In this document: one piece after another, positions 1 to 64,000 of the stretch
Position numbering within the stretch: the first letter of the stretch is position 1
How the letters are laid out: every line of letters begins with the position of its first letter
Assembly: GCF_003288815.1 (NCBI RefSeq)
Contig: NZ_NHYM01000009.1
Coordinates: 1 to 64,000 of the forward strand
From: Helicobacter sp. 16-1353
Lineage (GTDB): Bacteria; Campylobacterota; Campylobacteria; Campylobacterales; Helicobacteraceae
DNA: 64,000 nt
Direction of reading: 5' to 3'
Made by a program: the position numbers and the translations under genes
Notes under the pieces: generated by a model
The model's input: only the letters and a program-made list of their open reading frames with translations
Database searches by the model: none
What the model was told of the DNA's origin: nothing

Positions 1-1055
1 GGATTGCGTTAGCATTGGGGGGATAAGGGGAGCGATTTCGCTTTTGCCTTTGGCAAATTCATCATTCAAGCCCCCTTGTCCTCCCTTTACCAAACAAGAC
101 GCTTTAAAACAAAAGGCAAATGTTCTATGGAAAAATGATTTTGTAAAGGCTTTGCCTTTAATGTTGAATTAGCTATAAAAATTATTTTTCGCATTTTTGT
201 AAAGTTTTTTTGGCTTGGAAACTTTTTAGAATTCCAAGAAATTTAAGTTTGTTTTTAAGTGTGGCTTAAAGGGATTCTACAAAATAAACTTAGTTTTAAA
301 TTTTTAAGTTTATTTTTTTGTTCCACCCACCACCCATTTTATATGTGAGGCTATGCCTCACGGAATCTTTGTAAAAATTGCTCCGCAATTTTTAGATTAA
401 AATTTGTGCTTTAGCACCCAAAAAAGCGAGTTATTAAAAACTTTAAGTTTTTCATAAATTCGTAAAATAGAGGTGTGGGAAAACTAAGTTTTCTGTCAAT
501 CCCCGACAATGTTTTTTAAGGGTTGTGCTTCGCACGGAATTTATTTTATAAAAAATCGCATAAGGCGTTAGCCCCATAATTTAAAAGGGCGATAGGTGGA
601 TAAACAAAGGCGAAGCCTTTATAAGATAAAAAATATTTTAAGCACCTTAAAATTTATTTTTAAGATAAAATTCTAAGTTTTAAGATTCTTTAAAAAGAAT
701 CTAGTGGGGATTTTAAAATTTAGTTTTAAAAAATTAAAGTTTTTGTTGTGAGGGCTTCGCCCTAGATTATATCTATGACAGGAAACTTCGTTTTCCCACC
801 GCCCATTTTTGGTGCTACTGCACGGAATCTAATTAAACAAAATTGCTAACGCAATTTTTAAAAGGTGGAAGCTAAATTAAAATACCAACATAATCTCAAG
901 GCGAAGTATTTTAAGATGATTTTACGAGAAACTTCGTTTTACAAGCTGTGAAATTTTGAGCTAGGAGATAAGACTAGTGGTCTATCGACCGAGCGAAAAG
1001 CAAACTCTCGTAAAAGCACTTAAAAGACGAGCCTACGAAATTAATTTTAAAGGAG
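1..1055. repeat. Gene-free region dense in short perfect hairpins
   Basis: No credible coding frame is seen in this kilobase. It is filled with short perfect inverted repeats around 3-4 base loops, one after another. Examples are GTGAGGC-TAT-GCCTCAC near 345, AAAAATTGC-TCC-GCAATTTTT near 376, GAAAAC-TAA-GTTTTC near 480, GTGC-TTC-GCAC near 526, AAAGGC-GAA-GCCTTT near 605, GGGC-TTC-GCCC near 752 and AAAATTGC-TAAC-GCAATTTT near 838. Phrases such as ACAGGAAACTTCG recur here and in the second hairpin-rich spacer at 15263-15825. Decayed genes or a dispersed small-repeat family are both possible; no function can be assigned. Confidence 0.6.
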
Positions 1056-1059
1056 TTAA

Positions 1060-2052
1060 ATGAAAGAAGTCTGGGACAAAAAGGCAAAAACATTCCCGCG
1101 ATACATCGCAAATAGCGACGAAGACAAGCCGATATTTGAGTATTTCAAAAATGCTGGGATTGATTTTAGCGGTAAAAATGTGCTTGATTTAGGCTGTGGA
1201 AATGGCAGATATGCCCTAGCACTTGCACAAAATGCAAAAAATGTGCTTTGCTTTGACATCTCGCCAAATATGCTAGAGAATGTAAAAGCGGACGCCAAAA
1301 AGCACGGATTTAGCAATATCCATACATTTTGCGGAGATTGGGGCGAGTTTGATATAGCGGAGTTTGGGGAGTTTAGGGATAAAATCGATATTGTTTTTGC
1401 GTCTCTCACCCCTGCGCTAAACTCTTTTGAGAAGTTTGAAAAGGCGTATAATCTCGCAAAAGAGGCGATTATGTATATCGGATGGGGGCGAAAGCGTGAG
1501 AATGCCTATCTAAACGCCGTTTTTAAAGCTCATAATGCCGAAGTCGCACTGCCAACAGGGGCGATGAATGTAACAGAATATTTGGAATCTTTGGGGCTAG
1601 AAGTCCCGCCGGTGCATTTCATTACCAAAACTATTCATCATAGAAAAACGCTTGAGAGTGCGGTGGCAGACGCAAGCTGGCAGCTTGAAGCCCACGAGGT
1701 AACGCCAAATATCGAGCTTATAAAAGAGGTATCGCTAAAGTGGAGGGAGGCGGACTATCTAAACTCAAGCGATTTAGAAGATTCTGCGACCCCTAGAGTG
1801 TCGGCGTATTCTAGTGATTCAGTTCTGCCGAAATTGGATTCTAGGGATTCTTTAGATTCTGCGGATTCTGCAAATTCTACAGATTCTAGCGAGGTGCGAG
1901 AATTTAAAGATTTAGCAGATTCTAGGGATTTACGAATTGGCAAAATCGATGAAAATAATGAGATGAAATGCTATGATATTACGGATAATGGGGAAAATAT
2001 CGTGCATTATAAAAGCATTATGGAAATAGGTATAATGGCAATTAGAAAATAA
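1060..2052 (+). CDS. Class I SAM-dependent methyltransferase with Asp-Ser linker
   Basis: The 330-residue protein has a class I methyltransferase motif I, DLGCGNGR at residues 43-50, followed by an acidic loop (CFDISPNML, 64-72). The substrate is unknown. The start has a good AAGGAG site 5 bases upstream. Residues 236-292, just before the last beta strands (EMKCYDITDN to the C-terminus), form a low-complexity segment rich in DS, encoded by eight GATTC words. It looks like an insertion in the C-terminal part of the fold. The gene sits 11 bases before an FecCD-type permease, so it may be co-transcribed with an iron or metal-chelate importer; a role in metallophore metabolism is only inference. 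G+C is visibly higher than in the transporter genes. Confidence 0.8.
   Translation: MKEVWDKKAKTFPRYIANSDEDKPIFEYFKNAGIDFSGKNVLDLGCGNGRYALALAQNAKNVLCFDISPNMLENVKADAKKHGFSNIHTFCGDWGEFDIAEFGEFRDKIDIVFASLTPALNSFEKFEKAYNLAKEAIMYIGWGRKRENAYLNAVFKAHNAEVALPTGAMNVTEYLESLGLEVPPVHFITKTIHHRKTLESAVADASWQLEAHEVTPNIELIKEVSLKWREADYLNSSDLEDSATPRVSAYSSDSVLPKLDSRDSLDSADSANSTDSSEVREFKDLADSRDLRIGKIDENNEMKCYDITDNGENIVHYKSIMEIGIMAIRK
1765..1935 (+). repeat. GANTC array / Asp-Ser linker 1
   Basis: Eight GATTC words lie within about 150 bases, nearly all in the frame GAT-TCT, so they read as Asp-Ser. The antisense strand is also open and reads as Glu-Ser-rich sequence because the reverse complement of AGATTC is GAATCT. 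The segment lies inside the methyltransferase gene and keeps its frame. Confidence 0.8.
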
Positions 2053-2063
2053 TTAGGGTGTAA

Positions 2064-3065
2064 ATGAAAATTTTAAGTATCTTTATCATTGCAATAGCAC
2101 TTATTTTGCTTAGTATTTTCGCACTAAGTAGCGGAATCCTAAATGTCAGCATTAAAGATATTTTGCATATTTTAGCCTTTAATATTGGGTTTGTGGATTC
2201 TATCCCTGATGAAAATGCTATGCATATAATCAATTCCATAAGATTGCCTAGAATCTTAGGTGCGATAATAGTTGGTGCATCTTTAGCATTTTGTGGTGTT
2301 GTATATCAAGGTGTTTTTACAAATCCATTGGTTTCTCCGGGAATCTTAGGTGTTTTAAGTGGTGCTTCGTTTGGTGCGGCACTTGGTATGGTTTTGCGAT
2401 TGCCCTATGCTTTTATTGAGATTCTATCCTTTGGCTTTGCATTTTTAAGTGTAGGATTCGCAGTATTTCTAGCATTTATTTTTGCAAATAATAATAAGAT
2501 TCTAATGCTTATTTTAGGCGGGATTATAAGCTCATCTCTTTTTGGTGGATTGGTTAGTATCTTAAAATTTACTGCTGACCCATATGAGGTTTTACCAAAT
2601 ATTGTATTTTGGCTAATGGGGAGTTTGGCACATATAAGAGAACAAAGTTTATTTTTCGCCTTAGTTGTGCTTGTGTTGAGTGTAGTTCTATCTCTAATAT
2701 ATTCAAAAGAATTAGATATTTTATGTTTGGGTGAAGATGAAGCAAGAAGTTTGGGTGTAAATGTTAGACGCGCTAGAATCTTTTTTATAGTCATTGCTAC
2801 TTTAAGTGCCGCTTCAAGCGTTATGATTGCAGGGATAGTAGGCTGGATAGGGCTTGTCGTGCCACATATCGGGAGATTTGTGGTTGGGGCAAATCATAGA
2901 TATTTAATATTATTTAGTGCATTTTTTGGTGCTTTATTCTTACTTGCTATTGATACCATAAATAGGGAGTTTTTTAGCATAGAGATTCCCATAGGAATCC
3001 TTACAAGTGTTGTTGGCGTTGTAGTTTTTAGTGGTATTTTATTTGCATATCGCAATAAGATTTAA
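2064..3065 (+). CDS. FecCD-family ABC transporter permease
   Basis: Integral inner-membrane permease of the FecCD/BtuC family, which imports ferric siderophores, haem or cobalamin. The 333 residues are almost entirely hydrophobic, with roughly nine to ten membrane spans. Family hallmarks are RLPRILGAIIVGASLAFCG (about residues 64-82), the following NPLVSPGILG, and a cytoplasmic loop GWIGLVVPHIGRF (about 262-274) that contacts the ATPase. The stop codon overlaps the start of the ATPase gene by one base, so the two are translationally coupled. No periplasmic binding protein is encoded next to them, so substrate cannot be assigned. In Helicobacter, fecD is the nearest named relative. Confidence 0.88.
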   Translation: MKILSIFIIAIALILLSIFALSSGILNVSIKDILHILAFNIGFVDSIPDENAMHIINSIRLPRILGAIIVGASLAFCGVVYQGVFTNPLVSPGILGVLSGASFGAALGMVLRLPYAFIEILSFGFAFLSVGFAVFLAFIFANNNKILMLILGGIISSSLFGGLVSILKFTADPYEVLPNIVFWLMGSLAHIREQSLFFALVVLVLSVVLSLIYSKELDILCLGEDEARSLGVNVRRARIFFIVIATLSAASSVMIAGIVGWIGLVVPHIGRFVVGANHRYLILFSAFFGALFLLAIDTINREFFSIEIPIGILTSVVGVVVFSGILFAYRNKI

Positions 3066-3856
3066 TGATGGATTTTATACTTAAAATACAGAATCTAAGC
3101 GTTAGTTATGCTAAGAAAAATATTCTAAATAATATTAATTTTAGTGTAAAACAAAATAGCATAAATTCTATTTTAGGACCAAATGGAAGCGGTAAAAGCA
3201 CACTTTTAAAAGCAATTCTAAATGCTATAGTTTTTAGTGGTGATGTGCTTATAAAGCAACAAGATAAAATCATTAATACCAAAAAAATTAGTGCTAAAGA
3301 ATTAGCCAAATTAATCGCTTATGTGCCACAAAGATATAATATTGCATTTGAATTTAGTGTGCTTGATGTTGTTTTGATGGGATTATATGCACGAAGTGGT
3401 TTTTTTGGATATGCTAAAAAATACCAAAATCTCGCATCTTTTAGTTTGGAGCGATTAGGTATTGCCCATCTTAAAGATGAGCGATTTTCGAATCTATCTG
3501 GCGGTCAAAAGCAACTTGTCCTAATAGCAAGAGCATTAATACAACAAAGCCAAATTATCGTATTAGATGAGCCTGTAAGTGGATTGGACTTAGGAAATCA
3601 GCATAATCTCTTAGAGCTTTTAGAAGATATTAAAAAAGAGGGCAAAACGATTATTCAAACGACACATTATCCAGAACATACCTATAATAGCGATAATATT
3701 ATTTTATTAAAAAATGGTAAATTATTTAAACAAGGTGATTTTGAGATATTAAGCCCACCTAATCTAAAAGAAATATATGGCATAGATACGCAAAAAGTTA
3801 ATCTTCCAAATGGTGGATATTATTTTTGTGTGTGTAAAAATAAAACTAAATCCTAA
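3065..3856 (+). CDS. FecE-type ABC transporter ATP-binding protein
   Basis: ATPase partner of the FecCD-type permease. The 263-residue protein has all nucleotide-binding motifs: Walker A GPNGSGKST, Q-loop around AYVPQRY, signature LSGGQKQ, Walker B IIVLDEP and the switch histidine in TTHYPEH. The divergent C-terminal tail ends with CVCKNK. Two start codons in tandem are possible: the first ATG overlaps the permease stop (TAATG), the second is three bases later. The likely job is powering uptake of an iron chelate or related cofactor. Confidence 0.88.
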   Translation: MMDFILKIQNLSVSYAKKNILNNINFSVKQNSINSILGPNGSGKSTLLKAILNAIVFSGDVLIKQQDKIINTKKISAKELAKLIAYVPQRYNIAFEFSVLDVVLMGLYARSGFFGYAKKYQNLASFSLERLGIAHLKDERFSNLSGGQKQLVLIARALIQQSQIIVLDEPVSGLDLGNQHNLLELLEDIKKEGKTIIQTTHYPEHTYNSDNIILLKNGKLFKQGDFEILSPPNLKEIYGIDTQKVNLPNGGYYFCVCKNKTKS

Positions 3857-3886
3857 AAAATTACTCAAAAATTAATACAAATTTAC

Positions 3887-3892
3887 TACAAT
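3887..3892 (+). promoter_or_regulatory. Possible -10 element for dnaJ
   Basis: TACAAT lies 38 bases before the preferred dnaJ start, in an AT-rich 64-base gap. No convincing -35 is visible, which is usual for vegetative promoters in Helicobacter. This is a weak, pattern-only call. Confidence 0.25.
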
Positions 3893-3929
3893 AACAATTT
3901 ACAAATTATTTTATAGGTGGTTGCATATT

Positions 3930-5048
3930 TTGGAAGAATTAGATTATTACGAGATACTAGAGATTGAGCGAACTAGTGATAAAGAGGTAATTAAAAAAGC
4001 ATATAGAAAATTAGCTCTAAAATATCATCCTGATAGAAATGCTGAGAATAAAGAAGCAGAAGAGAGATTTAAGCAAATCAATGAAGCTTATCAAGTGCTA
4101 AGTGATGATAATAGTCGTGAGATTTATGATAAATATGGCAAATCTGGCTTAGAAAGTAGTGGATTTAGAGGATTTAGCGGAAAAGATTTTGGAGATATTT
4201 TCGGGGATTTGGGCTCTATTTTTGAGAGTGTGTTTGGGCAAAGTTTTAGCACTAGGCGACATTCAAATGAATTTGAGAGCGATTTTGCTATGGAATTAAA
4301 TCTTAGTTTCAAAGAAGCAGTTTTTGGCTGTAAAAAGGAAATCACAAATAAATATAAAAAATATTGCAAAGATTGTAAAGGAAGTGGTGCAAAAAGTAAA
4401 GAAAAGTGTAGCTCTTGTGGCGGACAGGGTAGGGTTTATAGTAGAAATGGTTTTATGACTTTTACACAAACTTGTCAAAAATGTGGCGGTAGTGGAGAGA
4501 TTATAAAAGAAAAATGCGAAACTTGCAATGGTAAAAAATATACCGTGCAAGAGGAAAGTTTTGAGATAAATATCCCAGAAGGTATTGATACTGATAATAG
4601 AATTAGAGCTTCACAACGAGGAAATGAGCTACCAGATGGCAAAAGAGGCGATTTATACCTTATTGTTAATGTAGAAGATGATGAGTATTTTATCCGTGAT
4701 GGAAGTGATGTTTATATCGAAATACCTGTATTTTTTACAAATATTATACTTGGTGCTACGATAATAGTGCCATCTCTACGCGGTGAATTGGATTTAAAGA
4801 TTCCACCAAATACGAAAGATAAAGAAAGATTTGTGTTTAAAAACGAGGGTGTGAAGCATATTAATAATTCACAAAAAGGACGACTAATAGTTCAGGTAAA
4901 AATCGTGTATCCAAGTGAAAAATTAAATGCCGAACAAAAGAAACTTTTATTAAAATTACACGAATCTTTTGGATTAAAAAGTGAGCCACATAAAACTATT
5001 TTAGAAAATTATATATCAAAAATCAAAGATTGGTTTAATCAAAAATAA
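3930..5048 (+). CDS. dnaJ: Chaperone protein DnaJ
   Basis: Hsp40 co-chaperone that stimulates DnaK ATPase. The J domain (YYEILEI to about residue 70) carries HPD at 33-35. It is followed by a Gly/Phe-rich linker (GFRGFSGKDFGDIFGDLG), a zinc domain with four CxxC repeats (CKDCKGSG, CSSCGGQG, CQKCGGSG, CETCNGKK) and the C-terminal substrate domain. The last zinc repeat ends GKK instead of GxG. I prefer the TTG at 3930 (MEELDYYEILE): an AGGTGG ribosome site ends at 3920, giving normal spacing. The in-frame TTG at 3921 directly abuts that site. Confidence 0.93.
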   Translation: MEELDYYEILEIERTSDKEVIKKAYRKLALKYHPDRNAENKEAEERFKQINEAYQVLSDDNSREIYDKYGKSGLESSGFRGFSGKDFGDIFGDLGSIFESVFGQSFSTRRHSNEFESDFAMELNLSFKEAVFGCKKEITNKYKKYCKDCKGSGAKSKEKCSSCGGQGRVYSRNGFMTFTQTCQKCGGSGEIIKEKCETCNGKKYTVQEESFEINIPEGIDTDNRIRASQRGNELPDGKRGDLYLIVNVEDDEYFIRDGSDVYIEIPVFFTNIILGATIIVPSLRGELDLKIPPNTKDKERFVFKNEGVKHINNSQKGRLIVQVKIVYPSEKLNAEQKKLLLKLHESFGLKSEPHKTILENYISKIKDWFNQK

Positions 5049-6760
5049 TGGAATTAAATTTTTTTACTATAGGCGTTTTTACTATTTGTATAACTGTTAT
5101 TGTTAATATATTCTTTAAGAAAATAAATATACCTATCGTTATTGGCTATATTGTAACAGGCATTATTATCGTTTATGCCTTTAATCTTAAGAGTTTATCA
5201 TCTTCTGGTGAGCTTAGCGAAGTAGCGGAATTTGGAATTATCTTTTTGATGTTTGTAATTGGGCTTGAGTTTAGCTTTGATAAATTTAAGACAATGAAAC
5301 AAGAAACACTTTTATTTGGAATCTTACAGCTTATAACCTGCTCGTTTATATTCTACATTGCTTGTTATTATGTTATGGGATTGGATTATAAAACATCATT
5401 TGTAATAAGCGTATCTTTTGCATTATCATCAACTGCGATTGTTTTAAAAAGCTTTGATAATCAAATCTATTCAGGTTATCAAAAAAATTCTATTGGTATT
5501 TTGATTATGCAAGATATTGCTGTTATTCCTATCTTGCTTATTATTCCAGCACTAAGTTTAAGTGGCGATACAAATATAAGTAAGATAATAATAACAACTG
5601 TCATTAGTGCTGTAATAGTTGTCGCTATTTTGATGATACCCGGAAAATATGTCGCTTCAAAGATATTAGGACTTGCAGCAAATACGAAAATGGACGAGAT
5701 TTTTATCTCTACTATTCTACTTATCGTTTTAGGAGCATCACTTGTAAGCGAATATTTTGGATTCTCACATTCCTTAGGAGCATTTATCGCTGGAATGGTA
5801 ATCGCTGGAACTGATTATAGATACAAAATAAAAGCTGATATTGAGCATTTTAAGGATTTATTTTTAGGATTCTTTTTTATTACCGTTGGAATGCAGGTTG
5901 ATATATTATTTTTTCTAAAGCATATAGTAATTATTTTAATCTTATTGATTTGTGTTATTGTTATTAAAACTTTTGTGATTTATTGGACTATTAGGGTTTT
6001 TCGCAATAAAGAAGAGTCGTTTAAAACAGCCCTTAGTTTATCGCAAATAGGAGAGTTCGCATTTGTAGTTTTCTTACTTGCGGATAAAAATAATATATTT
6101 AATGGGAATCTTAGTAATTCTATTATCCCTATAATCGCAAACTACAATATAGACGCAAACGACCTAAATCAATATCTAACATTAGTTGTTATCTTATCTA
6201 TGATTGTTACGCCTTTTATCCTAGAGCGAATCAAAGCTATAACAAATTTTATACTAAGAGATAATATTTCTATAGCAGATATTAGTGATTATAATGATGA
6301 AAAGCCGACACAAGAGGCAGATGATTTTAGCGAGTATAAAAATCATATCATTGTTTGTGGTTATGGAAACTTTGGGAAAAGTATAGTAAGCTATCTAAAA
6401 AGCCATAATGTTAATTATATATCCATAGACCATAATTATGCTAAAGTCCAAGATGGTATAAAAGATGGTAATGTGGTTGTTTTTGGTAATATTATGCAAA
6501 CAAGTTTGATAGAAAAACTAAACATTAAAGATTCTGCTGCTATTATAATTGCTATAGATAATAGCTATAAAATAAGAGATGTTTGTAAGATTTTATTAGA
6601 CAACCTACCAAATTGCAATATAATTGCAAAAATCAATGCAAGGGCGATAGATAACGAAGTAGAGGATTTGAATCTATATGCTGTAGTAGATGAAAAAAAG
6701 GAAATCGCTAGAATCTTAGGACAAGAGGCTATTGCGGCAATAGAGGAGAAACTGAAATAA
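5048..6760 (+). CDS. KefB-type cation:proton antiporter with RCK domain
   Basis: CPA2-family inner-membrane antiporter of 570 residues, probably potassium or sodium/proton exchange. About twelve membrane helices cover residues 1-400, with family motifs FGIIFLMFVIGLEFSFDKFK and FSHSLGAFIAGMVIAGT. A cytoplasmic Rossmann RCK/TrkA-N domain starts near 435 with HIIVCGYGNFGKS and binds nucleotide. The start overlaps the dnaJ stop (TAATG). H. pylori, from memory, also places a kefB homologue before pepF. Confidence 0.88.
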   Translation: MELNFFTIGVFTICITVIVNIFFKKINIPIVIGYIVTGIIIVYAFNLKSLSSSGELSEVAEFGIIFLMFVIGLEFSFDKFKTMKQETLLFGILQLITCSFIFYIACYYVMGLDYKTSFVISVSFALSSTAIVLKSFDNQIYSGYQKNSIGILIMQDIAVIPILLIIPALSLSGDTNISKIIITTVISAVIVVAILMIPGKYVASKILGLAANTKMDEIFISTILLIVLGASLVSEYFGFSHSLGAFIAGMVIAGTDYRYKIKADIEHFKDLFLGFFFITVGMQVDILFFLKHIVIILILLICVIVIKTFVIYWTIRVFRNKEESFKTALSLSQIGEFAFVVFLLADKNNIFNGNLSNSIIPIIANYNIDANDLNQYLTLVVILSMIVTPFILERIKAITNFILRDNISIADISDYNDEKPTQEADDFSEYKNHIIVCGYGNFGKSIVSYLKSHNVNYISIDHNYAKVQDGIKDGNVVVFGNIMQTSLIEKLNIKDSAAIIIAIDNSYKIRDVCKILLDNLPNCNIIAKINARAIDNEVEDLNLYAVVDEKKEIARILGQEAIAAIEEKLK

Positions 6761-6775
6761 AATTAAAGGAAAAAT

Positions 6776-8524
6776 ATGAATGCAGCTGATGAATGGAGAT
6801 TGGAATCCTTATTTGAAAATAATGATTCATTAGATAGTTTTGTAACACAGATTCTACATAAGGCTAGTAAATTTGAGAAAAACTATAGCGGTAAATTAGC
6901 AAAGATTCGCGATATTGATGAGGTAATAAGCGAATATGAGGGCATTTTAGAGGGCATTGGTAGAATAATGACTTATGTATTTTTATTATTCGCAAAAGAT
7001 ACAAATAATGGTGCATTATATGCAAAATATGAATTGCGTGCAAATGAGATTCAAGATTATATTATTTTCTTTGAATTAGAATTGGCACATTTGGATACAA
7101 AAATAACCACTAAATACATAAAATCAAGCAAAAAATATCAATATTACCTACATAAATTAATAGAGCAAAAAAAATATCAACTAAATAAAGACCAAGAAAA
7201 AATACTTCTAAAAGTATCGCCCATTGGTAAAGATGCCTTTAGTAGGCTATTTGATGAGTATATGAGTAGCTTGAAATTTAAGCTAAAAGATGAGGTTTTA
7301 AATGAAGAGGAGATTCTATCAAAACTTCATAATAGCAATAGAGATATACGAAAAAACGCACAAAAAGAGCTAACCAAAAAACTTAAAAAATCCTCCCATA
7401 TCCTAAAATATATTATTAATATTGTTCGTAAAGATTTGCAAATACAAATGGATTTAAGAGGATATAAATATCCAGAATCTTTTAGGCATATCGATAATCA
7501 AATAAGCCAAAAAAGCGTGGATTCTATGATTGATATTGTGGTTGCTAATTTTAATTTAGTGCATAAATATTATGGGCTTAAATCTAGGATTCTAGGCATT
7601 AAAAAGCTAAAAGATTATGATAGATATGCACCACTAAATCATAAAAATATAAAAGAGCGAGAGTTTCCATATGAGGATGCAAAAAATATCGTAATCCAAT
7701 CCTATAGCGACTTTTCCCCAGCATTTGGCAAAATCGTAGAAAATGCTTTTAAAAATGGCTGGGTAGATTCTCATCCGTGTGCAAATAAAAGGGGCGGAGC
7801 GTTCTCTCACGGAGCAGTTCCCAAAGCCCACCCATATATATTATTAAACTACACAAATGGCAGACGAGATATTTTCACAATCGCACATGAATTCGGTCAT
7901 GCAATCCACCAAGAATTATCCAAAAAAATGGGCTATTTGAATATGGATACACCGCTAACCACCGCAGAAACCGCATCTGTTTTTGGTGAAATGCTTTTAT
8001 TCGATAGAATGAAAAAAAAGCTAAAAGAAGAAGAGTTATTAGGGCTTTATGCAGGGAAAATTGAGGATATTTTCTCTACACTTTTTAGACAAGTGGTAAT
8101 GACAAATTTCGAGCGAAGAATCCACGATAAAAAAGGCGAGTTAAGCAAGGAAGAATTTAATAAAATCTGGAGCGAAGAAAATAAAAAGATGTTTGGCGAT
8201 TCTCTAAAATTAACTAAAAATTACGCCCTTTGGTGGAGCTATATCCCGCACTTTATCCACTCGCCATTTTATTGCTATGCGTATTCTTACGGGCAGCTTT
8301 TGAGCCTTACTTTATTTGGATTGTATAAGAGTGGATATAAGGATTTTGTCCCAAAATATAGCGAGTTTTTATCATTAGGTGGGTCAAAATCACCAAAAGA
8401 ATTAGTTGGAATCTTTGGCTTTGATATTGAGGATTCTAGATTCTGGGAATATGGTATTAATGAGGTTAAAAAGATTTTAGATGAATTTAGCATAATTGTT
8501 AAAAGGAAATATAATGGATTTTAA
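6776..8524 (+). CDS. pepF: Oligoendopeptidase F (M3 metallopeptidase)
   Basis: Cytoplasmic zinc peptidase of family M3 that trims short peptides. The 582-residue length fits PepF. The zinc motif HEFGH is at residues 371-375 (AHEFGHAIHQ), with the third ligand expected in the downstream helix TTAETASVFGEM. The C-terminal active-site region has PFYCYAYSYGQL, whose Tyr residues are typical of the family. The start has AAAGGA just upstream. Its last ten bases overlap the next gene's start, implying coupling with the DUF5644/HdrB-like pair. Confidence 0.93.
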   Translation: MNAADEWRLESLFENNDSLDSFVTQILHKASKFEKNYSGKLAKIRDIDEVISEYEGILEGIGRIMTYVFLLFAKDTNNGALYAKYELRANEIQDYIIFFELELAHLDTKITTKYIKSSKKYQYYLHKLIEQKKYQLNKDQEKILLKVSPIGKDAFSRLFDEYMSSLKFKLKDEVLNEEEILSKLHNSNRDIRKNAQKELTKKLKKSSHILKYIINIVRKDLQIQMDLRGYKYPESFRHIDNQISQKSVDSMIDIVVANFNLVHKYYGLKSRILGIKKLKDYDRYAPLNHKNIKEREFPYEDAKNIVIQSYSDFSPAFGKIVENAFKNGWVDSHPCANKRGGAFSHGAVPKAHPYILLNYTNGRRDIFTIAHEFGHAIHQELSKKMGYLNMDTPLTTAETASVFGEMLLFDRMKKKLKEEELLGLYAGKIEDIFSTLFRQVVMTNFERRIHDKKGELSKEEFNKIWSEENKKMFGDSLKLTKNYALWWSYIPHFIHSPFYCYAYSYGQLLSLTLFGLYKSGYKDFVPKYSEFLSLGGSKSPKELVGIFGFDIEDSRFWEYGINEVKKILDEFSIIVKRKYNGF

Positions 8525-9245
8525 GATAAGTGTTTTTAGATTTAATGCAAATACTGATTATAACGAATATTATCAAAGTATCGATATTAGCATAGATGAG
8601 AATCTAAACTTAAAAGATTTATTGATAGCTATATCAAAGTCCTTAGATGATTTTTCTTATGATGATAAATCTTTCGGGTTTCGTATTAATAATATTGTGG
8701 TTTTTAGTAATATTAAATTATTAGATTTAAAATCTCATTTTGGGACAAGCCTAATTATTACGCCAATATCTACAAAATATGCGATGAAAGATTTAATCAT
8801 CGACAAAGAAGCAATTTATTCGCTCTATAAAACAAAGCTTGATAAGTTTAAATTCCTAAGCGAAGAATCTAAGAATGAGTTTAAAAAATACATTTTGATA
8901 AACCTAATTAGCCCCCTTGATTTAGATGATTATGTGGGCGATGGATATTGCTTATATATTAAATGGATGATGATTCATTATAAGGATTATGCTAAAGATT
9001 TGCTTATGTCTATTGCAAGGTATGAAGATGGCGTTATGAATAGCATTAGTGTAAAAAATATGATTTATCCACCTGATGGCTCAATAGATAAGGAAATAGA
9101 GGGTTTACAACGAATGCTTTTGCAGAGTATCCGCTGTCCAATCCGCCGAAATCATTGGGTCAAAATCGCCAAAAAAGTAGAATCTTTATTTAAACTAACA
9201 GCTGGTAAAAAACTAAATATCAAGCTAAAGAGGGGAATAAAATGA
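8514..9245 (+). CDS. DUF5644-like protein paired with HdrB-like gene
   Basis: I do not know a function. The 243-residue soluble protein begins MDFKISVFRFNANTDYNEYY. I chose the ATG at 8514, which has AAAAGG seven bases upstream and overlaps the pepF end, over the upstream TTG at 8496. From memory it resembles the uncharacterised family after pepF in H. pylori (annotated DUF5644). The N-terminal part looks like the ferredoxin-like start of a succinate dehydrogenase or Hdr iron-sulfur subunit. Only two cysteines are present (in GYCLYIK and SIRCPIRR), so no classical FeS cluster can be formed. The stop overlaps the next start by four bases (ATGA). Confidence 0.7.
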   Translation: MDFKISVFRFNANTDYNEYYQSIDISIDENLNLKDLLIAISKSLDDFSYDDKSFGFRINNIVVFSNIKLLDLKSHFGTSLIITPISTKYAMKDLIIDKEAIYSLYKTKLDKFKFLSEESKNEFKKYILINLISPLDLDDYVGDGYCLYIKWMMIHYKDYAKDLLMSIARYEDGVMNSISVKNMIYPPDGSIDKEIEGLQRMLLQSIRCPIRRNHWVKIAKKVESLFKLTAGKKLNIKLKRGIK

Positions 9246-10063
9246 GTAAATATCTAATTTATTATGATTATGAGAATCTATCGCTTATAGATTCTAGTAT
9301 TGTCTTACTAAAGGAATTAGAGATTCCATTTATTGATGATAATGTATTTGAATACTATGGCGGACATTGGGGATATGTAGTCAATGAGAGAATATTCTTT
9401 TTATCCCAAGCTTATAATATAGCTTTAGCTTCTAGTAAGGATTGTGATTTACTCGTGTTAGAAGAAGATGCGTATTATAATCTATGCTTTGCTAAAAAGC
9501 ATATTGAGGAGAATCCAACGCTTTTTAATCTAGCCCAAAGCGAGTTAGCAAAATATGATTTAACATATAGCGAAAAAACAAAAATTATCTATATAAACAA
9601 TTTGCTTGGCGATAATCTAGAAAAAATAAAAGCAAAGAATAAAACCTCATTTAGCGATTTTCATGTAAGTATTTTTCACTCAAGTAGAGATATTAGTGAT
9701 TTTGATGACAAAAGCAATGCAAATCTTAAAAAAATCCTTAATGTTGTGGGATTAAATATTGTTTATGAAGAGCATAATGCATTTTTTCAAAATGAGCTAT
9801 TTAGCCCAAAAATCGCATATAAATATAGTGCAAAGTCTTTAGAAAATGCGGTAGATTCTGGTAGCGATTTTATACTTAGTAATTCTATGGGGATTTTTGA
9901 TATATTTGATAAAAAATATTTAAAATTATCCAAAGTGATTAATAGGGATTTTGGAAATATACCTATTTTATTTTTACCACAAGTAATTTTGCTTTCATTT
10001 GGAATAAGAGATGATACGGCATTAGCTCTTAGATACCATAAAATCGGGGCTGATTTTATATGA
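9242..10063 (+). CDS. HdrB-like protein lacking the CCG cysteines
   Basis: The 273-residue protein has the layout of the heterodisulfide reductase subunit B/CCG family. The C-terminal half, from DFILSNSMGIFDIFDKK through IPILFLPQVILLSFGIRDD to LALRYHKIGADFI, lines up with the usual pattern of a CPLC segment, a leucine-rich 'ipvl-l-qll-lalG' segment and the final helix. The cysteines expected in CCG-type motifs are missing: EYYGGHWG replaces a CCG motif, EEDAYYNLCFAKK replaces CxxCY, and SNSMG replaces CPLC. A catalytic role through the usual unusual [4Fe-4S] cluster is therefore unlikely. The four-base overlaps on both sides suggest a fixed complex with its neighbours. Confidence 0.65.
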   Translation: MSKYLIYYDYENLSLIDSSIVLLKELEIPFIDDNVFEYYGGHWGYVVNERIFFLSQAYNIALASSKDCDLLVLEEDAYYNLCFAKKHIEENPTLFNLAQSELAKYDLTYSEKTKIIYINNLLGDNLEKIKAKNKTSFSDFHVSIFHSSRDISDFDDKSNANLKKILNVVGLNIVYEEHNAFFQNELFSPKIAYKYSAKSLENAVDSGSDFILSNSMGIFDIFDKKYLKLSKVINRDFGNIPILFLPQVILLSFGIRDDTALALRYHKIGADFI

Positions 10064-10308
10064 TATTTCTAAAAATGATTTTTTCTGCCTTAATTGCTCT
10101 ATGTTGGTATTTTTTTGGTGGTGGAAAAGAAATTTCCATTATTTTATTTATATTTATATTTGCTGTTTTATTATTTCAACCGAAAAAATCTAAAAGCACC
10201 CAAGAACAAGATGATTTTAAAGAGAAAATACAAAAAGCACAAGAGCGTAAAGTGAGAATTGAAGAGAAAAGAATCATCGAACAAAGAGAAGCTAAAAATA
10301 ACAAATAA
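10060..10308 (+). CDS. Small membrane protein with charged tail
   Basis: Unknown 82-residue protein. Residues 1-43 form two hydrophobic segments (MIFLKMIFSALIALCWYFFGG, then ISIILFIFIFAVLLF) and the remainder is a highly charged helical tail (QDDFKEKIQKAQERKVRIEEKR). The start overlaps the previous stop by four bases (ATGA), so it belongs to the pepF-linked unit. A membrane anchor or adaptor for its neighbours is possible but is only inferred from position. Confidence 0.7.
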   Translation: MIFLKMIFSALIALCWYFFGGGKEISIILFIFIFAVLLFQPKKSKSTQEQDDFKEKIQKAQERKVRIEEKRIIEQREAKNNK

Positions 10309-10323
10309 AGGAGTTTTAACATT

Positions 10324-11154
10324 ATGGAAATCTTGCTATTGATTATCGCTGGAGTTGTGTTATATTTTTTATACAACGGATTCCAAGACTATATGAAAAA
10401 TCCATACAAAAGAGAAGAACAGAATAATGGATATAAGACTGAGTATAATGTAGATGAGAATCCATATATCCAAGAAACACCAGAAGATAAAGTCAAAAAA
10501 ACCGAATTTGGCGTTTTGACTAGAATCTTGCAATGTATAACACATAGCGATGGAAATATTTGTAAATTAGAAAAAGAGCTTGTATCCAATATGCTAGATG
10601 ATATTGCAATGGAATTGAGCGATTTTAAGGACGCAAGAAATATCCTACAAAATATTTTTGATAATAATAAAGATAATCTTGATGATTTAGCAGAATCTTT
10701 TGCGAATCTAACAAAGGGCGAGTATAAAAAAAGGCTAAAAGTAATAGAATTTTTATTTGCATTAGCCTATGCCGATGGGAATCTAGATGAAGATGAGAGA
10801 GAGAAAATTATTGATGTGGCGGCTATTTTTGAGCTAAATAATGATGATTTTAATAAGATTTATGATGATTTTGAAAATGAATATGCCACTAATGTAGCGA
10901 TGGATTCCAAAAGAGCAATGGAGATTCTAGGGCTAGATGAAAACTATACATTAAGTGATTTAGAAAACGTCCATACTAAAAAAATAAAAGATAGTAAGCA
11001 AAATATTCTCTTAAATAAGAATCTTAATAAGAATTTTAAAGATACATCATTGCCGGTTTTACGCGATATTGACGAGGCATATAAGGTTTTACTATCTAAA
11101 TTAAATGATAATATTAATGATAATGAAACTACTAAAGAAATAAAAGATTCCTAA
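10324..11154 (+). CDS. Membrane-anchored TerB / degenerate J-domain protein (DjlA-like)
   Basis: The 276-residue protein starts with one membrane span (EILLLIIAGVVLYFLYNGF) and a short linker. A TerB-like acidic helical domain covers about residues 60-190, with the paired signatures HSDGNICKLEKE and YADGNLDEDERE. The C-terminal 70 residues (AMEILGLDENYTLSDLENVH to IDEAYKVLLSKL) match a J-domain outline as in DjlA. The HPD tripeptide is absent: the loop reads KDSKQNILLNKN. DnaK stimulation is therefore doubtful. The gene ends the pepF-linked run and has GGAG about 12 bases upstream. Confidence 0.68.
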   Translation: MEILLLIIAGVVLYFLYNGFQDYMKNPYKREEQNNGYKTEYNVDENPYIQETPEDKVKKTEFGVLTRILQCITHSDGNICKLEKELVSNMLDDIAMELSDFKDARNILQNIFDNNKDNLDDLAESFANLTKGEYKKRLKVIEFLFALAYADGNLDEDEREKIIDVAAIFELNNDDFNKIYDDFENEYATNVAMDSKRAMEILGLDENYTLSDLENVHTKKIKDSKQNILLNKNLNKNFKDTSLPVLRDIDEAYKVLLSKLNDNINDNETTKEIKDS

Positions 11155-11162
11155 ATCTTAGT

Positions 11163-13814
11163 ATGAAACAAACCTGCTCCCACTGCCATTTAGAATACGA
11201 CGAAGACGCACTTTATACTTGCGAGATTGGGGGCGTTGAACGCAGATTCTGCTGTAAGGGGTGTGAGGGGGTTTTCCGCCTTTTGGGGGAATATCAGCTA
11301 GATTCGTTTTATGATAGGCTTGGGACTTCCACGCTAAAGCCCCCAAAGGAGCTTAAAGATGATTTAAGCAAATTCGATTCGCTCCTATTTTTGGAACAAT
11401 ATCTAAACAAAATCGATGAAAACACCGCTGAAATCGCACTAATAATCGAGGGAATCCACTGCATCGCCTGTGTGTGGCTAAATCAAAAGATATTAGATAA
11501 CGCAAAAGGGATTTTGGCGACGGATATAAACTACACGAATAATAAGGCAAAAATCACCTTCAACCCGCAAGAAATCAAGGTAAGCGAGATAATCCGTCTT
11601 ATCCGCTCTATCGGCTACGATGCCAAAGCCTACGACCCAAAGACGCTCGAGGCGATAAATGCGAGGGAGCGGAGGGATTATTATACGCGAATGATTGTGG
11701 GCGTGTTTGCAACTATGAATATTATGTGGATTGCCGTGGCGCAGTATTTAGGCTACTTTCTTGGAATGGATAGGGACATAAAGGATATTTTGAATTTTGC
11801 TTCGTTTGTCCTAGCTACGCCGACTTTATTTTACTCTGGCTGGATATTTTTCCGCGGTGGCTACTATGGGCTTAAAAATGGCTTTATAAATATGGATTTG
11901 CTTGTCAGTATTGGGGCGTCGCTGACTTATTTTTACTCGATTTATGCCGCACTCACGCATGTTGGCGAGACTTATTTTGAGTCGGTTACTATGATAATCA
12001 CATTTATTTTGATTGGGAAATTCTTGGAGGTGCGCTCAAGGAAAAGTGCCGGAGATAGGATTGATAAGCTAATTAGCGAGATTCCAACGCAAATTAATAT
12101 TTTAAAAAATGGCAAAATCCTAGAGATTTCCCCACAAGAAGCCGAGATTGGCGATGTTGTGGCGTTGAAACCGGGTGAGAAAATAATACTTGATGGAATC
12201 TTGCTCTCCAAAAATGCACTCTTAGATTCATCAATGCTAACTGGCGAGAGTGTGTATGTGGAGAAAACTGCGGGCGAGGCGATAATATCTGGCAGTATCA
12301 ATATGGATTATCACATAAATTATAGGGTTACTAAGAAGTTTAGCGAATCCACGATGAGCCACATCATCACGCTAATCCAAGAATCTATCAACAAAAAGCC
12401 AAATATCCAAAATAAGGCAAATAGCATTTCGCATTATTTTAGTGGCTTTGTGTTTGTGGTCGCGGCTCTCACATTTGCGGTGTGGTGGTATGTGAGCGGG
12501 GTGGAGAGTGCGATTGTGGTGGCGGTGAGTGTCATAATCATCGCTTGTCCTTGTGCGCTCGCACTTGCTACGCCTATTGCCACGATTGCAGGCATCAGCG
12601 AGGCGTATAAGCATAAATTGCTTTTTAAAGAGGCTCGATTTTTAGAGACTTTCGCCAAAACAAATGCCATAATTTTTGACAAAACTGGGACGCTAACTTA
12701 TGGGAAGCCAAAGGTGGTAAATGTGCGGTGGTTTGGGGAATCTGGTGGCGGTTTAGATTCTCGTGAGCGTGTGGATTTGGCGGAATCTTGTGCGATTGTG
12801 AAATCTGGCGATTTTGCGGAATCTGCGGAATCTCGTGCACTTTTATATTCCCTTTTATATTCATTTGTAAACCTAAATAATCACCCAATTAGCAATGGCA
12901 TTAAGCAGTATTTGGAGAATCTAGATTCTGCCGAATCTAGCGTGGAATCTGTGGAATCCGCCACAGAATTCAAGGCGGAATCCAAGACGGAATCCAAGGC
13001 AGAATCTGCACTAGATTCCAAAGATTCCAGCATAGAATCCGCGGAATCTAAAACAGATTCCACCACAAATCGCCCACAAATCGCCCAAAAACTTCCACTA
13101 GAGGACTTCAAGCAAATTAGTCAAAAGGGGATTCAAGCAAATTATAAGGGGCAGATTCTACTTGGCGGAAGCTATAAATTTATGCGTGAAATGGGCGTAA
13201 AATGCAAGGAAACTAGCGATAATAATATGAGCTTTTACTTTGCGATTAATGGGGAAATTCGTGCGATTTTTAGCCTCGAAGATAGCTTGAAAGAAAACGC
13301 AAAAGAGGTCGTTAGAGCATTTTTAAGCTATGGATTTCGCGTGGTGTGCTTAAGTGGCGATAGGCACGAAGTGGTGGCAAAAATAGCGGAATCTGTAGGG
13401 ATTAGCGAGTATTATTTCGAGCAGACGCCACAAGATAAAAGCGAGTTTATCGACAAACTCCATGAAAAGGGCTTTGTGTGCGTTATGGTGGGCGATGGCA
13501 TAAATGACGCAATCGCCCTAAACAAGAGCGATATAGCCATTAGCATGGGGCAAGGAAGCGATGTGGCTATCGAATCTAGCGATATAGTTTTGCTTGATGA
13601 TAGCTTGGAGAGCCTTTTAAAGGCGTATCGGCTCTCAAAAACGACCTATGACGTGATAAAACAAAATATTAAAATTAGCATTATCTACAACCTGCTTACC
13701 ATTCCACTTGCCGCATTTGGCTTTATAATCCCGCTATTTGCGGCACTTAGCATGAGCTTTAGCTCACTTCTAGTTACGCTAAACTCGCTAAAAATTAAAG
13801 TGAAAAATGGGTAA
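11163..13814 (+). CDS. ccoI: CcoI/FixI-type copper-translocating P1B ATPase with inserted linkers
   Basis: Inner-membrane heavy-metal P-type ATPase; this subclass supplies copper for cbb3 cytochrome oxidase assembly. The N-terminal cysteine domain (CSHCH ... CCKGCEGVFRLL) followed by an HMA domain with GIHCIACVWLNQK is characteristic of CcoI rather than CopA. The intramembrane motif CPC is C462-P463-C464, the phosphorylated Asp is D506 in DKTGTLT, and the hinge motif is VGDGINDAIAL. The nucleotide domain contains NNHPIS, directly followed by a Glu-Ser/Asp-Ser linker (residues about 585-634). A smaller similar insert is at about 523-557. At 883 residues the protein is longer than usual for the family. 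G+C is higher than in upstream genes. Confidence 0.88.
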   Translation: MKQTCSHCHLEYDEDALYTCEIGGVERRFCCKGCEGVFRLLGEYQLDSFYDRLGTSTLKPPKELKDDLSKFDSLLFLEQYLNKIDENTAEIALIIEGIHCIACVWLNQKILDNAKGILATDINYTNNKAKITFNPQEIKVSEIIRLIRSIGYDAKAYDPKTLEAINARERRDYYTRMIVGVFATMNIMWIAVAQYLGYFLGMDRDIKDILNFASFVLATPTLFYSGWIFFRGGYYGLKNGFINMDLLVSIGASLTYFYSIYAALTHVGETYFESVTMIITFILIGKFLEVRSRKSAGDRIDKLISEIPTQINILKNGKILEISPQEAEIGDVVALKPGEKIILDGILLSKNALLDSSMLTGESVYVEKTAGEAIISGSINMDYHINYRVTKKFSESTMSHIITLIQESINKKPNIQNKANSISHYFSGFVFVVAALTFAVWWYVSGVESAIVVAVSVIIIACPCALALATPIATIAGISEAYKHKLLFKEARFLETFAKTNAIIFDKTGTLTYGKPKVVNVRWFGESGGGLDSRERVDLAESCAIVKSGDFAESAESRALLYSLLYSFVNLNNHPISNGIKQYLENLDSAESSVESVESATEFKAESKTESKAESALDSKDSSIESAESKTDSTTNRPQIAQKLPLEDFKQISQKGIQANYKGQILLGGSYKFMREMGVKCKETSDNNMSFYFAINGEIRAIFSLEDSLKENAKEVVRAFLSYGFRVVCLSGDRHEVVAKIAESVGISEYYFEQTPQDKSEFIDKLHEKGFVCVMVGDGINDAIALNKSDIAISMGQGSDVAIESSDIVLLDDSLESLLKAYRLSKTTYDVIKQNIKISIIYNLLTIPLAAFGFIIPLFAALSMSFSSLLVTLNSLKIKVKNG
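12733..13065 (+). repeat. GANTC arrays / Glu-Ser and Asp-Ser linkers 2a and 2b
   Basis: Two clusters lie inside the ATPase nucleotide domain. Five GANTC words fall between 12737 and 12832, and thirteen fall between 12917 and 13060. The words appear as GAATC (Glu-Ser) and GATTC (Asp-Ser) mixed together. For a sequence of this base composition about one GANTC per 300 bases would be expected. Conserved ATPase sequence resumes at LPLEDFKQISQKGI. Confidence 0.8.
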
Positions 13815-13836
13815 AATACTATAAAAAAGGACATAA

Positions 13837-15262
13837 ATGCAAGAAAAAATAATTATTCCAGTGATGTTTTGCTTTGATAAAAATTATTGTGTGCCAGCAA
13901 GTGTGGCGTTCTACTCGCTATTAGAAAATACTGCAAAATGTGTTAGTGGCGATGTGGAGTTTTTAAAAAGGGCAAATTCGGCGATTTTAAGAGACTTTGG
14001 AGATTCTACGAATTCAACAAATCCTTTAGATTCCACCGGTGATTTTGTCGCAAATAGGGGGGGGGCAGCAAGGCTCTAAAAATACAGATTTAATAAATCT
14101 AGATTCTAAAGCAGAATCCAAAATCTTAGATTCCGCAGATTCCATAGAATCCAAAACCCTAAATTCCAAAGATTCCACAGATTCCAGCTCCAAAAATTCC
14201 GCCAACTCCATTAAATCTAAGAATCAAAATACGCCCAAAGTCCCACAAGCTCACCAACTACAAGAATCTAATGCCATAAAAAAATCTCAAATCCCCCTTT
14301 TCTACCACCTTTATATCTTGCATAATGACATTCCCGCGCATTACCAAGACTTGCTAAATCAAAGCATAGAGCCATTTAGGGATTTTGCTAAGCTTATTTT
14401 TATCAATTGTCAAGGGACTTTTGAAAAGCAGTGGCAGGAAATGCCCCAAAAAAGCCACTTTGCAAAGGAAGTGCTTTATAAAATCCTATTGCAAGGGCAT
14501 TTCGCCAAATATCATAAAATCATTATTAGCGATGTTGATGTGGTATTTTTGGGCGATATTTCGCAAAGTTTTTTGGACTTTGATATAGAGAGCGATGTCT
14601 ATATCAGCGGAGTTAGGGCAAATGACCCAAATGGCATTTTCCCACTTACTGGCTGGAAAGAGGGCTATAAGAAATTTAGCAAAGCCGAGTTTGAAGCCGT
14701 GAAATATGGCGTAGGCGGAGGCTACCTAATCGCAAATCTTAAAAAATGGCGGCACGATGATATAGAATCTAAGATGATAGAATACTTACGCCTAAACGCC
14801 CACAAGTTAGTCCTAGCCGAGCAAGATGTGCTAAATATCATCTGCTATCCTAAAATCGCCACGCTCTCCCCAGCCCACATCGTAGGACATCAAATGTGGG
14901 AGCGATATGGGGAGCGCTGGGAGAAATATCCGCCAAAAGTTTATAGCAAAAATGAGCTAGATTCTGCTAGGAGGCACCCCATACAGCTCCACTATATCGG
15001 GGATAAAAAGCCGTGGAACTACCCAAGTGAGCCAAAAAGTGAGCTTTGGTATAGCTATCTAGCAAAAACGCCATTTTTAAAAATTTTTCTAGCAAATATA
15101 GAATGCGTAATCATAAATAATTACATAAAAACAACTCTGCCCTATCGGCTTAAAGCCCTATTTAAGCGAAATAAGCTCTTTTTTATAGACCCTAGAATCT
15201 ACTTTAAAATTACAAAAAGAATTTTTAAAAAGATTTGGGGGAAGATTCAAGGGAGAGATTAG
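13837..15262 (+). CDS. Phase-variable GT8 glycosyltransferase, OFF in this read
   Basis: One glycosyltransferase family 8 gene split by a poly-G frameshift. The 5' part (13837-14079, stop TAA) encodes the first strand and helix of the fold (IIIPVMFCFDKNYCVPASVAFYSLLENT). The 3' part, in the next frame (readable from 14039 to 15262), encodes the rest: FYHLYILHND, the DxD motif in IIISDVDVVFLGD, GVGGGYLIANLKKW, EQDVLNII and HYIGDKKPWN. There are nine G at 14057-14065; eight (or eleven) would restore one frame of 474 codons. The product would modify a surface glycan such as LOS. The segment around and after the tract is a DS-rich linker with no counterpart in ordinary GT8 enzymes. Start site: AAGGACATAA before ATG. 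Confidence 0.85.
14000..14275 (+). repeat. GANTC array / Asp-Ser linker 3
   Basis: GATTC and GAATC words cluster on both sides of the G tract: two at 14000-14035 and about nine from 14101 to 14275. They encode NLDSKAESKILDSADSIESK and similar DS/ES dipeptides. Conserved GT8 sequence resumes at about 14297 (IPLFYHLYILHND). Confidence 0.8.
14057..14065 (+). repeat. Poly-G contingency tract (G9)
   Basis: Nine consecutive G lie inside the GT8 gene, followed by CAGCAAGG. At nine G the upstream frame ends at 14079. Removing one G gives the continuous reading N-R-G-G-Q-Q-G-S-K into the linker and the catalytic domain. Homopolymeric G tracts of this length mediate slipped-strand phase variation in Helicobacter and Campylobacter. 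Confidence 0.9.
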
Positions 15263-15280
15263 GAGAGATTAGGAGAGATT
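15251..15280 (+). repeat. Three tandem 10-base repeats at the GT8 stop codon
   Basis: GGGAGAGATT is followed by two exact copies of AGGAGAGATT. The TAG stop of the GT8 gene (15260-15262) spans the junction of copies one and two. The array marks the entry into the hairpin-rich spacer. Confidence 0.7.
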
Positions 15281-15825
15281 CTCCAAATAAGCTATTACAA
15301 GGGAAATTTAGGGAAATCTCATTGTAATAAGTGGATGATAATCTTAAGAATCTATAAAAATGGAAAATAAAATTCGTAAGAGACTTTGCCACTTAAGCAA
15401 AATAAAAATAGCGGTGATGGAACATTAAGATTAAAGGATTTTTTAAAAGTAGCGATGGGATTTGCAAATCTAAAGGCAATCTTTATCGTTTTTCTTTGAA
15501 ATTTTCACTTGGTTTTAAAAGCCACCCGTTAAAGGTGGGAGAGGCAAAACCTAGTTTCACCAGCAATAATGGAATTGCTAGTTTTTAATGGGCTTCGCCT
15601 CTTTACAGGAAACTTCGGCTAAAGCCTTATTTTACACGAAGCTACGAATTTCTAACGAAATTCAAGAGGCTAAGGTATTAACTTCGCAACCCTAGCTAAG
15701 CTAGTTTTTGCGATAAGGGAGTAAATCCCTTTTACAGGAATCTTCGCTTTACAGGGCTTTCAAGGCTAAAGCCTTTTGCAATGGCGGATATATTTTAAAA
15801 AATTAAATTACAAAAAGGACATAAA
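15263..15825. repeat. Second gene-free spacer dense in short hairpins
   Basis: No coding frame is supported in these 563 bases between the two glycosyltransferases. From about 15530 it is built of small inverted repeats: AGCAAT...ATTGCT near 15562, GGC-TTC-GCC near 15592, GGCTAAAGCC near 15619, GAATTTC-TAAC-GAAATTC near 15646, GGGA-GTAAA-TCCC near 15717 and AAGGC-TAAA-GCCTT near 15762. ACAGGAA(A/T)CTTCG occurs twice here and a matching copy is near 778 in the first spacer. The last 25 bases hold an AAAAAGGAC ribosome site for the next gene. Confidence 0.6.
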
Positions 15826-17021
15826 ATGCAAAATATAACTTTTCAAAATGGATATGAGTTTTTAAAACTTCACAATAGCTTTAAGGATACGAATAGCGTG
15901 GAATCTGCTTGCATATTTAGCACTGATTTGCCCCCTAAAAATCCGCTTTTTACCATCGCAATCCCAACTTATAAACGCCTTGACACGTTAAAAGAGACAA
16001 TAGAATCGGCATTAAATCAAGATATAGATAAGCTAAATGGGGGGGGCAGCAAGAGAGCAAGATATTAGAATCTAAATCAATAGAATCCAAAGAATCTAAA
16101 AAATCATATGAAATTATCGTGGTAGAAAATCCAAGTGTTAGCTCCCAAACGAGCGAATTTTTAGAATCTTACAGGGGTAAAATCACATATTATAAAAACG
16201 CCAAAAACCTAAATCTTTTTGGTAATTGGAATCGTTGTATTTCCCTAGCAAAAGGCAAGTGGGTTTGTATCTTGCATGATGATGATATTTTATTGCCAAA
16301 TTATCTAAGCGAGATGAAAAAAGCAGTAGAAAAAGTGGAGGAAAATACCGCTTTAATTTCGCATAGAGCGATATATTTTGGGAATCTAGATTTGATTAAT
16401 TATAGACAGGCGGAGGATTCTGGGATTAAAAAGCAACTTAAAAAATGTAAGAGCCTATTTTTAGCTCTAAAATCTATAAAATCATTTTGTATAAATCATA
16501 TAATTTTTCCTATTTTAGGCGTTAAGAAATATAAATTATTAGATAAGCGAAGTGCAGATTATATCGCTAAATATAATCCCCTGCATCCATCTGCAATGCT
16601 TCACAATAAGGAAGTTTTCCTAAAATTAGGCGGGTATAATCAAAGCTATTTTCCAAGCGATGATTGGTTTTGCCACATTCGTTGTGCGGAAAATGCGAGC
16701 GTGTATCAACTAGATAAATTCCTTAGTAAATATCGATATAGCATAAATCTAAGTTTTAACAAAGATACGATGTTTTATGGCTCTATTGTTAATTTTCTAC
16801 ACACACGAGATAATCTTAAGATAAATAAACGACTTAAAAATATCCTATTTCAAAAGCAATATGAAAATGTTTTAAAGATACAAGATGAGAATCTTAAAAA
16901 TGAGATTTTAAAGATTTTTGCGGATTTTGGCTTTAAGCAAATGGAGCTAAAAATTTTGGATAGATTCTTATATAGGATTTATAGAATGCACGATGTAGAA
17001 ATCTATAAGGTTGAAAAATAG
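15826..17021 (+). CDS. Phase-variable GT2 glycosyltransferase, OFF in this read
   Basis: One glycosyltransferase family 2 gene split by a poly-G tract. The 5' part (15826-16068) encodes the N-terminal strand and helix, FTIAIPTYKRLDTLKETIESALNQD. The 3' part continues one frame over with YEIIVVENPS, LFGNWNRCISLAKGKW, the metal-binding ILHDDDILLPNY and the acceptor-site region HPSAMLHNKEVFLKLGGYNQSYFPSDDWF, ending at 17021. Eight G are present at 16039-16046; nine (or six) would join the frames into a 398-residue enzyme. Between ALNQD and YEIIVV, normally adjacent in GT2 enzymes, the ON frame would insert GGGQQESKILESKSIESKES. The likely role is variable decoration of surface glycan, together with the GT8 gene. 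Confidence 0.85.
16039..16046 (+). repeat. Poly-G contingency tract (G8)
   Basis: Eight G are followed by CAGCAAG, the same junction as in the GT8 gene. In this read the frame closes at a TAG at 16066-16068. One extra G gives the open frame N-G-G-G-Q-Q-E-S-K. A GANTC-rich linker with three GAATC words follows at 16069-16110. Confidence 0.9.
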
Positions 17022-17167
17022 CGGAATCTTGGCAGTATTATTTAAAGTGGAATCTGCAAATATATTTGCTAAAAATCTACAAAAATTCAAGAATCTAAAT
17101 AAATTTAAGCTTACTTTAATGGGGGAGTAGAATTATTTTTCTTAAAAAAATTTACATTAGGAAAAAA

Positions 17168-17820
17168 ATGAAAAAACTTTTATTAGTTTTTGGACTTTTA
17201 GTAGGTGGGTTGAGTGTAGCAAATACAGATGAGGAGAGTGGTGTTTTTGTTGGATTTGAGATAGGAGGCGGAGAATCTCAACTAACAGCAAAAGGCACAG
17301 ATTTAGCCGGGGTAGTATGGGACGATAAGCTAACGCAAAATAGCACTTCTTATGGTGGAAAAATCGGCTATAAATATTTTGTAAATTAGTGGTTTGGAGT
17401 GCGGGGATATGTAAATATCAACTACACGCAATCCAGTGCCGAGTATAGAGCCTCCGCAAGTAACACAAAACTAGAGTTAGAAAGCTTGATTTATGCTACA
17501 AATGCCGATGAACTTTTTAACTTTTATAATGTAGAATCTGCAAATATTTGTGCATTTGCAGATTTTGGATTTGGTGGAGCAAATGGAGAGTTTAAAAATT
17601 CCGGTTCTTTGCGATAAGTGGGAACTATACTATTGATGAAAATGCAAATGGATTCTATGCGGACTTAAAGCTTGGGCTTAGGGCAAATGTCGCCAAAAAT
17701 CACGAAGTGGAATTTATCATAAAAATCCCATTTGCTGATGCTAAGAAAACCATAAACGGCGTGGAAGCAAAGCTAAAGCAAAACTACTCAATTGCACTTG
17801 GATGTAATTTTACATTTTAG
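17168..17820 (+). pseudogene. Broken outer-membrane beta-barrel protein gene
   Basis: A signal peptide (MKKLLLVFGLLVGGLSVANT) is followed by beta-barrel-like sequence of the Helicobacter outer-membrane protein type (GVFVGFEIGGGESQ, YGGKIGYKYFV, GVRGYVNINYTQSS). A TAG at 17387-17389 interrupts the frame, and the same frame continues directly after it. A second lesion near 17600-17610 moves the sequence to another frame, which then reads FFAISGNYTIDENANGFYADLKLGLRAN and ends with the aromatic barrel terminus LGCNFTF at 17820. Both lesions would have to be repaired for a full barrel of about 217 residues. The short G run upstream (five G near 17120) is too short to be a clear switch. Confidence 0.75.
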
Positions 17821-17846
17821 ATTTGATAGGATTTGAATTAATATCC

Positions 17847-20012
17847 TTAGAGTGTATCATATATAATAATTGATGGTAGATAATCAATATCCTTACTCTC
17901 AACTTCTAATTTATTCAAAATATCCAAAATCTCGTTATTTTTGGAGCATATTTTTATTAATTCATCATTTTTGCCAAACATATAAATATAAGTTTCTAGT
18001 GTTAGTTTCCAATTTATTGGATTTTCATCTTTTGCATTAGATTGTGTTGCTTTATCATTTTCTTGTAATTTATCAATATTTATTTCTATTTCATTCAAAT
18101 AGCTTAGATTAAAAATACTATCAATTCTATTTTTCCAAAATGGGATATTAAAATATGGTTTTAATATATTATATGCTGTTTTATTTTCTCCATTTATAGC
18201 TAGATTTAATGCATCATCAAATATTTTATTAAAATGATTGCTTAGATTTATATACTCTAGCAAACCCTTTAGCGAGGCATATTTTTGTATGGATTGGTAT
18301 ATTTTGATATATTCTTTTTTGTTGTATAGGTTTAAAAACTCAACCTTTAGATTTATATCATTTTTCTTATCTAGTGCCACTTTAGAAAATGGGACAAATT
18401 TTATTAGAATCTCAGTCAATTCTAAAGCTTTATTAAAATTTTGTTTTGTTTCAAGCTCGTTTATTGTCGCTAGAATCTGCTCTCCAAATATTATCGCTTT
18501 TTTATAATTTGGTGTGTTTTTGATTTCTTTAAAAGATTCTGCTAATTTAAAATAATCAACAAAATGTTTATTTTTAAGCAATAAATCTGCTTGAGCAAAT
18601 TTATTTGCATTTCTTAAAAGCACATTGATTGTTTCTTTTTTGGAAGGAACTAATAAAAAAGGTTTTAAGATAATATTTGCTTCGTTAGTAGATTCTAAAG
18701 AATTATTTAATAGCAGTTTTTTTGCAGCTTCGAATGTTTGATTATATATATTTTCTAGTTTTTCAAACTCACTTGTTTGTTTAATCATCGTATTTTCTTC
18801 TATTAATTTATAGGCTTTTACATAATCTTTGGTTAAAACTGCCTCATTGAATTCCTTAAAAACTCCAATATTTGACATAAACTCGCTAAACTCATCTTTT
18901 TTATCTTTATCCTCAAAAAAGACTTTAATATTATTCATAACATTATTTAGTGTCGTTTCACTCGTATCTTTTTGTAACATTTCTTTAGCTTTTTTAAATT
19001 CATTTTCCCAGCATTGTTTCATAAACTCAATATATATTTTATGTGTTTTTAGAGAAATATTTTTATCACTAATTTCTTTGGCATTTTTATAATCATTGTT
19101 ATCTATTGCTTTTTGCAATTCGTTTTCATATTTTGTTAAATCAAAAATCTGTAAATATCCATTACTATAGCCAATATATAATCTTGCATTAATAACACGC
19201 ATAAATGATACGCCATCTTCATATTCAAGCAAAACATTGAATCTAGGTGTATTAGTGTCTAAATGTAGATATGAAAGGATATTGCCTCTTGCTCCAATAT
19301 AGGCATAATTATCATCTTTACTAAGACCTGTTCTAGTTAGCCAGAAATTGTAATTTTGCTTTAAATCCAAGCTTTTATTTTCTATATCATAGATTCCGCT
19401 CTCACCATTTGAACATACACAAAATATCTTTTTATCATTATGAAAAAATACAATATCCTCAACCACACTATTTGTATTAAAAGTGCCGACAATAATATTT
19501 TGCTCCATATCAAAAACGCAGTTTTGTAAATCATATGAGCTATAAACTATTAGTTTTGATATTTTTCCAAAATGTATATTGGATATATAATCAGGTCTTG
19601 GTGGCAAAATATTTACTATATGAAAATCAGGCAATCTAAAAACAAACACCTTTCCATCTTCCCCACCTGTTACTAGAAATTTACCATCTCTTGAGAATCT
19701 TATATTATAAATATCTGCTTTGTGCCACGATAATGTTTTTATATGTTTTAGATTCCCATTTTTAAGATATAAGATTTCACAAAGATTACTTTTTGGCTTT
19801 CCTATGGCGATAAATCCTTGCATAGAGACTGCACAGGCTTTACTAAAATGATGTTGGGGAGTGAAATCAAAAATCTTTTTGACGAATATAAATTCATCAT
19901 CTAATAGCTCGTATAGCGTATAATTACTATCCAAAATAATGACGCTTTTATCATTAGCACCTATTGAAAGAATGCTTGAATTTAATCTATATTTACTCAT
20001 TAAAGATAACAT
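17847..20012 (-). CDS. WD40-propeller protein with helical-repeat C-terminus
   Basis: Large 721-residue protein with no named function. Residues 1 to about 300 read as a WD40-type propeller, for example KHIKTLSWHKADIYNIRFSR with VTGGEDGKVFVFRLPDF, then GYSNGYLQIFDLTKYE. The remainder is an all-helical region of TPR-like pairs (DNNDYKNAKEISDK, LTKDYVKAYKLIEEN, LNLYNKKEYIKIYQSIQ). There is no signal peptide or membrane span, so it is probably a cytoplasmic scaffold. It is monocistronic, converging with the broken OMP gene and diverging from ispG. A start at the second Met (MSKYRLNSS) is also possible. Confidence 0.75.
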   Translation of the reverse strand: MLSLMSKYRLNSSILSIGANDKSVIILDSNYTLYELLDDEFIFVKKIFDFTPQHHFSKACAVSMQGFIAIGKPKSNLCEILYLKNGNLKHIKTLSWHKADIYNIRFSRDGKFLVTGGEDGKVFVFRLPDFHIVNILPPRPDYISNIHFGKISKLIVYSSYDLQNCVFDMEQNIIVGTFNTNSVVEDIVFFHNDKKIFCVCSNGESGIYDIENKSLDLKQNYNFWLTRTGLSKDDNYAYIGARGNILSYLHLDTNTPRFNVLLEYEDGVSFMRVINARLYIGYSNGYLQIFDLTKYENELQKAIDNNDYKNAKEISDKNISLKTHKIYIEFMKQCWENEFKKAKEMLQKDTSETTLNNVMNNIKVFFEDKDKKDEFSEFMSNIGVFKEFNEAVLTKDYVKAYKLIEENTMIKQTSEFEKLENIYNQTFEAAKKLLLNNSLESTNEANIILKPFLLVPSKKETINVLLRNANKFAQADLLLKNKHFVDYFKLAESFKEIKNTPNYKKAIIFGEQILATINELETKQNFNKALELTEILIKFVPFSKVALDKKNDINLKVEFLNLYNKKEYIKIYQSIQKYASLKGLLEYINLSNHFNKIFDDALNLAINGENKTAYNILKPYFNIPFWKNRIDSIFNLSYLNEIEINIDKLQENDKATQSNAKDENPINWKLTLETYIYMFGKNDELIKICSKNNEILDILNKLEVESKDIDYLPSIIIYDTL

Positions 20013-20071
20013 AAAAAGCCTTTTTAAGTATTTACTAAGTAATATATCGAATTTTTATTTAAGGCTTATTA

Positions 20072-21136
20072 ATGAATAGATATAAAACAAAGCAAATTTT
20101 TGTTGGAAATATCCCTATTGGCGGTGATGCACCAATTAGTGTGCAAAGTATGACTTTTAGCAAAACAAAGGATATTAGTGCCACAAAAGCTCAAATCGAT
20201 AGATTACAACTTGCCGGCTGCGATATAGTTCGTGTGGCTGTGAGCGATGAAGAGGACGCAAAGGCATTAAAAGAATTAAAATCTCTAATCTCACTTCCGC
20301 TTGTGGCAGATATACATTTTAGATATAAATTAGCTTTGATTGCTTTGGAGGTGGTGGATTGCATTCGTATAAATCCGGGAAATATAGGAGATAAAAATAG
20401 GGTTGAGCAAATTGCCAAAGGTTGTAATGAGCGGGGAATCCCCATTCGAATCGGCGTAAATGCAGGGAGCTTGGAAAAAAAGTTTGAAAATAAATATGGA
20501 CCAACACCAAAGGGAATGGTGGAATCTGCGTTATATAATATTAAATTACTAGAAGATTGCGGATTTACTAATATAAAAATATCGCTAAAAGCAAGTGATG
20601 TAGAGCGGACAATAGAATCTTATACAATGCTTAGAGGGCTTGTAGAATATCCATTTCACATAGGTGTAACGGAAGCTGGGAGTTTGTATCATTCTATGAT
20701 AAAAAGCTCAATGGCATTAGGGAATCTTTTATTAAATGGTATCGGCGATACTATGAGAGTGTCAATTACAGGCGAATTAGAGGAGGAAATAAAAGTTGCA
20801 AAATCAATCTTAAAATATTCCGGGCGACAAAAAGAGGGCGTTACCATTATATCTTGTCCAACTTGTGGAAGAATAGAGGTTGATTTAATTAAGGCTGTGA
20901 AAATTGTAGAAGAGAAAATAAAACACATAAAAACACCCTTACAAATATCTGTTATGGGCTGTGCTGTAAATGCCTTAGGCGAAGCAAAACACGCAGATTT
21001 AGCTATAGCATTTGGCAATAAAAGTGGGCTTATTATTAAAAAAGGTGAGATTTTATGTAAACTAGAAGAGGATAAAATCTTAGATGTTTTCTTAGAAGAA
21101 GTTCAAAAAATGGCTGATGAAATGGATAGAAAATAA
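20072..21136 (+). CDS. ispG: 4-hydroxy-3-methylbut-2-enyl diphosphate synthase
   Basis: IspG (GcpE) converts methylerythritol cyclodiphosphate to HMBPP in the MEP isoprenoid pathway, using a [4Fe-4S] cluster. The 354-residue protein has the TIM-barrel signatures [23 protein letters not shown] and RINPGNIG. The cluster cysteines are in SCPTCGR and [13 protein letters not shown]; the latter usually reads GCVVNGPGEA, so this copy has two substitutions beside the ligand. The window also has ispE and ispB, so three isoprenoid steps are present. Confidence 0.95.
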
Positions 21137-21201
21137 TTTAATTGTAAATGAAATATTAATAAAGTTTTATTTAAGGTAGTTAGATTAAAATCCTAACTTG
21201 A

Positions 21202-21227
21202 GTTTAAGTTTTTAAAACAACTTAAAC
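21202..21227 (+). promoter_or_regulatory. Hairpin between ispG and the cytochrome gene
   Basis: Nine-base perfect arms GTTTAAGTT (21202-21210) and AACTTAAAC (21219-21227) flank an 8-base loop. It lies 28 bases before the cytochrome start. It could end ispG transcription or form part of the cytochrome leader. A TAAAAT -10-like word is just upstream at 21185-21190. Confidence 0.4.
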
Positions 21228-21254
21228 AATCTAACAAGATTCATAAGGAGAAAT

Positions 21255-21560
21255 ATGAGAAAGTTTGTTTTAATTTGCATTTTTAGTGCAGTTGGGTTAA
21301 TGGCGGCAGATGGAGCGACAATATACAAGGCTTGTGCAGTTTGTCATGGACCAAATGCGGATAAAATACCGCCGGGGTCAAAAGCAACATCATTATTAGT
21401 TGATTTACCAAAAGATAAAATCGTAGAAGATTTAAAAGGCTATAAAGCAAAAAAATTAAATCAATTTAGTGCAGGTCCTATAATGTGGGCACAATCTCAA
21501 CGATATAGTGAAGCGGATATGGAAAGTGTAGCTGAATATATTCAAACACTTAAAAAATAA
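21255..21560 (+). CDS. Periplasmic c553-like monohaem cytochrome
   Basis: Small class I cytochrome c of 101 residues with a signal peptide (MRKFVLICIFSAVGLMAADG). Haem attachment is at C27-A-V-C30-H31 and the likely axial methionine is M77 in GPIMWAQSQRY. It probably carries electrons from the bc1 complex to cbb3 oxidase or another terminal reductase. A strong AAGGAG site precedes the ATG. It stands alone, with hairpins on both sides, suggesting a monocistronic, highly expressed transcript. Confidence 0.9.
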   Translation: MRKFVLICIFSAVGLMAADGATIYKACAVCHGPNADKIPPGSKATSLLVDLPKDKIVEDLKGYKAKKLNQFSAGPIMWAQSQRYSEADMESVAEYIQTLKK

Positions 21561-21580
21561 TTGTTAGTGATTTTATTTTA

Positions 21581-21609
21581 TAGTAAGTAAAGATTTTCTT
21601 TGCTTACTA
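21581..21609 (+). terminator. Terminator-like hairpin after the cytochrome gene
   Basis: Twelve-base arms TAGTAAGTAAAG and CTTTGCTTACTA (one G-T wobble) flank the 5-base loop ATTTT. No long T run follows, so it may act as a processing or protective hairpin as well as a terminator. Confidence 0.55.
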
Positions 21610-21622
21610 TACGCTTAGCATT

Positions 21623-22654
21623 ATGCCTATATTAATTATCTCTAAATCAAAACTTTTTTCAAATCTACATATATTAAAAAATACTATTAATACGCAAATT
21701 GCTGCTGTTATAAAAGATAATGCATATGGTCATGGAATAGAAGAAATTTCTAATCTTTTGGTTGAATTTGGCATTAATAGTGTTTTTGTGAAAAATAATT
21801 TTGAAGCAAATAAGGTCAACAATAAATTTCAGCATATAACGATTTTATATCCTAATTGTTATGAGAATATCCCAAATAATGTATATTTAACTATTTCTAG
21901 TTTGGATTGTATACAAAAGATTCCCATAAATACAGGTATTGAGCTAAAAGTAAATACTGGAATGAATAGAAATGGCATAGAGCCTAGTGATTTAATAATG
22001 GCATTAAATCTTATAAAAACTCAGAATCTTAGGCTTATAGGCGTATTTACTCATAATGCTTATGGGGATTGCTATGGAAATTCACATTGTGATGATTTTA
22101 TTTCTCAGCAGAATCTTTTTAAACAAATAAAAAATCAAACATTAGATTTTGTGGCTAAACATAATCTCCCAAAGCCTAGATTCCACTCTCTAAGCTCATC
22201 TGGAGCGATAAAAGTAGGGAATGTAGATGATGATTTAGTAAGAATTGGTATAGCGATGTATGGGTATTTATGCACTAATCACGATATTGTTAATGAATTA
22301 CAGCCGATAGCAGAGATTTGGACATCTAAAATATCAAGTAGATTCTTAAAAAAAGGCGATAAGGTTGGATATGAAGGAAAATATATAATACAAGAGGATT
22401 GCATTGTATCAAGCTATGATATAGGTTATGGTGATGGTTTATTTAGACTAAATGAAAATCATCATAAATTAACTACAAAAGAGGGATATATAATACTTCC
22501 TAGAATGTCTATGGATTCTACTTCTATTATATCAAATGAAGAAGAAATATGTATAATGAATGATGCTTCTATCTTTGCAAATATATTTGGAACAATACCT
22601 TATGAAATTTTATGTAAAATTTCACCATATATGAAAAAAGTTATCAAGGAGTGA
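21623..22654 (+). CDS. alr: Alanine racemase
   Basis: PLP enzyme that supplies D-alanine for peptidoglycan. The 343-residue protein has the PLP lysine K31 in AAVIKDNAYGHG, the barrel motifs KVNTGMNRNGI and FHSLSSSGAI, the active-site region DIGYGDGLFR and a C-terminal RMSMDSTSII that replaces the usual RICMDQ motif. No good ribosome site is visible before the ATG. The next gene follows after three bases. Confidence 0.9.
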   Translation: MPILIISKSKLFSNLHILKNTINTQIAAVIKDNAYGHGIEEISNLLVEFGINSVFVKNNFEANKVNNKFQHITILYPNCYENIPNNVYLTISSLDCIQKIPINTGIELKVNTGMNRNGIEPSDLIMALNLIKTQNLRLIGVFTHNAYGDCYGNSHCDDFISQQNLFKQIKNQTLDFVAKHNLPKPRFHSLSSSGAIKVGNVDDDLVRIGIAMYGYLCTNHDIVNELQPIAEIWTSKISSRFLKKGDKVGYEGKYIIQEDCIVSSYDIGYGDGLFRLNENHHKLTTKEGYIILPRMSMDSTSIISNEEEICIMNDASIFANIFGTIPYEILCKISPYMKKVIKE

Positions 22655-22657
22655 TTT

Positions 22658-23104
22658 GTGGGAAAAATTATATATATTTTCATTTTACTATTTTCTTTTG
22701 CTTATGCTGATTTGGAGGTTAGGAGTAATGTGGTTGATGAATTTGCTATAAGCACAAAAAGTGCTTTAAATGTATTAAATAATAATGGAATCCTAATAGA
22801 TATTAGAACACCTATGGAATGGGAATCTACAGGCGTAATCGAAGGCTCAAAGCTAATCACTTTTTACAATAATGATGGAAAAAGTTTGCTTTGGAGTTTT
22901 ATCAAAGAATTATCAAATAACAATATCAAAAAAGGAACACCAATAACATTAATTTGCAATTCCGGATTTAGAACAAAAAAAGCAATCCAAGAGTTACAAT
23001 CTCAAGGATTTAATAATATCACTTATGTTAAAGGTGGAATTTTGCAGTGGAAAAAAGATAAATTACCCTTAGAGTCATATCAAACAGAGCCATATCAAGA
23101 GTAG
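22658..23104 (+). CDS. Secreted rhodanese-like protein
   Basis: The 148-residue protein has a signal peptide (GKIIYIFILLFSFAYA) and a single rhodanese domain with ILIDIRTPMEWESTGVIEGS and the active-site loop LICNSGFRT, where C100 is the sulfur-accepting cysteine. It is predicted periplasmic. The substrate is unknown. The start is GTG with AAGGAG six bases upstream. It forms a run with alr, the next secreted unknown and ispB. Confidence 0.82.
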   Translation: MGKIIYIFILLFSFAYADLEVRSNVVDEFAISTKSALNVLNNNGILIDIRTPMEWESTGVIEGSKLITFYNNDGKSLLWSFIKELSNNNIKKGTPITLICNSGFRTKKAIQELQSQGFNNITYVKGGILQWKKDKLPLESYQTEPYQE

Positions 23105-23108
23105 AGAT

Positions 23109-23486
23109 TTGCTAAGATTTATTCTATTGTGTTTTTGTATTGTTGGGCTTAGAGCTGAGTTTCTTGGCGAAGTAACATTAGCTAAAGATGAGGTAAAAAC
23201 ATTAAATGTATTTGTAGAAAATACGAGAAAAACATTATCTTTTCGCTGGACTTTGTATAAAGATAAGGCATTAATTATGCACTTTAAATATGATAATATT
23301 CCACATCAATTTATAGTGTATAAAGATGGTTCGAATTCGATTAAAATTAATCTAAGTAGTATAAATAGCTTTAGTAATGAGAATCCACATATAATTTTTT
23401 ACTTTGTTGATTTTAATGATGATAGTAAGATGGCAAAATTTAGATATTATCTTTTTAGATTTAATAATAATGTTGAGGTGATGTAG
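23109..23486 (+). CDS. Secreted protein of unknown function
   Basis: The 125-residue protein starts at TTG with a short signal peptide (LRFILLCFCIVGLRA). The mature part is beta-rich (KTLNVFVENTRKTLSFRWTLYKDKALIMHFKYDN) with no cysteine or enzyme motif that I recognise. It lies between the periplasmic rhodanese and ispB, four bases after the former. In H. pylori an unknown gene also precedes ispB, but I cannot confirm orthology. Confidence 0.6.
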   Translation: MLRFILLCFCIVGLRAEFLGEVTLAKDEVKTLNVFVENTRKTLSFRWTLYKDKALIMHFKYDNIPHQFIVYKDGSNSIKINLSSINSFSNENPHIIFYFVDFNDDSKMAKFRYYLFRFNNNVEVM

Positions 23487-24389
23487 TTGGAAGATAGATT
23501 AGGGCTTGTAAAATCAACAATAAAAGGATATTTTGATGATTTGAATAATCCTATATTTGATACTTTTAGGGATAGTTTTTCATTTGGAAAAATGCTAAGA
23601 AGTAAGCTTATATTTGCTATTGCTCCAGATTCTACTCTTAGTGTGCGACTTTGTGCGATAGTGGAATTAATACATTTTGCTTCACTTTTGCATGATGATG
23701 TGATTGATAACTCGCTAGTTAGGCGTGGGAAAGCTAGTATTAATGCCAAATATGGCAATAAAAATGCCATAATGTTAGGCGATATATTGTATTCTAAGGC
23801 GTTTTATGAGATTTCTTGTATGGATTCTAGGCTTTCACAGATTATCTCAAATTGCGTTTTAAAGCTTAGTTTAGGGGAATTAGAAGATGTTAGTTTGGGG
23901 GAGAGTTTTAATCTAGATTCCGCAAAATATCTCCAAATGATAGAGCATAAAACTGCCGCTTTAATTGAGGCAAGTGCGGAATGTGCTGGAATCCTAAAGG
24001 GCGAAAAGGGCGATAAATATAGGATTTATGGAAATTCTCTAGGCATTGCATTTCAAATAATCGATGATTTATTGGATATTACGCAAGATGAAAAGATTCT
24101 AGGAAAAGCCGCATTTAGCGATTTTAAAGAGGGCAAAACCACCTTGCCATACATATATCTTTATCAAAAAATGCAAGAAAATGAGAGAGAGCAATTATTA
24201 TCTTATTTTAAACAAGATTTGGATTCTAAAGATAAGGATTGGATTAAAGCCAAAATGGATAAATACAACATAATAGAGCAAGTAAAAGAAGTTGTATCTA
24301 ATTATGGAAATAAAGCATTAAATGTGCTAGATTACGAGGATTCCAATCTAGCATTAATAATGAAAGATATGCTAGATAGGGAGTTTTAA
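23487..24389 (+). CDS. ispB: Polyprenyl diphosphate synthase
   Basis: Trans-prenyltransferase that elongates isoprenoid diphosphates, probably for the menaquinone side chain. The first Asp-rich motif is HDDVIDNSLVRRG and the second is IIDDLLDITQD; FKEGKTTLPYIY follows. The 300 residues fit the family. The TTG start immediately follows the previous stop and has a GAGGTGA site. Chain length cannot be told with certainty, so ispA-type activity is the alternative. The order ispB-hemA-proS agrees with H. pylori. Confidence 0.85.
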   Translation: MEDRLGLVKSTIKGYFDDLNNPIFDTFRDSFSFGKMLRSKLIFAIAPDSTLSVRLCAIVELIHFASLLHDDVIDNSLVRRGKASINAKYGNKNAIMLGDILYSKAFYEISCMDSRLSQIISNCVLKLSLGELEDVSLGESFNLDSAKYLQMIEHKTAALIEASAECAGILKGEKGDKYRIYGNSLGIAFQIIDDLLDITQDEKILGKAAFSDFKEGKTTLPYIYLYQKMQENEREQLLSYFKQDLDSKDKDWIKAKMDKYNIIEQVKEVVSNYGNKALNVLDYEDSNLALIMKDMLDREF

Positions 24390-25690
24390 TGCAGTATTTA
24401 GTTCTTAGTTTTTCGCATAAAAATACAGATTTAGCTTTAAGGGAAAAATTATCTCTAAACGATGATTTGATTAGAATCTTTTTAGATTATTTATTAGATT
24501 CTAGATTAGTTAGTGAAGCGATTTTGCTCTCTACTTGCAATAGAATGGAAGTGCTTATGATGGTAAGTGATTCCTATGAAGCACTACAAAAATGTTTTAA
24601 TAAACTATCAACCCTATCAAATATAAGCAAAGAGGAGCTAGAGGGTCGTGCCAATACATTTGAGGGTTACTCGGCGATACATCATATTTTTTTAGTGGCA
24701 AGTAGCCTTGATAGCTTGGTGATTGGCGAAACACAGATTTCAGGGCAGTTGAAAAAAGCTTATAGATATTCTTTACGCAATAATTATTGCACCAATAAGG
24801 GTTTGGGAAATGTAATTGATTTTGCTTTTAAATGTGCTTCTAGTGTTAGAAATGAAACAGGAATCTCTAAAAAACCCATATCCATCGCTTCAGTTGCAGT
24901 ATCTAGTGCCAAAAGTTTTAAACTAAATAACAAAGAATCTTTGGTAATTGGCTTGGGTGAAATGGGTCAATTAGCAATAAAACATCTCCTTAATTCTGGC
25001 TATAAAGTCAAATTATTAAATAGAAATCATCAAAAATCATTAGATTTTAAAGCGGAAATAAATAATGAGAATCTTATTATTGGCGATTTTGAAAATCTAG
25101 CAAATGAGATTAATAATATCGAGCTTTTATTTAGTGCGACAGCTTCCCCTATCCCAATTATTACTAATGATATGATTAGTAAAACGGCATTTAAGCGTTA
25201 TTTTTTTGATTTAGCTCTGCCTAGAGATATTGAAGATTTAGAGGATTCTAATATAACTTTGATTTTAATTGATGATTTGCGACATATAGTCGATGAAAAT
25301 ATTGGATATAGAAAAGATAGTCTAAATATCGCATATCAAATAGTAGGCGACCAAGTAAATGAATTTTTTAAATATCTAAATATTTTATCCGTGCAACCAA
25401 TAATTAAAACATTAAGACAATTTGCCAAAGATGCTTCAATAAATGAGCTAAATAAGGCAATCCAAAAAGGCTTTATCTTAGAATCACATAGAAAAAATAT
25501 TGAGAAAGTTATACATAATGTTTTTAATGTATTTCTTCATATCCCAACTAAAAATCTAAAAGAAGTTTCTTCTTCAGCACAATTAGGAGAGATTGAGCGG
25601 ACGCTAAAAATGCTTTTTGATATTAGTGATGAGAATCTTAAGGAAGCAGAAATTAAGCACGATAAAAATGCACTTAAAGGAAATAAATGA
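24389..25690 (+). CDS. hemA: Glutamyl-tRNA reductase
   Basis: Catalyses the first step of C5 tetrapyrrole synthesis, reducing glutamyl-tRNA to glutamate semialdehyde. The catalytic cysteine is C50 in LSTCNRMEV; the NADPH site is VIGLGEMGQLAIKHLL. SSLDSLVIGETQISGQLKKAY is the family signature. The start overlaps the ispB stop (TAATG) and the stop overlaps the proS start (ATGA). In many bacteria this enzyme is controlled post-translationally by haem; nothing in the sequence shows that here. Confidence 0.95.
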   Translation: MQYLVLSFSHKNTDLALREKLSLNDDLIRIFLDYLLDSRLVSEAILLSTCNRMEVLMMVSDSYEALQKCFNKLSTLSNISKEELEGRANTFEGYSAIHHIFLVASSLDSLVIGETQISGQLKKAYRYSLRNNYCTNKGLGNVIDFAFKCASSVRNETGISKKPISIASVAVSSAKSFKLNNKESLVIGLGEMGQLAIKHLLNSGYKVKLLNRNHQKSLDFKAEINNENLIIGDFENLANEINNIELLFSATASPIPIITNDMISKTAFKRYFFDLALPRDIEDLEDSNITLILIDDLRHIVDENIGYRKDSLNIAYQIVGDQVNEFFKYLNILSVQPIIKTLRQFAKDASINELNKAIQKGFILESHRKNIEKVIHNVFNVFLHIPTKNLKEVSSSAQLGEIERTLKMLFDISDENLKEAEIKHDKNALKGNK

Positions 25691-27519
25691 GATTTTCAAA
25701 ACTTTTTGCAATCACTTCCAAAGAAGAGCCAAAAGACTGCGTTTTAAAGAGCCATAAATATTTGATTCGAGGCGGATTTATCAAGCAAATTGGCAGTGGA
25801 ATCTATAATTTTCTCCCACTTGGCAAAATAATCCTAAACAAAGTCATAAAAATCATCAAAGAAGAAATGGATAAAAGCGGTGCAAACGAGCTAAGCTTAG
25901 GCTTTGTAACCCCTGCGGAGCTGTGGATAAAATCACAAAGATACGACAAATACGGCAAGGAATTATTGAAGTTTAAAGATAGGAAAGAAAATCCATTTGT
26001 GCTGGGTCCAACGCACGAAGAGGCGATTGTGGAGTGCGTGAAAGGCGAGGTTAAAAGCTACAAGCAACTTCCGCTAAATCTCTATCAAATAAATCTTAAA
26101 TTTAGAGATGAGATTCGCCCTAGATTTGGGCTAATGCGTGGGCGTGAGTTTTTGATGAAAGATGCATATAGTTTTCACGCAAATAAGGAGGATTTGGATA
26201 GGGAATTTGAGCTTATGGAGGCGACTTATAAGAGTATTTTTAGGCGTCTTGGGGTGGATTTCCGCGTCGTTGAGGCAGATAGCGGAGCGATTGGCGGGAG
26301 TGGAAGCAAGGAGTTTATGCTACTTGCCCCAAGTGGCGAGGATAGCATTGTGATTTGCCAAAAATGCGAGTATGCCGCAAATATTGAGATTGCCACAAGG
26401 GCGTTTAAGCGTGTGGATAGCCCAGCTCCAAAGGCGGAGTTTGCGAAGTTTCACACGCCAAATGTAAGTAATATTAAGGATTTGAGTGAGTTTTTTAAAG
26501 TCGATAGCTACTATTTGCTTAAATGCGTGGCAAAAAAGGCGGTTTTTGCAAGTGGGGAATCTGCTAAGTTGTGTGGAACTTCGGTGGATTCTAATAAGTC
26601 GGCAGATTCCACAGATTCCGCGAAATTGGGAGATTCTACAGATTCCGCCACTATCACAAATAATTCCACCCACGAAATCTGCTTCTTTTTCTTACGCGGT
26701 TGCGATGAGCTATCCCACACAAAGGCACTAAATGCTATCCCAAATGCCATTGATTTAATCGACTTAGATTCTAGCGAGTTGGAGGCTATTGGGCTACCAG
26801 CGGGCTTTATTGGAGCATATGGTTTGCGAAATATCACCAATGCAAAATACATATTTTTTGATAGGGAGCTAGAGGATTCTGCGGATTTAATATGTGGGGC
26901 AAATGAGCGTGATTATCACTTTGTAGGCGTGGATTTGAGCAAGTTTCAGGGCTTGGAGTATAGGGATTTGCTTGAGGTTAAAGAGGGCGATTTGTGTCCA
27001 AAATGTGGCGGAACTTTGGGACTTACAAAGGGCATTGAAATCGGGCATATTTTTAAGCTGGGCGATAGGTATTCTAGGGCGTTGGAGGCAAGTTTTCTAG
27101 ATAAGGACGGCAAGGCGAAGCTCTTTGAAATGGGCTGTTATGGGATTGGCGTGAGTAGGATTTTACCTGCGATTTTAGAGCAGAAAGCAGATGAGAGTGG
27201 GGCTGTGTGGGGCGATTTGGCTCCTTTTGAAGTGGATATTGTAATATCAAATATCAAAAATGAAGCCGAAGTGGAGTTTGCAAATAATTTGTATGAGAAT
27301 CTAAAAAAATGCGGCATAGAGGTAATTATCGATGATAGAGATGTGAGGTTTGGCTCTAAAATGGCGGATTTCGAGCTAATTGGCTTTAAAAATGCCATAA
27401 TTGTCGGCAAAGCATTAAATAATGGAAAAATTGAGTTAGTAAGGCGAAAAACCTTAGAAAAGTTGCAATTAGATTCCAATATCCCATTACAGGATTTATT
27501 GGAGTTAGTAAGATTATAG
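25687..27519 (+). CDS. proS: Prolyl-tRNA synthetase with linker in the editing domain
   Basis: Bacterial-type class II ProRS, 610 residues. Class II motifs are visible in GIYNFLPLG, FRDEIRPRFGLMRGREFLMKDAYSF (motif 2) and GCYGIGVSRILPAILEQ (motif 3), with the anticodon-binding domain at the end. The inserted editing domain contains the low-complexity piece SVDSNKSADSTDSAKLGDS and neighbours at residues about 291-326, making the protein roughly 30 residues longer than I expect for Helicobacter ProRS. Its base composition differs from its flanks: 26281-26340 has 35 of 60 G+C, whereas 25081-25140 in hemA has 19 of 60. The four-base overlap with hemA is kept despite this. Confidence 0.93.
   Translation: MRFSKLFAITSKEEPKDCVLKSHKYLIRGGFIKQIGSGIYNFLPLGKIILNKVIKIIKEEMDKSGANELSLGFVTPAELWIKSQRYDKYGKELLKFKDRKENPFVLGPTHEEAIVECVKGEVKSYKQLPLNLYQINLKFRDEIRPRFGLMRGREFLMKDAYSFHANKEDLDREFELMEATYKSIFRRLGVDFRVVEADSGAIGGSGSKEFMLLAPSGEDSIVICQKCEYAANIEIATRAFKRVDSPAPKAEFAKFHTPNVSNIKDLSEFFKVDSYYLLKCVAKKAVFASGESAKLCGTSVDSNKSADSTDSAKLGDSTDSATITNNSTHEICFFFLRGCDELSHTKALNAIPNAIDLIDLDSSELEAIGLPAGFIGAYGLRNITNAKYIFFDRELEDSADLICGANERDYHFVGVDLSKFQGLEYRDLLEVKEGDLCPKCGGTLGLTKGIEIGHIFKLGDRYSRALEASFLDKDGKAKLFEMGCYGIGVSRILPAILEQKADESGAVWGDLAPFEVDIVISNIKNEAEVEFANNLYENLKKCGIEVIIDDRDVRFGSKMADFELIGFKNAIIVGKALNNGKIELVRRKTLEKLQLDSNIPLQDLLELVRL
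26557..26664 (+). repeat. GANTC array / Asp-Ser linker 4
   Basis: Six GANTC words (one GAATC, five GATTC) occur in about 100 bases inside the ProRS editing domain. They read as ES and DS dipeptides between AKKAVFASG and NSTHEICFFFL. Confidence 0.75.
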
Positions 27520-27534
27520 ATTTAGGAGATTGAT

Positions 27535-27999
27535 TTGAGACTTATTTTATTTATAGTGTATTTATTTGTGGAGATTTATTTAATCGTTTCTTTTGCTGAT
27601 GAATTTGGTATTTTAAGTTTATTTTTAGAGATTTTACTTAGTGCATTTGTTGGTATTGGGATACTTGCTACACAATATAGAGTTATGATTGAATCTTATA
27701 ATTCCATATTTAGAAGCCAAAATGGAATTGGGAATTTTATTGGTAAAAGCTTTTTTCGCCTAATTGGCGGAATCTTATTAATAGTTCCCGGAATCTTAAG
27801 CGATGTTATTGGGCTTAGTTTTTTTATTATTTCACTTTTTTTCCCTACCAAACTAAAAAATGATAGTAACCCTAATGATTTTCAAGAGTTTCGATATTCT
27901 AGTGATTTCAGTGGATTCCAAGATTCTAAGAATTCTAAAGATAATCCTGAGATTATTGATGTTGAGATTATAGAAGATAATAAAAATTTAAAAAATTAA
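27535..27999 (+). CDS. fxsA: FxsA-family membrane protein
   Basis: Small inner-membrane protein of 154 residues. Four hydrophobic stretches are visible: LILFIVYLFVEIYLIV, LSLFLEILLSAFVGIGIL, a central GKSFFRLIGGILLIVPGIL (the FxsA signature) and DVIGLSFFIISLFF. The C-terminal tail is charged and Ser-rich. In E. coli FxsA over-expression relieves phage T7 exclusion; its normal role is unknown. TTG start with AGGAG eight bases upstream. It is the last gene of the alr-proS run. Confidence 0.82.
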   Translation: MRLILFIVYLFVEIYLIVSFADEFGILSLFLEILLSAFVGIGILATQYRVMIESYNSIFRSQNGIGNFIGKSFFRLIGGILLIVPGILSDVIGLSFFIISLFFPTKLKNDSNPNDFQEFRYSSDFSGFQDSKNSKDNPEIIDVEIIEDNKNLKN

Positions 28000-28030
28000 A
28001 TATTATTAATAGTTTTATAAAACATTATAG

Positions 28031-28049
28031 TTTCCTTTTAAAAAGGAAA
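28031..28049 (+). terminator. Terminator-like hairpin after fxsA
   Basis: TTTCCTTTT and AAAAGGAAA pair around a minimal loop, followed by the T-containing TAAATTTTCTT. It separates the isoprenoid/haem run from the ribosomal cluster. Confidence 0.6.
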
Positions 28050-28087
28050 TAAATTTTCTTAAATATTCCTAATTTTGGCTATATGTA

Positions 28088-28115
28088 TTGACTAACTATA
28101 TGATTTTGTTATAGA
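28088..28115 (+). promoter_or_regulatory. Candidate vegetative promoter of the ribosomal cluster
   Basis: TTGACT at 28088-28093 and TATAGA at 28110-28115 are separated by 16 bases and lie about 75 bases before rpsJ. The position, after a terminator and before a long gene run, supports the call. The leader of about 70 bases could host autoregulation, but no clear r-protein site was recognised. Confidence 0.45.
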
Positions 28116-28191
28116 ATTTCATCTTTTAAAAACTAAAAGTAATAGAATTATTGCTTTAGGCGTTCTATATAAAGTTAAGGAAATGTAAATT

Positions 28192-28500
28192 ATGGAAAAA
28201 ATGCGACTTAAATTAAAGGCTTATGACCATAGAGTGCTAGATAGGTCAGTTTCATCTATTGTAGAGACAGCAAAAAGAACAGGTTCAGAGATAATTGGAC
28301 CTGTTCCATTACCTACGAGAAAGAAAAAATATACTCTCTTACGCTCCCCACATGTTAATAAAGATTCGAGGGAGCAGTTTGAGATAAGGATTCATAGTAG
28401 AATCATAGATATTATGTCTGCCACTCCAGAAACTGTGGATAGCCTAATGGGGCTTGATTTAGCACCAGAAGTAGAAGTAGAAGTTATTTTTATAAATTAA
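28192..28500 (+). CDS. rpsJ: 30S ribosomal protein S10
   Basis: First gene of the S10-spc-alpha supercluster. The 102 residues match S10 throughout: [60 protein letters not shown]10 sits in the 30S head and, in many bacteria, also works as NusE in antitermination. A TTAAGGA site precedes the ATG. Confidence 0.97.
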
Positions 28501-28531
28501 GCTTAATTAGATGTTTCGATAGGAGTAGTCA

Positions 28532-29110
28532 ATGGAATTTTTAGTAGAAAAAATAGGTATGAGTAGGACAATAGGCACTAGCAGTGTCGCTGTAACCCTA
28601 CTTAAGATTATGGATACAAAAGTCTGTGAATTGTTAGACAATGGAAAAGCAATAGTTGCCTATAAAAAAGGTAAATTTACAAATAAGCCAATCTTAGGTC
28701 AGCAAAAAAAATATAATATAACAAAAGAATTTAATAACTTTGCCACTATAAAAGTATCAAATAAAGAGACTGGGAATCTAGATTTGAGTATTTTAGAAAA
28801 TGCAAAATGTGTTAAAGTTTCTTTAAAAACAAAAGGTCGCGGATTTACTGGCGTTATGAAACGATGGAATTTTCAAGGTGGTCCAGCAGCTCATGGCTCT
28901 AGATTCCACCGAGCTCCGGGCTCTATTGGGAATAGAGAGTGGCCAGGTCGTGTTCAAAAAGGAAAGAAAATGTCCGGACATTATGGAGATGAATTAGTTA
29001 CAACACAAAATGAGATTCTCTCTTTTGATAAGGATAATTTAATCTTAGTATTAAAAGGCTCAGTTCCGGGATATAATGGAATCTTTGGTCGAATAAAGGT
29101 TGTAAAATGA
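28532..29110 (+). CDS. rplC: 50S ribosomal protein L3
   Basis: Early-assembly 50S protein near the peptidyl-transferase centre. The 192 residues contain the L3 loop [32 protein letters not shown] followed by [14 protein letters not shown]. The middle region (residues about 30-95) is AT-rich at DNA level and more diverged. The stop overlaps the rplD start by four bases (ATGA). Confidence 0.97.
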
Positions 29111-29730
29111 GTAAAGCTATTGTTTTAGATAAAGAATTTAAAAAGAATGCAGATATTGCACTTCCAGAAAAATACTTGGAGATTAAAGAGCATAATTTAT
29201 ATTTATATGTAAAATCATATCTCGCTTCCATTAGAAATAATACCGCAAAAGCCAAAACTCGTGGCGAAGTAAGTGGTGGTGGTAAAAAACCATGGGCACA
29301 AAAAGGTGGTGGCAGGGCAAGGGCTGGAAGTATTACTTCACCTGTTTTTGTCGGTGGTGGTGTGGCTCACGGACCACAAAATAATAAAAATTATGATATT
29401 AAAATTAATAAAAAGCAAAAAAGATTGGCTTTAGAATATGCTTTGCAACAAAAGGCAAATCTAAATAAACTTTATATAGTAGATTCCATTAATATTGAAA
29501 GTGGAAAAACAAAAGATGCATATTCTATGTTTGAAAAACTAAATGAGCGAAGTGTGCTTTTTGTAACGAAAAATATTGAAGATAAAACATTTCTTGCTTT
29601 TAGAAATATAAAAAATTGTTATTTAATCGAGTTAAATGAAATTAATGCTTATCTTATAGCAGTTTTTAGAGCAGTAGTTATAGAAAAAGATGCATTTGAT
29701 GAGCTTGTAAATAACAAAGGGGGTAAATAA
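29107..29730 (+). CDS. rplD: 50S ribosomal protein L4
   Basis: The 207-residue protein has the internal loop [26 protein letters not shown] that lines the exit tunnel, and VAHGPQ shortly after. In E. coli L4 autoregulates the S10 operon by binding its leader; whether that occurs here cannot be seen. The stop overlaps the L23 start by one base (TAATG). Confidence 0.97.
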
Positions 29731-30011
29731 TGGCAGATATAACAGATATAAAATCAATAATGTATACAGAAAAATCCCTAAGTCAGCAAGAAAGTGGAAT
29801 AATAGTTATGCAAACTTCTCAACGAGTAAGTAAAAATCAACTTAAACATATTTGTAGTGAATATTTTGGATTTACACCTCTTAGAATCAACTCTCTTAAC
29901 CAACAAGGTAAAACTAAAAAGTTTAGAGGAATCGAAGGAAGTAGGAATAATTTTAAGAAATTTTATGTCAAAGTGCCTGAAGGTGCTAAGATAGAATCTC
30001 TAAAAGTATAA
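29730..30011 (+). CDS. rplW: 50S ribosomal protein L23
   Basis: Exit-tunnel protein and docking site for trigger factor and SRP. At 93 residues it has the L23 start [20 protein letters not shown] and the C-terminal [23 protein letters not shown]. Placed as usual between L4 and L2. Confidence 0.95.
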
Positions 30012-30020
30012 GGTGATGAA

Positions 30021-30848
30021 ATGGCTATAAAAACTTATAAACCATATACGCCAAGTAGGCGTTTTATGTCAGGTCTTAGTTCTAGTGATATAACATCTAA
30101 AGCAAGTGTAAAATCATTGTTGATTAAATTAAAAGTAACTGCTGGTAGAAATAATAATGGTAGGATTACATCTCGGCATAAAGAGGGCGGAGCAAAAAAG
30201 ATATATAGAATTATTGATTTTAAACGCAATAAATTAAATATCGAAGGTATTGTTAAATCCATAGAATATGACCCATTTAGGAATTGTAGAATCGCCTTAA
30301 TCTCATATCTAGATGGTGAAAAAAGATATATTTTACAACCAAGCGGTCTTAGTGTTGGAGATAGAATCTTATCTGCAGATGAGGGGATAGATGTTAAGGT
30401 TGGATTTTCTATGAAATTAAAAGCTATTCCTATTGGGACAATTATCCATAATATCGAGCTTCACCCCGGAGCTGGTGCACAGCTAGTAAGAAGTGCAGGA
30501 GCAAGTGCACAACTTATGGGTAGAGAAGGTAAATATGCTATTCTTAAAATGCCTAGTGGCGAAATGAGATATATATTAGGGGAGTGTAGAGCTACAATAG
30601 GAAGTGTTGGAAATGAAGACTATATGAATATAACTTTAGGTAAAGCTGGTAGAGCTAGACATATGGGAATTAGACCACAAACTAGAGGCTCAGCGATGAA
30701 CCCAATAGACCACCCACACGGCGGTGGCGAGGGTAAAACAGGCTCTAGCGGACACCCTGTATCACCTTGGGGAACCCCAGCAAAAGGCTATAAAACTAGA
30801 CGCAAAAAAGCTAGTGATAGATTAATTATTTCAAGAAAGAAAAAATAA
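30021..30848 (+). CDS. rplB: 50S ribosomal protein L2
   Basis: Core 50S protein needed for subunit joining and peptidyl transfer. The 275 residues carry [22 protein letters not shown] at the N-terminus and the conserved C-terminal [19 protein letters not shown] that includes the functionally important His. The arrangement is normal, ten bases after L23. Confidence 0.97.
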
Positions 30849-30858
30849 GGACAACATA

Positions 30859-31140
30859 ATGGGAAGGTCAATTAAAAAAGGTCCATTTACTGATGATTAT
30901 CTAGTAAAAAAGACATTGAATGCAAAATCTACTAAAGATAATAAACCTATAAAAACTTGGTCTAGACGAAGCACTATAATTCCAGAAATGATAGGGCTTA
31001 CTTTTAATGTTCATAATGGAAGAGCATTTATCCCTGTTTATATTACAGAATCTCATATAGGCTATAAATTAGGCGAATTTGCTACTACTAGGACATTTAA
31101 AGGTCATAAAGGTACAGTTCAAAAAAAGATAGGTAAGTAA
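30859..31140 (+). CDS. rpsS: 30S ribosomal protein S19
   Basis: The 93-residue protein begins [19 protein letters not shown] and has the conserved [18 protein letters not shown] and HKLGEF-like segment ([16 protein letters not shown]). It sits in the 30S head at the A-site finger bridge with S13. Confidence 0.97.
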
Positions 31141-31149
31141 GGAATAAAT

Positions 31150-31512
31150 ATGAGTAGAGCATTATTAAGATATATAAGATTATCTCCTACAAAAGCTAGA
31201 TTAATTGCTAGAGAGATACAAGGAATGAATGCAGAATTAGCACTTGCGACTTTAGAATTTACTCCAAATAAAGCTGCCAAGATTATCTATAAAGTTGTAG
31301 CTTCTGCTATTGCAAATGGTAATTATGATGCACAAAGCGTTATTATAACATCTTGTAGAGTTGATGCGGGTCCAGTATTAAGGAGAATGACTCCAAAAGC
31401 TAGAGGTCGAGGTGCTCCTATAAGAAAGCCCACTTCTCATATTATTGTAGAAGTTGCTGAGCAAAAAAGCGAACAAAAAAAAGATAAAGCAAAAAAAGGT
31501 GGGATTAAATAA
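31150..31512 (+). CDS. rplV: 50S ribosomal protein L22
   Basis: The 120-residue protein has the L22 signature [20 protein letters not shown] and the tunnel hairpin [28 protein letters not shown], where macrolide-resistance changes map in other species. A lysine-rich tail ([18 protein letters not shown]) extends the C-terminus. The stop overlaps rpsC by one base. Confidence 0.97.
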
Positions 31513-32210
31513 TGGGTCAAAAAGTCAATCCAATCGGTCTTAGATTAGGGATTAATAGAAATTGGATATCAAGATGGTTTCCTTCTCAAAAGGTAACTGC
31601 ATTTAATATAGGTGAAGATTATAAGATTCGTAAGTTTATTAAAAAAGAGCTTTACTATGCTGGAATTAGTGAAACTATAATAGAGAGAACAACGAAGAAG
31701 ATTAAAATAACCGTTGTAGCTGCTCGCCCCGGTATTATTATTGGCAAAAAAGGTGCTGATATTGAAAAAATAAAAGAAAGTTTAAAAAAACTTGTAAAAA
31801 AAGATATTGCAGTTAATATTAAAGAGGTTAAAAGACCGCAATCAAATGCACAGCTTGCAGCGGAAAATATTGCAATGCAATTAGAGCGAAGAGTGGCATT
31901 TAGAAGAGCTATGAAAAAGGTAATGCAATCTGCGATGAAATCCGGTGCTAAAGGCATAAAAGTCAAGGTTTCTGGGCGATTGGCTGGAGCTGAGATGGCT
32001 AGAACGGAATGGTATATGGAGGGCAGAGTTCCACTTCATACACTTAGAGCAAAGATTGATTATGGTTTCGCAGAAGCAATTACTACTTTTGGGATTATCG
32101 GTGTTAAGGTTTGGGTTTTCAAAGGTGAGGTTTTACAAAAGGGAATCCAAATAGATAGGAAAGAAGCCGAAAGCAAAGTAGGAGCTAATAAAAAAAGAGG
32201 GAGGCAATAA
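31512..32210 (+). CDS. rpsC: 30S ribosomal protein S3
   Basis: The 232-residue protein begins [17 protein letters not shown] and contains the KH-domain loop [16 protein letters not shown] and the C-terminal domain with [27 protein letters not shown]. It lines the mRNA entry channel with S4 and S5. Confidence 0.97.
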
Positions 32211-32212
32211 TT

Positions 32213-32638
32213 ATGTTAATGCCAAAAAAAACTAAATATAAAAAACAAATGAAAGGTCGCAATAGAGGAAAAGCGACTAGAGGTAATGCACTAGCTTTTG
32301 GTGATATAGCTATAAAAGCAGTGGAATCTGGGAGGATAGATTCTCGCCAGATTGAAGCAGCTAGGATTGCGATGACAAGACATATCAAAAGAGCAGGTAA
32401 AATCTGGATTCGTGTATTCCCTGATAAGCCAATTACTGCTAAACCACTTGAAACGAGAATGGGTAAAGGTAAGGGTGCTGTTGAAAAATGGGTGATGAAT
32501 ATCAAGCCGGGTCGAATTATTTATGAAATGGTTGGTATTGAAGAATCTTTAGCAAGAGATGCATTGGCTCTAGCTCAAAGCAAACTCCCATTTAAAACAA
32601 AAATTATAACAAGTGAGAGTGAAAATGAAATCTACTGA
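32213..32638 (+). CDS. rplP: 50S ribosomal protein L16
   Basis: The 141-residue protein starts [19 protein letters not shown], with the conserved [23 protein letters not shown] and the terminal region [25 protein letters not shown]. It organises the tRNA A and P sites on 23S rRNA. Its 3' end overlaps the rpmC start by 14 bases. Confidence 0.97.
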
Positions 32639-32831
32639 TATAATAAAATTTAATGATATTAAAGATAAAGATATAAAAGAATTACAAGCTATGCTAAAGG
32701 AAAAAAGATTAAAACTTTTTGAATTAAAATTACAGCTTAAAACAATGCAGCTTACAAATTATTGCGAAATTTCGACTATTCGAAAAGAAATAGCTAGGAT
32801 TAATACTGCAATATCAGCAAAAAGAGGTTAA
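32625..32831 (+). CDS. rpmC: 50S ribosomal protein L29
   Basis: I place the start at ATG 32625 ([20 protein letters not shown]), giving 68 residues as expected for L29; upstream in-frame GTG codons at 32613 and 32619 are less likely. Hallmarks are [24 protein letters not shown] and the ending [17 protein letters not shown]. Located at the exit tunnel beside L23. Confidence 0.93.
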
Positions 32832-32833
32832 AA

Positions 32834-33097
32834 ATGAGTGAACAGCAAAAACATAAAAGAGTTATTCAAGGTAAAGTTATTAAAAAGAGTGGCGATAAAA
32901 GTGCAAATATTTTGGTTGAGCGAAAAGTTGTTCATCCAAAATATAGAAAAATTGTAAAAAGATTTAAAAAATATATAATTCACGATGAAAATAATACCTG
33001 CAATATAGGTGATTTTATAGAAGCCATAGAATGCAAACCTATATCAAAAACTAAATCTTTTAGGTTAAATAAAACAATAACTACGGGGGTTGAATAA
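32834..33097 (+). CDS. rpsQ: 30S ribosomal protein S17
   Basis: The 87-residue OB-fold protein has [46 protein letters not shown] and [20 protein letters not shown]. Primary 16S rRNA binder. Its stop overlaps the L14 start by one base. Confidence 0.96.
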
Positions 33098-33465
33098 TGA
33101 TACAGAGTTTCACTAGAATGAATGTTGCTGATAATAGTGGTGCTAAAGAATTAATGTGTATTAAGATTCTAGGTGGCAGTCATAGGAGATATGCAAGTGT
33201 TGGCGATGTAGTAGTTGCATCTGTTAAAAAAGCTATCCCTAATGGAAAAGTTAAAAAAGGTGATGTTGTAAAGGCTGTTATTGTTAGAACAAAAAAAGAA
33301 GTCCATAGAGAAAATGGCTCTTCGGTTAGATTTGATGATAATGCAGCTGTTATTTTAGATACTAAAAAAGAGCCTATTGGCACGAGAATCTTTGGACCTG
33401 TTGGTAGAGAAGTGAGATATGCAAATTTTATGAAAATCGTATCACTTGCTCCAGAAGTTTTGTAA
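33097..33465 (+). CDS. rplN: 50S ribosomal protein L14
   Basis: The 122-residue protein starts [28 protein letters not shown], with the conserved [33 protein letters not shown] and FGPVGREVR. It forms an intersubunit bridge and is the binding site of the silencing factor RsfS in other bacteria. Confidence 0.97.
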
Positions 33466-33480
33466 TAAGGAAGTTTTATA

Positions 33481-33705
33481 ATGATTAAATTAAAAATTAA
33501 AAAAAATGATATGGTTACAATTATCACAGGTGATGATAAAGGCAAAGAGGGCAAGGTTTTAGCGGTGTATCCCAAAGATTCTAAAATTATTGTAGAGGGT
33601 TGTAATATCGTTAAAAAGGCAATCAAGCCGACTGATGATAATCCTAAAGGCGGTTTTACTGAAAAAGAAAAACCAATTCATATCTCAAATGTTAAAAAGT
33701 CATAG
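33481..33705 (+). CDS. rplX: 50S ribosomal protein L24
   Basis: The 74-residue KOW-domain protein has [37 protein letters not shown] and ends near [10 protein letters not shown]. It is shorter than the roughly 100-residue E. coli L24, because the C-terminal extension is missing, which is common in this phylum. Confidence 0.95.
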
Positions 33706-33718
33706 GAAGGTAATATAG

Positions 33719-34264
33719 ATGTATCAATTAAAAGAACTCTATTTAGACGAAGTAAAGGGTAAATTATCAAAGGAATTTGATATTAAGAATCCTATGCTTG
33801 TCCCAAAAATAGAAAAAATAATAATAAGTGTTGGCGCAGGTGAATACTCTAAAGAAGCTAAAATTATGCAAAATATTGCTGATACTATATCTCTTATAGC
33901 TGGACAAAAAGCCATAATGACTTATGCTAGAAAATCTGTAGCTGGTTTTAAAATGAGAGAGGGAGCATTGATGGGGGTTAAAGTTACACTTCGAGGAAAA
34001 AGAATGTATAACTTTTTAGAAAAATTAATTGTTATTGCATTGCCTAGAGTGAAGGATTTTCGAGGGATTCCAAGAAATGGGTTTGATGGGAATGGAAATT
34101 ATAACTTTGGTCTTAAAGAGCAACTTGTATTCCCTGAGGTTGTTTATGATGATATTATGGTAACACACGGAATGAATATCACAATAGTTACTTCGACAAA
34201 TAATGATAAAGAAGCATTTAAGTTATTAGAATTTCTTGGTATGCCTTTTGGGAAAGGAAGATAA
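33719..34264 (+). CDS. rplE: 50S ribosomal protein L5
   Basis: The 181-residue protein contains [17 protein letters not shown], the 5S-RNA contact region [24 protein letters not shown] and [28 protein letters not shown]. It binds 5S rRNA and contacts P-site tRNA. The rpsN start follows its stop directly. Confidence 0.97.
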
Positions 34265-34450
34265 ATGGCAAAAAAATCAATGATTGCAAAAAACAAAAGA
34301 AAAGCAAAGTTTAGTGCGAGGGCTTATTCACGATGTCAAGTTTGTGGGCGACCACATTCAGTGTATAGGGATTTTAGTCTATGTAGAGTTTGTCTTAGAA
34401 AAATGGGCAATGAAGGCTTGGTTCCGGGTCTTAGAAAATCTAGCTGGTAA
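34265..34450 (+). CDS. rpsN: 30S ribosomal protein S14, zinc-binding type
   Basis: The 61-residue short form of S14 has four intact zinc ligands in [22 protein letters not shown], and the usual C-terminal [11 protein letters not shown]. This is the C+ (zinc) type rather than the long zinc-free form. It starts immediately after the L5 stop. Confidence 0.96.
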
Positions 34451-34459
34451 GGGGAAAAA

Positions 34460-34855
34460 ATGGTAAATGATATAATTGCAGATTCTATTACTAGAATCCG
34501 AAATGCTTCTATGAGAAGATTGGAATATACAACTTTATATTACGCTAAGATTGTTGTATCAATATTAGAAGTTTTCAAAACAAAAGGCTTTATTAAAGAT
34601 TTTAGAGTGAATTCTAAGGATAATAAGCAAAATATTACTGTTATGCTTAATTATGATGAAAAAGGTAAATCATTAATAAATGAAATAAAACGAATAAGCA
34701 AACCCGGGAGAAGAGTTTATAAAAATAGAGCTGAATTAAAGCGATTTAAAAATGGTTATGGAACTATTGTTGTAAGCACTTCTAAAGGTGTAATTTCAAA
34801 TGACGAAGCCTACCGAAATAATGTCGGTGGCGAAGCATTATGTAGCATATGGTAG
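34460..34855 (+). CDS. rpsH: 30S ribosomal protein S8
   Basis: The 131-residue protein begins [19 protein letters not shown] and ends with [26 protein letters not shown], the S8 C-terminal signature. It binds the central 16S rRNA domain, and in E. coli it represses the spc operon. Confidence 0.97.
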
Positions 34856-34864
34856 GAGATAAAA

Positions 34865-35404
34865 ATGTCAAGAATTGGTAAGCAGTCAATAACTATTCCA
34901 AAGGGCTTAGATGTCTCATTGCAAGGCACAAAGCTAATCTTTAAAAATGCCAAACTTCAAAAAGAGCTAGAAACCTTTGATAGGGTGAAAATCGAGCTAA
35001 AAGACGGAATCCTATCTTTTGGATTAAAAAGCGATGAAGATTCACAAGCTAGGGCATTTTGGGGGACTTATAGAGCATTAGCAAATAATATCGTAGTAGG
35101 TCTTACAAGTGGCTTTACAAAACAGCTTGAGATTAATGGCGTTGGTTACAAGGCGACTATTAAGGGCAAGATTCTAGAGCTTATGCTAGGATTCTCCCAC
35201 CCTATAAATTATGATATTCCTGATGGCGTTGAGATGAGCTTGGATAAGAATATTCTTACAATCAAGGGAGTAGATAAACAGCAAGTAGGACAGATTGCCT
35301 CCGAGATTCGTGCATTTCGTCCGCCTGAGCCTTATAAAGGCAAGGGAGTAAAATATGTCGAAGAGACAATTTTACGAAAAGCTGGTAAAACTGCGAAAAA
35401 ATAA
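34865..35404 (+). CDS. rplF: 50S ribosomal protein L6
   Basis: The 179-residue protein has [20 protein letters not shown], the duplicated L6 fold and the C-terminal signature [17 protein letters not shown]. It lies near the sarcin-ricin loop and the factor-binding site. G+C appears somewhat above that of its neighbours. Confidence 0.97.
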
Positions 35405-35415
35405 GGGGTTAAAAG

Positions 35416-35772
35416 ATGTTAAATAATACTTTAAAATTAAAAAAGAAATTGATTACAAAGCGAAAAGCAAGGGTTAGGAGTAAGATTTTTGGAAGTGCTT
35501 CAAAACCTAGAGTTACTATTTTCCGCTCGAATCGATATTTTTATGCTCAAGCTATAGATGACACAAAAGGATTCACACTAGCTAGTGTAGATGGCAAAAA
35601 GCTAGGTTTATCAAACAATAAAGAAGATGTGAAAAAAATCGCTGAAGCTTTTGTGGCAAATCTAAAATCCGCTGGAATCTCAACAGTGGTTTTTGATAGA
35701 AATGGTTATTTGTATCATGGAGTGGTTGCTAGTTTTGCGGATTCTCTAAGAGAAAATGGTATAGCTTTATAA
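35416..35772 (+). CDS. rplR: 50S ribosomal protein L18
   Basis: The 118-residue protein has [34 protein letters not shown] and [23 protein letters not shown]. It delivers 5S rRNA to the 50S subunit together with L5. Confidence 0.97.
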
Positions 35773-35788
35773 TTTAAGGATTAGTTAA

Positions 35789-36232
35789 ATGGTAGAAATC
35801 AATAAAGAAGAGTTCAAAGAGGTTGTGGTAAATATAGGACGCGTTACAAAGGTAGTGAAAGGTGGTAGAAGATTCCGCTTTAATGCACTTGTAGTTGTAG
35901 GAAATAAAAATGGGCTTGTAGGATTCGGGCTTGGTAAGGCGAAAGAAGTCCCAGATGCGATTAAAAAAGCAATAGATGATGCTTTTAAGAATATTGTCGA
36001 AGTTAATATTAAAGGGACTACAATAGCACACGATGTCGAGCATAAATATAATGCAAGTAGAATCTTACTTAGACCAGCTAGTGAGGGAACAGGGATAATT
36101 GCAGGTGGAAGTGCAAGACCAGTTATCGAGCTTGCAGGTATTAAAGATATTCTTACAAAATCACTTGGCTCAAGCAATCCTTATAATGTCGTTAGAGCAA
36201 CAGTTGATGCCCTAAGTAAGATAAAAGCATAA
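35789..36232 (+). CDS. rpsE: 30S ribosomal protein S5
   Basis: The 147-residue protein has the dsRBD-like start [50 protein letters not shown] and the C-terminal [27 protein letters not shown]. The gene is followed after 19 bases by rplO; no rpmD (L30) lies between them, unlike the E. coli spc operon. Confidence 0.97.
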
Positions 36233-36251
36233 TATTTTAGAAGGAATTAAA

Positions 36252-36650
36252 ATGGCATTAGAAAATATAAAACCAGCTAAAAATAGTATAAAATCTATAA
36301 AACGAGTTGGGCGAGGACAAGGTAGCGGTATGGGTAAAACTGCCACAAGAGGCGGTAAAGGACAAACTGCTAGAACAGGCTATAGCCAAAAAGTAGGATT
36401 CGAAGGTGGTCAGCAACCACTTCAAAGACGACTTCCTAAGATTGGATTTAAAAGTAGAGTGGAGAAGCCATATATGATTAATGTGGATAAAATCACCAAA
36501 GTTGCCGAGCTAGATGAAATCACAAAGCTAAGTATAAGAAGTGTTCATAAATATCCATCTCAAACAAGTAAAATCAAACTTATAGGAAAAACAGCTAAAG
36601 AACTTGCTTCTAAAATCAAAGATAGCGATGTTTCATTTAGTGGACAATAA
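36252..36650 (+). CDS. rplO: 50S ribosomal protein L15
   Basis: The 132-residue protein has the glycine-rich N-terminal extension [26 protein letters not shown] and [18 protein letters not shown]. It is a late-assembly 50S protein. Only two bases separate it from secY. Confidence 0.97.
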
Positions 36651-36652
36651 GA

Positions 36653-37912
36653 ATGAATAAAACTATAATTAATAAAATCCTAATCACTTTAGCTTTTCTT
36701 TTTGCATATAGAGTTTTAGCTTATGTTCCCATTCCCGGCGTAGATGCTGAAGTGATAAAAAGTTTCTTTGATTCTAATTCTAGTAATGCACTTGGATTAT
36801 TTAATATGTTTAGCGGTCAAGCTGTGGAGCGATTTAGCATTATCTCGCTTGGGATTATGCCCTATATTACCGCATCAATTGTTATGGAGCTATTAGCTGC
36901 CACTTTCCCAAATCTAGCTAAGATGAAAAAAGAACGAGATGGAATGCAGAAATATATGCAAATCATTCGCTACGCCACTATCGCAATCACCGTAGTCCAA
37001 GCCATAAGCGTATCAGTGGGGCTAAAAACATTAGAGGGCGGTTATGGTAGTGCTATATTAATCGATATGAATACCTTTATTGCTATTTCTGTATTTTCAA
37101 TGTTAGCTGGAACGATGATGCTTATGTGGATTGGCGAGCAGATTACCCAAAGGGGCGTTGGAAATGGAATTAGCCTTATAATCTTTGCTGGTATTGTTGC
37201 GGGGATTCCATCTGCGATTGGCGGAACATTTGAGCTTATTAATACTGGGGAGATTAATTTCTTAGTATCGATTTTAATACTTCTAATTATTCTTGGAACA
37301 ATTTTTATCATTATTTATATTGAGCTTGCAGAGCGGAGAATCCCAGTAAGCTACGCAAGAAAAATCATTATGCAAAATCAAAATAAGCGGATTATGAACT
37401 ACATTCCAATTAAGCTAAACTTAAGTGGCGTTATTCCGCCGATTTTTGCTTCCGCGGTTTTGATTTTCCCATCCACGCTTTTACAAGCTTCATCAAATAG
37501 TGTGATGTTAGCTATAGCAGATTTCTTAAGTCCAAATGGTTATGCTTATAATATTTTGATGTTTTTTTTAGTTATGTTTTTTGCATTTTTCTACTCATCA
37601 ATTGTGTTTAACTCCAAAGATATTTCGGAGAATCTAAAACGACAAGGCGGATTTATACCCGGACTTCGCCCGGGCGAGGGGACTGCGAATTTTTTAAATA
37701 CCACAGCTAGTAACCTTACCTTTTGGGGAGCTTTATATCTTGCGATAATCTCCACTATCCCGTGGGTAATTTTAAAAAGTGCTGGAGTGCCGTTTGTTTT
37801 CGGTGGGACGGCGGTTCTTATCGTGGTGCAAGTGGCGATTGATACGATGAGGCGAATCGAAGCACAAGTTTATATGAATAAATATCAAACACTAAGTGCC
37901 ACAGGCTTATAA
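36653..37912 (+). CDS. secY: Protein translocase subunit SecY
   Basis: Central channel of the Sec translocon, 419 residues with about ten membrane helices. Hallmarks are RVLAYVPIPGVD, the lateral-gate helix SIISLGIMPYITASIVMELL, ELAERRIPVSYA and the large cytoplasmic loop with KRQGGFIPGLRPGEGT. The stop overlaps the map start (TAATG). Confidence 0.97.
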   Translation: MNKTIINKILITLAFLFAYRVLAYVPIPGVDAEVIKSFFDSNSSNALGLFNMFSGQAVERFSIISLGIMPYITASIVMELLAATFPNLAKMKKERDGMQKYMQIIRYATIAITVVQAISVSVGLKTLEGGYGSAILIDMNTFIAISVFSMLAGTMMLMWIGEQITQRGVGNGISLIIFAGIVAGIPSAIGGTFELINTGEINFLVSILILLIILGTIFIIIYIELAERRIPVSYARKIIMQNQNKRIMNYIPIKLNLSGVIPPIFASAVLIFPSTLLQASSNSVMLAIADFLSPNGYAYNILMFFLVMFFAFFYSSIVFNSKDISENLKRQGGFIPGLRPGEGTANFLNTTASNLTFWGALYLAIISTIPWVILKSAGVPFVFGGTAVLIVVQVAIDTMRRIEAQVYMNKYQTLSATGL

Positions 37913-38667
37913 TGGCTATTAATATACGAAATCCAAAAGAGATTGAATCTATTAGGATTCCAAGTAAAATCGTAGCCCAGAGCTTAAATGAGGTTAAAAA
38001 AGCAGCAAAGGTTGGTGTAAGCCTAGAAGAACTAGATAAAATTGCTGATGATTTTATTCTATCTAAAGGTGGAAAGCCATCATTTAAGGGATTATATGGA
38101 TTCCCCAAAGCTATTTGTTTATCAGTAAATGAAGTTATAATCCACGGAATCCCAGATTCTTATAAACTCCAAAATGGCGATATTTTGGGGGTCGATATTG
38201 GCGTGGAATATAATGGTTGGTATGGCGATGCAGCGATTACCTTTGGGATAGGCGAAATAGATTCTAGTGATAAAAATCTCCTAGATTGCTCTTATGATTC
38301 ACTAATGTATGCGATTGATAATATAAAAGTTGGAATGCGATTTAAAGAGCTAAGTGCTTTGATTGAGAGATTTATTATTTCTCGTGGCTTTGTGCCACTT
38401 AGAGGATTCTGTGGGCATGGGATTGGGAGTAAGCCGCACGAAGAGCCAGAGATTCCCAATTTTATTGAAACTAATTCAATGCAGGGTCCAAAGATTCGCA
38501 ATGGAATGGTATTTTGTATAGAACCGATGGTTTGCAATAAAAGTGGCAATTTTAAGATTTTAGATGATAAATGGGCAGTTGTCTCAGAAGATGGATTAAA
38601 TGGAAGTCATCACGAACATACTATTGCTATGATTGATAATAAAGCAGTCATTTTATCAAAGGAGTAA
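37912..38667 (+). CDS. map: Type I methionine aminopeptidase
   Basis: Removes N-terminal Met from new proteins. The 251 residues contain the substrate His in VIIHGIPD and the five metal ligands: both Asp in [15 protein letters not shown], His in CGHGIG, Glu in CIEPM and Glu in HHEHTIAM. Its position between secY and infA is the usual one. Confidence 0.96.
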
Positions 38668-38669
38668 TT

Positions 38670-39002
38670 GTGGCAAAAGATAGAAAAGATAAATATGATA
38701 AAGAAAATAAAAAGAAAAAAGTAAAAGATGATGTAATTGAAATTTATGGTAAGGTAATCGAGGTTTTACCTAATGCAACCTTTAGAGTTGGACTTCAAAA
38801 TGAGCATATAGTATTGTGCCATATCGCAGGAAAGCTTAGAATGCATTATATTAGAATCTTAACAGGTGATATTGTAAAACTAGAGCTTACACCATATAGT
38901 ATTGATAAAGGTAGAATTACACTAAGATACAAGGCAGAGGATATTCAAAAAGAGCCAGAATTAATAGAGATTCAAAAAATTTTAGATGAAAAATATAAGT
39001 AG
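38670..39002 (+). CDS. infA: Translation initiation factor IF-1 with both termini extended
   Basis: The OB-fold core is clear: [48 protein letters not shown] followed by [18 protein letters not shown]-1 is normally about 72 residues; this product has 110. A lysine-rich piece ([16 protein letters not shown]) sits between the expected MAK and DDVIEI, and about 20 extra acidic residues ([21 protein letters not shown]) follow the core. The GTG start has a strong AAAGGAG site six bases upstream, so the long N-terminus appears real. The extensions could contact ribosomal RNA or other factors; that is inference. Confidence 0.93.
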
Positions 39003-39022
39003 TTTTTAAACAAAGATATTAT

Positions 39023-39085
39023 AAAATATAAGCTTTTATATCTTAGATTTTCACTAAAAACCCAGAATCTAAAAGCTTATATTTT
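39023..39085 (+). promoter_or_regulatory. Long nested hairpin between infA and rpmJ
   Basis: Perfect 15-base arms AAAATATAAGCTTTT (39023-39037) and AAAAGCTTATATTTT (39071-39085) enclose a second stem, TTAGATT (39043-39049) with AATCTAA (39066-39072, sharing two bases with the outer arm). The structure fills the 105-base gap, the largest one inside the ribosomal cluster. It may be an attenuator, a processing site or a terminator with a new promoter. The rpmJ ribosome site AAGGAG lies just downstream. Confidence 0.55.
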
Positions 39086-39107
39086 TAAATTAACTTAAGG
39101 AGAATGT

Positions 39108-39221
39108 ATGAAAGTTAGACCATCGGTTAAGAAAATGTGTGATAAGTGTAAGATAATAAAAAGAAAGGGCGTTATTCGTGTGATATGCGTAACCCCAAAA
39201 CATAAACAAAGACAAGGATAG
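39108..39221 (+). CDS. rpmJ: 50S ribosomal protein L36
   Basis: A 37-residue gene: [20 protein letters not shown] followed by [17 protein letters not shown]. The zinc ribbon ligands are the CDKC pair, the later Cys in VICV and His in PKHK, so this is the zinc-binding form. AAGGAGA precedes the ATG. The stop is 3 bases before rpsM. Confidence 0.96.
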
Positions 39222-39224
39222 AAA

Positions 39225-39587
39225 ATGGCTAGAATTGCTGGTGTAGATTTGCCAAAAAAGAAACGAGTAGAGTATGCACTCACTTATATTTATGGTATTG
39301 GGCTTAAAAGCTCAAGGGATATTTTAAATGCTGTGAATATTTCTTTTGATAAGCGAGTTAATGATCTCAGCGAAGATGAAGCTTCTTTGATTGCCAAAAA
39401 AATACAAGAAAGTTACATAGTCGAGGGTGATTTACGAAAGAAAACCACAATGGATATAAAAGCATTGATGGAAATAGGAAGTTATAGAGGTATTAGGCAT
39501 AGGAAAGGTCTTCCAGTTCGCGGACAAACAACAAAAAATAATGCCCGAACTAGAAAAGGCAAGAGAAAAACGATAGGTAGCAAGTAG
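39225..39587 (+). CDS. rpsM: 30S ribosomal protein S13
   Basis: The 120-residue protein begins [25 protein letters not shown] and has the C-terminal [29 protein letters not shown]. It contacts the P-site tRNA and bridges to L5. It opens the alpha-operon part of the cluster. Confidence 0.97.
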
Positions 39588-39595
39588 GAGAAATT

Positions 39596-40000
39596 ATGGC
39601 AAAAACAAATACAAAATCAACAAATACTAGAAAAAAAGCTACAAAGAAAAATATAGCTAAAGCTATAGTCCACATTTCTGCTACTTTCAATAATACTTCC
39701 GTAACGGTAACTGATGAAATGGGAAATGTCCTATGCTGGAGCACTGCGGGAGCTCTAGGATTCAAAGGCTCAAAGAAATCCACTCCATATGCCGCTCAAC
39801 AAGCAGTTGAAGTTGCATTAATGAAAGCTAAGGAATATGGAATTAAAGAAGTTGGTATTAAGGTTCAAGGACCCGGAAGTGGTAGAGAAACAGCAGTGAA
39901 AAGTATCGGCTCAATAGAGGGTATAAAAGTTCTATGGCTAAAAGATGTTACACCATTACCGCATAATGGTTGCAGACCACCTAAAAGAAGAAGAGTATAA
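39596..40000 (+). CDS. rpsK: 30S ribosomal protein S11
   Basis: The 134-residue protein has [22 protein letters not shown], the central [13 protein letters not shown], and the terminal [25 protein letters not shown]-type motif. A lysine/threonine-rich tail of about 20 residues starts the protein. It forms the 30S platform near the E site. Confidence 0.97.
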
Positions 40001-40009
40001 GGAGAGATT

Positions 40010-40636
40010 ATGGCGCGATATATAGGACCTGTAGAGAAAATCGAGCGAAGATTCGGCGTTAGCCTTGATATGAAAGGTGAAAGGAGATTAGCTGGGAAAT
40101 GTGCTTTAAATTCTAGGAAATATGGACCGGGACAACACGGACAAAGTGGTGGTAAAATATCGGAATATGGACTTCAGTTAAGAGAGAAACAAAAGGCTAA
40201 GTTTATGTATGGTGTTTCCGAACGACAATTTAGAAGCATTTTTGCCGAAGCTCATAGAATAGAGGGCAATACGGGTGAGAATCTAATAAGATTATTGGAG
40301 CAACGATTAGACAATGTAGTGTATAGAATGGGTTTTGCTACAACTAGGAGATTTGCTCGTCAGCTTGTAACTCACGGACATATTTTAGTAGATGGTAAAA
40401 AGGTTGACATTCCTTCATATATACTAAAAGCAGGTCAAAAAGTAAGTGTAAAAGAAAAAAGTGTAAGTAATAAGCAAATTATTCGCTCTATAGAGCTTAC
40501 AAAGCAAACAGGTATTGTTCCTTGGGTTGATGTTGATGAGAGTAAGTTTTTTGGTATATTTACAAGATTGCCAAATAGAGATGAAGTTGTGATTCCTATC
40601 GAGGAAAGACTTATCGTTGAATTATATTCTAAATAA
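40010..40636 (+). CDS. rpsD: 30S ribosomal protein S4
   Basis: The 208-residue protein has the start [33 protein letters not shown], and the S4 RNA-binding domain [39 protein letters not shown]. It lacks the N-terminal zinc cysteines present in some bacteria. In E. coli it represses the alpha operon. Confidence 0.97.
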
Positions 40637-40658
40637 TGATTGTTAGGTGGTGTAAGTA

Positions 40659-41657
40659 ATGAAGACTATTAAAACTTTTCCTTTTGTGCCTACAAATATT
40701 GATGTGCAGCAAATCACTCCAAATAGGGCTAGGATTTCGGCATATCCATTTGAGACCGGCTACGCTATAACATTGGCTCATCCTATAAGAAGACTTCTTA
40801 TGTCAAGCTCTGTTGGCTATTCTGTAGTTGGTATTAAGATTGATGGTGTTACTCACGAGTTTGATTCCATAAGAGGTGTAACAGAAGATGTATCTCTTTT
40901 TATAATTAATTTGCGGAAGTTACAATTTAAGATTAAAGACCCTGAAGAAACGAATGTTGTTGTAAATTATTCGTTTTTGGGTGAAAAAATACTTTTAGGT
41001 TCTGACCTAAAAACAGATAAAGTTGATATTATAAATCCAAATGTTTATATTGCTACGATTAATGATGATACTAAGCTTGATTTTTCTCTCATTATAAATA
41101 AAGGCATAGGTTATGTATCTAGCGAAGATATACGAGATACTATATTAGATACTTTTATACCAGTTGATGCTTATTTTACACCAGTAAAAAAGATTGTATA
41201 TGAGATAGAAAATGTTCTAGTTAAAGATGACCCAACTTTTGAAAAAGTTATTTTTGATATAGAAACAGACGGCAGAATTAGTGCCATTGATGCGTTTAAA
41301 TATGCTATTTCAATTATGTATAAACAAATGAGTATATTTAACCAAGAATTAAATATATTAGATGGCTCTGATAAAAGTATTGAGCAAGAACCAAATGAAG
41401 CTAAGATTCTATTCCAAAAAATAGAAACCTTAAATCTTAGTGCAAGATGTTCTAATTGTTTTGATAAAATAGGGCTAAAATACATTGGTGAATTAGTATT
41501 AATGGAAGAAAATGATTTAAAAAATATTAAGAATCTAGGTAAAAGGTCTTATGATGAAATAGCTGAAAAATTAAAAGAGATAGGCTATCAAGTTGGTGAA
41601 AAACTACCAAATAATATTAAAGAGCTTTTATATAAAAAATTTAATAAACAGAGTTAA
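40659..41657 (+). CDS. rpoA: RNA polymerase subunit alpha
   Basis: The 332-residue subunit has the dimerising N-terminal domain with YPFETGYAITLAHPIRRLLMSSSVGYSVVGIKIDGVTHEF and the DNA-binding C-terminal domain with SARCSNCFDKIGLKYIGELVLMEENDLKNIKNLGKRSYDEIAEKL. The CTD normally reads R/K-x-x-NCL; here it is RCSNCF, which could affect UP-element recognition. GGTGG lies upstream of the ATG. Confidence 0.97.
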   Translation: MKTIKTFPFVPTNIDVQQITPNRARISAYPFETGYAITLAHPIRRLLMSSSVGYSVVGIKIDGVTHEFDSIRGVTEDVSLFIINLRKLQFKIKDPEETNVVVNYSFLGEKILLGSDLKTDKVDIINPNVYIATINDDTKLDFSLIINKGIGYVSSEDIRDTILDTFIPVDAYFTPVKKIVYEIENVLVKDDPTFEKVIFDIETDGRISAIDAFKYAISIMYKQMSIFNQELNILDGSDKSIEQEPNEAKILFQKIETLNLSARCSNCFDKIGLKYIGELVLMEENDLKNIKNLGKRSYDEIAEKLKEIGYQVGEKLPNNIKELLYKKFNKQS

Positions 41658-41667
41658 GGATTGAAAA

Positions 41668-42021
41668 ATGAGACATAATAACGACTATAGAAAGCTGGGG
41701 AGAACTTCGGCTCATAGAAAGGCATTATTGAAGAATCTCTCAATTGCATTGATTAAATACGAAAAGATTGAAACAGGATTATTCAAAGCAAAAGAGCTTC
41801 AGTCATATATCGAGCGACTAATTACAAAGGCTAGAGTAGGCGATAGTAATGCCCATAGGCAAGTATTTTCTAGCTTGCAAGATAAGGCAACTACGAAAAA
41901 ATTACTTAGTGAGATTGCCCCAAAATTTGCTGGGCGAAATGGTGGATATACCTCAATCCATAAAACTAGAAATAGACGAGGTGATGCCTCTCCAATGGCT
42001 ATAATAGAGTTTGTAAAATAG
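41668..42021 (+). CDS. rplQ: 50S ribosomal protein L17
   Basis: The 117-residue last gene of the cluster starts [29 protein letters not shown] and ends [17 protein letters not shown]. It follows rpoA by ten bases as in most bacteria. Confidence 0.97.
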
Positions 42022-42056
42022 CCCTTAATTTATATAATATATCTAAGATTCTCCTA

Positions 42057-42086
42057 ATCTATAAGAGCATTAATGTTCTTATAGAT
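42057..42086 (+). terminator. Terminator hairpin ending the ribosomal cluster
   Basis: Two 15-base arms, ATCTATAAGAGCATT and AATGTTCTTATAGAT, pair with a single G-T wobble and are followed by TCTCTCTTTACT. It lies 36 bases after the rplQ stop. The remaining 170 bases up to dcd are AT-rich with no gene seen. Confidence 0.65.
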
Positions 42087-42256
42087 TCTCTCTTTACTAT
42101 CCAAGTTAGAACATCGATTTATAAAAATTATCATTATTGATAAAATATCGGTAGAAAATTACTTTAATTCTCTTTTTATATTGATTTAATTCTATGTCAT
42201 TTTTATTAGTGCTATTTTGATAATCGCTCTTTATTCTTAATTTTATCAATAGATAA

Positions 42257-42817
42257 TTATTTTATCACTTTTGGAAGCGTAATTCCTGTTTGTTTTTGGT
42301 ATTTGCCACCTCTATCTTTATAGCTTATTTCGCACGGCTCATCGCCCTCGAAAAATAAAACTTGTGCAATGCCCTCATTTGAGTATATTTTAGCTGGAAG
42401 TGGCGTTGTGTTAGATATTTCTATGGTTATATGCCCTTCAAATTCCGGCTCAAATGGCGTTACATTTACGATTATCCCACATCTTGCATAGGTGCTTTTC
42501 CCAAGACAAATGGCGAGCACATTTCGCGGAATCTTAAAATATTCTATTGTTCTAGCAAGAGCAAAAGAATTCGGCGGGACAATGCAAGTTTCCCCTTGAT
42601 GATGAACGACATTACAAGATTCAAAATTTTTAGGGTCAACAATTGTAGAATTAACATTCGTAAATATTTGATATTCATCCGCAACGCGTATATCGTAGCC
42701 ATAACTACTAACCCCATAGCTAATAATTCCTCTTTTCACTTGACTATCAACGAAAGGCACAATCATTGCCTTTTTTAGTGACATATTTTTAATCCATTTA
42801 TCAGATTTTAACCCCAT
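42257..42817 (-). CDS. dcd: dCTP deaminase
   Basis: Deaminates dCTP to dUTP for thymidylate synthesis. With the start at ATG 42817 ([14 protein letters not shown]) it has 186 residues, as in Helicobacter; the upstream in-frame ATG would add 13 unsupported residues. Motifs are [34 protein letters not shown] and the catalytic-Glu segment [14 protein letters not shown]. It diverges from accB, with 89 bases between the two starts. Confidence 0.94.
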
Positions 42818-42847
42818 TAAACTAAGCCTTTTTATTTTATTTGTGCT

Positions 42848-42853
42848 ATTATA
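42848..42853 (-). promoter_or_regulatory. -10 element for dcd
   Basis: A perfect TATAAT on the minus strand, preceded by TTTTG, lies about 30 bases upstream of the dcd start. There is no clear -35, as is common in this group. Confidence 0.45.
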
Positions 42854-42858
42854 CAAAA

Positions 42859-42888
42859 TTGATTATTCATTTTCTATTTTATTATAAC
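42859..42888 (+). promoter_or_regulatory. Candidate accB promoter
   Basis: TTGATT (42859-42864) and TATAAC (42883-42888) are 18 bases apart and end 18 bases before the accB ATG. The dcd and accB promoters are back to back. Confidence 0.4.
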
Positions 42889-42906
42889 ATTAAAAAGGCT
42901 TATTTG

Positions 42907-43395
42907 ATGAATATACAAGAAATAAAAAAATTACTTGAAATGTTTGATAATTCAAATTCTGTTAAACTGAAAATTACAAATGAGAATTTTGAAATTTCAT
43001 TAGAAAAAAGTGGAGCAAAAAATCCAAAATCGCCTCCTATACCTCAATTTAGTTTACCTAGCACCAATATCGCAAGTGTTGCTCCAATATCAAATAATAT
43101 TGAAGAAAGTGTCCCATCGAATGCAGAAGTCAAAGAAAAAGAAAAAAGTGTAAATACTGAATCTATTACTTCACCTATGGTAGGCACATTTTACCGCGCT
43201 CCTAGTCCAGATTCTGCTCCGTATGTAAATGTGGGCGATAAGGTCAAAAAGGGGCAGACAATTGCCATTATCGAGGCTATGAAGATAATGAATGAGATTG
43301 AAGCAGAGTTTGATTGTAAAATCGTTGAGATTGTAGCAAATGACGCTCAAAGCGTGGAGTTTAGCACGGTATTATTTCAGGTAGAAAAAATATAA
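42907..43395 (+). CDS. accB: Biotin carboxyl carrier protein of acetyl-CoA carboxylase
   Basis: Carries biotin for fatty acid synthesis. I start at ATG 42907 ([13 protein letters not shown]) with AAGG upstream, giving 162 residues. The N-terminal helix, a Pro/Ser/Lys-rich linker and the biotinyl domain are in order. The biotinylated lysine is K126 in [10 protein letters not shown]; the canonical motif is AMKM, so this one has AMKI. accC follows after 111 bases containing a perfect palindrome. Confidence 0.94.
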
Positions 43396-43397
43396 AT

Positions 43398-43421
43398 TTA
43401 TTAGAATCTAGATTCTAATAA
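43398..43421. repeat. Perfect 24-base palindrome between accB and accC
   Basis: The left half TTATTAGAATCT is the exact reverse complement of the right half AGATTCTAATAA, joined without spacer, so the centre is CTAG. It contains GAATC and GATTC. It starts two bases after the accB stop. It may terminate or attenuate, but no T run follows. The rest of the gap has further AGATTCT words. Confidence 0.7.
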
Positions 43422-43506
43422 TAGATTCTTAAAGATTCTATAAAAGTGGCTTAGAGCAATCGTAAAATAGGGCAAAAATAATAGAAAAACAAAAAAGAGA
43501 AGTTGA

Positions 43507-44856
43507 ATGAAAAAGAAAAAGTTAAATCGTATTCTAATCGCAAATCGCGGGGAAATCGCCCTTAGGGCAATCCGCACTATCCAAGATATGGGGAAAGAAG
43601 CCGTGGTGATTTACTCCACTGCCGATAAAGATGTGCATTATTTGGATATCGCTGATATTAAGATTTGTATCGGTGGTCCAAAGTCAAGCGAGAGCTATCT
43701 AAATATCCCAGCAATTATCACCGTGGTCGAGCTTTTCAAAGTCGATGCGATATTTCCGGGATATGGGTTTTTAAGTGAGAATGAGAATTTCGTGGAGATT
43801 TGCGAAAATCACAACATCACATTTATTGGACCAAGCCAAAGCGTAATGGAGCTGATGAGCGACAAAAGTCGTGCTAAAGATGTGATGCGGGAAGCGAAGA
43901 TTCCAGTTATTCAAGGGAGCGATGGCGTGGTAAAGGACGCCAAAGAGGCAGAAAAAATCGCCGATGAGATAGGCTATCCAGTTATTATCAAAGCAGCTGC
44001 AGGTGGTGGAGGACGCGGAATGCGGATAGTGGAAAGTAAAGAAGCATTTAAAAACTCGCTACTTGCCGCAGAGAGCGAAGCTGTGAGTGCCTTTGGCGAT
44101 GGGTCGATTTATGTGGAGAAATTTATCAAGAATCCAAAGCATATTGAAGTGCAGATTATGGCGGATAAATATGGTAATGTCTTGCATATAGGGGAGCGCG
44201 ATTGTTCTACACAGAGGCGACAGCAAAAGCTAATAGAGGAATCTCCCGCAGCCGTGCTAAGCCCAGAAATTCGCAAAAAATTGCTTGAAACTGCAGTGCG
44301 TGCGGCAAAGCATATAAAATACGAGGGCGCGGGGACTTTTGAGTTTTTACTAGATGAAAACAAAAAAGATTTTTATTTTATGGAGATGAATACGAGGCTT
44401 CAAGTCGAGCATACAGTTAGCGAAATGGTAAGCAATCTTGATTTAATCGAATTGATGATAAAAATCGCAGAGGGCGAGAAACTCCCAGAGCAAAGCGAGA
44501 TTACTTTTAGAGGTCATGCTATCGAGTGCCGAATCACAGCCGAAGACCCAGAGAAGTTCTATCCATGCCCGGGGAAAATCACCACTTGGATTACGCCCGG
44601 CGGGGGAAATGTGCGACTTGATACGCATGTATATGCTGGGTATGTCGTGCCAATGTTTTATGATTCAATGATTGCTAAGCTAATCGTTTGGGCAGAGGAT
44701 AGAGAGAGGGCGATTGTGCGTATGAAGCGAGCTTTGAGGGAGTTCAAGGTCGAGGGGATAAAGACTACTATCCCATTTCATATTAAGATGATGGATAACG
44801 AGGATTTCCAAAAATCCAGAATCCACACAAAATATTTGGAACAAAAAATGCTATAA
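43507..44856 (+). CDS. accC: Biotin carboxylase subunit of acetyl-CoA carboxylase
   Basis: ATP-grasp enzyme that carboxylates biotin on AccB. The 449 residues contain LIANRGEIALRAIRT, the glycine loop KAAAGGGGRGMRIV, KFIKNPKHIEVQIMADKYG, the metal-binding FYFMEMNTRLQVEH and the C-terminal GHAIECRITAEDP. G+C is higher than in accB and the following genes. AGAAG precedes the ATG. Confidence 0.96.
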   Translation: MKKKKLNRILIANRGEIALRAIRTIQDMGKEAVVIYSTADKDVHYLDIADIKICIGGPKSSESYLNIPAIITVVELFKVDAIFPGYGFLSENENFVEICENHNITFIGPSQSVMELMSDKSRAKDVMREAKIPVIQGSDGVVKDAKEAEKIADEIGYPVIIKAAAGGGGRGMRIVESKEAFKNSLLAAESEAVSAFGDGSIYVEKFIKNPKHIEVQIMADKYGNVLHIGERDCSTQRRQQKLIEESPAAVLSPEIRKKLLETAVRAAKHIKYEGAGTFEFLLDENKKDFYFMEMNTRLQVEHTVSEMVSNLDLIELMIKIAEGEKLPEQSEITFRGHAIECRITAEDPEKFYPCPGKITTWITPGGGNVRLDTHVYAGYVVPMFYDSMIAKLIVWAEDRERAIVRMKRALREFKVEGIKTTIPFHIKMMDNEDFQKSRIHTKYLEQKML

Positions 44857-44857
44857 A

Positions 44858-44882
44858 CTTTAGTAAATTTACTTTACTAAAG
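44858..44882 (+). promoter_or_regulatory. Hairpin masking the next ribosome-binding site
   Basis: Ten-base perfect arms CTTTAGTAAA (44858-44867) and TTTACTAAAG (44873-44882) enclose a 5-base loop. The right arm includes most of the AAAGG ribosome site (44879-44883) for the gene at 44891, seven bases before its ATG. The hairpin also begins two bases after the accC stop and may double as a terminator. Confidence 0.5.
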
Positions 44883-44890
44883 GCATTGTT

Positions 44891-45460
44891 ATGAAAATAG
44901 ATTCCAATAATATTGTTAGTTCAAAAACATTAGATTCTCAAGGCATTATAAATCATAAAAAGCAAATCCAATCTAAAAATAAAATTGGACTTTCTAGTGA
45001 TTTTATAGACAATGGATATTCTTCTTTAAAGACTAGAGAATTAAATAATAATATTGGGATTTTACAGATTGCAGATAGGGTTATAGATGAGATTTTGCGT
45101 GATAATAATATAACTCTCGAAGAAACTTTAAATAAATTAGAAAATGCTACATTCCTAAATAAGCCGATTTTCGTTTCTAATCAAATATTAAAAGATTCTA
45201 ATGATAATATATTGTTTGATGCAAATAGGATTCTAGATATATTACCTAAGGATAAAAAAGATATTTATATATTTAAAAAAGCCTTAAGAGTGGAGCATAA
45301 TTTTATTGTAGATTCTATTAATAATATAAAAAATGACACTATAGAAAATATTAATAATATAGAGTTTAATAAAGATTTCTTACATTCAAATTCAAACCTT
45401 TTTCAAAAAGCACATAATGTGGCAGGACTTGCTTCAAAGATTGATGCATTATTGGCATAA
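44891..45460 (+). CDS. Unknown protein upstream of pseC
   Basis: The 189-residue protein is rich in Asn, Asp and Ile and has no signal peptide or membrane span. No domain is recognised. The C-terminal end LFQKAHNVAGLASKIDALLA resembles the short amphipathic helices that close flagellin-type proteins, and the gene directly abuts pseC (stop, then ATG), whose product serves flagellin glycosylation. A flagellum-related role is therefore possible but unproven. Confidence 0.6.
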   Translation: MKIDSNNIVSSKTLDSQGIINHKKQIQSKNKIGLSSDFIDNGYSSLKTRELNNNIGILQIADRVIDEILRDNNITLEETLNKLENATFLNKPIFVSNQILKDSNDNILFDANRILDILPKDKKDIYIFKKALRVEHNFIVDSINNIKNDTIENINNIEFNKDFLHSNSNLFQKAHNVAGLASKIDALLA

Positions 45461-46564
45461 ATGATGATTCCATATAGCACACAATGTATAGATGATGATG
45501 ATATAAATGCTGTTATAGCTACACTTAAAAGCGATTTTATAACGCAAGGTGAGATGGTAGATAAATTTGAAAAAGAATTAGCAAAATATCTAGGTGTTAA
45601 GTTTGTAGCTGTGTTTAATTCCGCTACCTCAGCGTTAAATATTGCATATAAAATTTTACCTTTGAGTGGAAGTAGAGCTATCACTACACCTCTTTCATTT
45701 TGTGCAACTACTAATATGATGCTTGAAAATAATATAAATCCTATATTTTGTGATTGCGATGATAATGGAAATATATCACCAGAATCCATAAAAGCAAATA
45801 TAACAAATGATACGAAAGCTATTGTTAGCGTTGATTTTGCTGGAAATAGTGTAGATGTAGATAGAATATTGGATATTTGCAAAGAGTATAATTTGTATTT
45901 TATATCCGATAGTTCCCATTCTTGTGGTGGTGAATATAAAAATAAGAAAATAGGACAATTCGCAGATATGACTATTTTTAGTTTTCATGCATTAAAACCA
46001 ATAACCACTATTGAAGGAGGTGCTATAGCTACAAATAATGAGATATTTTACAATCAAGCAATATTGCTTCGCTCTCACTCAATCATCAAAAAAAGGCTTT
46101 GGAATAGTGAGTTGGATTCCATTGGGTATAATTTTAGATTAAGCGATGTCGCTTCAAGTCTTGGTTTATCACAATTAAAAAAACTAGATTTTTTTATCAA
46201 TAAACGGCATAAAATCGCATTATTTTATGATACTTTTTTTAAAGATAATAGACATTTTAGGACATTAAATATTCCATCGTATATAAAATCTACTCATCAC
46301 TTATACCCTATTTTACTAAATCAACATCTATGGTGCTATAAAGAGGAGATTTTTAATTCTTTGCTTCATTTAGGGATAGGAGTTCAAGTTCATTATAAGC
46401 CAATATATCAATACAATTTATATAAAAAAAATCATTCTATTATAGAAAATGTGGAAAATTTTTATAAAAGCGAGATAAGCATTCCTTGTCATCAAAAAAT
46501 GAATGAAGAGGACGCTGAATATGTCGCAGATAGTATTATAAAAATACTACAACGATATAATTAA
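45461..46564 (+). CDS. pseC: PseC-type nucleotide-sugar aminotransferase
   Basis: PLP aminotransferase of the DegT/DnrJ/EryC1 family. In Helicobacter, PseC makes UDP-4-amino-4,6-dideoxy-beta-L-AltNAc for pseudaminic acid, which decorates flagellin. The 367 residues contain FNSATSALNIAY, TTPLSFCATTNMML, DSSHSCGGEYKNKKIG and the PLP lysine K179 in SFHALKPITTIEGG. Two tandem ATG codons are possible starts. The call as PseC rests on overall sequence and on the dcd-accB-accC neighbourhood that matches H. pylori from memory. Confidence 0.88.
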   Translation: MMIPYSTQCIDDDDINAVIATLKSDFITQGEMVDKFEKELAKYLGVKFVAVFNSATSALNIAYKILPLSGSRAITTPLSFCATTNMMLENNINPIFCDCDDNGNISPESIKANITNDTKAIVSVDFAGNSVDVDRILDICKEYNLYFISDSSHSCGGEYKNKKIGQFADMTIFSFHALKPITTIEGGAIATNNEIFYNQAILLRSHSIIKKRLWNSELDSIGYNFRLSDVASSLGLSQLKKLDFFINKRHKIALFYDTFFKDNRHFRTLNIPSYIKSTHHLYPILLNQHLWCYKEEIFNSLLHLGIGVQVHYKPIYQYNLYKKNHSIIENVENFYKSEISIPCHQKMNEEDAEYVADSIIKILQRYN

Positions 46565-46607
46565 ATTAGATAAATAAAATATTAATCTAAGCGAAGTATA
46601 AATATAA

Positions 46608-46636
46608 TTGACTTTTTATTTTGCTTAAAGTAGAAT
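46608..46636 (+). promoter_or_regulatory. Promoter of the CAU tRNA gene
   Basis: TTGACT (46608-46613), a 17-base spacer and TAGAAT (46631-46636) form a near-consensus vegetative promoter. It ends 37 bases before the tRNA. This is one of the few sites here with a good -35, fitting a stable RNA gene. Confidence 0.6.
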
Positions 46637-46673
46637 CCTTGCTTTATTGTGAAATTTATATAAACTCATTTTT

Positions 46674-46750
46674 GTCAAGGTAGCTCAGCTGGTTAGAGCG
46701 CTGGTCTCATAAGCCGGAGGTCGGGAGTTCAAGTCTCCCCCTTGACACCA
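46674..46750 (+). tRNA. tRNA with CAU anticodon (elongator Met, or Ile2)
   Basis: A full cloverleaf can be drawn. The acceptor arms are GTCAAGG and CCTTGAC, the D arm is GCTC-AGCTGGTTA-GAGC, the anticodon stem is CTGGT/GCCGG with loop CTCATAA, and the T arm is GGGAG-TTCAAGT-CTCCC. CCA is encoded. The G1-C72 pair argues against initiator tRNA. Elongator Met is the default; lysidine-modified Ile2 has the same anticodon and cannot be ruled out by eye. Confidence 0.93.
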
Positions 46751-46913
46751 TTAAACTACTTTTTATAAATCTTTTAAAAATATAATAAAGAGATTTCTTA
46801 AGATTCTTCTTAAAGCCAAGATAATTTTACTTTATATTATTTGAGAATAAAATTTTTACATTATTAAATCTTGTGGTATTATGATTGAATGATTAAAGGA
46901 AGATTTTAGATTA

Positions 46914-46941
46914 GGATATTTAATATCTTAATTAAATATCC
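46914..46941 (-). terminator. Terminator-like hairpin after rpsO
   Basis: Exact 11-base arms GGATATTTAAT and ATTAAATATCC enclose a 6-base loop, extended by flanking TAGATT/AATCTA pairs. It lies just beyond the rpsO stop on the minus strand and could also stop transcription from the tRNA side. The rest of the 200-base gap shows no gene. Confidence 0.55.
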
Positions 46942-46954
46942 CTAGCAATCTAAT

Positions 46955-47227
46955 CTATTTATCTTTTAGATTAAGTTTTTTGATGAGCTCTGCGTATCTA
47001 GTATATTGCGTTCTTTTTAGATATTTTAATAGACTTCTTCTTTGACCTACTAGCTTTAGCATTCCAAGTCTGCTTGAATGGTCTTTTTTATTTACTTTTA
47101 AATGCTCTGTTAAGCTTGAAATTCTTTCTGTAAGCAATGCTATTTGAATCTCGCTTGAACCTGTATCATTATCTTTTCTTGCAAATTGAGATATTATCTC
47201 TTGTTTTTTCGCCGAATCTAAAGCCAT
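46955..47227 (-). CDS. rpsO: 30S ribosomal protein S15
   Basis: I start at ATG 47227 ([36 protein letters not shown]), which has AGGAGAAGG just upstream and gives the usual 90 residues. The hallmarks are [26 protein letters not shown] and [11 protein letters not shown]. It diverges from flhA, the arrangement also known in H. pylori. Confidence 0.96.
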
Positions 47228-47362
47228 TTGACCTTCTCCTGATTGGTATAATTTAAAAGTCAAAATTCTACTATAAATTTCTTTAAAAAAGCAAAGATTT
47301 AATACAAAATTGTTAAAATCCTAGATTCTATTTAAGTAGAATCCAAAAATCTTGGAGTGTGA

Positions 47363-49591
47363 ATGGCAAAAGAACGAGGGCAAATTATAGGTGCAATATC
47401 ACCATTACTAAAGAATCTTTTTGTATCAAAAGATTTAGTGGTTGTGTTATTTATAATGGCGGTTTTAGCTATTATAATCGTTCCATTGCCAAGCTATTTA
47501 CTTGATTTTTTCTTAACAATCTCCATTGCATTATCTGTGCTTATTATATTAATCGGTTTATATATTGCAAAGCCAACAGATTTTAGTGCATTTCCTACAC
47601 TTTTATTGATGGTTACATTATTTCGTTTAGCATTAAATGTCGCCACCACAAGAATGATTCTAAGCAATGGACATTTAGGAGTGGATAGCGTAAGTGAGAT
47701 TATAAGTGCATTTGGAAATTTTGTTGTGGGTGGAAACTATGTCATAGGTATAATAGTATTTTCCATACTTGTAATTGTGAATTATATAGTTATTACAAAT
47801 GGTGCTACAAGGGTCGCAGAAGTTCAAGCGAGATTCACACTAGAGGCTATGCCCGGAAAGCAAATGGCAATTGATGCGGATTTAAACTCTGGCTTAATAG
47901 AAAAAGAAGAAGCCCAAAGACGACGCGAGATTCTAGTCCAAGAGGCAGATTTCTATGGCTCAATGGATGGAGCTTCAAAATTCGTAAAAGGCGATGCGAT
48001 TGCTGGGATAATCATCACTTTTATAAATATTATTGGTGGATTCTTAATAGGCGTATTCGGGCATAATATGAGTATCGCAGAAAGTGCTAGTGTATTTACG
48101 ATTCTAACGATTGGTGATGGTTTAGTTACACAAATCCCAGCCTTAATCGTCTCAACTGCTACAGGTATAGTGATAACTCGTGCTACAAAAAATGAAGAGA
48201 GAGATTTTGCTTCTGGGATTGTTAGTCAGCTTTTAGGAAATAGTAAGATTCTAGCCATAGTAGGCGGAATCTTAATATTTTTTGCGTTAATCCCCGGACT
48301 TCCTAGTCTTTCACTTGGATTTGTTGGAATGATATTTTTATTGATGAGCTATTTACTAGGCACACAAGGTAAGGATAATATTTTTACAAATAGTAAAAAA
48401 TGGCTATTTAAAAAAATGGATATTGAGGATAAAAAACCACAAATTAAACAAGTTCCAAAAGAATCCACCAAAGAGCCACGAAGTGCTAAAAGTATAAGGG
48501 AATTAGAAGAGCATATAAGGCTAAAAGAACAAGCAAGTTTAAATGATAAATTAAAGATTAATGTTTTGCAACTATCACTTGGATATGGATTGACTAGGTT
48601 GGCAGAACACCCAGATAGTGAGCTAATTGAGCGGATTCGCGGTGTAAGAGAAAATATCGCACAAACCTATGGCTTTGTAGTGCCACATATTCGCATTAAA
48701 GCTAATCCAAGCTATGATTTTTCTCCAAATGGATATGAGATTCTGCTTAAAGGCGTTAGTGTAGGGCAGGGTGAGGTTATGCCAGATAAATTTTTGGCTA
48801 TAAATTCTACAGGTATGGAAATAACAGAGATAGAAGGGATAAAGGCAAAAGACCCAGCACTTAATATGGACGGACTTTGGATTGATAAAAAAGATAAAGA
48901 TGATGCGACTATTGCTGGTTATACCGTTGTGGATTCTGCACATATAATAAGCGTTCATATCTCACAAATTATTAAATATTATGCAGAGGATATTATAACA
49001 AGACAAGATGTAAGGAATCTAATTGATAGATTAAAAGATGATTTCCCAAGCCTCGTTGCGGATAGCGATAAGATTCCACTTGGGGTGATTCATCAGGTTT
49101 TAAAAGAATTATTACACGATGAAATACCTATAAAAGATATGCTTACTATCTTAGAGACGATTATTGAGGTAGCACCGGGGGCACAAAATAGCGTTCCTAT
49201 TATTATGGATTATGTGAGAAGTGCTCTTGCTCGTGTGATAACAGATAGTTTAAAAAGTGATGATGGCATTGTAAAGCTATTTATTCTACCGCAAGATAGC
49301 GAGGATTATTTGCTTTCTAAATTAAAAGATATACAGCCATATGGACGAAAATTAATGTTAAGCATTGGAGAAACGCAAATATTAAGAAATGCTGTAGAAG
49401 AAGCGATAGCAAAAGCACAGAGTATTCATAGTATTCCTATTGTGCTTGTTGGGACGACTTTGCGTAGAGCTTTAGCAAAAGAGATGGAAAGTAATGCTTT
49501 AGCTATTAAGGTTATAGGGCATTCCGAAATAAGCAGTAATGCAAAATGTGAGATTCTAGGAAACCTAGATTTAAAATTTAATACATTGTAA
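47363..49591 (+). CDS. flhA: Flagellar type III export protein FlhA
   Basis: Export-gate protein of the flagellar secretion system and, in Helicobacter, a checkpoint for RpoN/FliA-dependent flagellar genes. The 742 residues have about eight membrane helices in the first half, with the FHIPEP-family signature LRLALNVATTR-like segment (TLFRLALNVATTRMIL) and EVQARFTLEAMPGKQMAIDADLNSG. The soluble C-terminal half starts near residue 370 and contains YGFVVPHIRIK and VIGHSEI. A TTGGAG site precedes the ATG. Confidence 0.96.
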   Translation: MAKERGQIIGAISPLLKNLFVSKDLVVVLFIMAVLAIIIVPLPSYLLDFFLTISIALSVLIILIGLYIAKPTDFSAFPTLLLMVTLFRLALNVATTRMILSNGHLGVDSVSEIISAFGNFVVGGNYVIGIIVFSILVIVNYIVITNGATRVAEVQARFTLEAMPGKQMAIDADLNSGLIEKEEAQRRREILVQEADFYGSMDGASKFVKGDAIAGIIITFINIIGGFLIGVFGHNMSIAESASVFTILTIGDGLVTQIPALIVSTATGIVITRATKNEERDFASGIVSQLLGNSKILAIVGGILIFFALIPGLPSLSLGFVGMIFLLMSYLLGTQGKDNIFTNSKKWLFKKMDIEDKKPQIKQVPKESTKEPRSAKSIRELEEHIRLKEQASLNDKLKINVLQLSLGYGLTRLAEHPDSELIERIRGVRENIAQTYGFVVPHIRIKANPSYDFSPNGYEILLKGVSVGQGEVMPDKFLAINSTGMEITEIEGIKAKDPALNMDGLWIDKKDKDDATIAGYTVVDSAHIISVHISQIIKYYAEDIITRQDVRNLIDRLKDDFPSLVADSDKIPLGVIHQVLKELLHDEIPIKDMLTILETIIEVAPGAQNSVPIIMDYVRSALARVITDSLKSDDGIVKLFILPQDSEDYLLSKLKDIQPYGRKLMLSIGETQILRNAVEEAIAKAQSIHSIPIVLVGTTLRRALAKEMESNALAIKVIGHSEISSNAKCEILGNLDLKFNTL

Positions 49592-49599
49592 GGATAAAA

Positions 49600-50661
49600 A
49601 TGCAAGTTCATCATCTATCACATATTGATTTAGACGGATATGGAGCACAATTGGTCGCTAAAGAATGTTTTAGTGATATAAGATTCTATAATGCAAACTA
49701 TGGCAAAGAAGTAGAGGTTAGAATCCAGCACATCTTAGACAATATTAAAAAAAGTAATCAATCTAACTTTATGATATTAATTACAGATTTGAATCTAACA
49801 TTTAATGAAGCAACATTTTTACAAGATGAAGTAAGCATTTTAAATCTATCAAATAAACACATCAAGCTAAAATTATTAGACCACCATATAAGTGGTAAGG
49901 ATTGTGCGGAGGCGTTTGATTGGTATCATTTGGATTCTAGTATTTGTGCTTCAAAGATTACTTTTAATATCTTAAAAAAAGAATTTGGATTTAGGAATGA
50001 AGTAGCTTTATGGTTAGAGCCATTTGTAGAGATGATAAATTCTGCAGATACTTGGCAGGAAAATAATTTTGCATTTTCTTTTGGTAAAGTGGCACTTGGA
50101 ATGATAGCCCAAAGCAAGGAATTTAGTCGCTTTATGTTTGATGATTATGATAGAAACTTTAAGTTTAATATGCTATATGAAGCTAAAAAATACCTATTAG
50201 ATTCTGCTAATAAGCTAATACCAAATGCAAATGTGAATCTTGATAATAATATTTTTCTATTTAAGAAAGAATTGCTTGGCGGAGATGTGCAAACACAAAC
50301 GATGGAGGAAATATTATCCCTAAAACAAACAGAGCTTTTGAATAAAAATAAGGACGAATATAGCATTTTTTATAATGATAAAAAAGGTTTATTAACTTAT
50401 ATGGTTGGTGGAATCTCTATTGTGGCGAATCTTTTTTTAAAGCAAAATAGCGATTTTGACTTTTTTATGGATATTAGTAATAGGGGAAATGTATCTCTTA
50501 GGGCAAATGGTAATTGTGATGTTAGCTCAATGGCTAAGATTTGCTTTAATGGCGGAGGGCATAAAAATGCCTCTGGTGGAAAATTTGAGGGCTTTAAGGA
50601 AACATTTTTATATGAATATGCAAAAGAACAAGTAGTAAATCTACTACATTCGAAAGAATAA
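49600..50661 (+). CDS. DHH-family phosphoesterase
   Basis: The 353-residue protein belongs to the DHH/DHHA1 superfamily (c-di-AMP phosphodiesterase, nanoRNase and related). Motifs are SHIDLDGYGAQ (first metal motif), ITDLN, LLDHHISG (the DHH triad) and the C-terminal NGGGHKNASGG (DHHA1 substrate site). The first motif is HIDLDG instead of DxDGxxS, so activity could be altered. It follows flhA by eight bases; a DHH gene also follows flhA in H. pylori. Confidence 0.85.
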   Translation: MQVHHLSHIDLDGYGAQLVAKECFSDIRFYNANYGKEVEVRIQHILDNIKKSNQSNFMILITDLNLTFNEATFLQDEVSILNLSNKHIKLKLLDHHISGKDCAEAFDWYHLDSSICASKITFNILKKEFGFRNEVALWLEPFVEMINSADTWQENNFAFSFGKVALGMIAQSKEFSRFMFDDYDRNFKFNMLYEAKKYLLDSANKLIPNANVNLDNNIFLFKKELLGGDVQTQTMEEILSLKQTELLNKNKDEYSIFYNDKKGLLTYMVGGISIVANLFLKQNSDFDFFMDISNRGNVSLRANGNCDVSSMAKICFNGGGHKNASGGKFEGFKETFLYEYAKEQVVNLLHSKE

Positions 50662-50673
50662 GAAAGGAATACA

Positions 50674-50892
50674 ATGGATAAGATAGAGCAAAATGAATTA
50701 TTAGATGAAATAATAATGATGTTGATGGCAGCGTTAAGCCTAGCTGGTGTGAAAGATGAATCTATGGATAAAGCTCTTGAGGAATATCAAAATATAGTAG
50801 AAGAGATGGACGATGATGCAATTTATGACTATAAAGCTGTCCGTGATATTATCCTAAAGCTAAAAAATACAAAGAGGGAGCTTTTTAAATAA
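50674..50892 (+). CDS. Small acidic helical protein, unknown
   Basis: The 72-residue product (MDKIEQNELLDEIIMMLMAA onwards) is acidic and predicted all-helical, ending VRDIILKLKNTKRELFK. A GAAAGGA site precedes it, and it lies between the DHH gene and purN with gaps of only 12 and 2 bases. No domain is recognised. Methionine-rich amphipathic helices suggest a protein-binding adaptor, which is speculative. Confidence 0.6.
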   Translation: MDKIEQNELLDEIIMMLMAALSLAGVKDESMDKALEEYQNIVEEMDDDAIYDYKAVRDIILKLKNTKRELFK

Positions 50893-50894
50893 AT

Positions 50895-51485
50895 ATGAAG
50901 ATAAAAAATCTAGCAATTTTATTTAGTGGCAATGGAAGTAATTTGGAAAATCTTTATTTACATTTGCATAATAAGATTTTTGATGGTATGAAAATAAATA
51001 TTCCCCTTGCCTTAAGTAGCAGGAGAGATGCATATGGAATCAAACGATGTGAATATCTAAATCTAAAATGCGAGATTTTATCAAGTAAGGATTATAAGGA
51101 TAAAAGTGTGGAAGAATATGATGCTAGATTAATAGAGATATTGCAATCATATAATATCGATTTGGTAGTATTAGCGGGATTTATGCGTATTTTAAGCGAT
51201 AGATTCTGCCAAACTTTTTGTGCATTAAATATACATCCTTCGATTTTACCACTTTTTAAAGGTAGCAATGCAATTATAGAATCCTACCAAAGCGATATGA
51301 AAATAGCGGGTGTAAGTGTGCATTTCGTAAGCAAGGAGTTAGATAGCGGAATCTTAGTAGAGCAAGATATTATCCATAAAATAGAAGGCGAGAGTTTAGA
51401 ATCTTTTGAAGCTAGAATCCATTCTTTAGAGTATAAAATCTACCCAAAAGCCATATTGAAAGTATTAAGTAAATGCAAGATTTAA
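50895..51485 (+). CDS. purN: Phosphoribosylglycinamide formyltransferase
   Basis: Third-step enzyme of de novo purine synthesis, using 10-formyl-THF. The 196 residues have the phosphate loop LFSGNGSNLENL, VLAGFMRILS and the catalytic segment NIHPSILPLFKG with H in VSVHFVSKELDSG. H. pylori lacks this pathway, so its presence helps exclude that species. The last 13 bases overlap the next gene. Confidence 0.93.
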   Translation: MKIKNLAILFSGNGSNLENLYLHLHNKIFDGMKINIPLALSSRRDAYGIKRCEYLNLKCEILSSKDYKDKSVEEYDARLIEILQSYNIDLVVLAGFMRILSDRFCQTFCALNIHPSILPLFKGSNAIIESYQSDMKIAGVSVHFVSKELDSGILVEQDIIHKIEGESLESFEARIHSLEYKIYPKAILKVLSKCKI

Positions 51486-52660
51486 TCCTTTTTGGAATCA
51501 TATCAATACTTATTTTTATCGCACCATTGATTAATAGCATTACTAGGATTCCTGTTGTTGTAGTTGAGATATTGCTTGGGGCATTTGCTATTAACATTGG
51601 AATGCTAGTAGAATCTGAAGTAGTAGAGGGAATCGCCCATATCGGCTTTTTGTTTTTGATGTTTTTAGCTGGAATGGAAGTGGATTTAAAAAGCTTTAAA
51701 ATGATGGGCAAATCATTTTTTAAACAAGTAGTTCTCTATTTTTTTATCCTATATTCCGTCGCTTTAATCATAATTCTCATATTTGATTTTTCTATTATCT
51801 ATATTGTTGCTTTTCCTGTGATGTCGCTTGGTATGATAATGGTTTTGATACAAGATTATGGCAAACAATATGAATGGCTGAATCTATGCTTAAAGATTGG
51901 CATAATAGGCGAATTAGTAAGTATTTTAATGCTTGTTTTGCTAAATGGATATTATTCATTTGGTGTAGGTTTAGAATTATATAAATCACTTGGAATCTTA
52001 ATTGCATTCTTACTTCTTATGGTGCTTATTTTTAAAATATCAAGCATTTTATTTTGGTGGTTTCCTAATATTCGCTTGATGTTAATCCCAGCTTCTAGCA
52101 CACTTAATCAAGATATAAGATATAGTATGATGTTATTTTTTATAATGGTAGTAATAGTCTCACTTCTACATATAGAGGCTGCACTTGGGGCATTTTTATC
52201 TGGTCTCATCATATCAAGCTTTTTTAAATACAAAAAAGAATTGCATTATAAATTGAATGATTTTGGATTTGGATTTCTAATACCTTTATTCTTCGTCTAT
52301 ATAGGAACTACATTAGATTTTAATGTTATTTTCGCTAATAAAGCAGTGATTTTCCACGCATTTCAAATCTGTTTTATTATGATTACTATTAGATTGATTG
52401 CTGCTAGTGTTGTTTTTAGCTCATTTTTTAGGAATTTTAAAAATACATTATTATTTGCATTGAGCGATACTATGCCTTTAACTTTTTTAGTAGCAACTGC
52501 TACACTTGGGCTAAAAATAGGTGCCATTCAAAAAGAGCAATATTATTCATTCGTTTTAAGTGCTATGTTAGAAGCAGTGCTTTTTATGATTATTATAAAG
52601 ATTGTTTTAAATATAACACCTTTTTTTACAAAAGATAAAGGCAAGCAAGGAAACAAATAA
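51473..52660 (+). CDS. CPA2-family cation:proton antiporter without RCK domain
   Basis: The 395-residue inner-membrane protein has about 11-12 membrane helices, with family motifs RIPVVVVEILLGAFAINIGML and GFLFLMFLAGMEVDLKSF. Unlike the KefB-type protein at 5048 it ends without a cytoplasmic nucleotide-binding domain. The ion is unknown (sodium or potassium). The start overlaps purN, and the CDF gene starts at the next base after its stop. Confidence 0.85.
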   Translation: MQDLILFGIISILIFIAPLINSITRIPVVVVEILLGAFAINIGMLVESEVVEGIAHIGFLFLMFLAGMEVDLKSFKMMGKSFFKQVVLYFFILYSVALIIILIFDFSIIYIVAFPVMSLGMIMVLIQDYGKQYEWLNLCLKIGIIGELVSILMLVLLNGYYSFGVGLELYKSLGILIAFLLLMVLIFKISSILFWWFPNIRLMLIPASSTLNQDIRYSMMLFFIMVVIVSLLHIEAALGAFLSGLIISSFFKYKKELHYKLNDFGFGFLIPLFFVYIGTTLDFNVIFANKAVIFHAFQICFIMITIRLIAASVVFSSFFRNFKNTLLFALSDTMPLTFLVATATLGLKIGAIQKEQYYSFVLSAMLEAVLFMIIIKIVLNITPFFTKDKGKQGNK

Positions 52661-53524
52661 ATGAAAAATTCTATTTTATTTGTTAGTTTGATAGCCTTAT
52701 CTCTAGCTATTTTAAAAATAATTTTTAGTATTTTTAGCGGTTCTATTATCGTTTTAGCTTCTGCATTAGATTCCCTTATAGATGTAGTGTTTTCATTATT
52801 TAATTACATAGCTTTACGAAAGATAGAATCCCCATCAAATAAATATTTTAATTATGGATTTGGTAAATTAGAGGGATTAGCATCATTATTTGAGGGTTGT
52901 GCGATATTCATATCTGGAATCTATATTATCTATCAATCGATTATAAAATTTATAAATAATGAGGGGGTTAGTAATATAAATCAAGGGCTTTTTGTGATGA
53001 TTGTATCGATTTTTGTAACATTATTTTTAGTAATATATTTGAAAAAAATCTCCTTAAATGCTAAAAATAATCTTATTATAAAAGCCGAGATTCTGCATTA
53101 TAAAACAGATTTATTTGGCAATTTGGGTATTATTATCTCTCTTTTGATTATAGAAATTACAGGATTTGGATTTCTAGATTCTATCATTGGCTGTGTGCTT
53201 GGGATATATATTTGCTACAATGCTTTTAAAATCACTAAAAGCGGATTTTTTATGTTGCTTGATAGGGCGATTGATGATGATTTGTATAAGAAAATTGTGG
53301 ATATTTTAGATAAGAATACGAACATAACAAGCTACCATGATATAAAAAGTAGGATTAGCGGAGATACTATATTTTTGGAATATCATTTGGTGTTTAATGA
53401 GCATATTTCGCTTTTTGATGCTCATTCCATATCAAATGATATTGAGCAAAGCATTGAAAAACTATCTAATGCATATAAATGGACTATACTAGTTCATTTT
53501 GATTCTTATGATGATAGCAAATAA
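52661..53524 (+). CDS. Cation diffusion facilitator family metal exporter
   Basis: The 287-residue protein has six membrane helices. The metal-site motif in the second helix is SALDSLIDVV (normally HSxxD), and another candidate follows in YKTDLFGNLG (normally HxxxD). YFNYGFGKLEGLASLFEG is the CDF loop signature. A cytoplasmic MTP-like domain starts near residue 205. Likely exports Zn, Fe, Mn or another divalent metal. The first-site histidine is replaced by Ala/Ser, so selectivity may be unusual. Confidence 0.87.
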   Translation: MKNSILFVSLIALSLAILKIIFSIFSGSIIVLASALDSLIDVVFSLFNYIALRKIESPSNKYFNYGFGKLEGLASLFEGCAIFISGIYIIYQSIIKFINNEGVSNINQGLFVMIVSIFVTLFLVIYLKKISLNAKNNLIIKAEILHYKTDLFGNLGIIISLLIIEITGFGFLDSIIGCVLGIYICYNAFKITKSGFFMLLDRAIDDDLYKKIVDILDKNTNITSYHDIKSRISGDTIFLEYHLVFNEHISLFDAHSISNDIEQSIEKLSNAYKWTILVHFDSYDDSK

Positions 53525-53548
53525 ACTCCAACTATAATATTTAGGGGA

Positions 53549-54928
53549 TTATTCTTTTTCTATTCTATTAAAATCATCTTCGATTCTAACAATATCATCT
53601 TCGCCGAGATATTCTCCAACTTGGACTTCTATAATAACCAAATCTATTTTCCCGGGATTTTCCAATCTATGCACATTTCCCATTGGGATATATGTGCTTT
53701 CATTTGCCTTTAGGAAAAATTCCTTATTTTCTAGTGTAACAATAGCACTTCCACTTACAACCACCCAATGTTCGCTTCGATGAAAATGTTTTTGCAGACT
53801 TAAACGCTTTTTTGGCTTAACTACAATTTGCTTAATCTTATAATTAGTCGCATCGAGTAATATAGTATAACTCCCCCACGGACGATATGCGGTGCTATGT
53901 ATCTTGCATAATTCACTATTTTTATCTTTTAGAATCTTAACTATTTCTTTGATTTTTTGGCTTTCCCCTGCTTTGCTAACTAGAAGCGAATCTGTAGTAT
54001 CAATAATGACTAAATCATCTACGCCAATTGTGGCTGTTAATTTATTTGATATGATGAAATTATTCTTAGAATCTAAGGCAATAAGCTCTGTGTTTGAGGC
54101 ATTATTATTAGAATCTTTTGGATATTCATTTTTTAGGGCATCAAAACTTCCTACATCATTCCAAGCAAAATCCCCTTTTACTAACTTTAATTTTTTTGAT
54201 TTTTCCATAATGGCATAATCAATGCTTATTTCCTCAATATCGTTAGAATATTCCTTTCTAATTCGTTTAAATGAGTTTTCATTTACCGCAGAATCTAGGG
54301 CTATTTTACAAGATTCTAGTAATTCAGGTTTATATAGTTTAAATTCATTAATTAGCACCTCTGCTTTAAAGCAAAACATTCCGCTATTCCAGTAATAATC
54401 ATTTTCTATATAGTTTTTTGCAGTGGCTTTGTCTGGCTTTTCAAAAAACTCAATACCATTTTTATCTTCTTTTATATAGCCATATCCCGTATTTGCTGAG
54501 GTTGGTTTTATGCCAAATACTACGATATTTCCCTCCATTGCTAATGTTTGTGCTTGCAAAATCGCATTTTTATAAGAATCATTATCTTTGATAATATGGT
54601 CGCTTGGAAGTGCTAGGATAATATCATCTTTTTTGCTACTTAATGCAACGAAAAGTAGTGCTGCTGCGGTATTTTTAGAAACACTCTCTAGGATATATCT
54701 ATATTTTACATTTTCTGCTTGTATTTGTTCTATTTCATCAAGGGCTAAAAAATAGTGTTTATCATTAGTAACTATGCAAAAATCATTGCTAAATTCGATA
54801 TTTCGAATTATCGTTTGTTGGAATAATGAAGAATGATTTACTAATGATACAAATTGTTTCGGCATTAACTCCCTAGATAGAGGCCAAAGCCTAGTGCCAC
54901 TTCCACCACATAAGATTGCTATAACCAT
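53549..54928 (-). CDS. manC: Mannose-1-phosphate guanylyltransferase / mannose-6-phosphate isomerase
   Basis: Bifunctional type II enzyme that makes GDP-mannose, precursor of GDP-fucose and LPS mannose. The nucleotidyltransferase domain starts with GGSGTRLWPLSRELMPKQF and includes FGIKPTSANTGYGYI and FEKPDKATAKNYI. The C-terminal cupin isomerase domain has RPWGSYTILL, VKPKKRLSLQKHFHRSEHWVVVSGSA with the metal His residues. 459 residues. It converges with the CDF gene (24 bases). Confidence 0.92.
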   Translation of the reverse strand: MVIAILCGGSGTRLWPLSRELMPKQFVSLVNHSSLFQQTIIRNIEFSNDFCIVTNDKHYFLALDEIEQIQAENVKYRYILESVSKNTAAALLFVALSSKKDDIILALPSDHIIKDNDSYKNAILQAQTLAMEGNIVVFGIKPTSANTGYGYIKEDKNGIEFFEKPDKATAKNYIENDYYWNSGMFCFKAEVLINEFKLYKPELLESCKIALDSAVNENSFKRIRKEYSNDIEEISIDYAIMEKSKKLKLVKGDFAWNDVGSFDALKNEYPKDSNNNASNTELIALDSKNNFIISNKLTATIGVDDLVIIDTTDSLLVSKAGESQKIKEIVKILKDKNSELCKIHSTAYRPWGSYTILLDATNYKIKQIVVKPKKRLSLQKHFHRSEHWVVVSGSAIVTLENKEFFLKANESTYIPMGNVHRLENPGKIDLVIIEVQVGEYLGEDDIVRIEDDFNRIEKE

Positions 54929-54979
54929 ATTAGAATCCTTATAAATTGTAAAATAGTCGAAATTATATTATTTTAATAA

Positions 54980-55873
54980 TTAATTTAGCTTATTGATAAA
55001 TCGATTTAGTATTGCCATTCGTATAAAAACACCATTTGAAACCTGATTTAACACCTTACATCTAGAATCTCGCAACATCTCATCATCAATATCTATATTT
55101 CTATGAACTGGTCCGGGGTGAAGCACGATAATATCTCTATGCCCTATTAATTCTTTGGTTATGCAGAATCTTGATGCATAATCTTTTAGCGAACTATAGA
55201 TTTGATAATTATGTCGTTCTGTTTGTGTTCTTAGACTCATTATAGCATCGCAATCATCGAGGCAATCTTGTATATTATTAACTTTTTTTAGATTCTCCTC
55301 CTCTTCAAATAAACTTTGAAAATGTGGCGGAGCGACCAAAAATACTTTCATTCCTAATCGCCTAAATAAATCTATCCCGCTTGTTGCAACCCTAGAATTT
55401 ATTATATCTCCTACGATTGCAATCTTTTTGTTTTTTAAATCACCAAAATGTAGCTTCATTGTCATTGCATCAAGAAGTGCTTGTGTGGGGTGAGCGTGAG
55501 CTCCATCGCCGCCATTTATTATAGGGCAGGAGACATATTTCGCCAAGTAATTTCCCGCTCCTGCGTGGCTGTGGCGAATTATTATAGCATCTGGATTCAT
55601 CGCATTGATATTTGATGCAGTATCGGCTATCGTCTCACCTTTTAATGTGGAGCTTTTGGCAATATCTAATCGAACGACTTTTGAGCCTAATCTTTTTGCA
55701 GCAATCTCAAAGCTACTTAAAGTCCGCGTTGAATTTTCAAAGAAAATAGTTATTACAAGCTTATTTTCAAGTGTGTTATGCGGTATCTTATCTTTATAAC
55801 TAATAGCTTCATCTATGATTTTATTGATACTCTCTAAGCTTAAATCTTTGGTGCTTATTAGATGTTGTAGCAT
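54980..55873 (-). CDS. pyrB: Aspartate carbamoyltransferase catalytic subunit
   Basis: Second enzyme of pyrimidine synthesis. I choose ATG 55873 ([14 protein letters not shown]), six bases after AAGAGGA; the ATG two codons upstream abuts that site. The resulting 297 residues contain the carbamoyl-phosphate loop [13 protein letters not shown], the mobile KGETIADT loop, [19 protein letters not shown] and [10 protein letters not shown]. It diverges from the lipoprotein/tlyA run. Confidence 0.93.
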
Positions 55874-55938
55874 ATACATTCCTCTTAAACTAAAAGATGG
55901 TAAAATCATATCTAAAATTATTTTTCAAGAGTGTTAAA

Positions 55939-56421
55939 TTGAAAATTATTATATTTATATGTTGTTTTGTATTTTGTGGTTGTGGTTTTTATAATAATAG
56001 CTTTAAGCCAGAGGTTTTAGCCGAAAAAAAGATATTATCAAGCAGAAAAGCAGAGATTGTGCAGAATGGAAAGGTTGTGATGGTGGTAATTGCCACTTAT
56101 CTAAATAATGTAAACCCAGATATTTATAATACTAGAGAATATTTTTTTATAGAGGTTTTTAGCGAATTAGATATTCCACTTATATATTATATGACTTTTA
56201 GTATAACGAATAATGAGCGGTTTTTGTGGATTCGGGAGGTTGATAAAGATGAATTTGATGATGTGCTAAATGTGTCAAATAAATGGAGCAAGGGGTTTTT
56301 AATCGCATTTGATGATATTGATGAATATGATAAAAAAAATATGAAACTCAATCTTGTAGTGGATACTATAGGAGAGATGAATTTTGATTTTACATATGAA
56401 GTTTTTGAAATGCAATTATAG
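55939..56421 (+). CDS. Putative lipoprotein of unknown function
   Basis: Reading from TTG 55939 gives a 160-residue protein with a classic lipoprotein signal, MKIIIFICCFVFCGCGF, whose lipobox cysteine is in FCGC. AAGAG lies nine bases upstream. An ATG at 55897 is in frame but adds a charged 14-residue extension before the signal. The mature part is beta-rich (REYFFIEVFSELDIPLIYYMTFSITN). Placed between pyrB (divergent) and tlyA, as in H. pylori from memory. Function unknown. Confidence 0.7.
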   Translation: MKIIIFICCFVFCGCGFYNNSFKPEVLAEKKILSSRKAEIVQNGKVVMVVIATYLNNVNPDIYNTREYFFIEVFSELDIPLIYYMTFSITNNERFLWIREVDKDEFDDVLNVSNKWSKGFLIAFDDIDEYDKKNMKLNLVVDTIGEMNFDFTYEVFEMQL

Positions 56422-56441
56422 ATTGAGAATCCTAAATTTTG

Positions 56442-57152
56442 ATGCGATTAGATATTTTTTTAACACAAAATAAATTACTTCCAAGTCGTAATAAAGCATT
56501 AGAATTAATAAAAAATGGTTTTATAAAAGTAGATAATAAAATCATAACTAAAGCAGGTTTTTTGGTCTCACAAGATAATAAAATCGAGATTCTAAAAAAA
56601 GAGATTTTTGTGAGTAGAGCAGGGGAAAAGCTGGATTCTTATATAAAAAAACATAATTTATATTTTAGTAATATGAATGTTTTGGATATTGGAAGTTCTA
56701 AGGGGGGATTTACTCAAGTTCTACTAAAATACGATGCTAAAAGTATAACTTGCGTTGATGTAGGAAAGAATCAACTTGATAGTTCATTAAGAAATAATCC
56801 AAAAATTAGGATTTTTGAATCCTGTGATATTCGTGATTTTCAAAGTGATATAATATTTGATTTTGTTGTTTGCGATGTGAGCTTTATATCAATTAAGCAT
56901 ATTTTAGATTCTATTAGTAGATTATCGAATGGAGAATCTTTATTATTATTTAAGCCACAATTTGAGGTTGGTAAAATTGCTAAGCGAAATAAAAAAGGCG
57001 TAGTTCTACAAAAAGATATAATAGATAATGCATTAAATGAGATTCTAGAATCTATCAAACAGAATGGATTTTTAATTCTAAATGTTGAATACTCTACATT
57101 AAAGGGAAAAGAGGGAAATGAGGAAATTTTCATCTATATTAAAAAACGATGA
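56442..57152 (+). CDS. tlyA: TlyA-family rRNA (cytidine-2'-O)-methyltransferase
   Basis: The 236-residue protein has an N-terminal S4 RNA-binding domain (MRLDIFLTQNKLLPSRNKALELIKNGFIKVDNK) and an FtsJ-like methyltransferase domain with VLDIGSSKGGFTQVLL and CDVSFISIKHIL. The family 2'-O-methylates 16S/23S rRNA, sets capreomycin susceptibility and was once called haemolysin. I use the ATG at 56442; an in-frame TTG precedes it. The 3' end overlaps ribF by 35 bases. Confidence 0.9.
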   Translation: MRLDIFLTQNKLLPSRNKALELIKNGFIKVDNKIITKAGFLVSQDNKIEILKKEIFVSRAGEKLDSYIKKHNLYFSNMNVLDIGSSKGGFTQVLLKYDAKSITCVDVGKNQLDSSLRNNPKIRIFESCDIRDFQSDIIFDFVVCDVSFISIKHILDSISRLSNGESLLLFKPQFEVGKIAKRNKKGVVLQKDIIDNALNEILESIKQNGFLILNVEYSTLKGKEGNEEIFIYIKKR

Positions 57153-57987
57153 AGTTATGTCAATTGCTATTGGAAAATTCGATAGTATGCATTTAGCACA
57201 TAAGGCAGTTTTAAAATATTTGGATAAAAATGATATTGTCTTATTGATTAAAACCCCGCAGCATCTTAGAGGGTCGATTCTACCTTATAGAAAGCGAGAA
57301 AATTATACAAAAAGAAAGATATATTTTATTGATTTTGAAAAGATTAAAAATCTAAGTGGTAAGAAGTTTTTAAAATATATCCAAACAAAACTACCAAATC
57401 TTAGAACCATTATCGTTGGCGATGATTTTAGATTTGGTAAAAATCGCAAATATAGTGCAAAAAACATTCCAGAGATTTCTAATCTAAATGTGATAATTAT
57501 CCCAGAAATTAAGATTGATGGGATTGCGGTGCATTCCTCTTATATTAGGAAATTTATCCTAAATGGTGAGATAAATCTAGCAAATAAACTTTTAGGGAGA
57601 TTCTACTCAATAGAGGGCAATGTTATAAGCGGACAAGGAATAGGCAAAGAGCGATTATTCCCAACATTTAATATAAATGCAGGTGAATATATCTTACCAA
57701 AAGATGGCGTTTATGCCTCATATACAAAAATAGGCAAAGATGTTTTTAAATCTACAACATTTATAGGAAATAGATTAAGCACAAATATGAGTTTTGCTAT
57801 CGAAACGCATATTATTGATAGGGTTATAAATGATAATCCTAAAAAAATAGAGATATTTTTCGTAAAACGAATAAGGGATAATAAAAAATTCCAGAATCTA
57901 GATTCTCTAAAACATCAAATTATGGTTGATATTGAATGTGCAAAAGAGATATTAGATAGTTCATTTAGCAATATAGAGCAATTATGA
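57118..57987 (+). CDS. ribF: Riboflavin kinase / FAD synthetase
   Basis: Makes FMN and FAD. The 289 residues show the adenylyltransferase half (MSIAIGKFDSMHLAHKAVLKY, IIVGDDFRFGKNRK, SSYIRKFI) and the kinase half (GRFYSIEGNVISGQGIGKERLFPTFNI). The HxGH-like motif reads HLAHK. A 35-base overlap with tlyA and four-base overlap with cmoA indicate one transcript. Confidence 0.92.
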   Translation: MRKFSSILKNDEVMSIAIGKFDSMHLAHKAVLKYLDKNDIVLLIKTPQHLRGSILPYRKRENYTKRKIYFIDFEKIKNLSGKKFLKYIQTKLPNLRTIIVGDDFRFGKNRKYSAKNIPEISNLNVIIIPEIKIDGIAVHSSYIRKFILNGEINLANKLLGRFYSIEGNVISGQGIGKERLFPTFNINAGEYILPKDGVYASYTKIGKDVFKSTTFIGNRLSTNMSFAIETHIIDRVINDNPKKIEIFFVKRIRDNKKFQNLDSLKHQIMVDIECAKEILDSSFSNIEQL

Positions 57988-58697
57988 AAAAAGATATAAA
58001 AATAGACACTATTTTTCAAAAAGAAATAAATAAAAAATTTACTTTTGATGATGAGGTTGCTAGTGTTTTTGATGATATGGCGATACGCTCCATACCTTAT
58101 TATAAAGATAATATAGATTTAATTGTAAAGATTCTAAGCAAGAGAAATTATAAAAGTATTTGTGATATGGGCTGCTCTACTGGGAATCTTTTATTATCAT
58201 TAGCACGAAAATTTAAAAATATTCATCTAGTTGGAATAGACAATTCACCCTCTATGCTTCAAGTTGCACGCTCAAAAGCCAGTGCCTATGGATTAAATGT
58301 AACATTTATACAAGCCGATATTTTGGATTATGAATTTGATTTTGATGCTATTATCTCAAATTATACCTTACAATTTGTTCGTCCCATAAATAGGGAATCT
58401 TTATTATCTAAAATCCAACAATCCTTGCCAAAAAATGGAATCTTAATCCTAAGTGAAAAGCTAATCTCTCAAAACAAACAACTTGATAAGGAATTAATAG
58501 ATATTTATCATAGCTTTAAGCAAGAGCATGGATATAGCAATACTGAAATATCCAAAAAACGCGAGGCATTAGAAAATATTCTAGTGCCTTATACCCAAGA
58601 TGAAAATGTGGATTTATTAAAAAAAGCTGGATTTAAGAGTGTTGAAGTGGTATTTCGTTTTGCAAATTTTGCGACCTTTATCGCAATGAAAGATTAA
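57984..58697 (+). CDS. cmoA: Carboxy-S-adenosyl-L-methionine synthase
   Basis: Converts SAM and prephenate to carboxy-SAM for 5-oxyacetyl-uridine at tRNA wobble position 34. The 237 residues have FDDEVASVFDDMAIRSIPYY, motif I CDMGCSTGNLLLSLA, GIDNSPSMLQVAR and SNYTLQFV, all typical of CmoA. The partner cmoB is not in the window. Starts within the ribF end (ATGA overlap). Confidence 0.9.
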   Translation: MKKDIKIDTIFQKEINKKFTFDDEVASVFDDMAIRSIPYYKDNIDLIVKILSKRNYKSICDMGCSTGNLLLSLARKFKNIHLVGIDNSPSMLQVARSKASAYGLNVTFIQADILDYEFDFDAIISNYTLQFVRPINRESLLSKIQQSLPKNGILILSEKLISQNKQLDKELIDIYHSFKQEHGYSNTEISKKREALENILVPYTQDENVDLLKKAGFKSVEVVFRFANFATFIAMKD

Positions 58698-58711
58698 TAA
58701 AGGCTTATAAA

Positions 58712-59848
58712 ATGCAAGATTCTAGAATGATAGATTTTTTAGTAAAACTAATACAGAAAGAAAGTGTAACGCCAAATGAATGCGGTATTTATGATTTAAT
58801 AAAAGATGAGTTGAGTGATTTTAATATCATTAATTGCGATAAAGGCGGGGTTAAGAATCTTTTTTTATATAAAGATTTTAGTAAGGATTCTAGTGTTGCA
58901 AAAAGCTCTAAGATTCACCTTTGCTTTGCTGGACATATTGATGTTGTCCCAAGTGGTTCTGGCTGGAAATATCCGCCATTTGGTGGTGTAATTGAAAATG
59001 ATATTCTTTATGGTCGCGGTGTGGTAGATATGAAAGGTGGAATTGCAAGTTTTATCTATGCAATAAAAAAGATTAAAAATTTTAATGGAATCCTATCTAT
59101 TCTTTTAACAAGTGATGAGGAAGGCGATGGAATCTATGGAACAAAAATAATGTTAGAACACCTAAAATCAATAGATTTATTGCCAGATTTTGCAATTGTA
59201 GCAGAGCCTACTTCTATGGATATTTTGGGAGATACGATTAAAATCGGTAGGCGGGGTTCTATTAATGGAATCTTAAAAATCAAAGGTATTCAAGGGCATG
59301 TTGCTTATCCGCAAAAATGTATAAATCCCATTGATTTAATTGCCCCAATATTACCAAAACTCTCAAATATTACTTTTGATAATGGAGATGAAAATTTTGC
59401 TGAAAGTAGGCTTATTATAACGGATATTCGCTCTGGAATGGAAACTGTAAATGTAACTCCTAGTGAGCTAAAAATAATGTTTAATGTTAGAAATAATCCA
59501 CATACAAATCAAGATTCTATTAAGCAATATATTGCTTCTATATTTGGGGAGATTCCGTATTCTTTAGTATTAAAACAAAGCTCATATCCATTTATCACAC
59601 ATTCAAATGTTTTAGTGGAATCTTTAAGTAAAGCAATAAAAGATACTATAGGTATTAATTCTATTGCTGATACTAGCGGTGGGACGAGCGATGCTAGATA
59701 TTTTAGTGATTTTGGTGTTAATGTTGTAGAACTTGGATTAATAAATAAAACAATCCACGCAGTAGATGAATGCAGTAAAATAGATGATATTATCAATCTT
59801 AGCTCTATTTTTTATTATTTTATTAATGATATGAATAAAGGATTTTAG
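58712..59848 (+). CDS. dapE: Succinyl-diaminopimelate desuccinylase
   Basis: M20-family zinc enzyme of lysine and meso-DAP synthesis. The 378 residues contain the metal His/Asp in FAGHIDVVPSG, LYGRGVVDMKGGIASF, the catalytic Glu in TSDEEGDGIYGT and the terminal ADTSGGTSDARYF. The dimerisation domain begins near residue 180. TAAAGG precedes the ATG; truB follows after three bases. Confidence 0.94.
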   Translation: MQDSRMIDFLVKLIQKESVTPNECGIYDLIKDELSDFNIINCDKGGVKNLFLYKDFSKDSSVAKSSKIHLCFAGHIDVVPSGSGWKYPPFGGVIENDILYGRGVVDMKGGIASFIYAIKKIKNFNGILSILLTSDEEGDGIYGTKIMLEHLKSIDLLPDFAIVAEPTSMDILGDTIKIGRRGSINGILKIKGIQGHVAYPQKCINPIDLIAPILPKLSNITFDNGDENFAESRLIITDIRSGMETVNVTPSELKIMFNVRNNPHTNQDSIKQYIASIFGEIPYSLVLKQSSYPFITHSNVLVESLSKAIKDTIGINSIADTSGGTSDARYFSDFGVNVVELGLINKTIHAVDECSKIDDIINLSSIFYYFINDMNKGF

Positions 59849-59851
59849 TTT

Positions 59852-60691
59852 TTGCTTGATATTGTAAATAAAAATATGATTTTTGTCGCATATAAGCCAC
59901 CATTTGTAAGTTCAAATTTTTATTTACAATCCTTAAAACATAGATATAAAATCAAAAAAATAGGTTATAGCGGGACGCTAGACCCTTTTGCAAGTGGGGT
60001 TTTGGTAATTGCAACAGGTAGCTATACAAAACTACTAAATCATATAAATCTATCACCAAAGGTTTATATCGCTACAGTTTGGTTAGGAGCAGAATCTAGC
60101 AGTTTAGATATGGAAAATATTTCCAAAGTAAACATAGTAAGTGAGTTTAGTATAAGTCAAATTAATAAAGTGCTTCATTCCCTCAAAGGCAAAATAACCT
60201 ATACACCACCTATATTTAGTGCAAAAAAAATCAATGGCATTAGAGCATATAAACTCGCTAGAGATAATCAACCCATAGAGCTTAGTAGTATCACAACGGA
60301 GGTTTTTGATATTAATCTTTTGCATTATTCACATCCATTTTTAAGCTTTAAAATAATCGTGCAAAAAGGCACATATATACGGTCTATAGGATATTTAATA
60401 GCAAATAAGCTTGGAGTTAGTGGCACATTGTCTAATCTCATTAGGATTAAAGAAGGTAATTTTTGCTTTGAAAATTATAAGATTCTACCTCCATTAGACA
60501 TATTAACATATGAAAAAATTAATCTAAAAGAATATGAAGAAGACTTTAAATATGGTAGAAAGATTATTTTAAAAAATGATAAGATTTCTAAAAATAAAAG
60601 ATATATAGCTATTTTTGATAATTTTTTTTCTATAATTGAATTTAATGATATAGGAGAAATAAGATATATATTAAATAATTTAGAGTTTTAG
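59852..60691 (+). CDS. truB: tRNA pseudouridine-55 synthase
   Basis: Makes pseudouridine 55 in the T loop. The 279 residues show the start region MIFVAYKPPFVSSNFYLQSLK, the catalytic Asp in GYSGTLDPFASGVLVIATG, YTPPIFSAKKINGIRAYKLAR and KGTYIRSIGYLI. The proposed TTG start has AAGGA nine bases upstream; ATG 59876 is an alternative but lacks a ribosome site. Confidence 0.92.
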   Translation: MLDIVNKNMIFVAYKPPFVSSNFYLQSLKHRYKIKKIGYSGTLDPFASGVLVIATGSYTKLLNHINLSPKVYIATVWLGAESSSLDMENISKVNIVSEFSISQINKVLHSLKGKITYTPPIFSAKKINGIRAYKLARDNQPIELSSITTEVFDINLLHYSHPFLSFKIIVQKGTYIRSIGYLIANKLGVSGTLSNLIRIKEGNFCFENYKILPPLDILTYEKINLKEYEEDFKYGRKIILKNDKISKNKRYIAIFDNFFSIIEFNDIGEIRYILNNLEF

Positions 60692-60699
60692 GGAGTAAA

Positions 60700-60936
60700 A
60701 TGCTAGTTTTATCAAGAAAAGTAAATGAAGAGATTATAATCGGCGATGATATAAATATAAAGATTGTATCAGTGCAAAATGGTATTGTTAAGCTTGGATT
60801 TGATGCTCCACAGGATAAAATAATACTTCGTGGCGAATTGAAAAGGGCAATTATAGGGGAGAATCTTAAGGCATTAAATAATATAGAAAATACTGAACTT
60901 ACAAGTTTTAGTAGAATCCTACAAACAAAAAAATGA
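60700..60936 (+). CDS. csrA: Carbon storage regulator CsrA
   Basis: RNA-binding global regulator, in Helicobacter linked to motility, stress and virulence gene control. The 78 residues open with the conserved MLVLSRKVNEEIIIGDDINIKIV and keep the RNA-binding segment LGFDAPQDKIILRGEL. The tail (NNIENTELTSFSRILQTKK) is longer than in E. coli. GGGAG precedes the ATG; overlap of four bases with ispE. Confidence 0.95.
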   Translation: MLVLSRKVNEEIIIGDDINIKIVSVQNGIVKLGFDAPQDKIILRGELKRAIIGENLKALNNIENTELTSFSRILQTKK

Positions 60937-61715
60937 CTAATTATTATATTTCATATCCTAAAATCAATATTTGTTTTAAGATACTAGGTTTTTTAGATAA
61001 TGGATATTGCGATATATACTCGCGTTATATGAAGGTTACAAATACTTTTTTTGATAGCATTGTAATAAAAGATTCTACTAGTTTTAAGATATATGGCAAT
61101 TGTCAATGTAGTTTAGAATCTAATACTATATTTAAGGCTAAGGAAATATTAAAAAAATGGCTTTTGGATAATGATAATAAAAAAGCTATGTTTTTAGAGA
61201 ATTTTATTATTGATATTGATAAAAAAATACCTATATTTGCTGGGCTTGGAGGTGGAAGCTCGAATGCCGGGACATATCTTTTGGCTATGAATGAAATATT
61301 GGAATTAGATTTGCCTATTTATATTTTAGGAAGAATTGCTTCAAATGTGGGTGCTGATGTGAGCTTTTTTGTATATGATGTAAATAGTGCAAATGTTAGC
61401 GGAATAGGTGATAAAATAGTGGAATTTAAAGAAAGCATTATAGATGTAGAGATTGTTACGCCAAATATCTTATGTGAGACAAAAGCCGTATTTGATGAAT
61501 TTAGGGCGAATTTTAAAGCAAATATTATAGATTCTAATATATTAAATATGGAATCTAAAGATATATTGAAAACATATAATATTTTTGAGTTAAATGACCT
61601 TTTCGCCCCAGCATTAAATCTATATCCGGAGCTAAAGGAATTTATTAAAGATGGATATTATTTTAGTGGTAGCGGAAGTAGCTTTTTCAAGCTAAAAAAC
61701 AATATTCAAAGATAA
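60933..61715 (+). CDS. ispE: 4-diphosphocytidyl-2-C-methyl-D-erythritol kinase
   Basis: GHMP-family kinase of the MEP pathway. The 260 residues carry PKINICFKILG at the start, the ATP loop PIFAGLGGGSSNAGTYL, VGADVSFFV and the C-terminal YFSGSGSSFFKL. Its start overlaps the csrA stop (ATGA) and smpB follows after three bases, so csrA-ispE-smpB are coupled. Confidence 0.93.
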   Translation: MTNYYISYPKINICFKILGFLDNGYCDIYSRYMKVTNTFFDSIVIKDSTSFKIYGNCQCSLESNTIFKAKEILKKWLLDNDNKKAMFLENFIIDIDKKIPIFAGLGGGSSNAGTYLLAMNEILELDLPIYILGRIASNVGADVSFFVYDVNSANVSGIGDKIVEFKESIIDVEIVTPNILCETKAVFDEFRANFKANIIDSNILNMESKDILKTYNIFELNDLFAPALNLYPELKEFIKDGYYFSGSGSSFFKLKNNIQR

Positions 61716-61718
61716 GAA

Positions 61719-62183
61719 ATGATGAAACAAATTATTGCTACAAATAGAAAAGCTATTTTTGATTATTTTATAATAACTACTCTTGAGGCAGGTATCGTTC
61801 TATGTGGAGCTGAAGTCAAGGCTGCTCGTGCTAGAAAAGTCAATATAAAAGATAGTTTTATCCGCATAATGAAAAATGAAATATTTTTATTCAACGCACA
61901 TATTGGGCATCTAAATACAACAAATGCATATTTCAAGCCCGATGAGAAAGCCCCAAGAAAGCTTTTATTGCATAGAAAAGAGATTGATAAATTATTTGGA
62001 ATGGTTACTCAAAAGGGCTATACGATAGTTCCGCTTAATCTATATTTTAATTCTAGGAATATACTAAAAGCAGAAATTGCTGTAGTTCAGGGCAAAAAGC
62101 TATATGACAAAAGGGAAAGTCTAAAGAAAAAGACAATAGAGCGAGAAATACAAAGTGAATTGAAAAATAGAAATATAAGATGA
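61719..62183 (+). CDS. smpB: tmRNA-binding protein SmpB
   Basis: Partner of tmRNA in rescuing stalled ribosomes. The 154 residues have ATNRKAIFDYFIITTLEAGIVLCGAEVKAARARKVNIKDSFIRI, AHIGHL and the C-terminal GKKLYDKRESLKKKTIERE. Two tandem ATG codons could start it. The ssrA gene was not seen in this window. Confidence 0.95.
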   Translation: MMKQIIATNRKAIFDYFIITTLEAGIVLCGAEVKAARARKVNIKDSFIRIMKNEIFLFNAHIGHLNTTNAYFKPDEKAPRKLLLHRKEIDKLFGMVTQKGYTIVPLNLYFNSRNILKAEIAVVQGKKLYDKRESLKKKTIEREIQSELKNRNIR

Positions 62184-62210
62184 TTATAAAAGTTATTTTA
62201 AAGTGGATTG

Positions 62211-62234
62211 TATAAGGATTCTAGAATCCTTATA
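62211..62234. terminator. Perfect 24-base palindrome between convergent smpB and DUF2018 genes
   Basis: The halves TATAAGGATTCT and AGAATCCTTATA are exact reverse complements with no spacer and a central CTAG. As the only structure in a 57-base convergent gap it is probably a bidirectional terminator. It contains GATTC and GAATC, as does the accB-accC palindrome. Confidence 0.65.
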
Positions 62235-62240
62235 AAACTA

Positions 62241-62492
62241 TTATTCTTGGCTTAGGATATTTGACATTAGGCGGATTGCCAAATCTTGTTTTGCTACTTC
62301 TATATGGTCTTTATAGTTTATTTTTATATCACTTATTTCATCGCTAAGACCTTTTTCGGCTATTAATTCTAATATAGCGTATTCGCTAAATAATGCTTCT
62401 ATTGAATTTTTAATTGCCTGTGGAGAGCCATTTTGTAGAATCTTTACTAAATGCTCTATTGGCTCACCATCAAATATATCATCTCTATACAT
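62241..62492 (-). CDS. DUF2018-family protein (HP0242-like)
   Basis: The 83-residue helical protein (MYRDDIFDGEPIEHLVKILQ ... VAKQDLAIRLMSNILSQE) resembles, from memory, H. pylori HP0242, a small dimer with an unusual entangled fold. Both share the D/E-IF-G-P start and the terminal 'RLMSNILS' pattern. In H. pylori that gene neighbours napA; here hisD lies between them. Function unknown. Its start overlaps the hisD stop by eight bases. Confidence 0.75.
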   Translation of the reverse strand: MYRDDIFDGEPIEHLVKILQNGSPQAIKNSIEALFSEYAILELIAEKGLSDEISDIKINYKDHIEVAKQDLAIRLMSNILSQE

Positions 62493-63789
62493 TATCTTTA
62501 TCTTTTAATCGAATTTCTACAGATTTTCTATGTGCTTCTAAGCCCTCATTTTCTGCCAAAATAGCACACGCTTCCCCAAGTTCAAATATAGCCTGTTTTG
62601 AAAAACCTATAATAGAGCTTTGTTTAACAAAATCTCCCACACTTAGCGGAGAGAAAAACTTAGCACTTCCGCCTGTTGGCAATGTGTGATTTGGTCCTGC
62701 TATATAATCTCCAATAGCCTCAGGTGTGTATTCTCCAAGAAAAATCGCCCCTGCATTCTCAATAAAAGGTAGCAATTCATAAGGATTATTACATAGAATC
62801 TCTAAATGTTCAGGAGCAATCCTATTCATCAAATCAATTGATTCCTTTGTAGATTCTGTGATTATAATACAAGCTCGATTCTGTATGGATTTTGAAGTGA
62901 TTTCATATCGATTTAATTTTTTAAGCTCAATATCCACTTCACTATTTACTTTTTTTGCTAAATCTTCGCTATTAGTTATTAGTATCGAGCTAGCCATTTC
63001 ATCGTGCTCGGCTTGAGATAATAAATCTAATGCTATATATTTTGCATTTGCATTTTTATCAGCAATAATTCCTATCTCACTAGGTCCAGCAATCATATCT
63101 ATATTTACATCACCAAAGACTAGCTTCTTAGCACAAGCCACAAAGATATTTCCCGGACCAGTTATTACATCAACCTTATTTACATTTTCACTTCCATATG
63201 CCATAAGTCCAATAGCACTAGCTCCACCTACTTTATAAACTTCTTTTATATTACATATATGGATAGTTGCTAAGAGTAGCTCATTTAGTTGATTTTGTGG
63301 TGTTGGCACACATACGACAATCTCTTTTACTCCTGCTACAATTGCAGGAATGGCATTCATTAGTAATGAGCTAGGATATGCCGCTTTTCCACCGGGTATA
63401 TATAGCCCAGCTCGATTCATTGGCGTTACCTTTGCTCCAAGTATACTACCATTATCTTCAAAATCAATCCAAGATGTTGTTTTTTGCTTTAAGTGATATG
63501 AGTAGATTCTGTCATAAGCAAGTTTTAGTGCGTTTTGAACATCTTTTGATAGATTATTATAGGCATTTTCTATTTGTTTTTTATCTATCAAAATATCTTC
63601 GAAACAGCTTGGATTCCAATTATCAAATTTTTTGATATGCTCTATTACTGCTTTATTCCCATTTTTCTTGATGTCATTTAATAGCTCTAATACAATCTTA
63701 GAAGCATTTTCTATATCCATATTGCCGCGTCCTAATAGCTCTTCGAATTTTTCGTTGAAGTTATTGTCTTTTATGTTTAAGATTTGCAT
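62485..63789 (-). CDS. hisD: Histidinol dehydrogenase
   Basis: Last two steps of histidine synthesis (L-histidinol to histidine), zinc-dependent, NAD-linked. The 434 residues have the NAD-binding GLYIPGGKAAYPSSLLMNAIPA, the signature TGPGNIFVACAKKLVFGDVNIDMIAGPSE, AEHDEMASS and the C-terminal zinc His region GPNHTLPTGGSAKFFSPLSV. H. pylori lacks histidine biosynthesis. ACAGGAAA precedes the ATG; no other his genes are adjacent. Confidence 0.95.
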   Translation of the reverse strand: MQILNIKDNNFNEKFEELLGRGNMDIENASKIVLELLNDIKKNGNKAVIEHIKKFDNWNPSCFEDILIDKKQIENAYNNLSKDVQNALKLAYDRIYSYHLKQKTTSWIDFEDNGSILGAKVTPMNRAGLYIPGGKAAYPSSLLMNAIPAIVAGVKEIVVCVPTPQNQLNELLLATIHICNIKEVYKVGGASAIGLMAYGSENVNKVDVITGPGNIFVACAKKLVFGDVNIDMIAGPSEIGIIADKNANAKYIALDLLSQAEHDEMASSILITNSEDLAKKVNSEVDIELKKLNRYEITSKSIQNRACIIITESTKESIDLMNRIAPEHLEILCNNPYELLPFIENAGAIFLGEYTPEAIGDYIAGPNHTLPTGGSAKFFSPLSVGDFVKQSSIIGFSKQAIFELGEACAILAENEGLEAHRKSVEIRLKDKDNV

Positions 63790-63842
63790 GTGTTTTCCTG
63801 TATGTTAAATTTATGCTATGCAGACTAAGAAGCGAGAGACCT

Positions 63843-63875
63843 TAAGACGCCCTTAAGATTTTCAAGGGCATCTTA
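63843..63875 (-). terminator. Hairpin after napA
   Basis: Twelve-base arms TAAGACGCCCTT (63843-63854) and AAGGGCATCTTA (63864-63875) with one mismatch enclose a 9-base loop, seven bases beyond the napA stop. It is the most G+C-rich stem in the vicinity, although no T run follows. Confidence 0.6.
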
Positions 63876-63881
63876 GCGAAA

Positions 63882-64000
63882 TTAAGCAAGTTGAGCTTTA
63901 AGCATCCAAATGCTTTTTTCTAATTGTGCCAATATACCATTTGCATAATCAGCTGTTACTTTATCGCCGCTATCATCAGCTATATTGGATAATTCTTTAA
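63882..64000 (-). CDS. napA: NapA/Dps-family protein, 3' end only
   Basis: The last 38 residues of a Dps-type ferritin run off the window end: [20 protein letters not shown], then [18 protein letters not shown] and stop. The ending KSIWMLxAxLA is the C-terminus of the Helicobacter neutrophil-activating protein NapA, an iron-storing, DNA-protecting dodecamer. Its N-terminus and ferroxidase ligands lie beyond position 64000. Confidence 0.85.

Follow-up and report, generated by a model that had tools for sequence, protein, structure and literature searches.

Two neighboring Helicobacter glycosyltransferase genes with poly-G tracts in the same loop, a recurrent CAGCAAG flank and linkers of apparently later origin

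The window analyzed here is a stretch of 64,000 nt from Helicobacter sp. 16-1353 (genome G000) and contains two neighboring genes that encode a GT8-type and a GT2-type glycosyltransferase. Each is interrupted by a poly-G tract, G9 at 14057-14065 in GT8 and G8 at 16039-16046 in GT2, and each tract is followed directly by CAGCAAG, just where the initial annotation had placed them. The window holds no further run of seven or more G, and G5CAGCAAG was seen twice in it against 0.11 expected. The features of the two genes are as follows.

13837-14079, forward strand: GT8 upstream frame, an open 80-aa ORF from the ATG to the stop of the present OFF frame
13933-14056, forward strand: GT8 linker on the 5' side of the tract, absent in the orthologues of genera g2 and g9
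14057-14065, forward strand: GT8 poly-G tract of 9 G; the frames 5' and 3' of it differ, so the gene is OFF at this length
14066-14072, forward strand: CAGCAAG, the 3' flank of the GT8 tract; CAGCA is enriched after tracts
14066-14299, forward strand: GT8 linker on the 3' side, D/E-S-rich and GAWTC-rich; the orthologous loop of tract-bearing relatives is 19-154 nt in total
14300-15262, forward strand: rest of GT8, strand 2 through the stop codon, including the motif DVDVVF (DxD); PF01501 at 4.1e-30, 105.6 bits against a cut-off of 24.3
15826-16068, forward strand: GT2 upstream frame, an 80-aa ORF from the ATG to the OFF-frame stop, covering PF00535 profile positions 1-26
16039-16046, forward strand: GT2 poly-G tract of 8 G, OFF at this length
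16047-16053, forward strand: CAGCAAG, the 3' flank of the GT2 tract
16047-16106, forward strand: GT2 linker, E-S-K-rich and GAWTC-rich; absent in the G081 orthologue, and the whole loop is just 40 nt in G089
16107-17021, forward strand: rest of GT2, strand 2 through the stop codon, including the motif HDDD; PF00535 at 5.8e-16, 59.3 bits against a cut-off of 23.3

At their assembled lengths both genes are OFF, with stops at 14079 in GT8 and at 16068 in GT2, although these tract lengths come from one assembly and may be off by a base. In the ON frames GT8 reads N-R-G-G-Q-Q-G-S-K and GT2 reads N-G-G-G-Q-Q-E-S-K, each followed by D/E-S-rich sequence, which bears out the common pattern G-G-Q-Q-x-S-K originally read for the pair. 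Both tracts are at least 8 G long, lie within the ORF and set its frame, and the length of the GT8 tract differs between genomes (9 to 12 G among the poly-G orthologues), which supports the proposal that the genes are phase-variable. Directly after GT2, at 17168-17830, lies a small outer-membrane-like ORF that a frame change and an in-frame stop have apparently broken.

The family names given to the two genes were upheld, since the PF01501 score of the downstream piece of GT8 and the PF00535 score of GT2 both exceed the curated cut-offs. The upstream piece of GT8, whose strand 1 and helix 1 reach to about 13932, gave a weak PF01501 match limited to profile positions 2-28 and a 97% match in a search of its own genome; helix 1 of GT2 ends near 16023. 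In each gene the break separates helix 1 from strand 2, the same topological loop, as had been claimed. The two had also been called unrelated folds, a view contradicted by models of in-frame orthologues, both of which match GT-A enzymes. The G016 orthologue of GT8 resembled WbbM and LgtC, consistent with the DxD motif of GT8 itself, and the G081 orthologue of GT2 (mean pLDDT 73.6) resembled TarP and TarS. Foldseek comparisons with GT-A structures returned strong E-values and high RMSDs (5-9 Å). According to these models, GT8 and GT2 are of the same fold class, GT-A. LgtC (1g9r) and WbbM (6u4b) share both fold and family with GT8 at about 16-19% identity, and the teichoic-acid enzymes TarP and TarS, likewise GT-A, are the closest solved folds of the modeled GT2 orthologue at about 16% identity. 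To our knowledge, neither LgtC nor WbbM has a homopolymer-encoded insert in the helix 1-strand 2 loop. In the G016 model, about half of residues 37-68 fall below a pLDDT of 50 (residues 39-46 and 52-60). This low confidence suggests that the loop of the GT8 tract is flexible and probably exposed, in line with the idea that slippage-encoded residues are tolerated there.

Orthologues were searched in 119 genomes of the family using the two proteins as queries, with their pieces joined by X. For both proteins we found orthologues with frames broken at the same place, as well as in-frame ones (GT8 in G016, GT2 in G081). A protein search of a contig collection with GT2 as the query returned no relatives. 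The insertion that contains the GT8 tract measures 367 nt and has linker both 5' and 3' of the tract, and the GT2 insertion amounts to 83 nt in all. In tract-free GT8 homologues, helix 1 and strand 2 are 12-69 nt apart, mostly 12 or 27. This gap is 19-40 nt in the tract-bearing GT8 of g2 and g9, where the tract nearly abuts strand 2, and it measures 70 nt in G004, 111 in G016, 154 in G068 and 367 in G000. GT8 genes of g1, g2, g9, g11 and g13 have a homopolymer in this loop; its flanks vary, and most of these genes lack the linker. Most of these homopolymers are poly-G and some are poly-C, the latter on the coding strand of three g9 orthologues (L302, L307 and L308) where other genera have poly-G. 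In a tree that used the sequence between the start of strand 2 and the C terminus and thus left out the loop, all tract-bearing members formed one clade, with at least three changes between the states G, C and none; some deep branches are weakly supported. The tract is thus old and the linker later. Judged by this tree and the shared loop, the ancestor of a clade of at least five genera already had the GT8 tract, which was inherited and not freshly inserted. The clade has kept a frame switch in one loop across genera while exchanging poly-G for poly-C in part of one genus, so the permissiveness of the loop may matter more than the residues encoded there. A divergent GT8 gene in G001 (L256, G001:C10:42351) has a tract followed by CAGCAAGG in this loop; its reading frame is a different one, giving Gly-Ser-Lys, and it lacks a D/E-S linker.

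In the GT2 orthologues of G068, G081 and G089 the same loop carries a tract, which has other flanks and no E/S linker; in the G004 orthologue the tract follows strand 2 and occupies the next loop. The GT8-GT2 neighborhood is kept in G004 and G068. Across the genus, the tracts of GT2 genes are found at several sites: ahead of strand 1, in the loop that joins helix 1 to strand 2 (two genes), behind strand 2, and near 78-80 and 101-110 of a locally built profile. Counted along the domain, the positions are the N terminus, 22, 36-50, 78-80 and 101-110, with CAGCA at several of them.

The linkers had been described as GANTC-rich, which holds for GAWTC and fails for GACTC and GAGTC, both of which are avoided. 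Counting as linker at least three GAATC/GATTC within the 100 nt after a tract, we found one at 18 of the 65 coding tracts of G000 (28%) compared with 4.2% of control coding positions, at five of its eight CAGCA tracts, and at none of 53 tracts in G004. The excess in G000 is mostly 3' of the tract (1.63 versus 0.86 GAWTC per 100 nt, Wilcoxon p = 0.02). In five further orthologous pairs the partner outside G000 keeps the tract and lacks the linker: the GT2-like T052/T076, T029/T143 (a large membrane protein), T055/T117, T007/T135 and T008/T104. The linker is, on these comparisons, best described as a later, lineage-specific addition beside existing tracts. Its growth can serve as a natural experiment on the spread of disordered segments into enzymes at sites where a frame-switch sequence is already tolerated. 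Four of the five strong D/E-S segments in the window have no tract nearby (one site is counted on both strands and so makes up two of the five), which suggests that linkers settle at permissive places generally and that tract loops are one class of these. Among such places, the P-type ATPase gene at 11163-13814 carries a D/E-S-rich insertion near 12924 without a poly-G tract, and two further tract-free D/E-S-rich segments lie in long ORFs near 1780 and 26557. A D/E-S-rich stretch also follows a CAGCAGCAA tract at L331 in a g11 genome, so the linker habit is not unique to G000.

To describe the sequence after the tracts, we took stretches around tracts in five genomes of the genus, which gave 224 tracts of at least 8 G. 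The next bases were CAG in 47 cases and CAGCA in 27, whereas CAGCA followed only 2 of 5,453 short runs of 3 to 5 G in the same DNA, an excess of about 300-fold (binomial p about 1e-58). Across 60 genomes of the family, G8CAGCA occurred 78 times, mainly in g1, g11 and g13, and the reversed pattern once; a class-wide sample beyond the family gave a few single matches only. Of 73 unrelated phase-variable families, 16 have CAGCA, and orthologues with a tract at the same site frequently carry different flanks, which implies that the flank recurs and is not merely inherited. Beyond GT2 and GT8, tracts with CAGCA are present in methyltransferases of class I and of FkbM type, in GT10, GT11 and GT61, in a DUF2972 protein and in others. 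The longer G7CAGCAAG is present four times in this genome, including in two FkbM-type methyltransferase genes, and also in other gene families of the genus. A module specific to glycosyltransferases was rejected on these grounds, the flank being shared with methyltransferases and others and standing without linker in many genes that are not glycosyltransferases. In G000, two near-identical FkbM-type methyltransferase genes lie in tandem at a contig end (G000:C32:78966 and 80438), and both carry G9CAGCAAG.

The flank is not read in one way. CAGCA encodes Gln-Gln in 21 of 26 cases in g1, and Ala-Ala in 14, Gln in 11 and Ser in 2 in g11 and g13, whose stretches were picked for CAGCA so that their frame counts are informative and their flank counts are not. 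When glutamine directly follows the tract, its codon was CAG 31 times and CAA 0 times, whereas the same genes overall use CAA seven times more often (805 versus 111). Protein-level selection for glutamine is thus insufficient as the only explanation, given this 31:0 ratio and the Gly-Ala-Ala reading of the same DNA in other genera. TAG or TAA directly after the tract was seen 18 times when another frame is ON, giving an immediate stop of OFF translation, and 0 times in the ON frame, an absence that holds by definition; a flank chosen for a quick OFF stop would suit TAG/TAA and not CAG. The shared sequence does not reach beyond about 10 nt. From these counts, CAGCAAG is one form of a family-wide preference for Y-A-G, often CAGCA, right after coding poly-G, and not part of a glycosyltransferase cassette. 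As far as the literature could be searched, we found no description of a flank motif after poly-G tracts. If the flank rule is real, the tracts are more than bare homopolymers, which would change the search for them, the prediction of their switching rates and the view of how they arise.

Taking these results together, we consider it probable, at roughly 0.78, that the locus comprises two neighboring surface-glycan glycosyltransferase genes under slipped-strand poly-G switching, with an old tract, a family-wide flank preference and a later linker. In living cells, slipped-strand mispairing of the poly-G would switch each enzyme between its full-length form and one that stops early, with out-of-frame lengths giving a short truncated peptide. 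The tract sits in the helix 1-strand 2 loop of the GT-A fold, which seems to tolerate Gly/Pro runs and inserts of very varied length, and because of this permissive setting in-frame lengths should yield active enzyme. The substrates would be surface glycans, as suggested by the families and by the abundance of glycosyltransferases and methyltransferases in a census of phase-variable genes. The Ser/Asp/Glu-rich linker was most likely added later in this lineage beside tracts already in permissive loops, and such permissiveness could be the reason why linkers gather there. This last idea predicts linkers on both sides and leaves the 3'-side excess in G000 unexplained. That both genes are OFF in the single assembly could also mean decay, yet their flanking open frames are intact and orthologues are in frame.

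The initial annotation had favored a portable module, in which tract, CAGCAAG and linker move as one cassette into glycosyltransferase loops. The junction and loop common to GT8 and GT2 would fit such a cassette, as would the divergent G001 GT8 with a tract and CAGCAAGG in that loop and the association of G000 linkers with tracts (5/8 in the CAGCA class). We nevertheless regard it as very unlikely, because the three parts are not present and absent together in homologues: the tract stands without the linker in GT8 of g2 and g9, in GT2 of G081 and in the five further pairs. Nor is there one fold position across several glycosyltransferase families, since the tract of the G004 GT2 orthologue and those at four other places in the GT2 genes of the genus lie elsewhere, and CAGCA occurs at other positions in methyltransferases, GT61, GT10, GT11 and DUF2972 proteins. 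Such homologues and positions are largely what the initial annotation had itself named as counter-evidence. The inheritance of the GT8 tract within one clade and the end of the likeness within about 10 nt also argue against it. Short gene conversion between the adjacent genes, copying tract and CAGCAAG, is only slightly less improbable; it would account for the shared junctions, and the genes are adjacent here, in G004 and in G068, but the flanks of the pair differ in G004 (TAAAATC and AAGTAAA) and in G068 (CAGAATC and CAATCAC), and the same flank is found in unlinked genes. Least probable of all is chance combined with base composition, that is, a short shared flank and biased GAATC/GATTC usage. 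CAGCAAG is indeed just 7 nt and GAWTC is common genome-wide (1.7-1.9 times the Markov expectation), but this reading is rejected by the CAGCA excess given above and by the excess of linkers over matched control positions in the same genome.

A stronger competitor, though still rather unlikely in our estimation, is that poly-G and YAG/CAGCA together form a functional DNA unit whose flank sets the slippage rate or is read by a factor. Candidate factors would be a methyltransferase acting at GCAGC or a RepG-like antisense RNA (an sRNA with TGCTGCCCC in its loop) pairing with G repeat and flank; RepG of H. pylori is known to target G-repeats (PMC8295292). The flank is frame-flexible, defies codon usage and recurs in 16 families and in g1, g11 and g13, and GCAGC is otherwise avoided in the G000 stretches (160 versus 398 expected, 0.40). 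Against this, CAG follows just about a fifth of tracts, other flanks are frequent at same-site orthologues, and g11 and g13, in which CAGCA is frequent, avoid GCAGC only weakly. Extended to the whole of Helicobacteraceae, the proposal becomes that G8-G12 with an immediate YAG, often CAGCA, is a composite DNA element under DNA-level selection across genes, frames and genera, altering slippage or being recognized in trans, and that in one lineage disordered Ser/Asp/Glu linkers grow preferentially 3' of it. We offer this extended form tentatively, as a possibility well short of an even chance.

Poly-G switching of this kind has parallels in related bacteria. The part of the PhasomeIt study of Campylobacter available to us (PMC6321876) gives 5-81 phase-variable genes per strain with a peak at 9 G (53%) and 10 G (26%), and it resembles our data in its intragenic poly-G, its frame-shift ON/OFF switching and its surface-modification genes; here, 133 and 55 of the 224 tracts have 9 and 10 G. 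The phasome of G000 is very large by comparison, with at least 102 tracts of seven or more G (filtered pattern) against those 5-81 genes per strain; G004 has 81 such tracts and G001 has 61. That part of the study reports neither a 3' flank rule nor a linker that we could find. For Helicobacter canadensis, the accessible part of PMC2823697 describes poly-G tracts in all translationally variable genes and 29 tract-associated coding regions, and is similar in having a glycosyltransferase among the targets and both within-gene and promoter tracts; we found no flank motif or loop position in that part.

Further word biases were evident in the G000 stretches. GGATG/CATCC is strongly avoided (60 versus 378 expected), GACTC stands at 44 versus 152, and GAATC is over-represented 1.7-fold. 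The word biases of G000 are possible marks of restriction-modification systems. Lastly, tracts of the form AAGCTT-nn-TTTAAT-G9-TAGAAT/TATAAT, which look like promoter spacers beside a -10 box, are kept across the genus, with sites at G000:C27:21054, G004:C2:322406, G001:C7:66349 and others.
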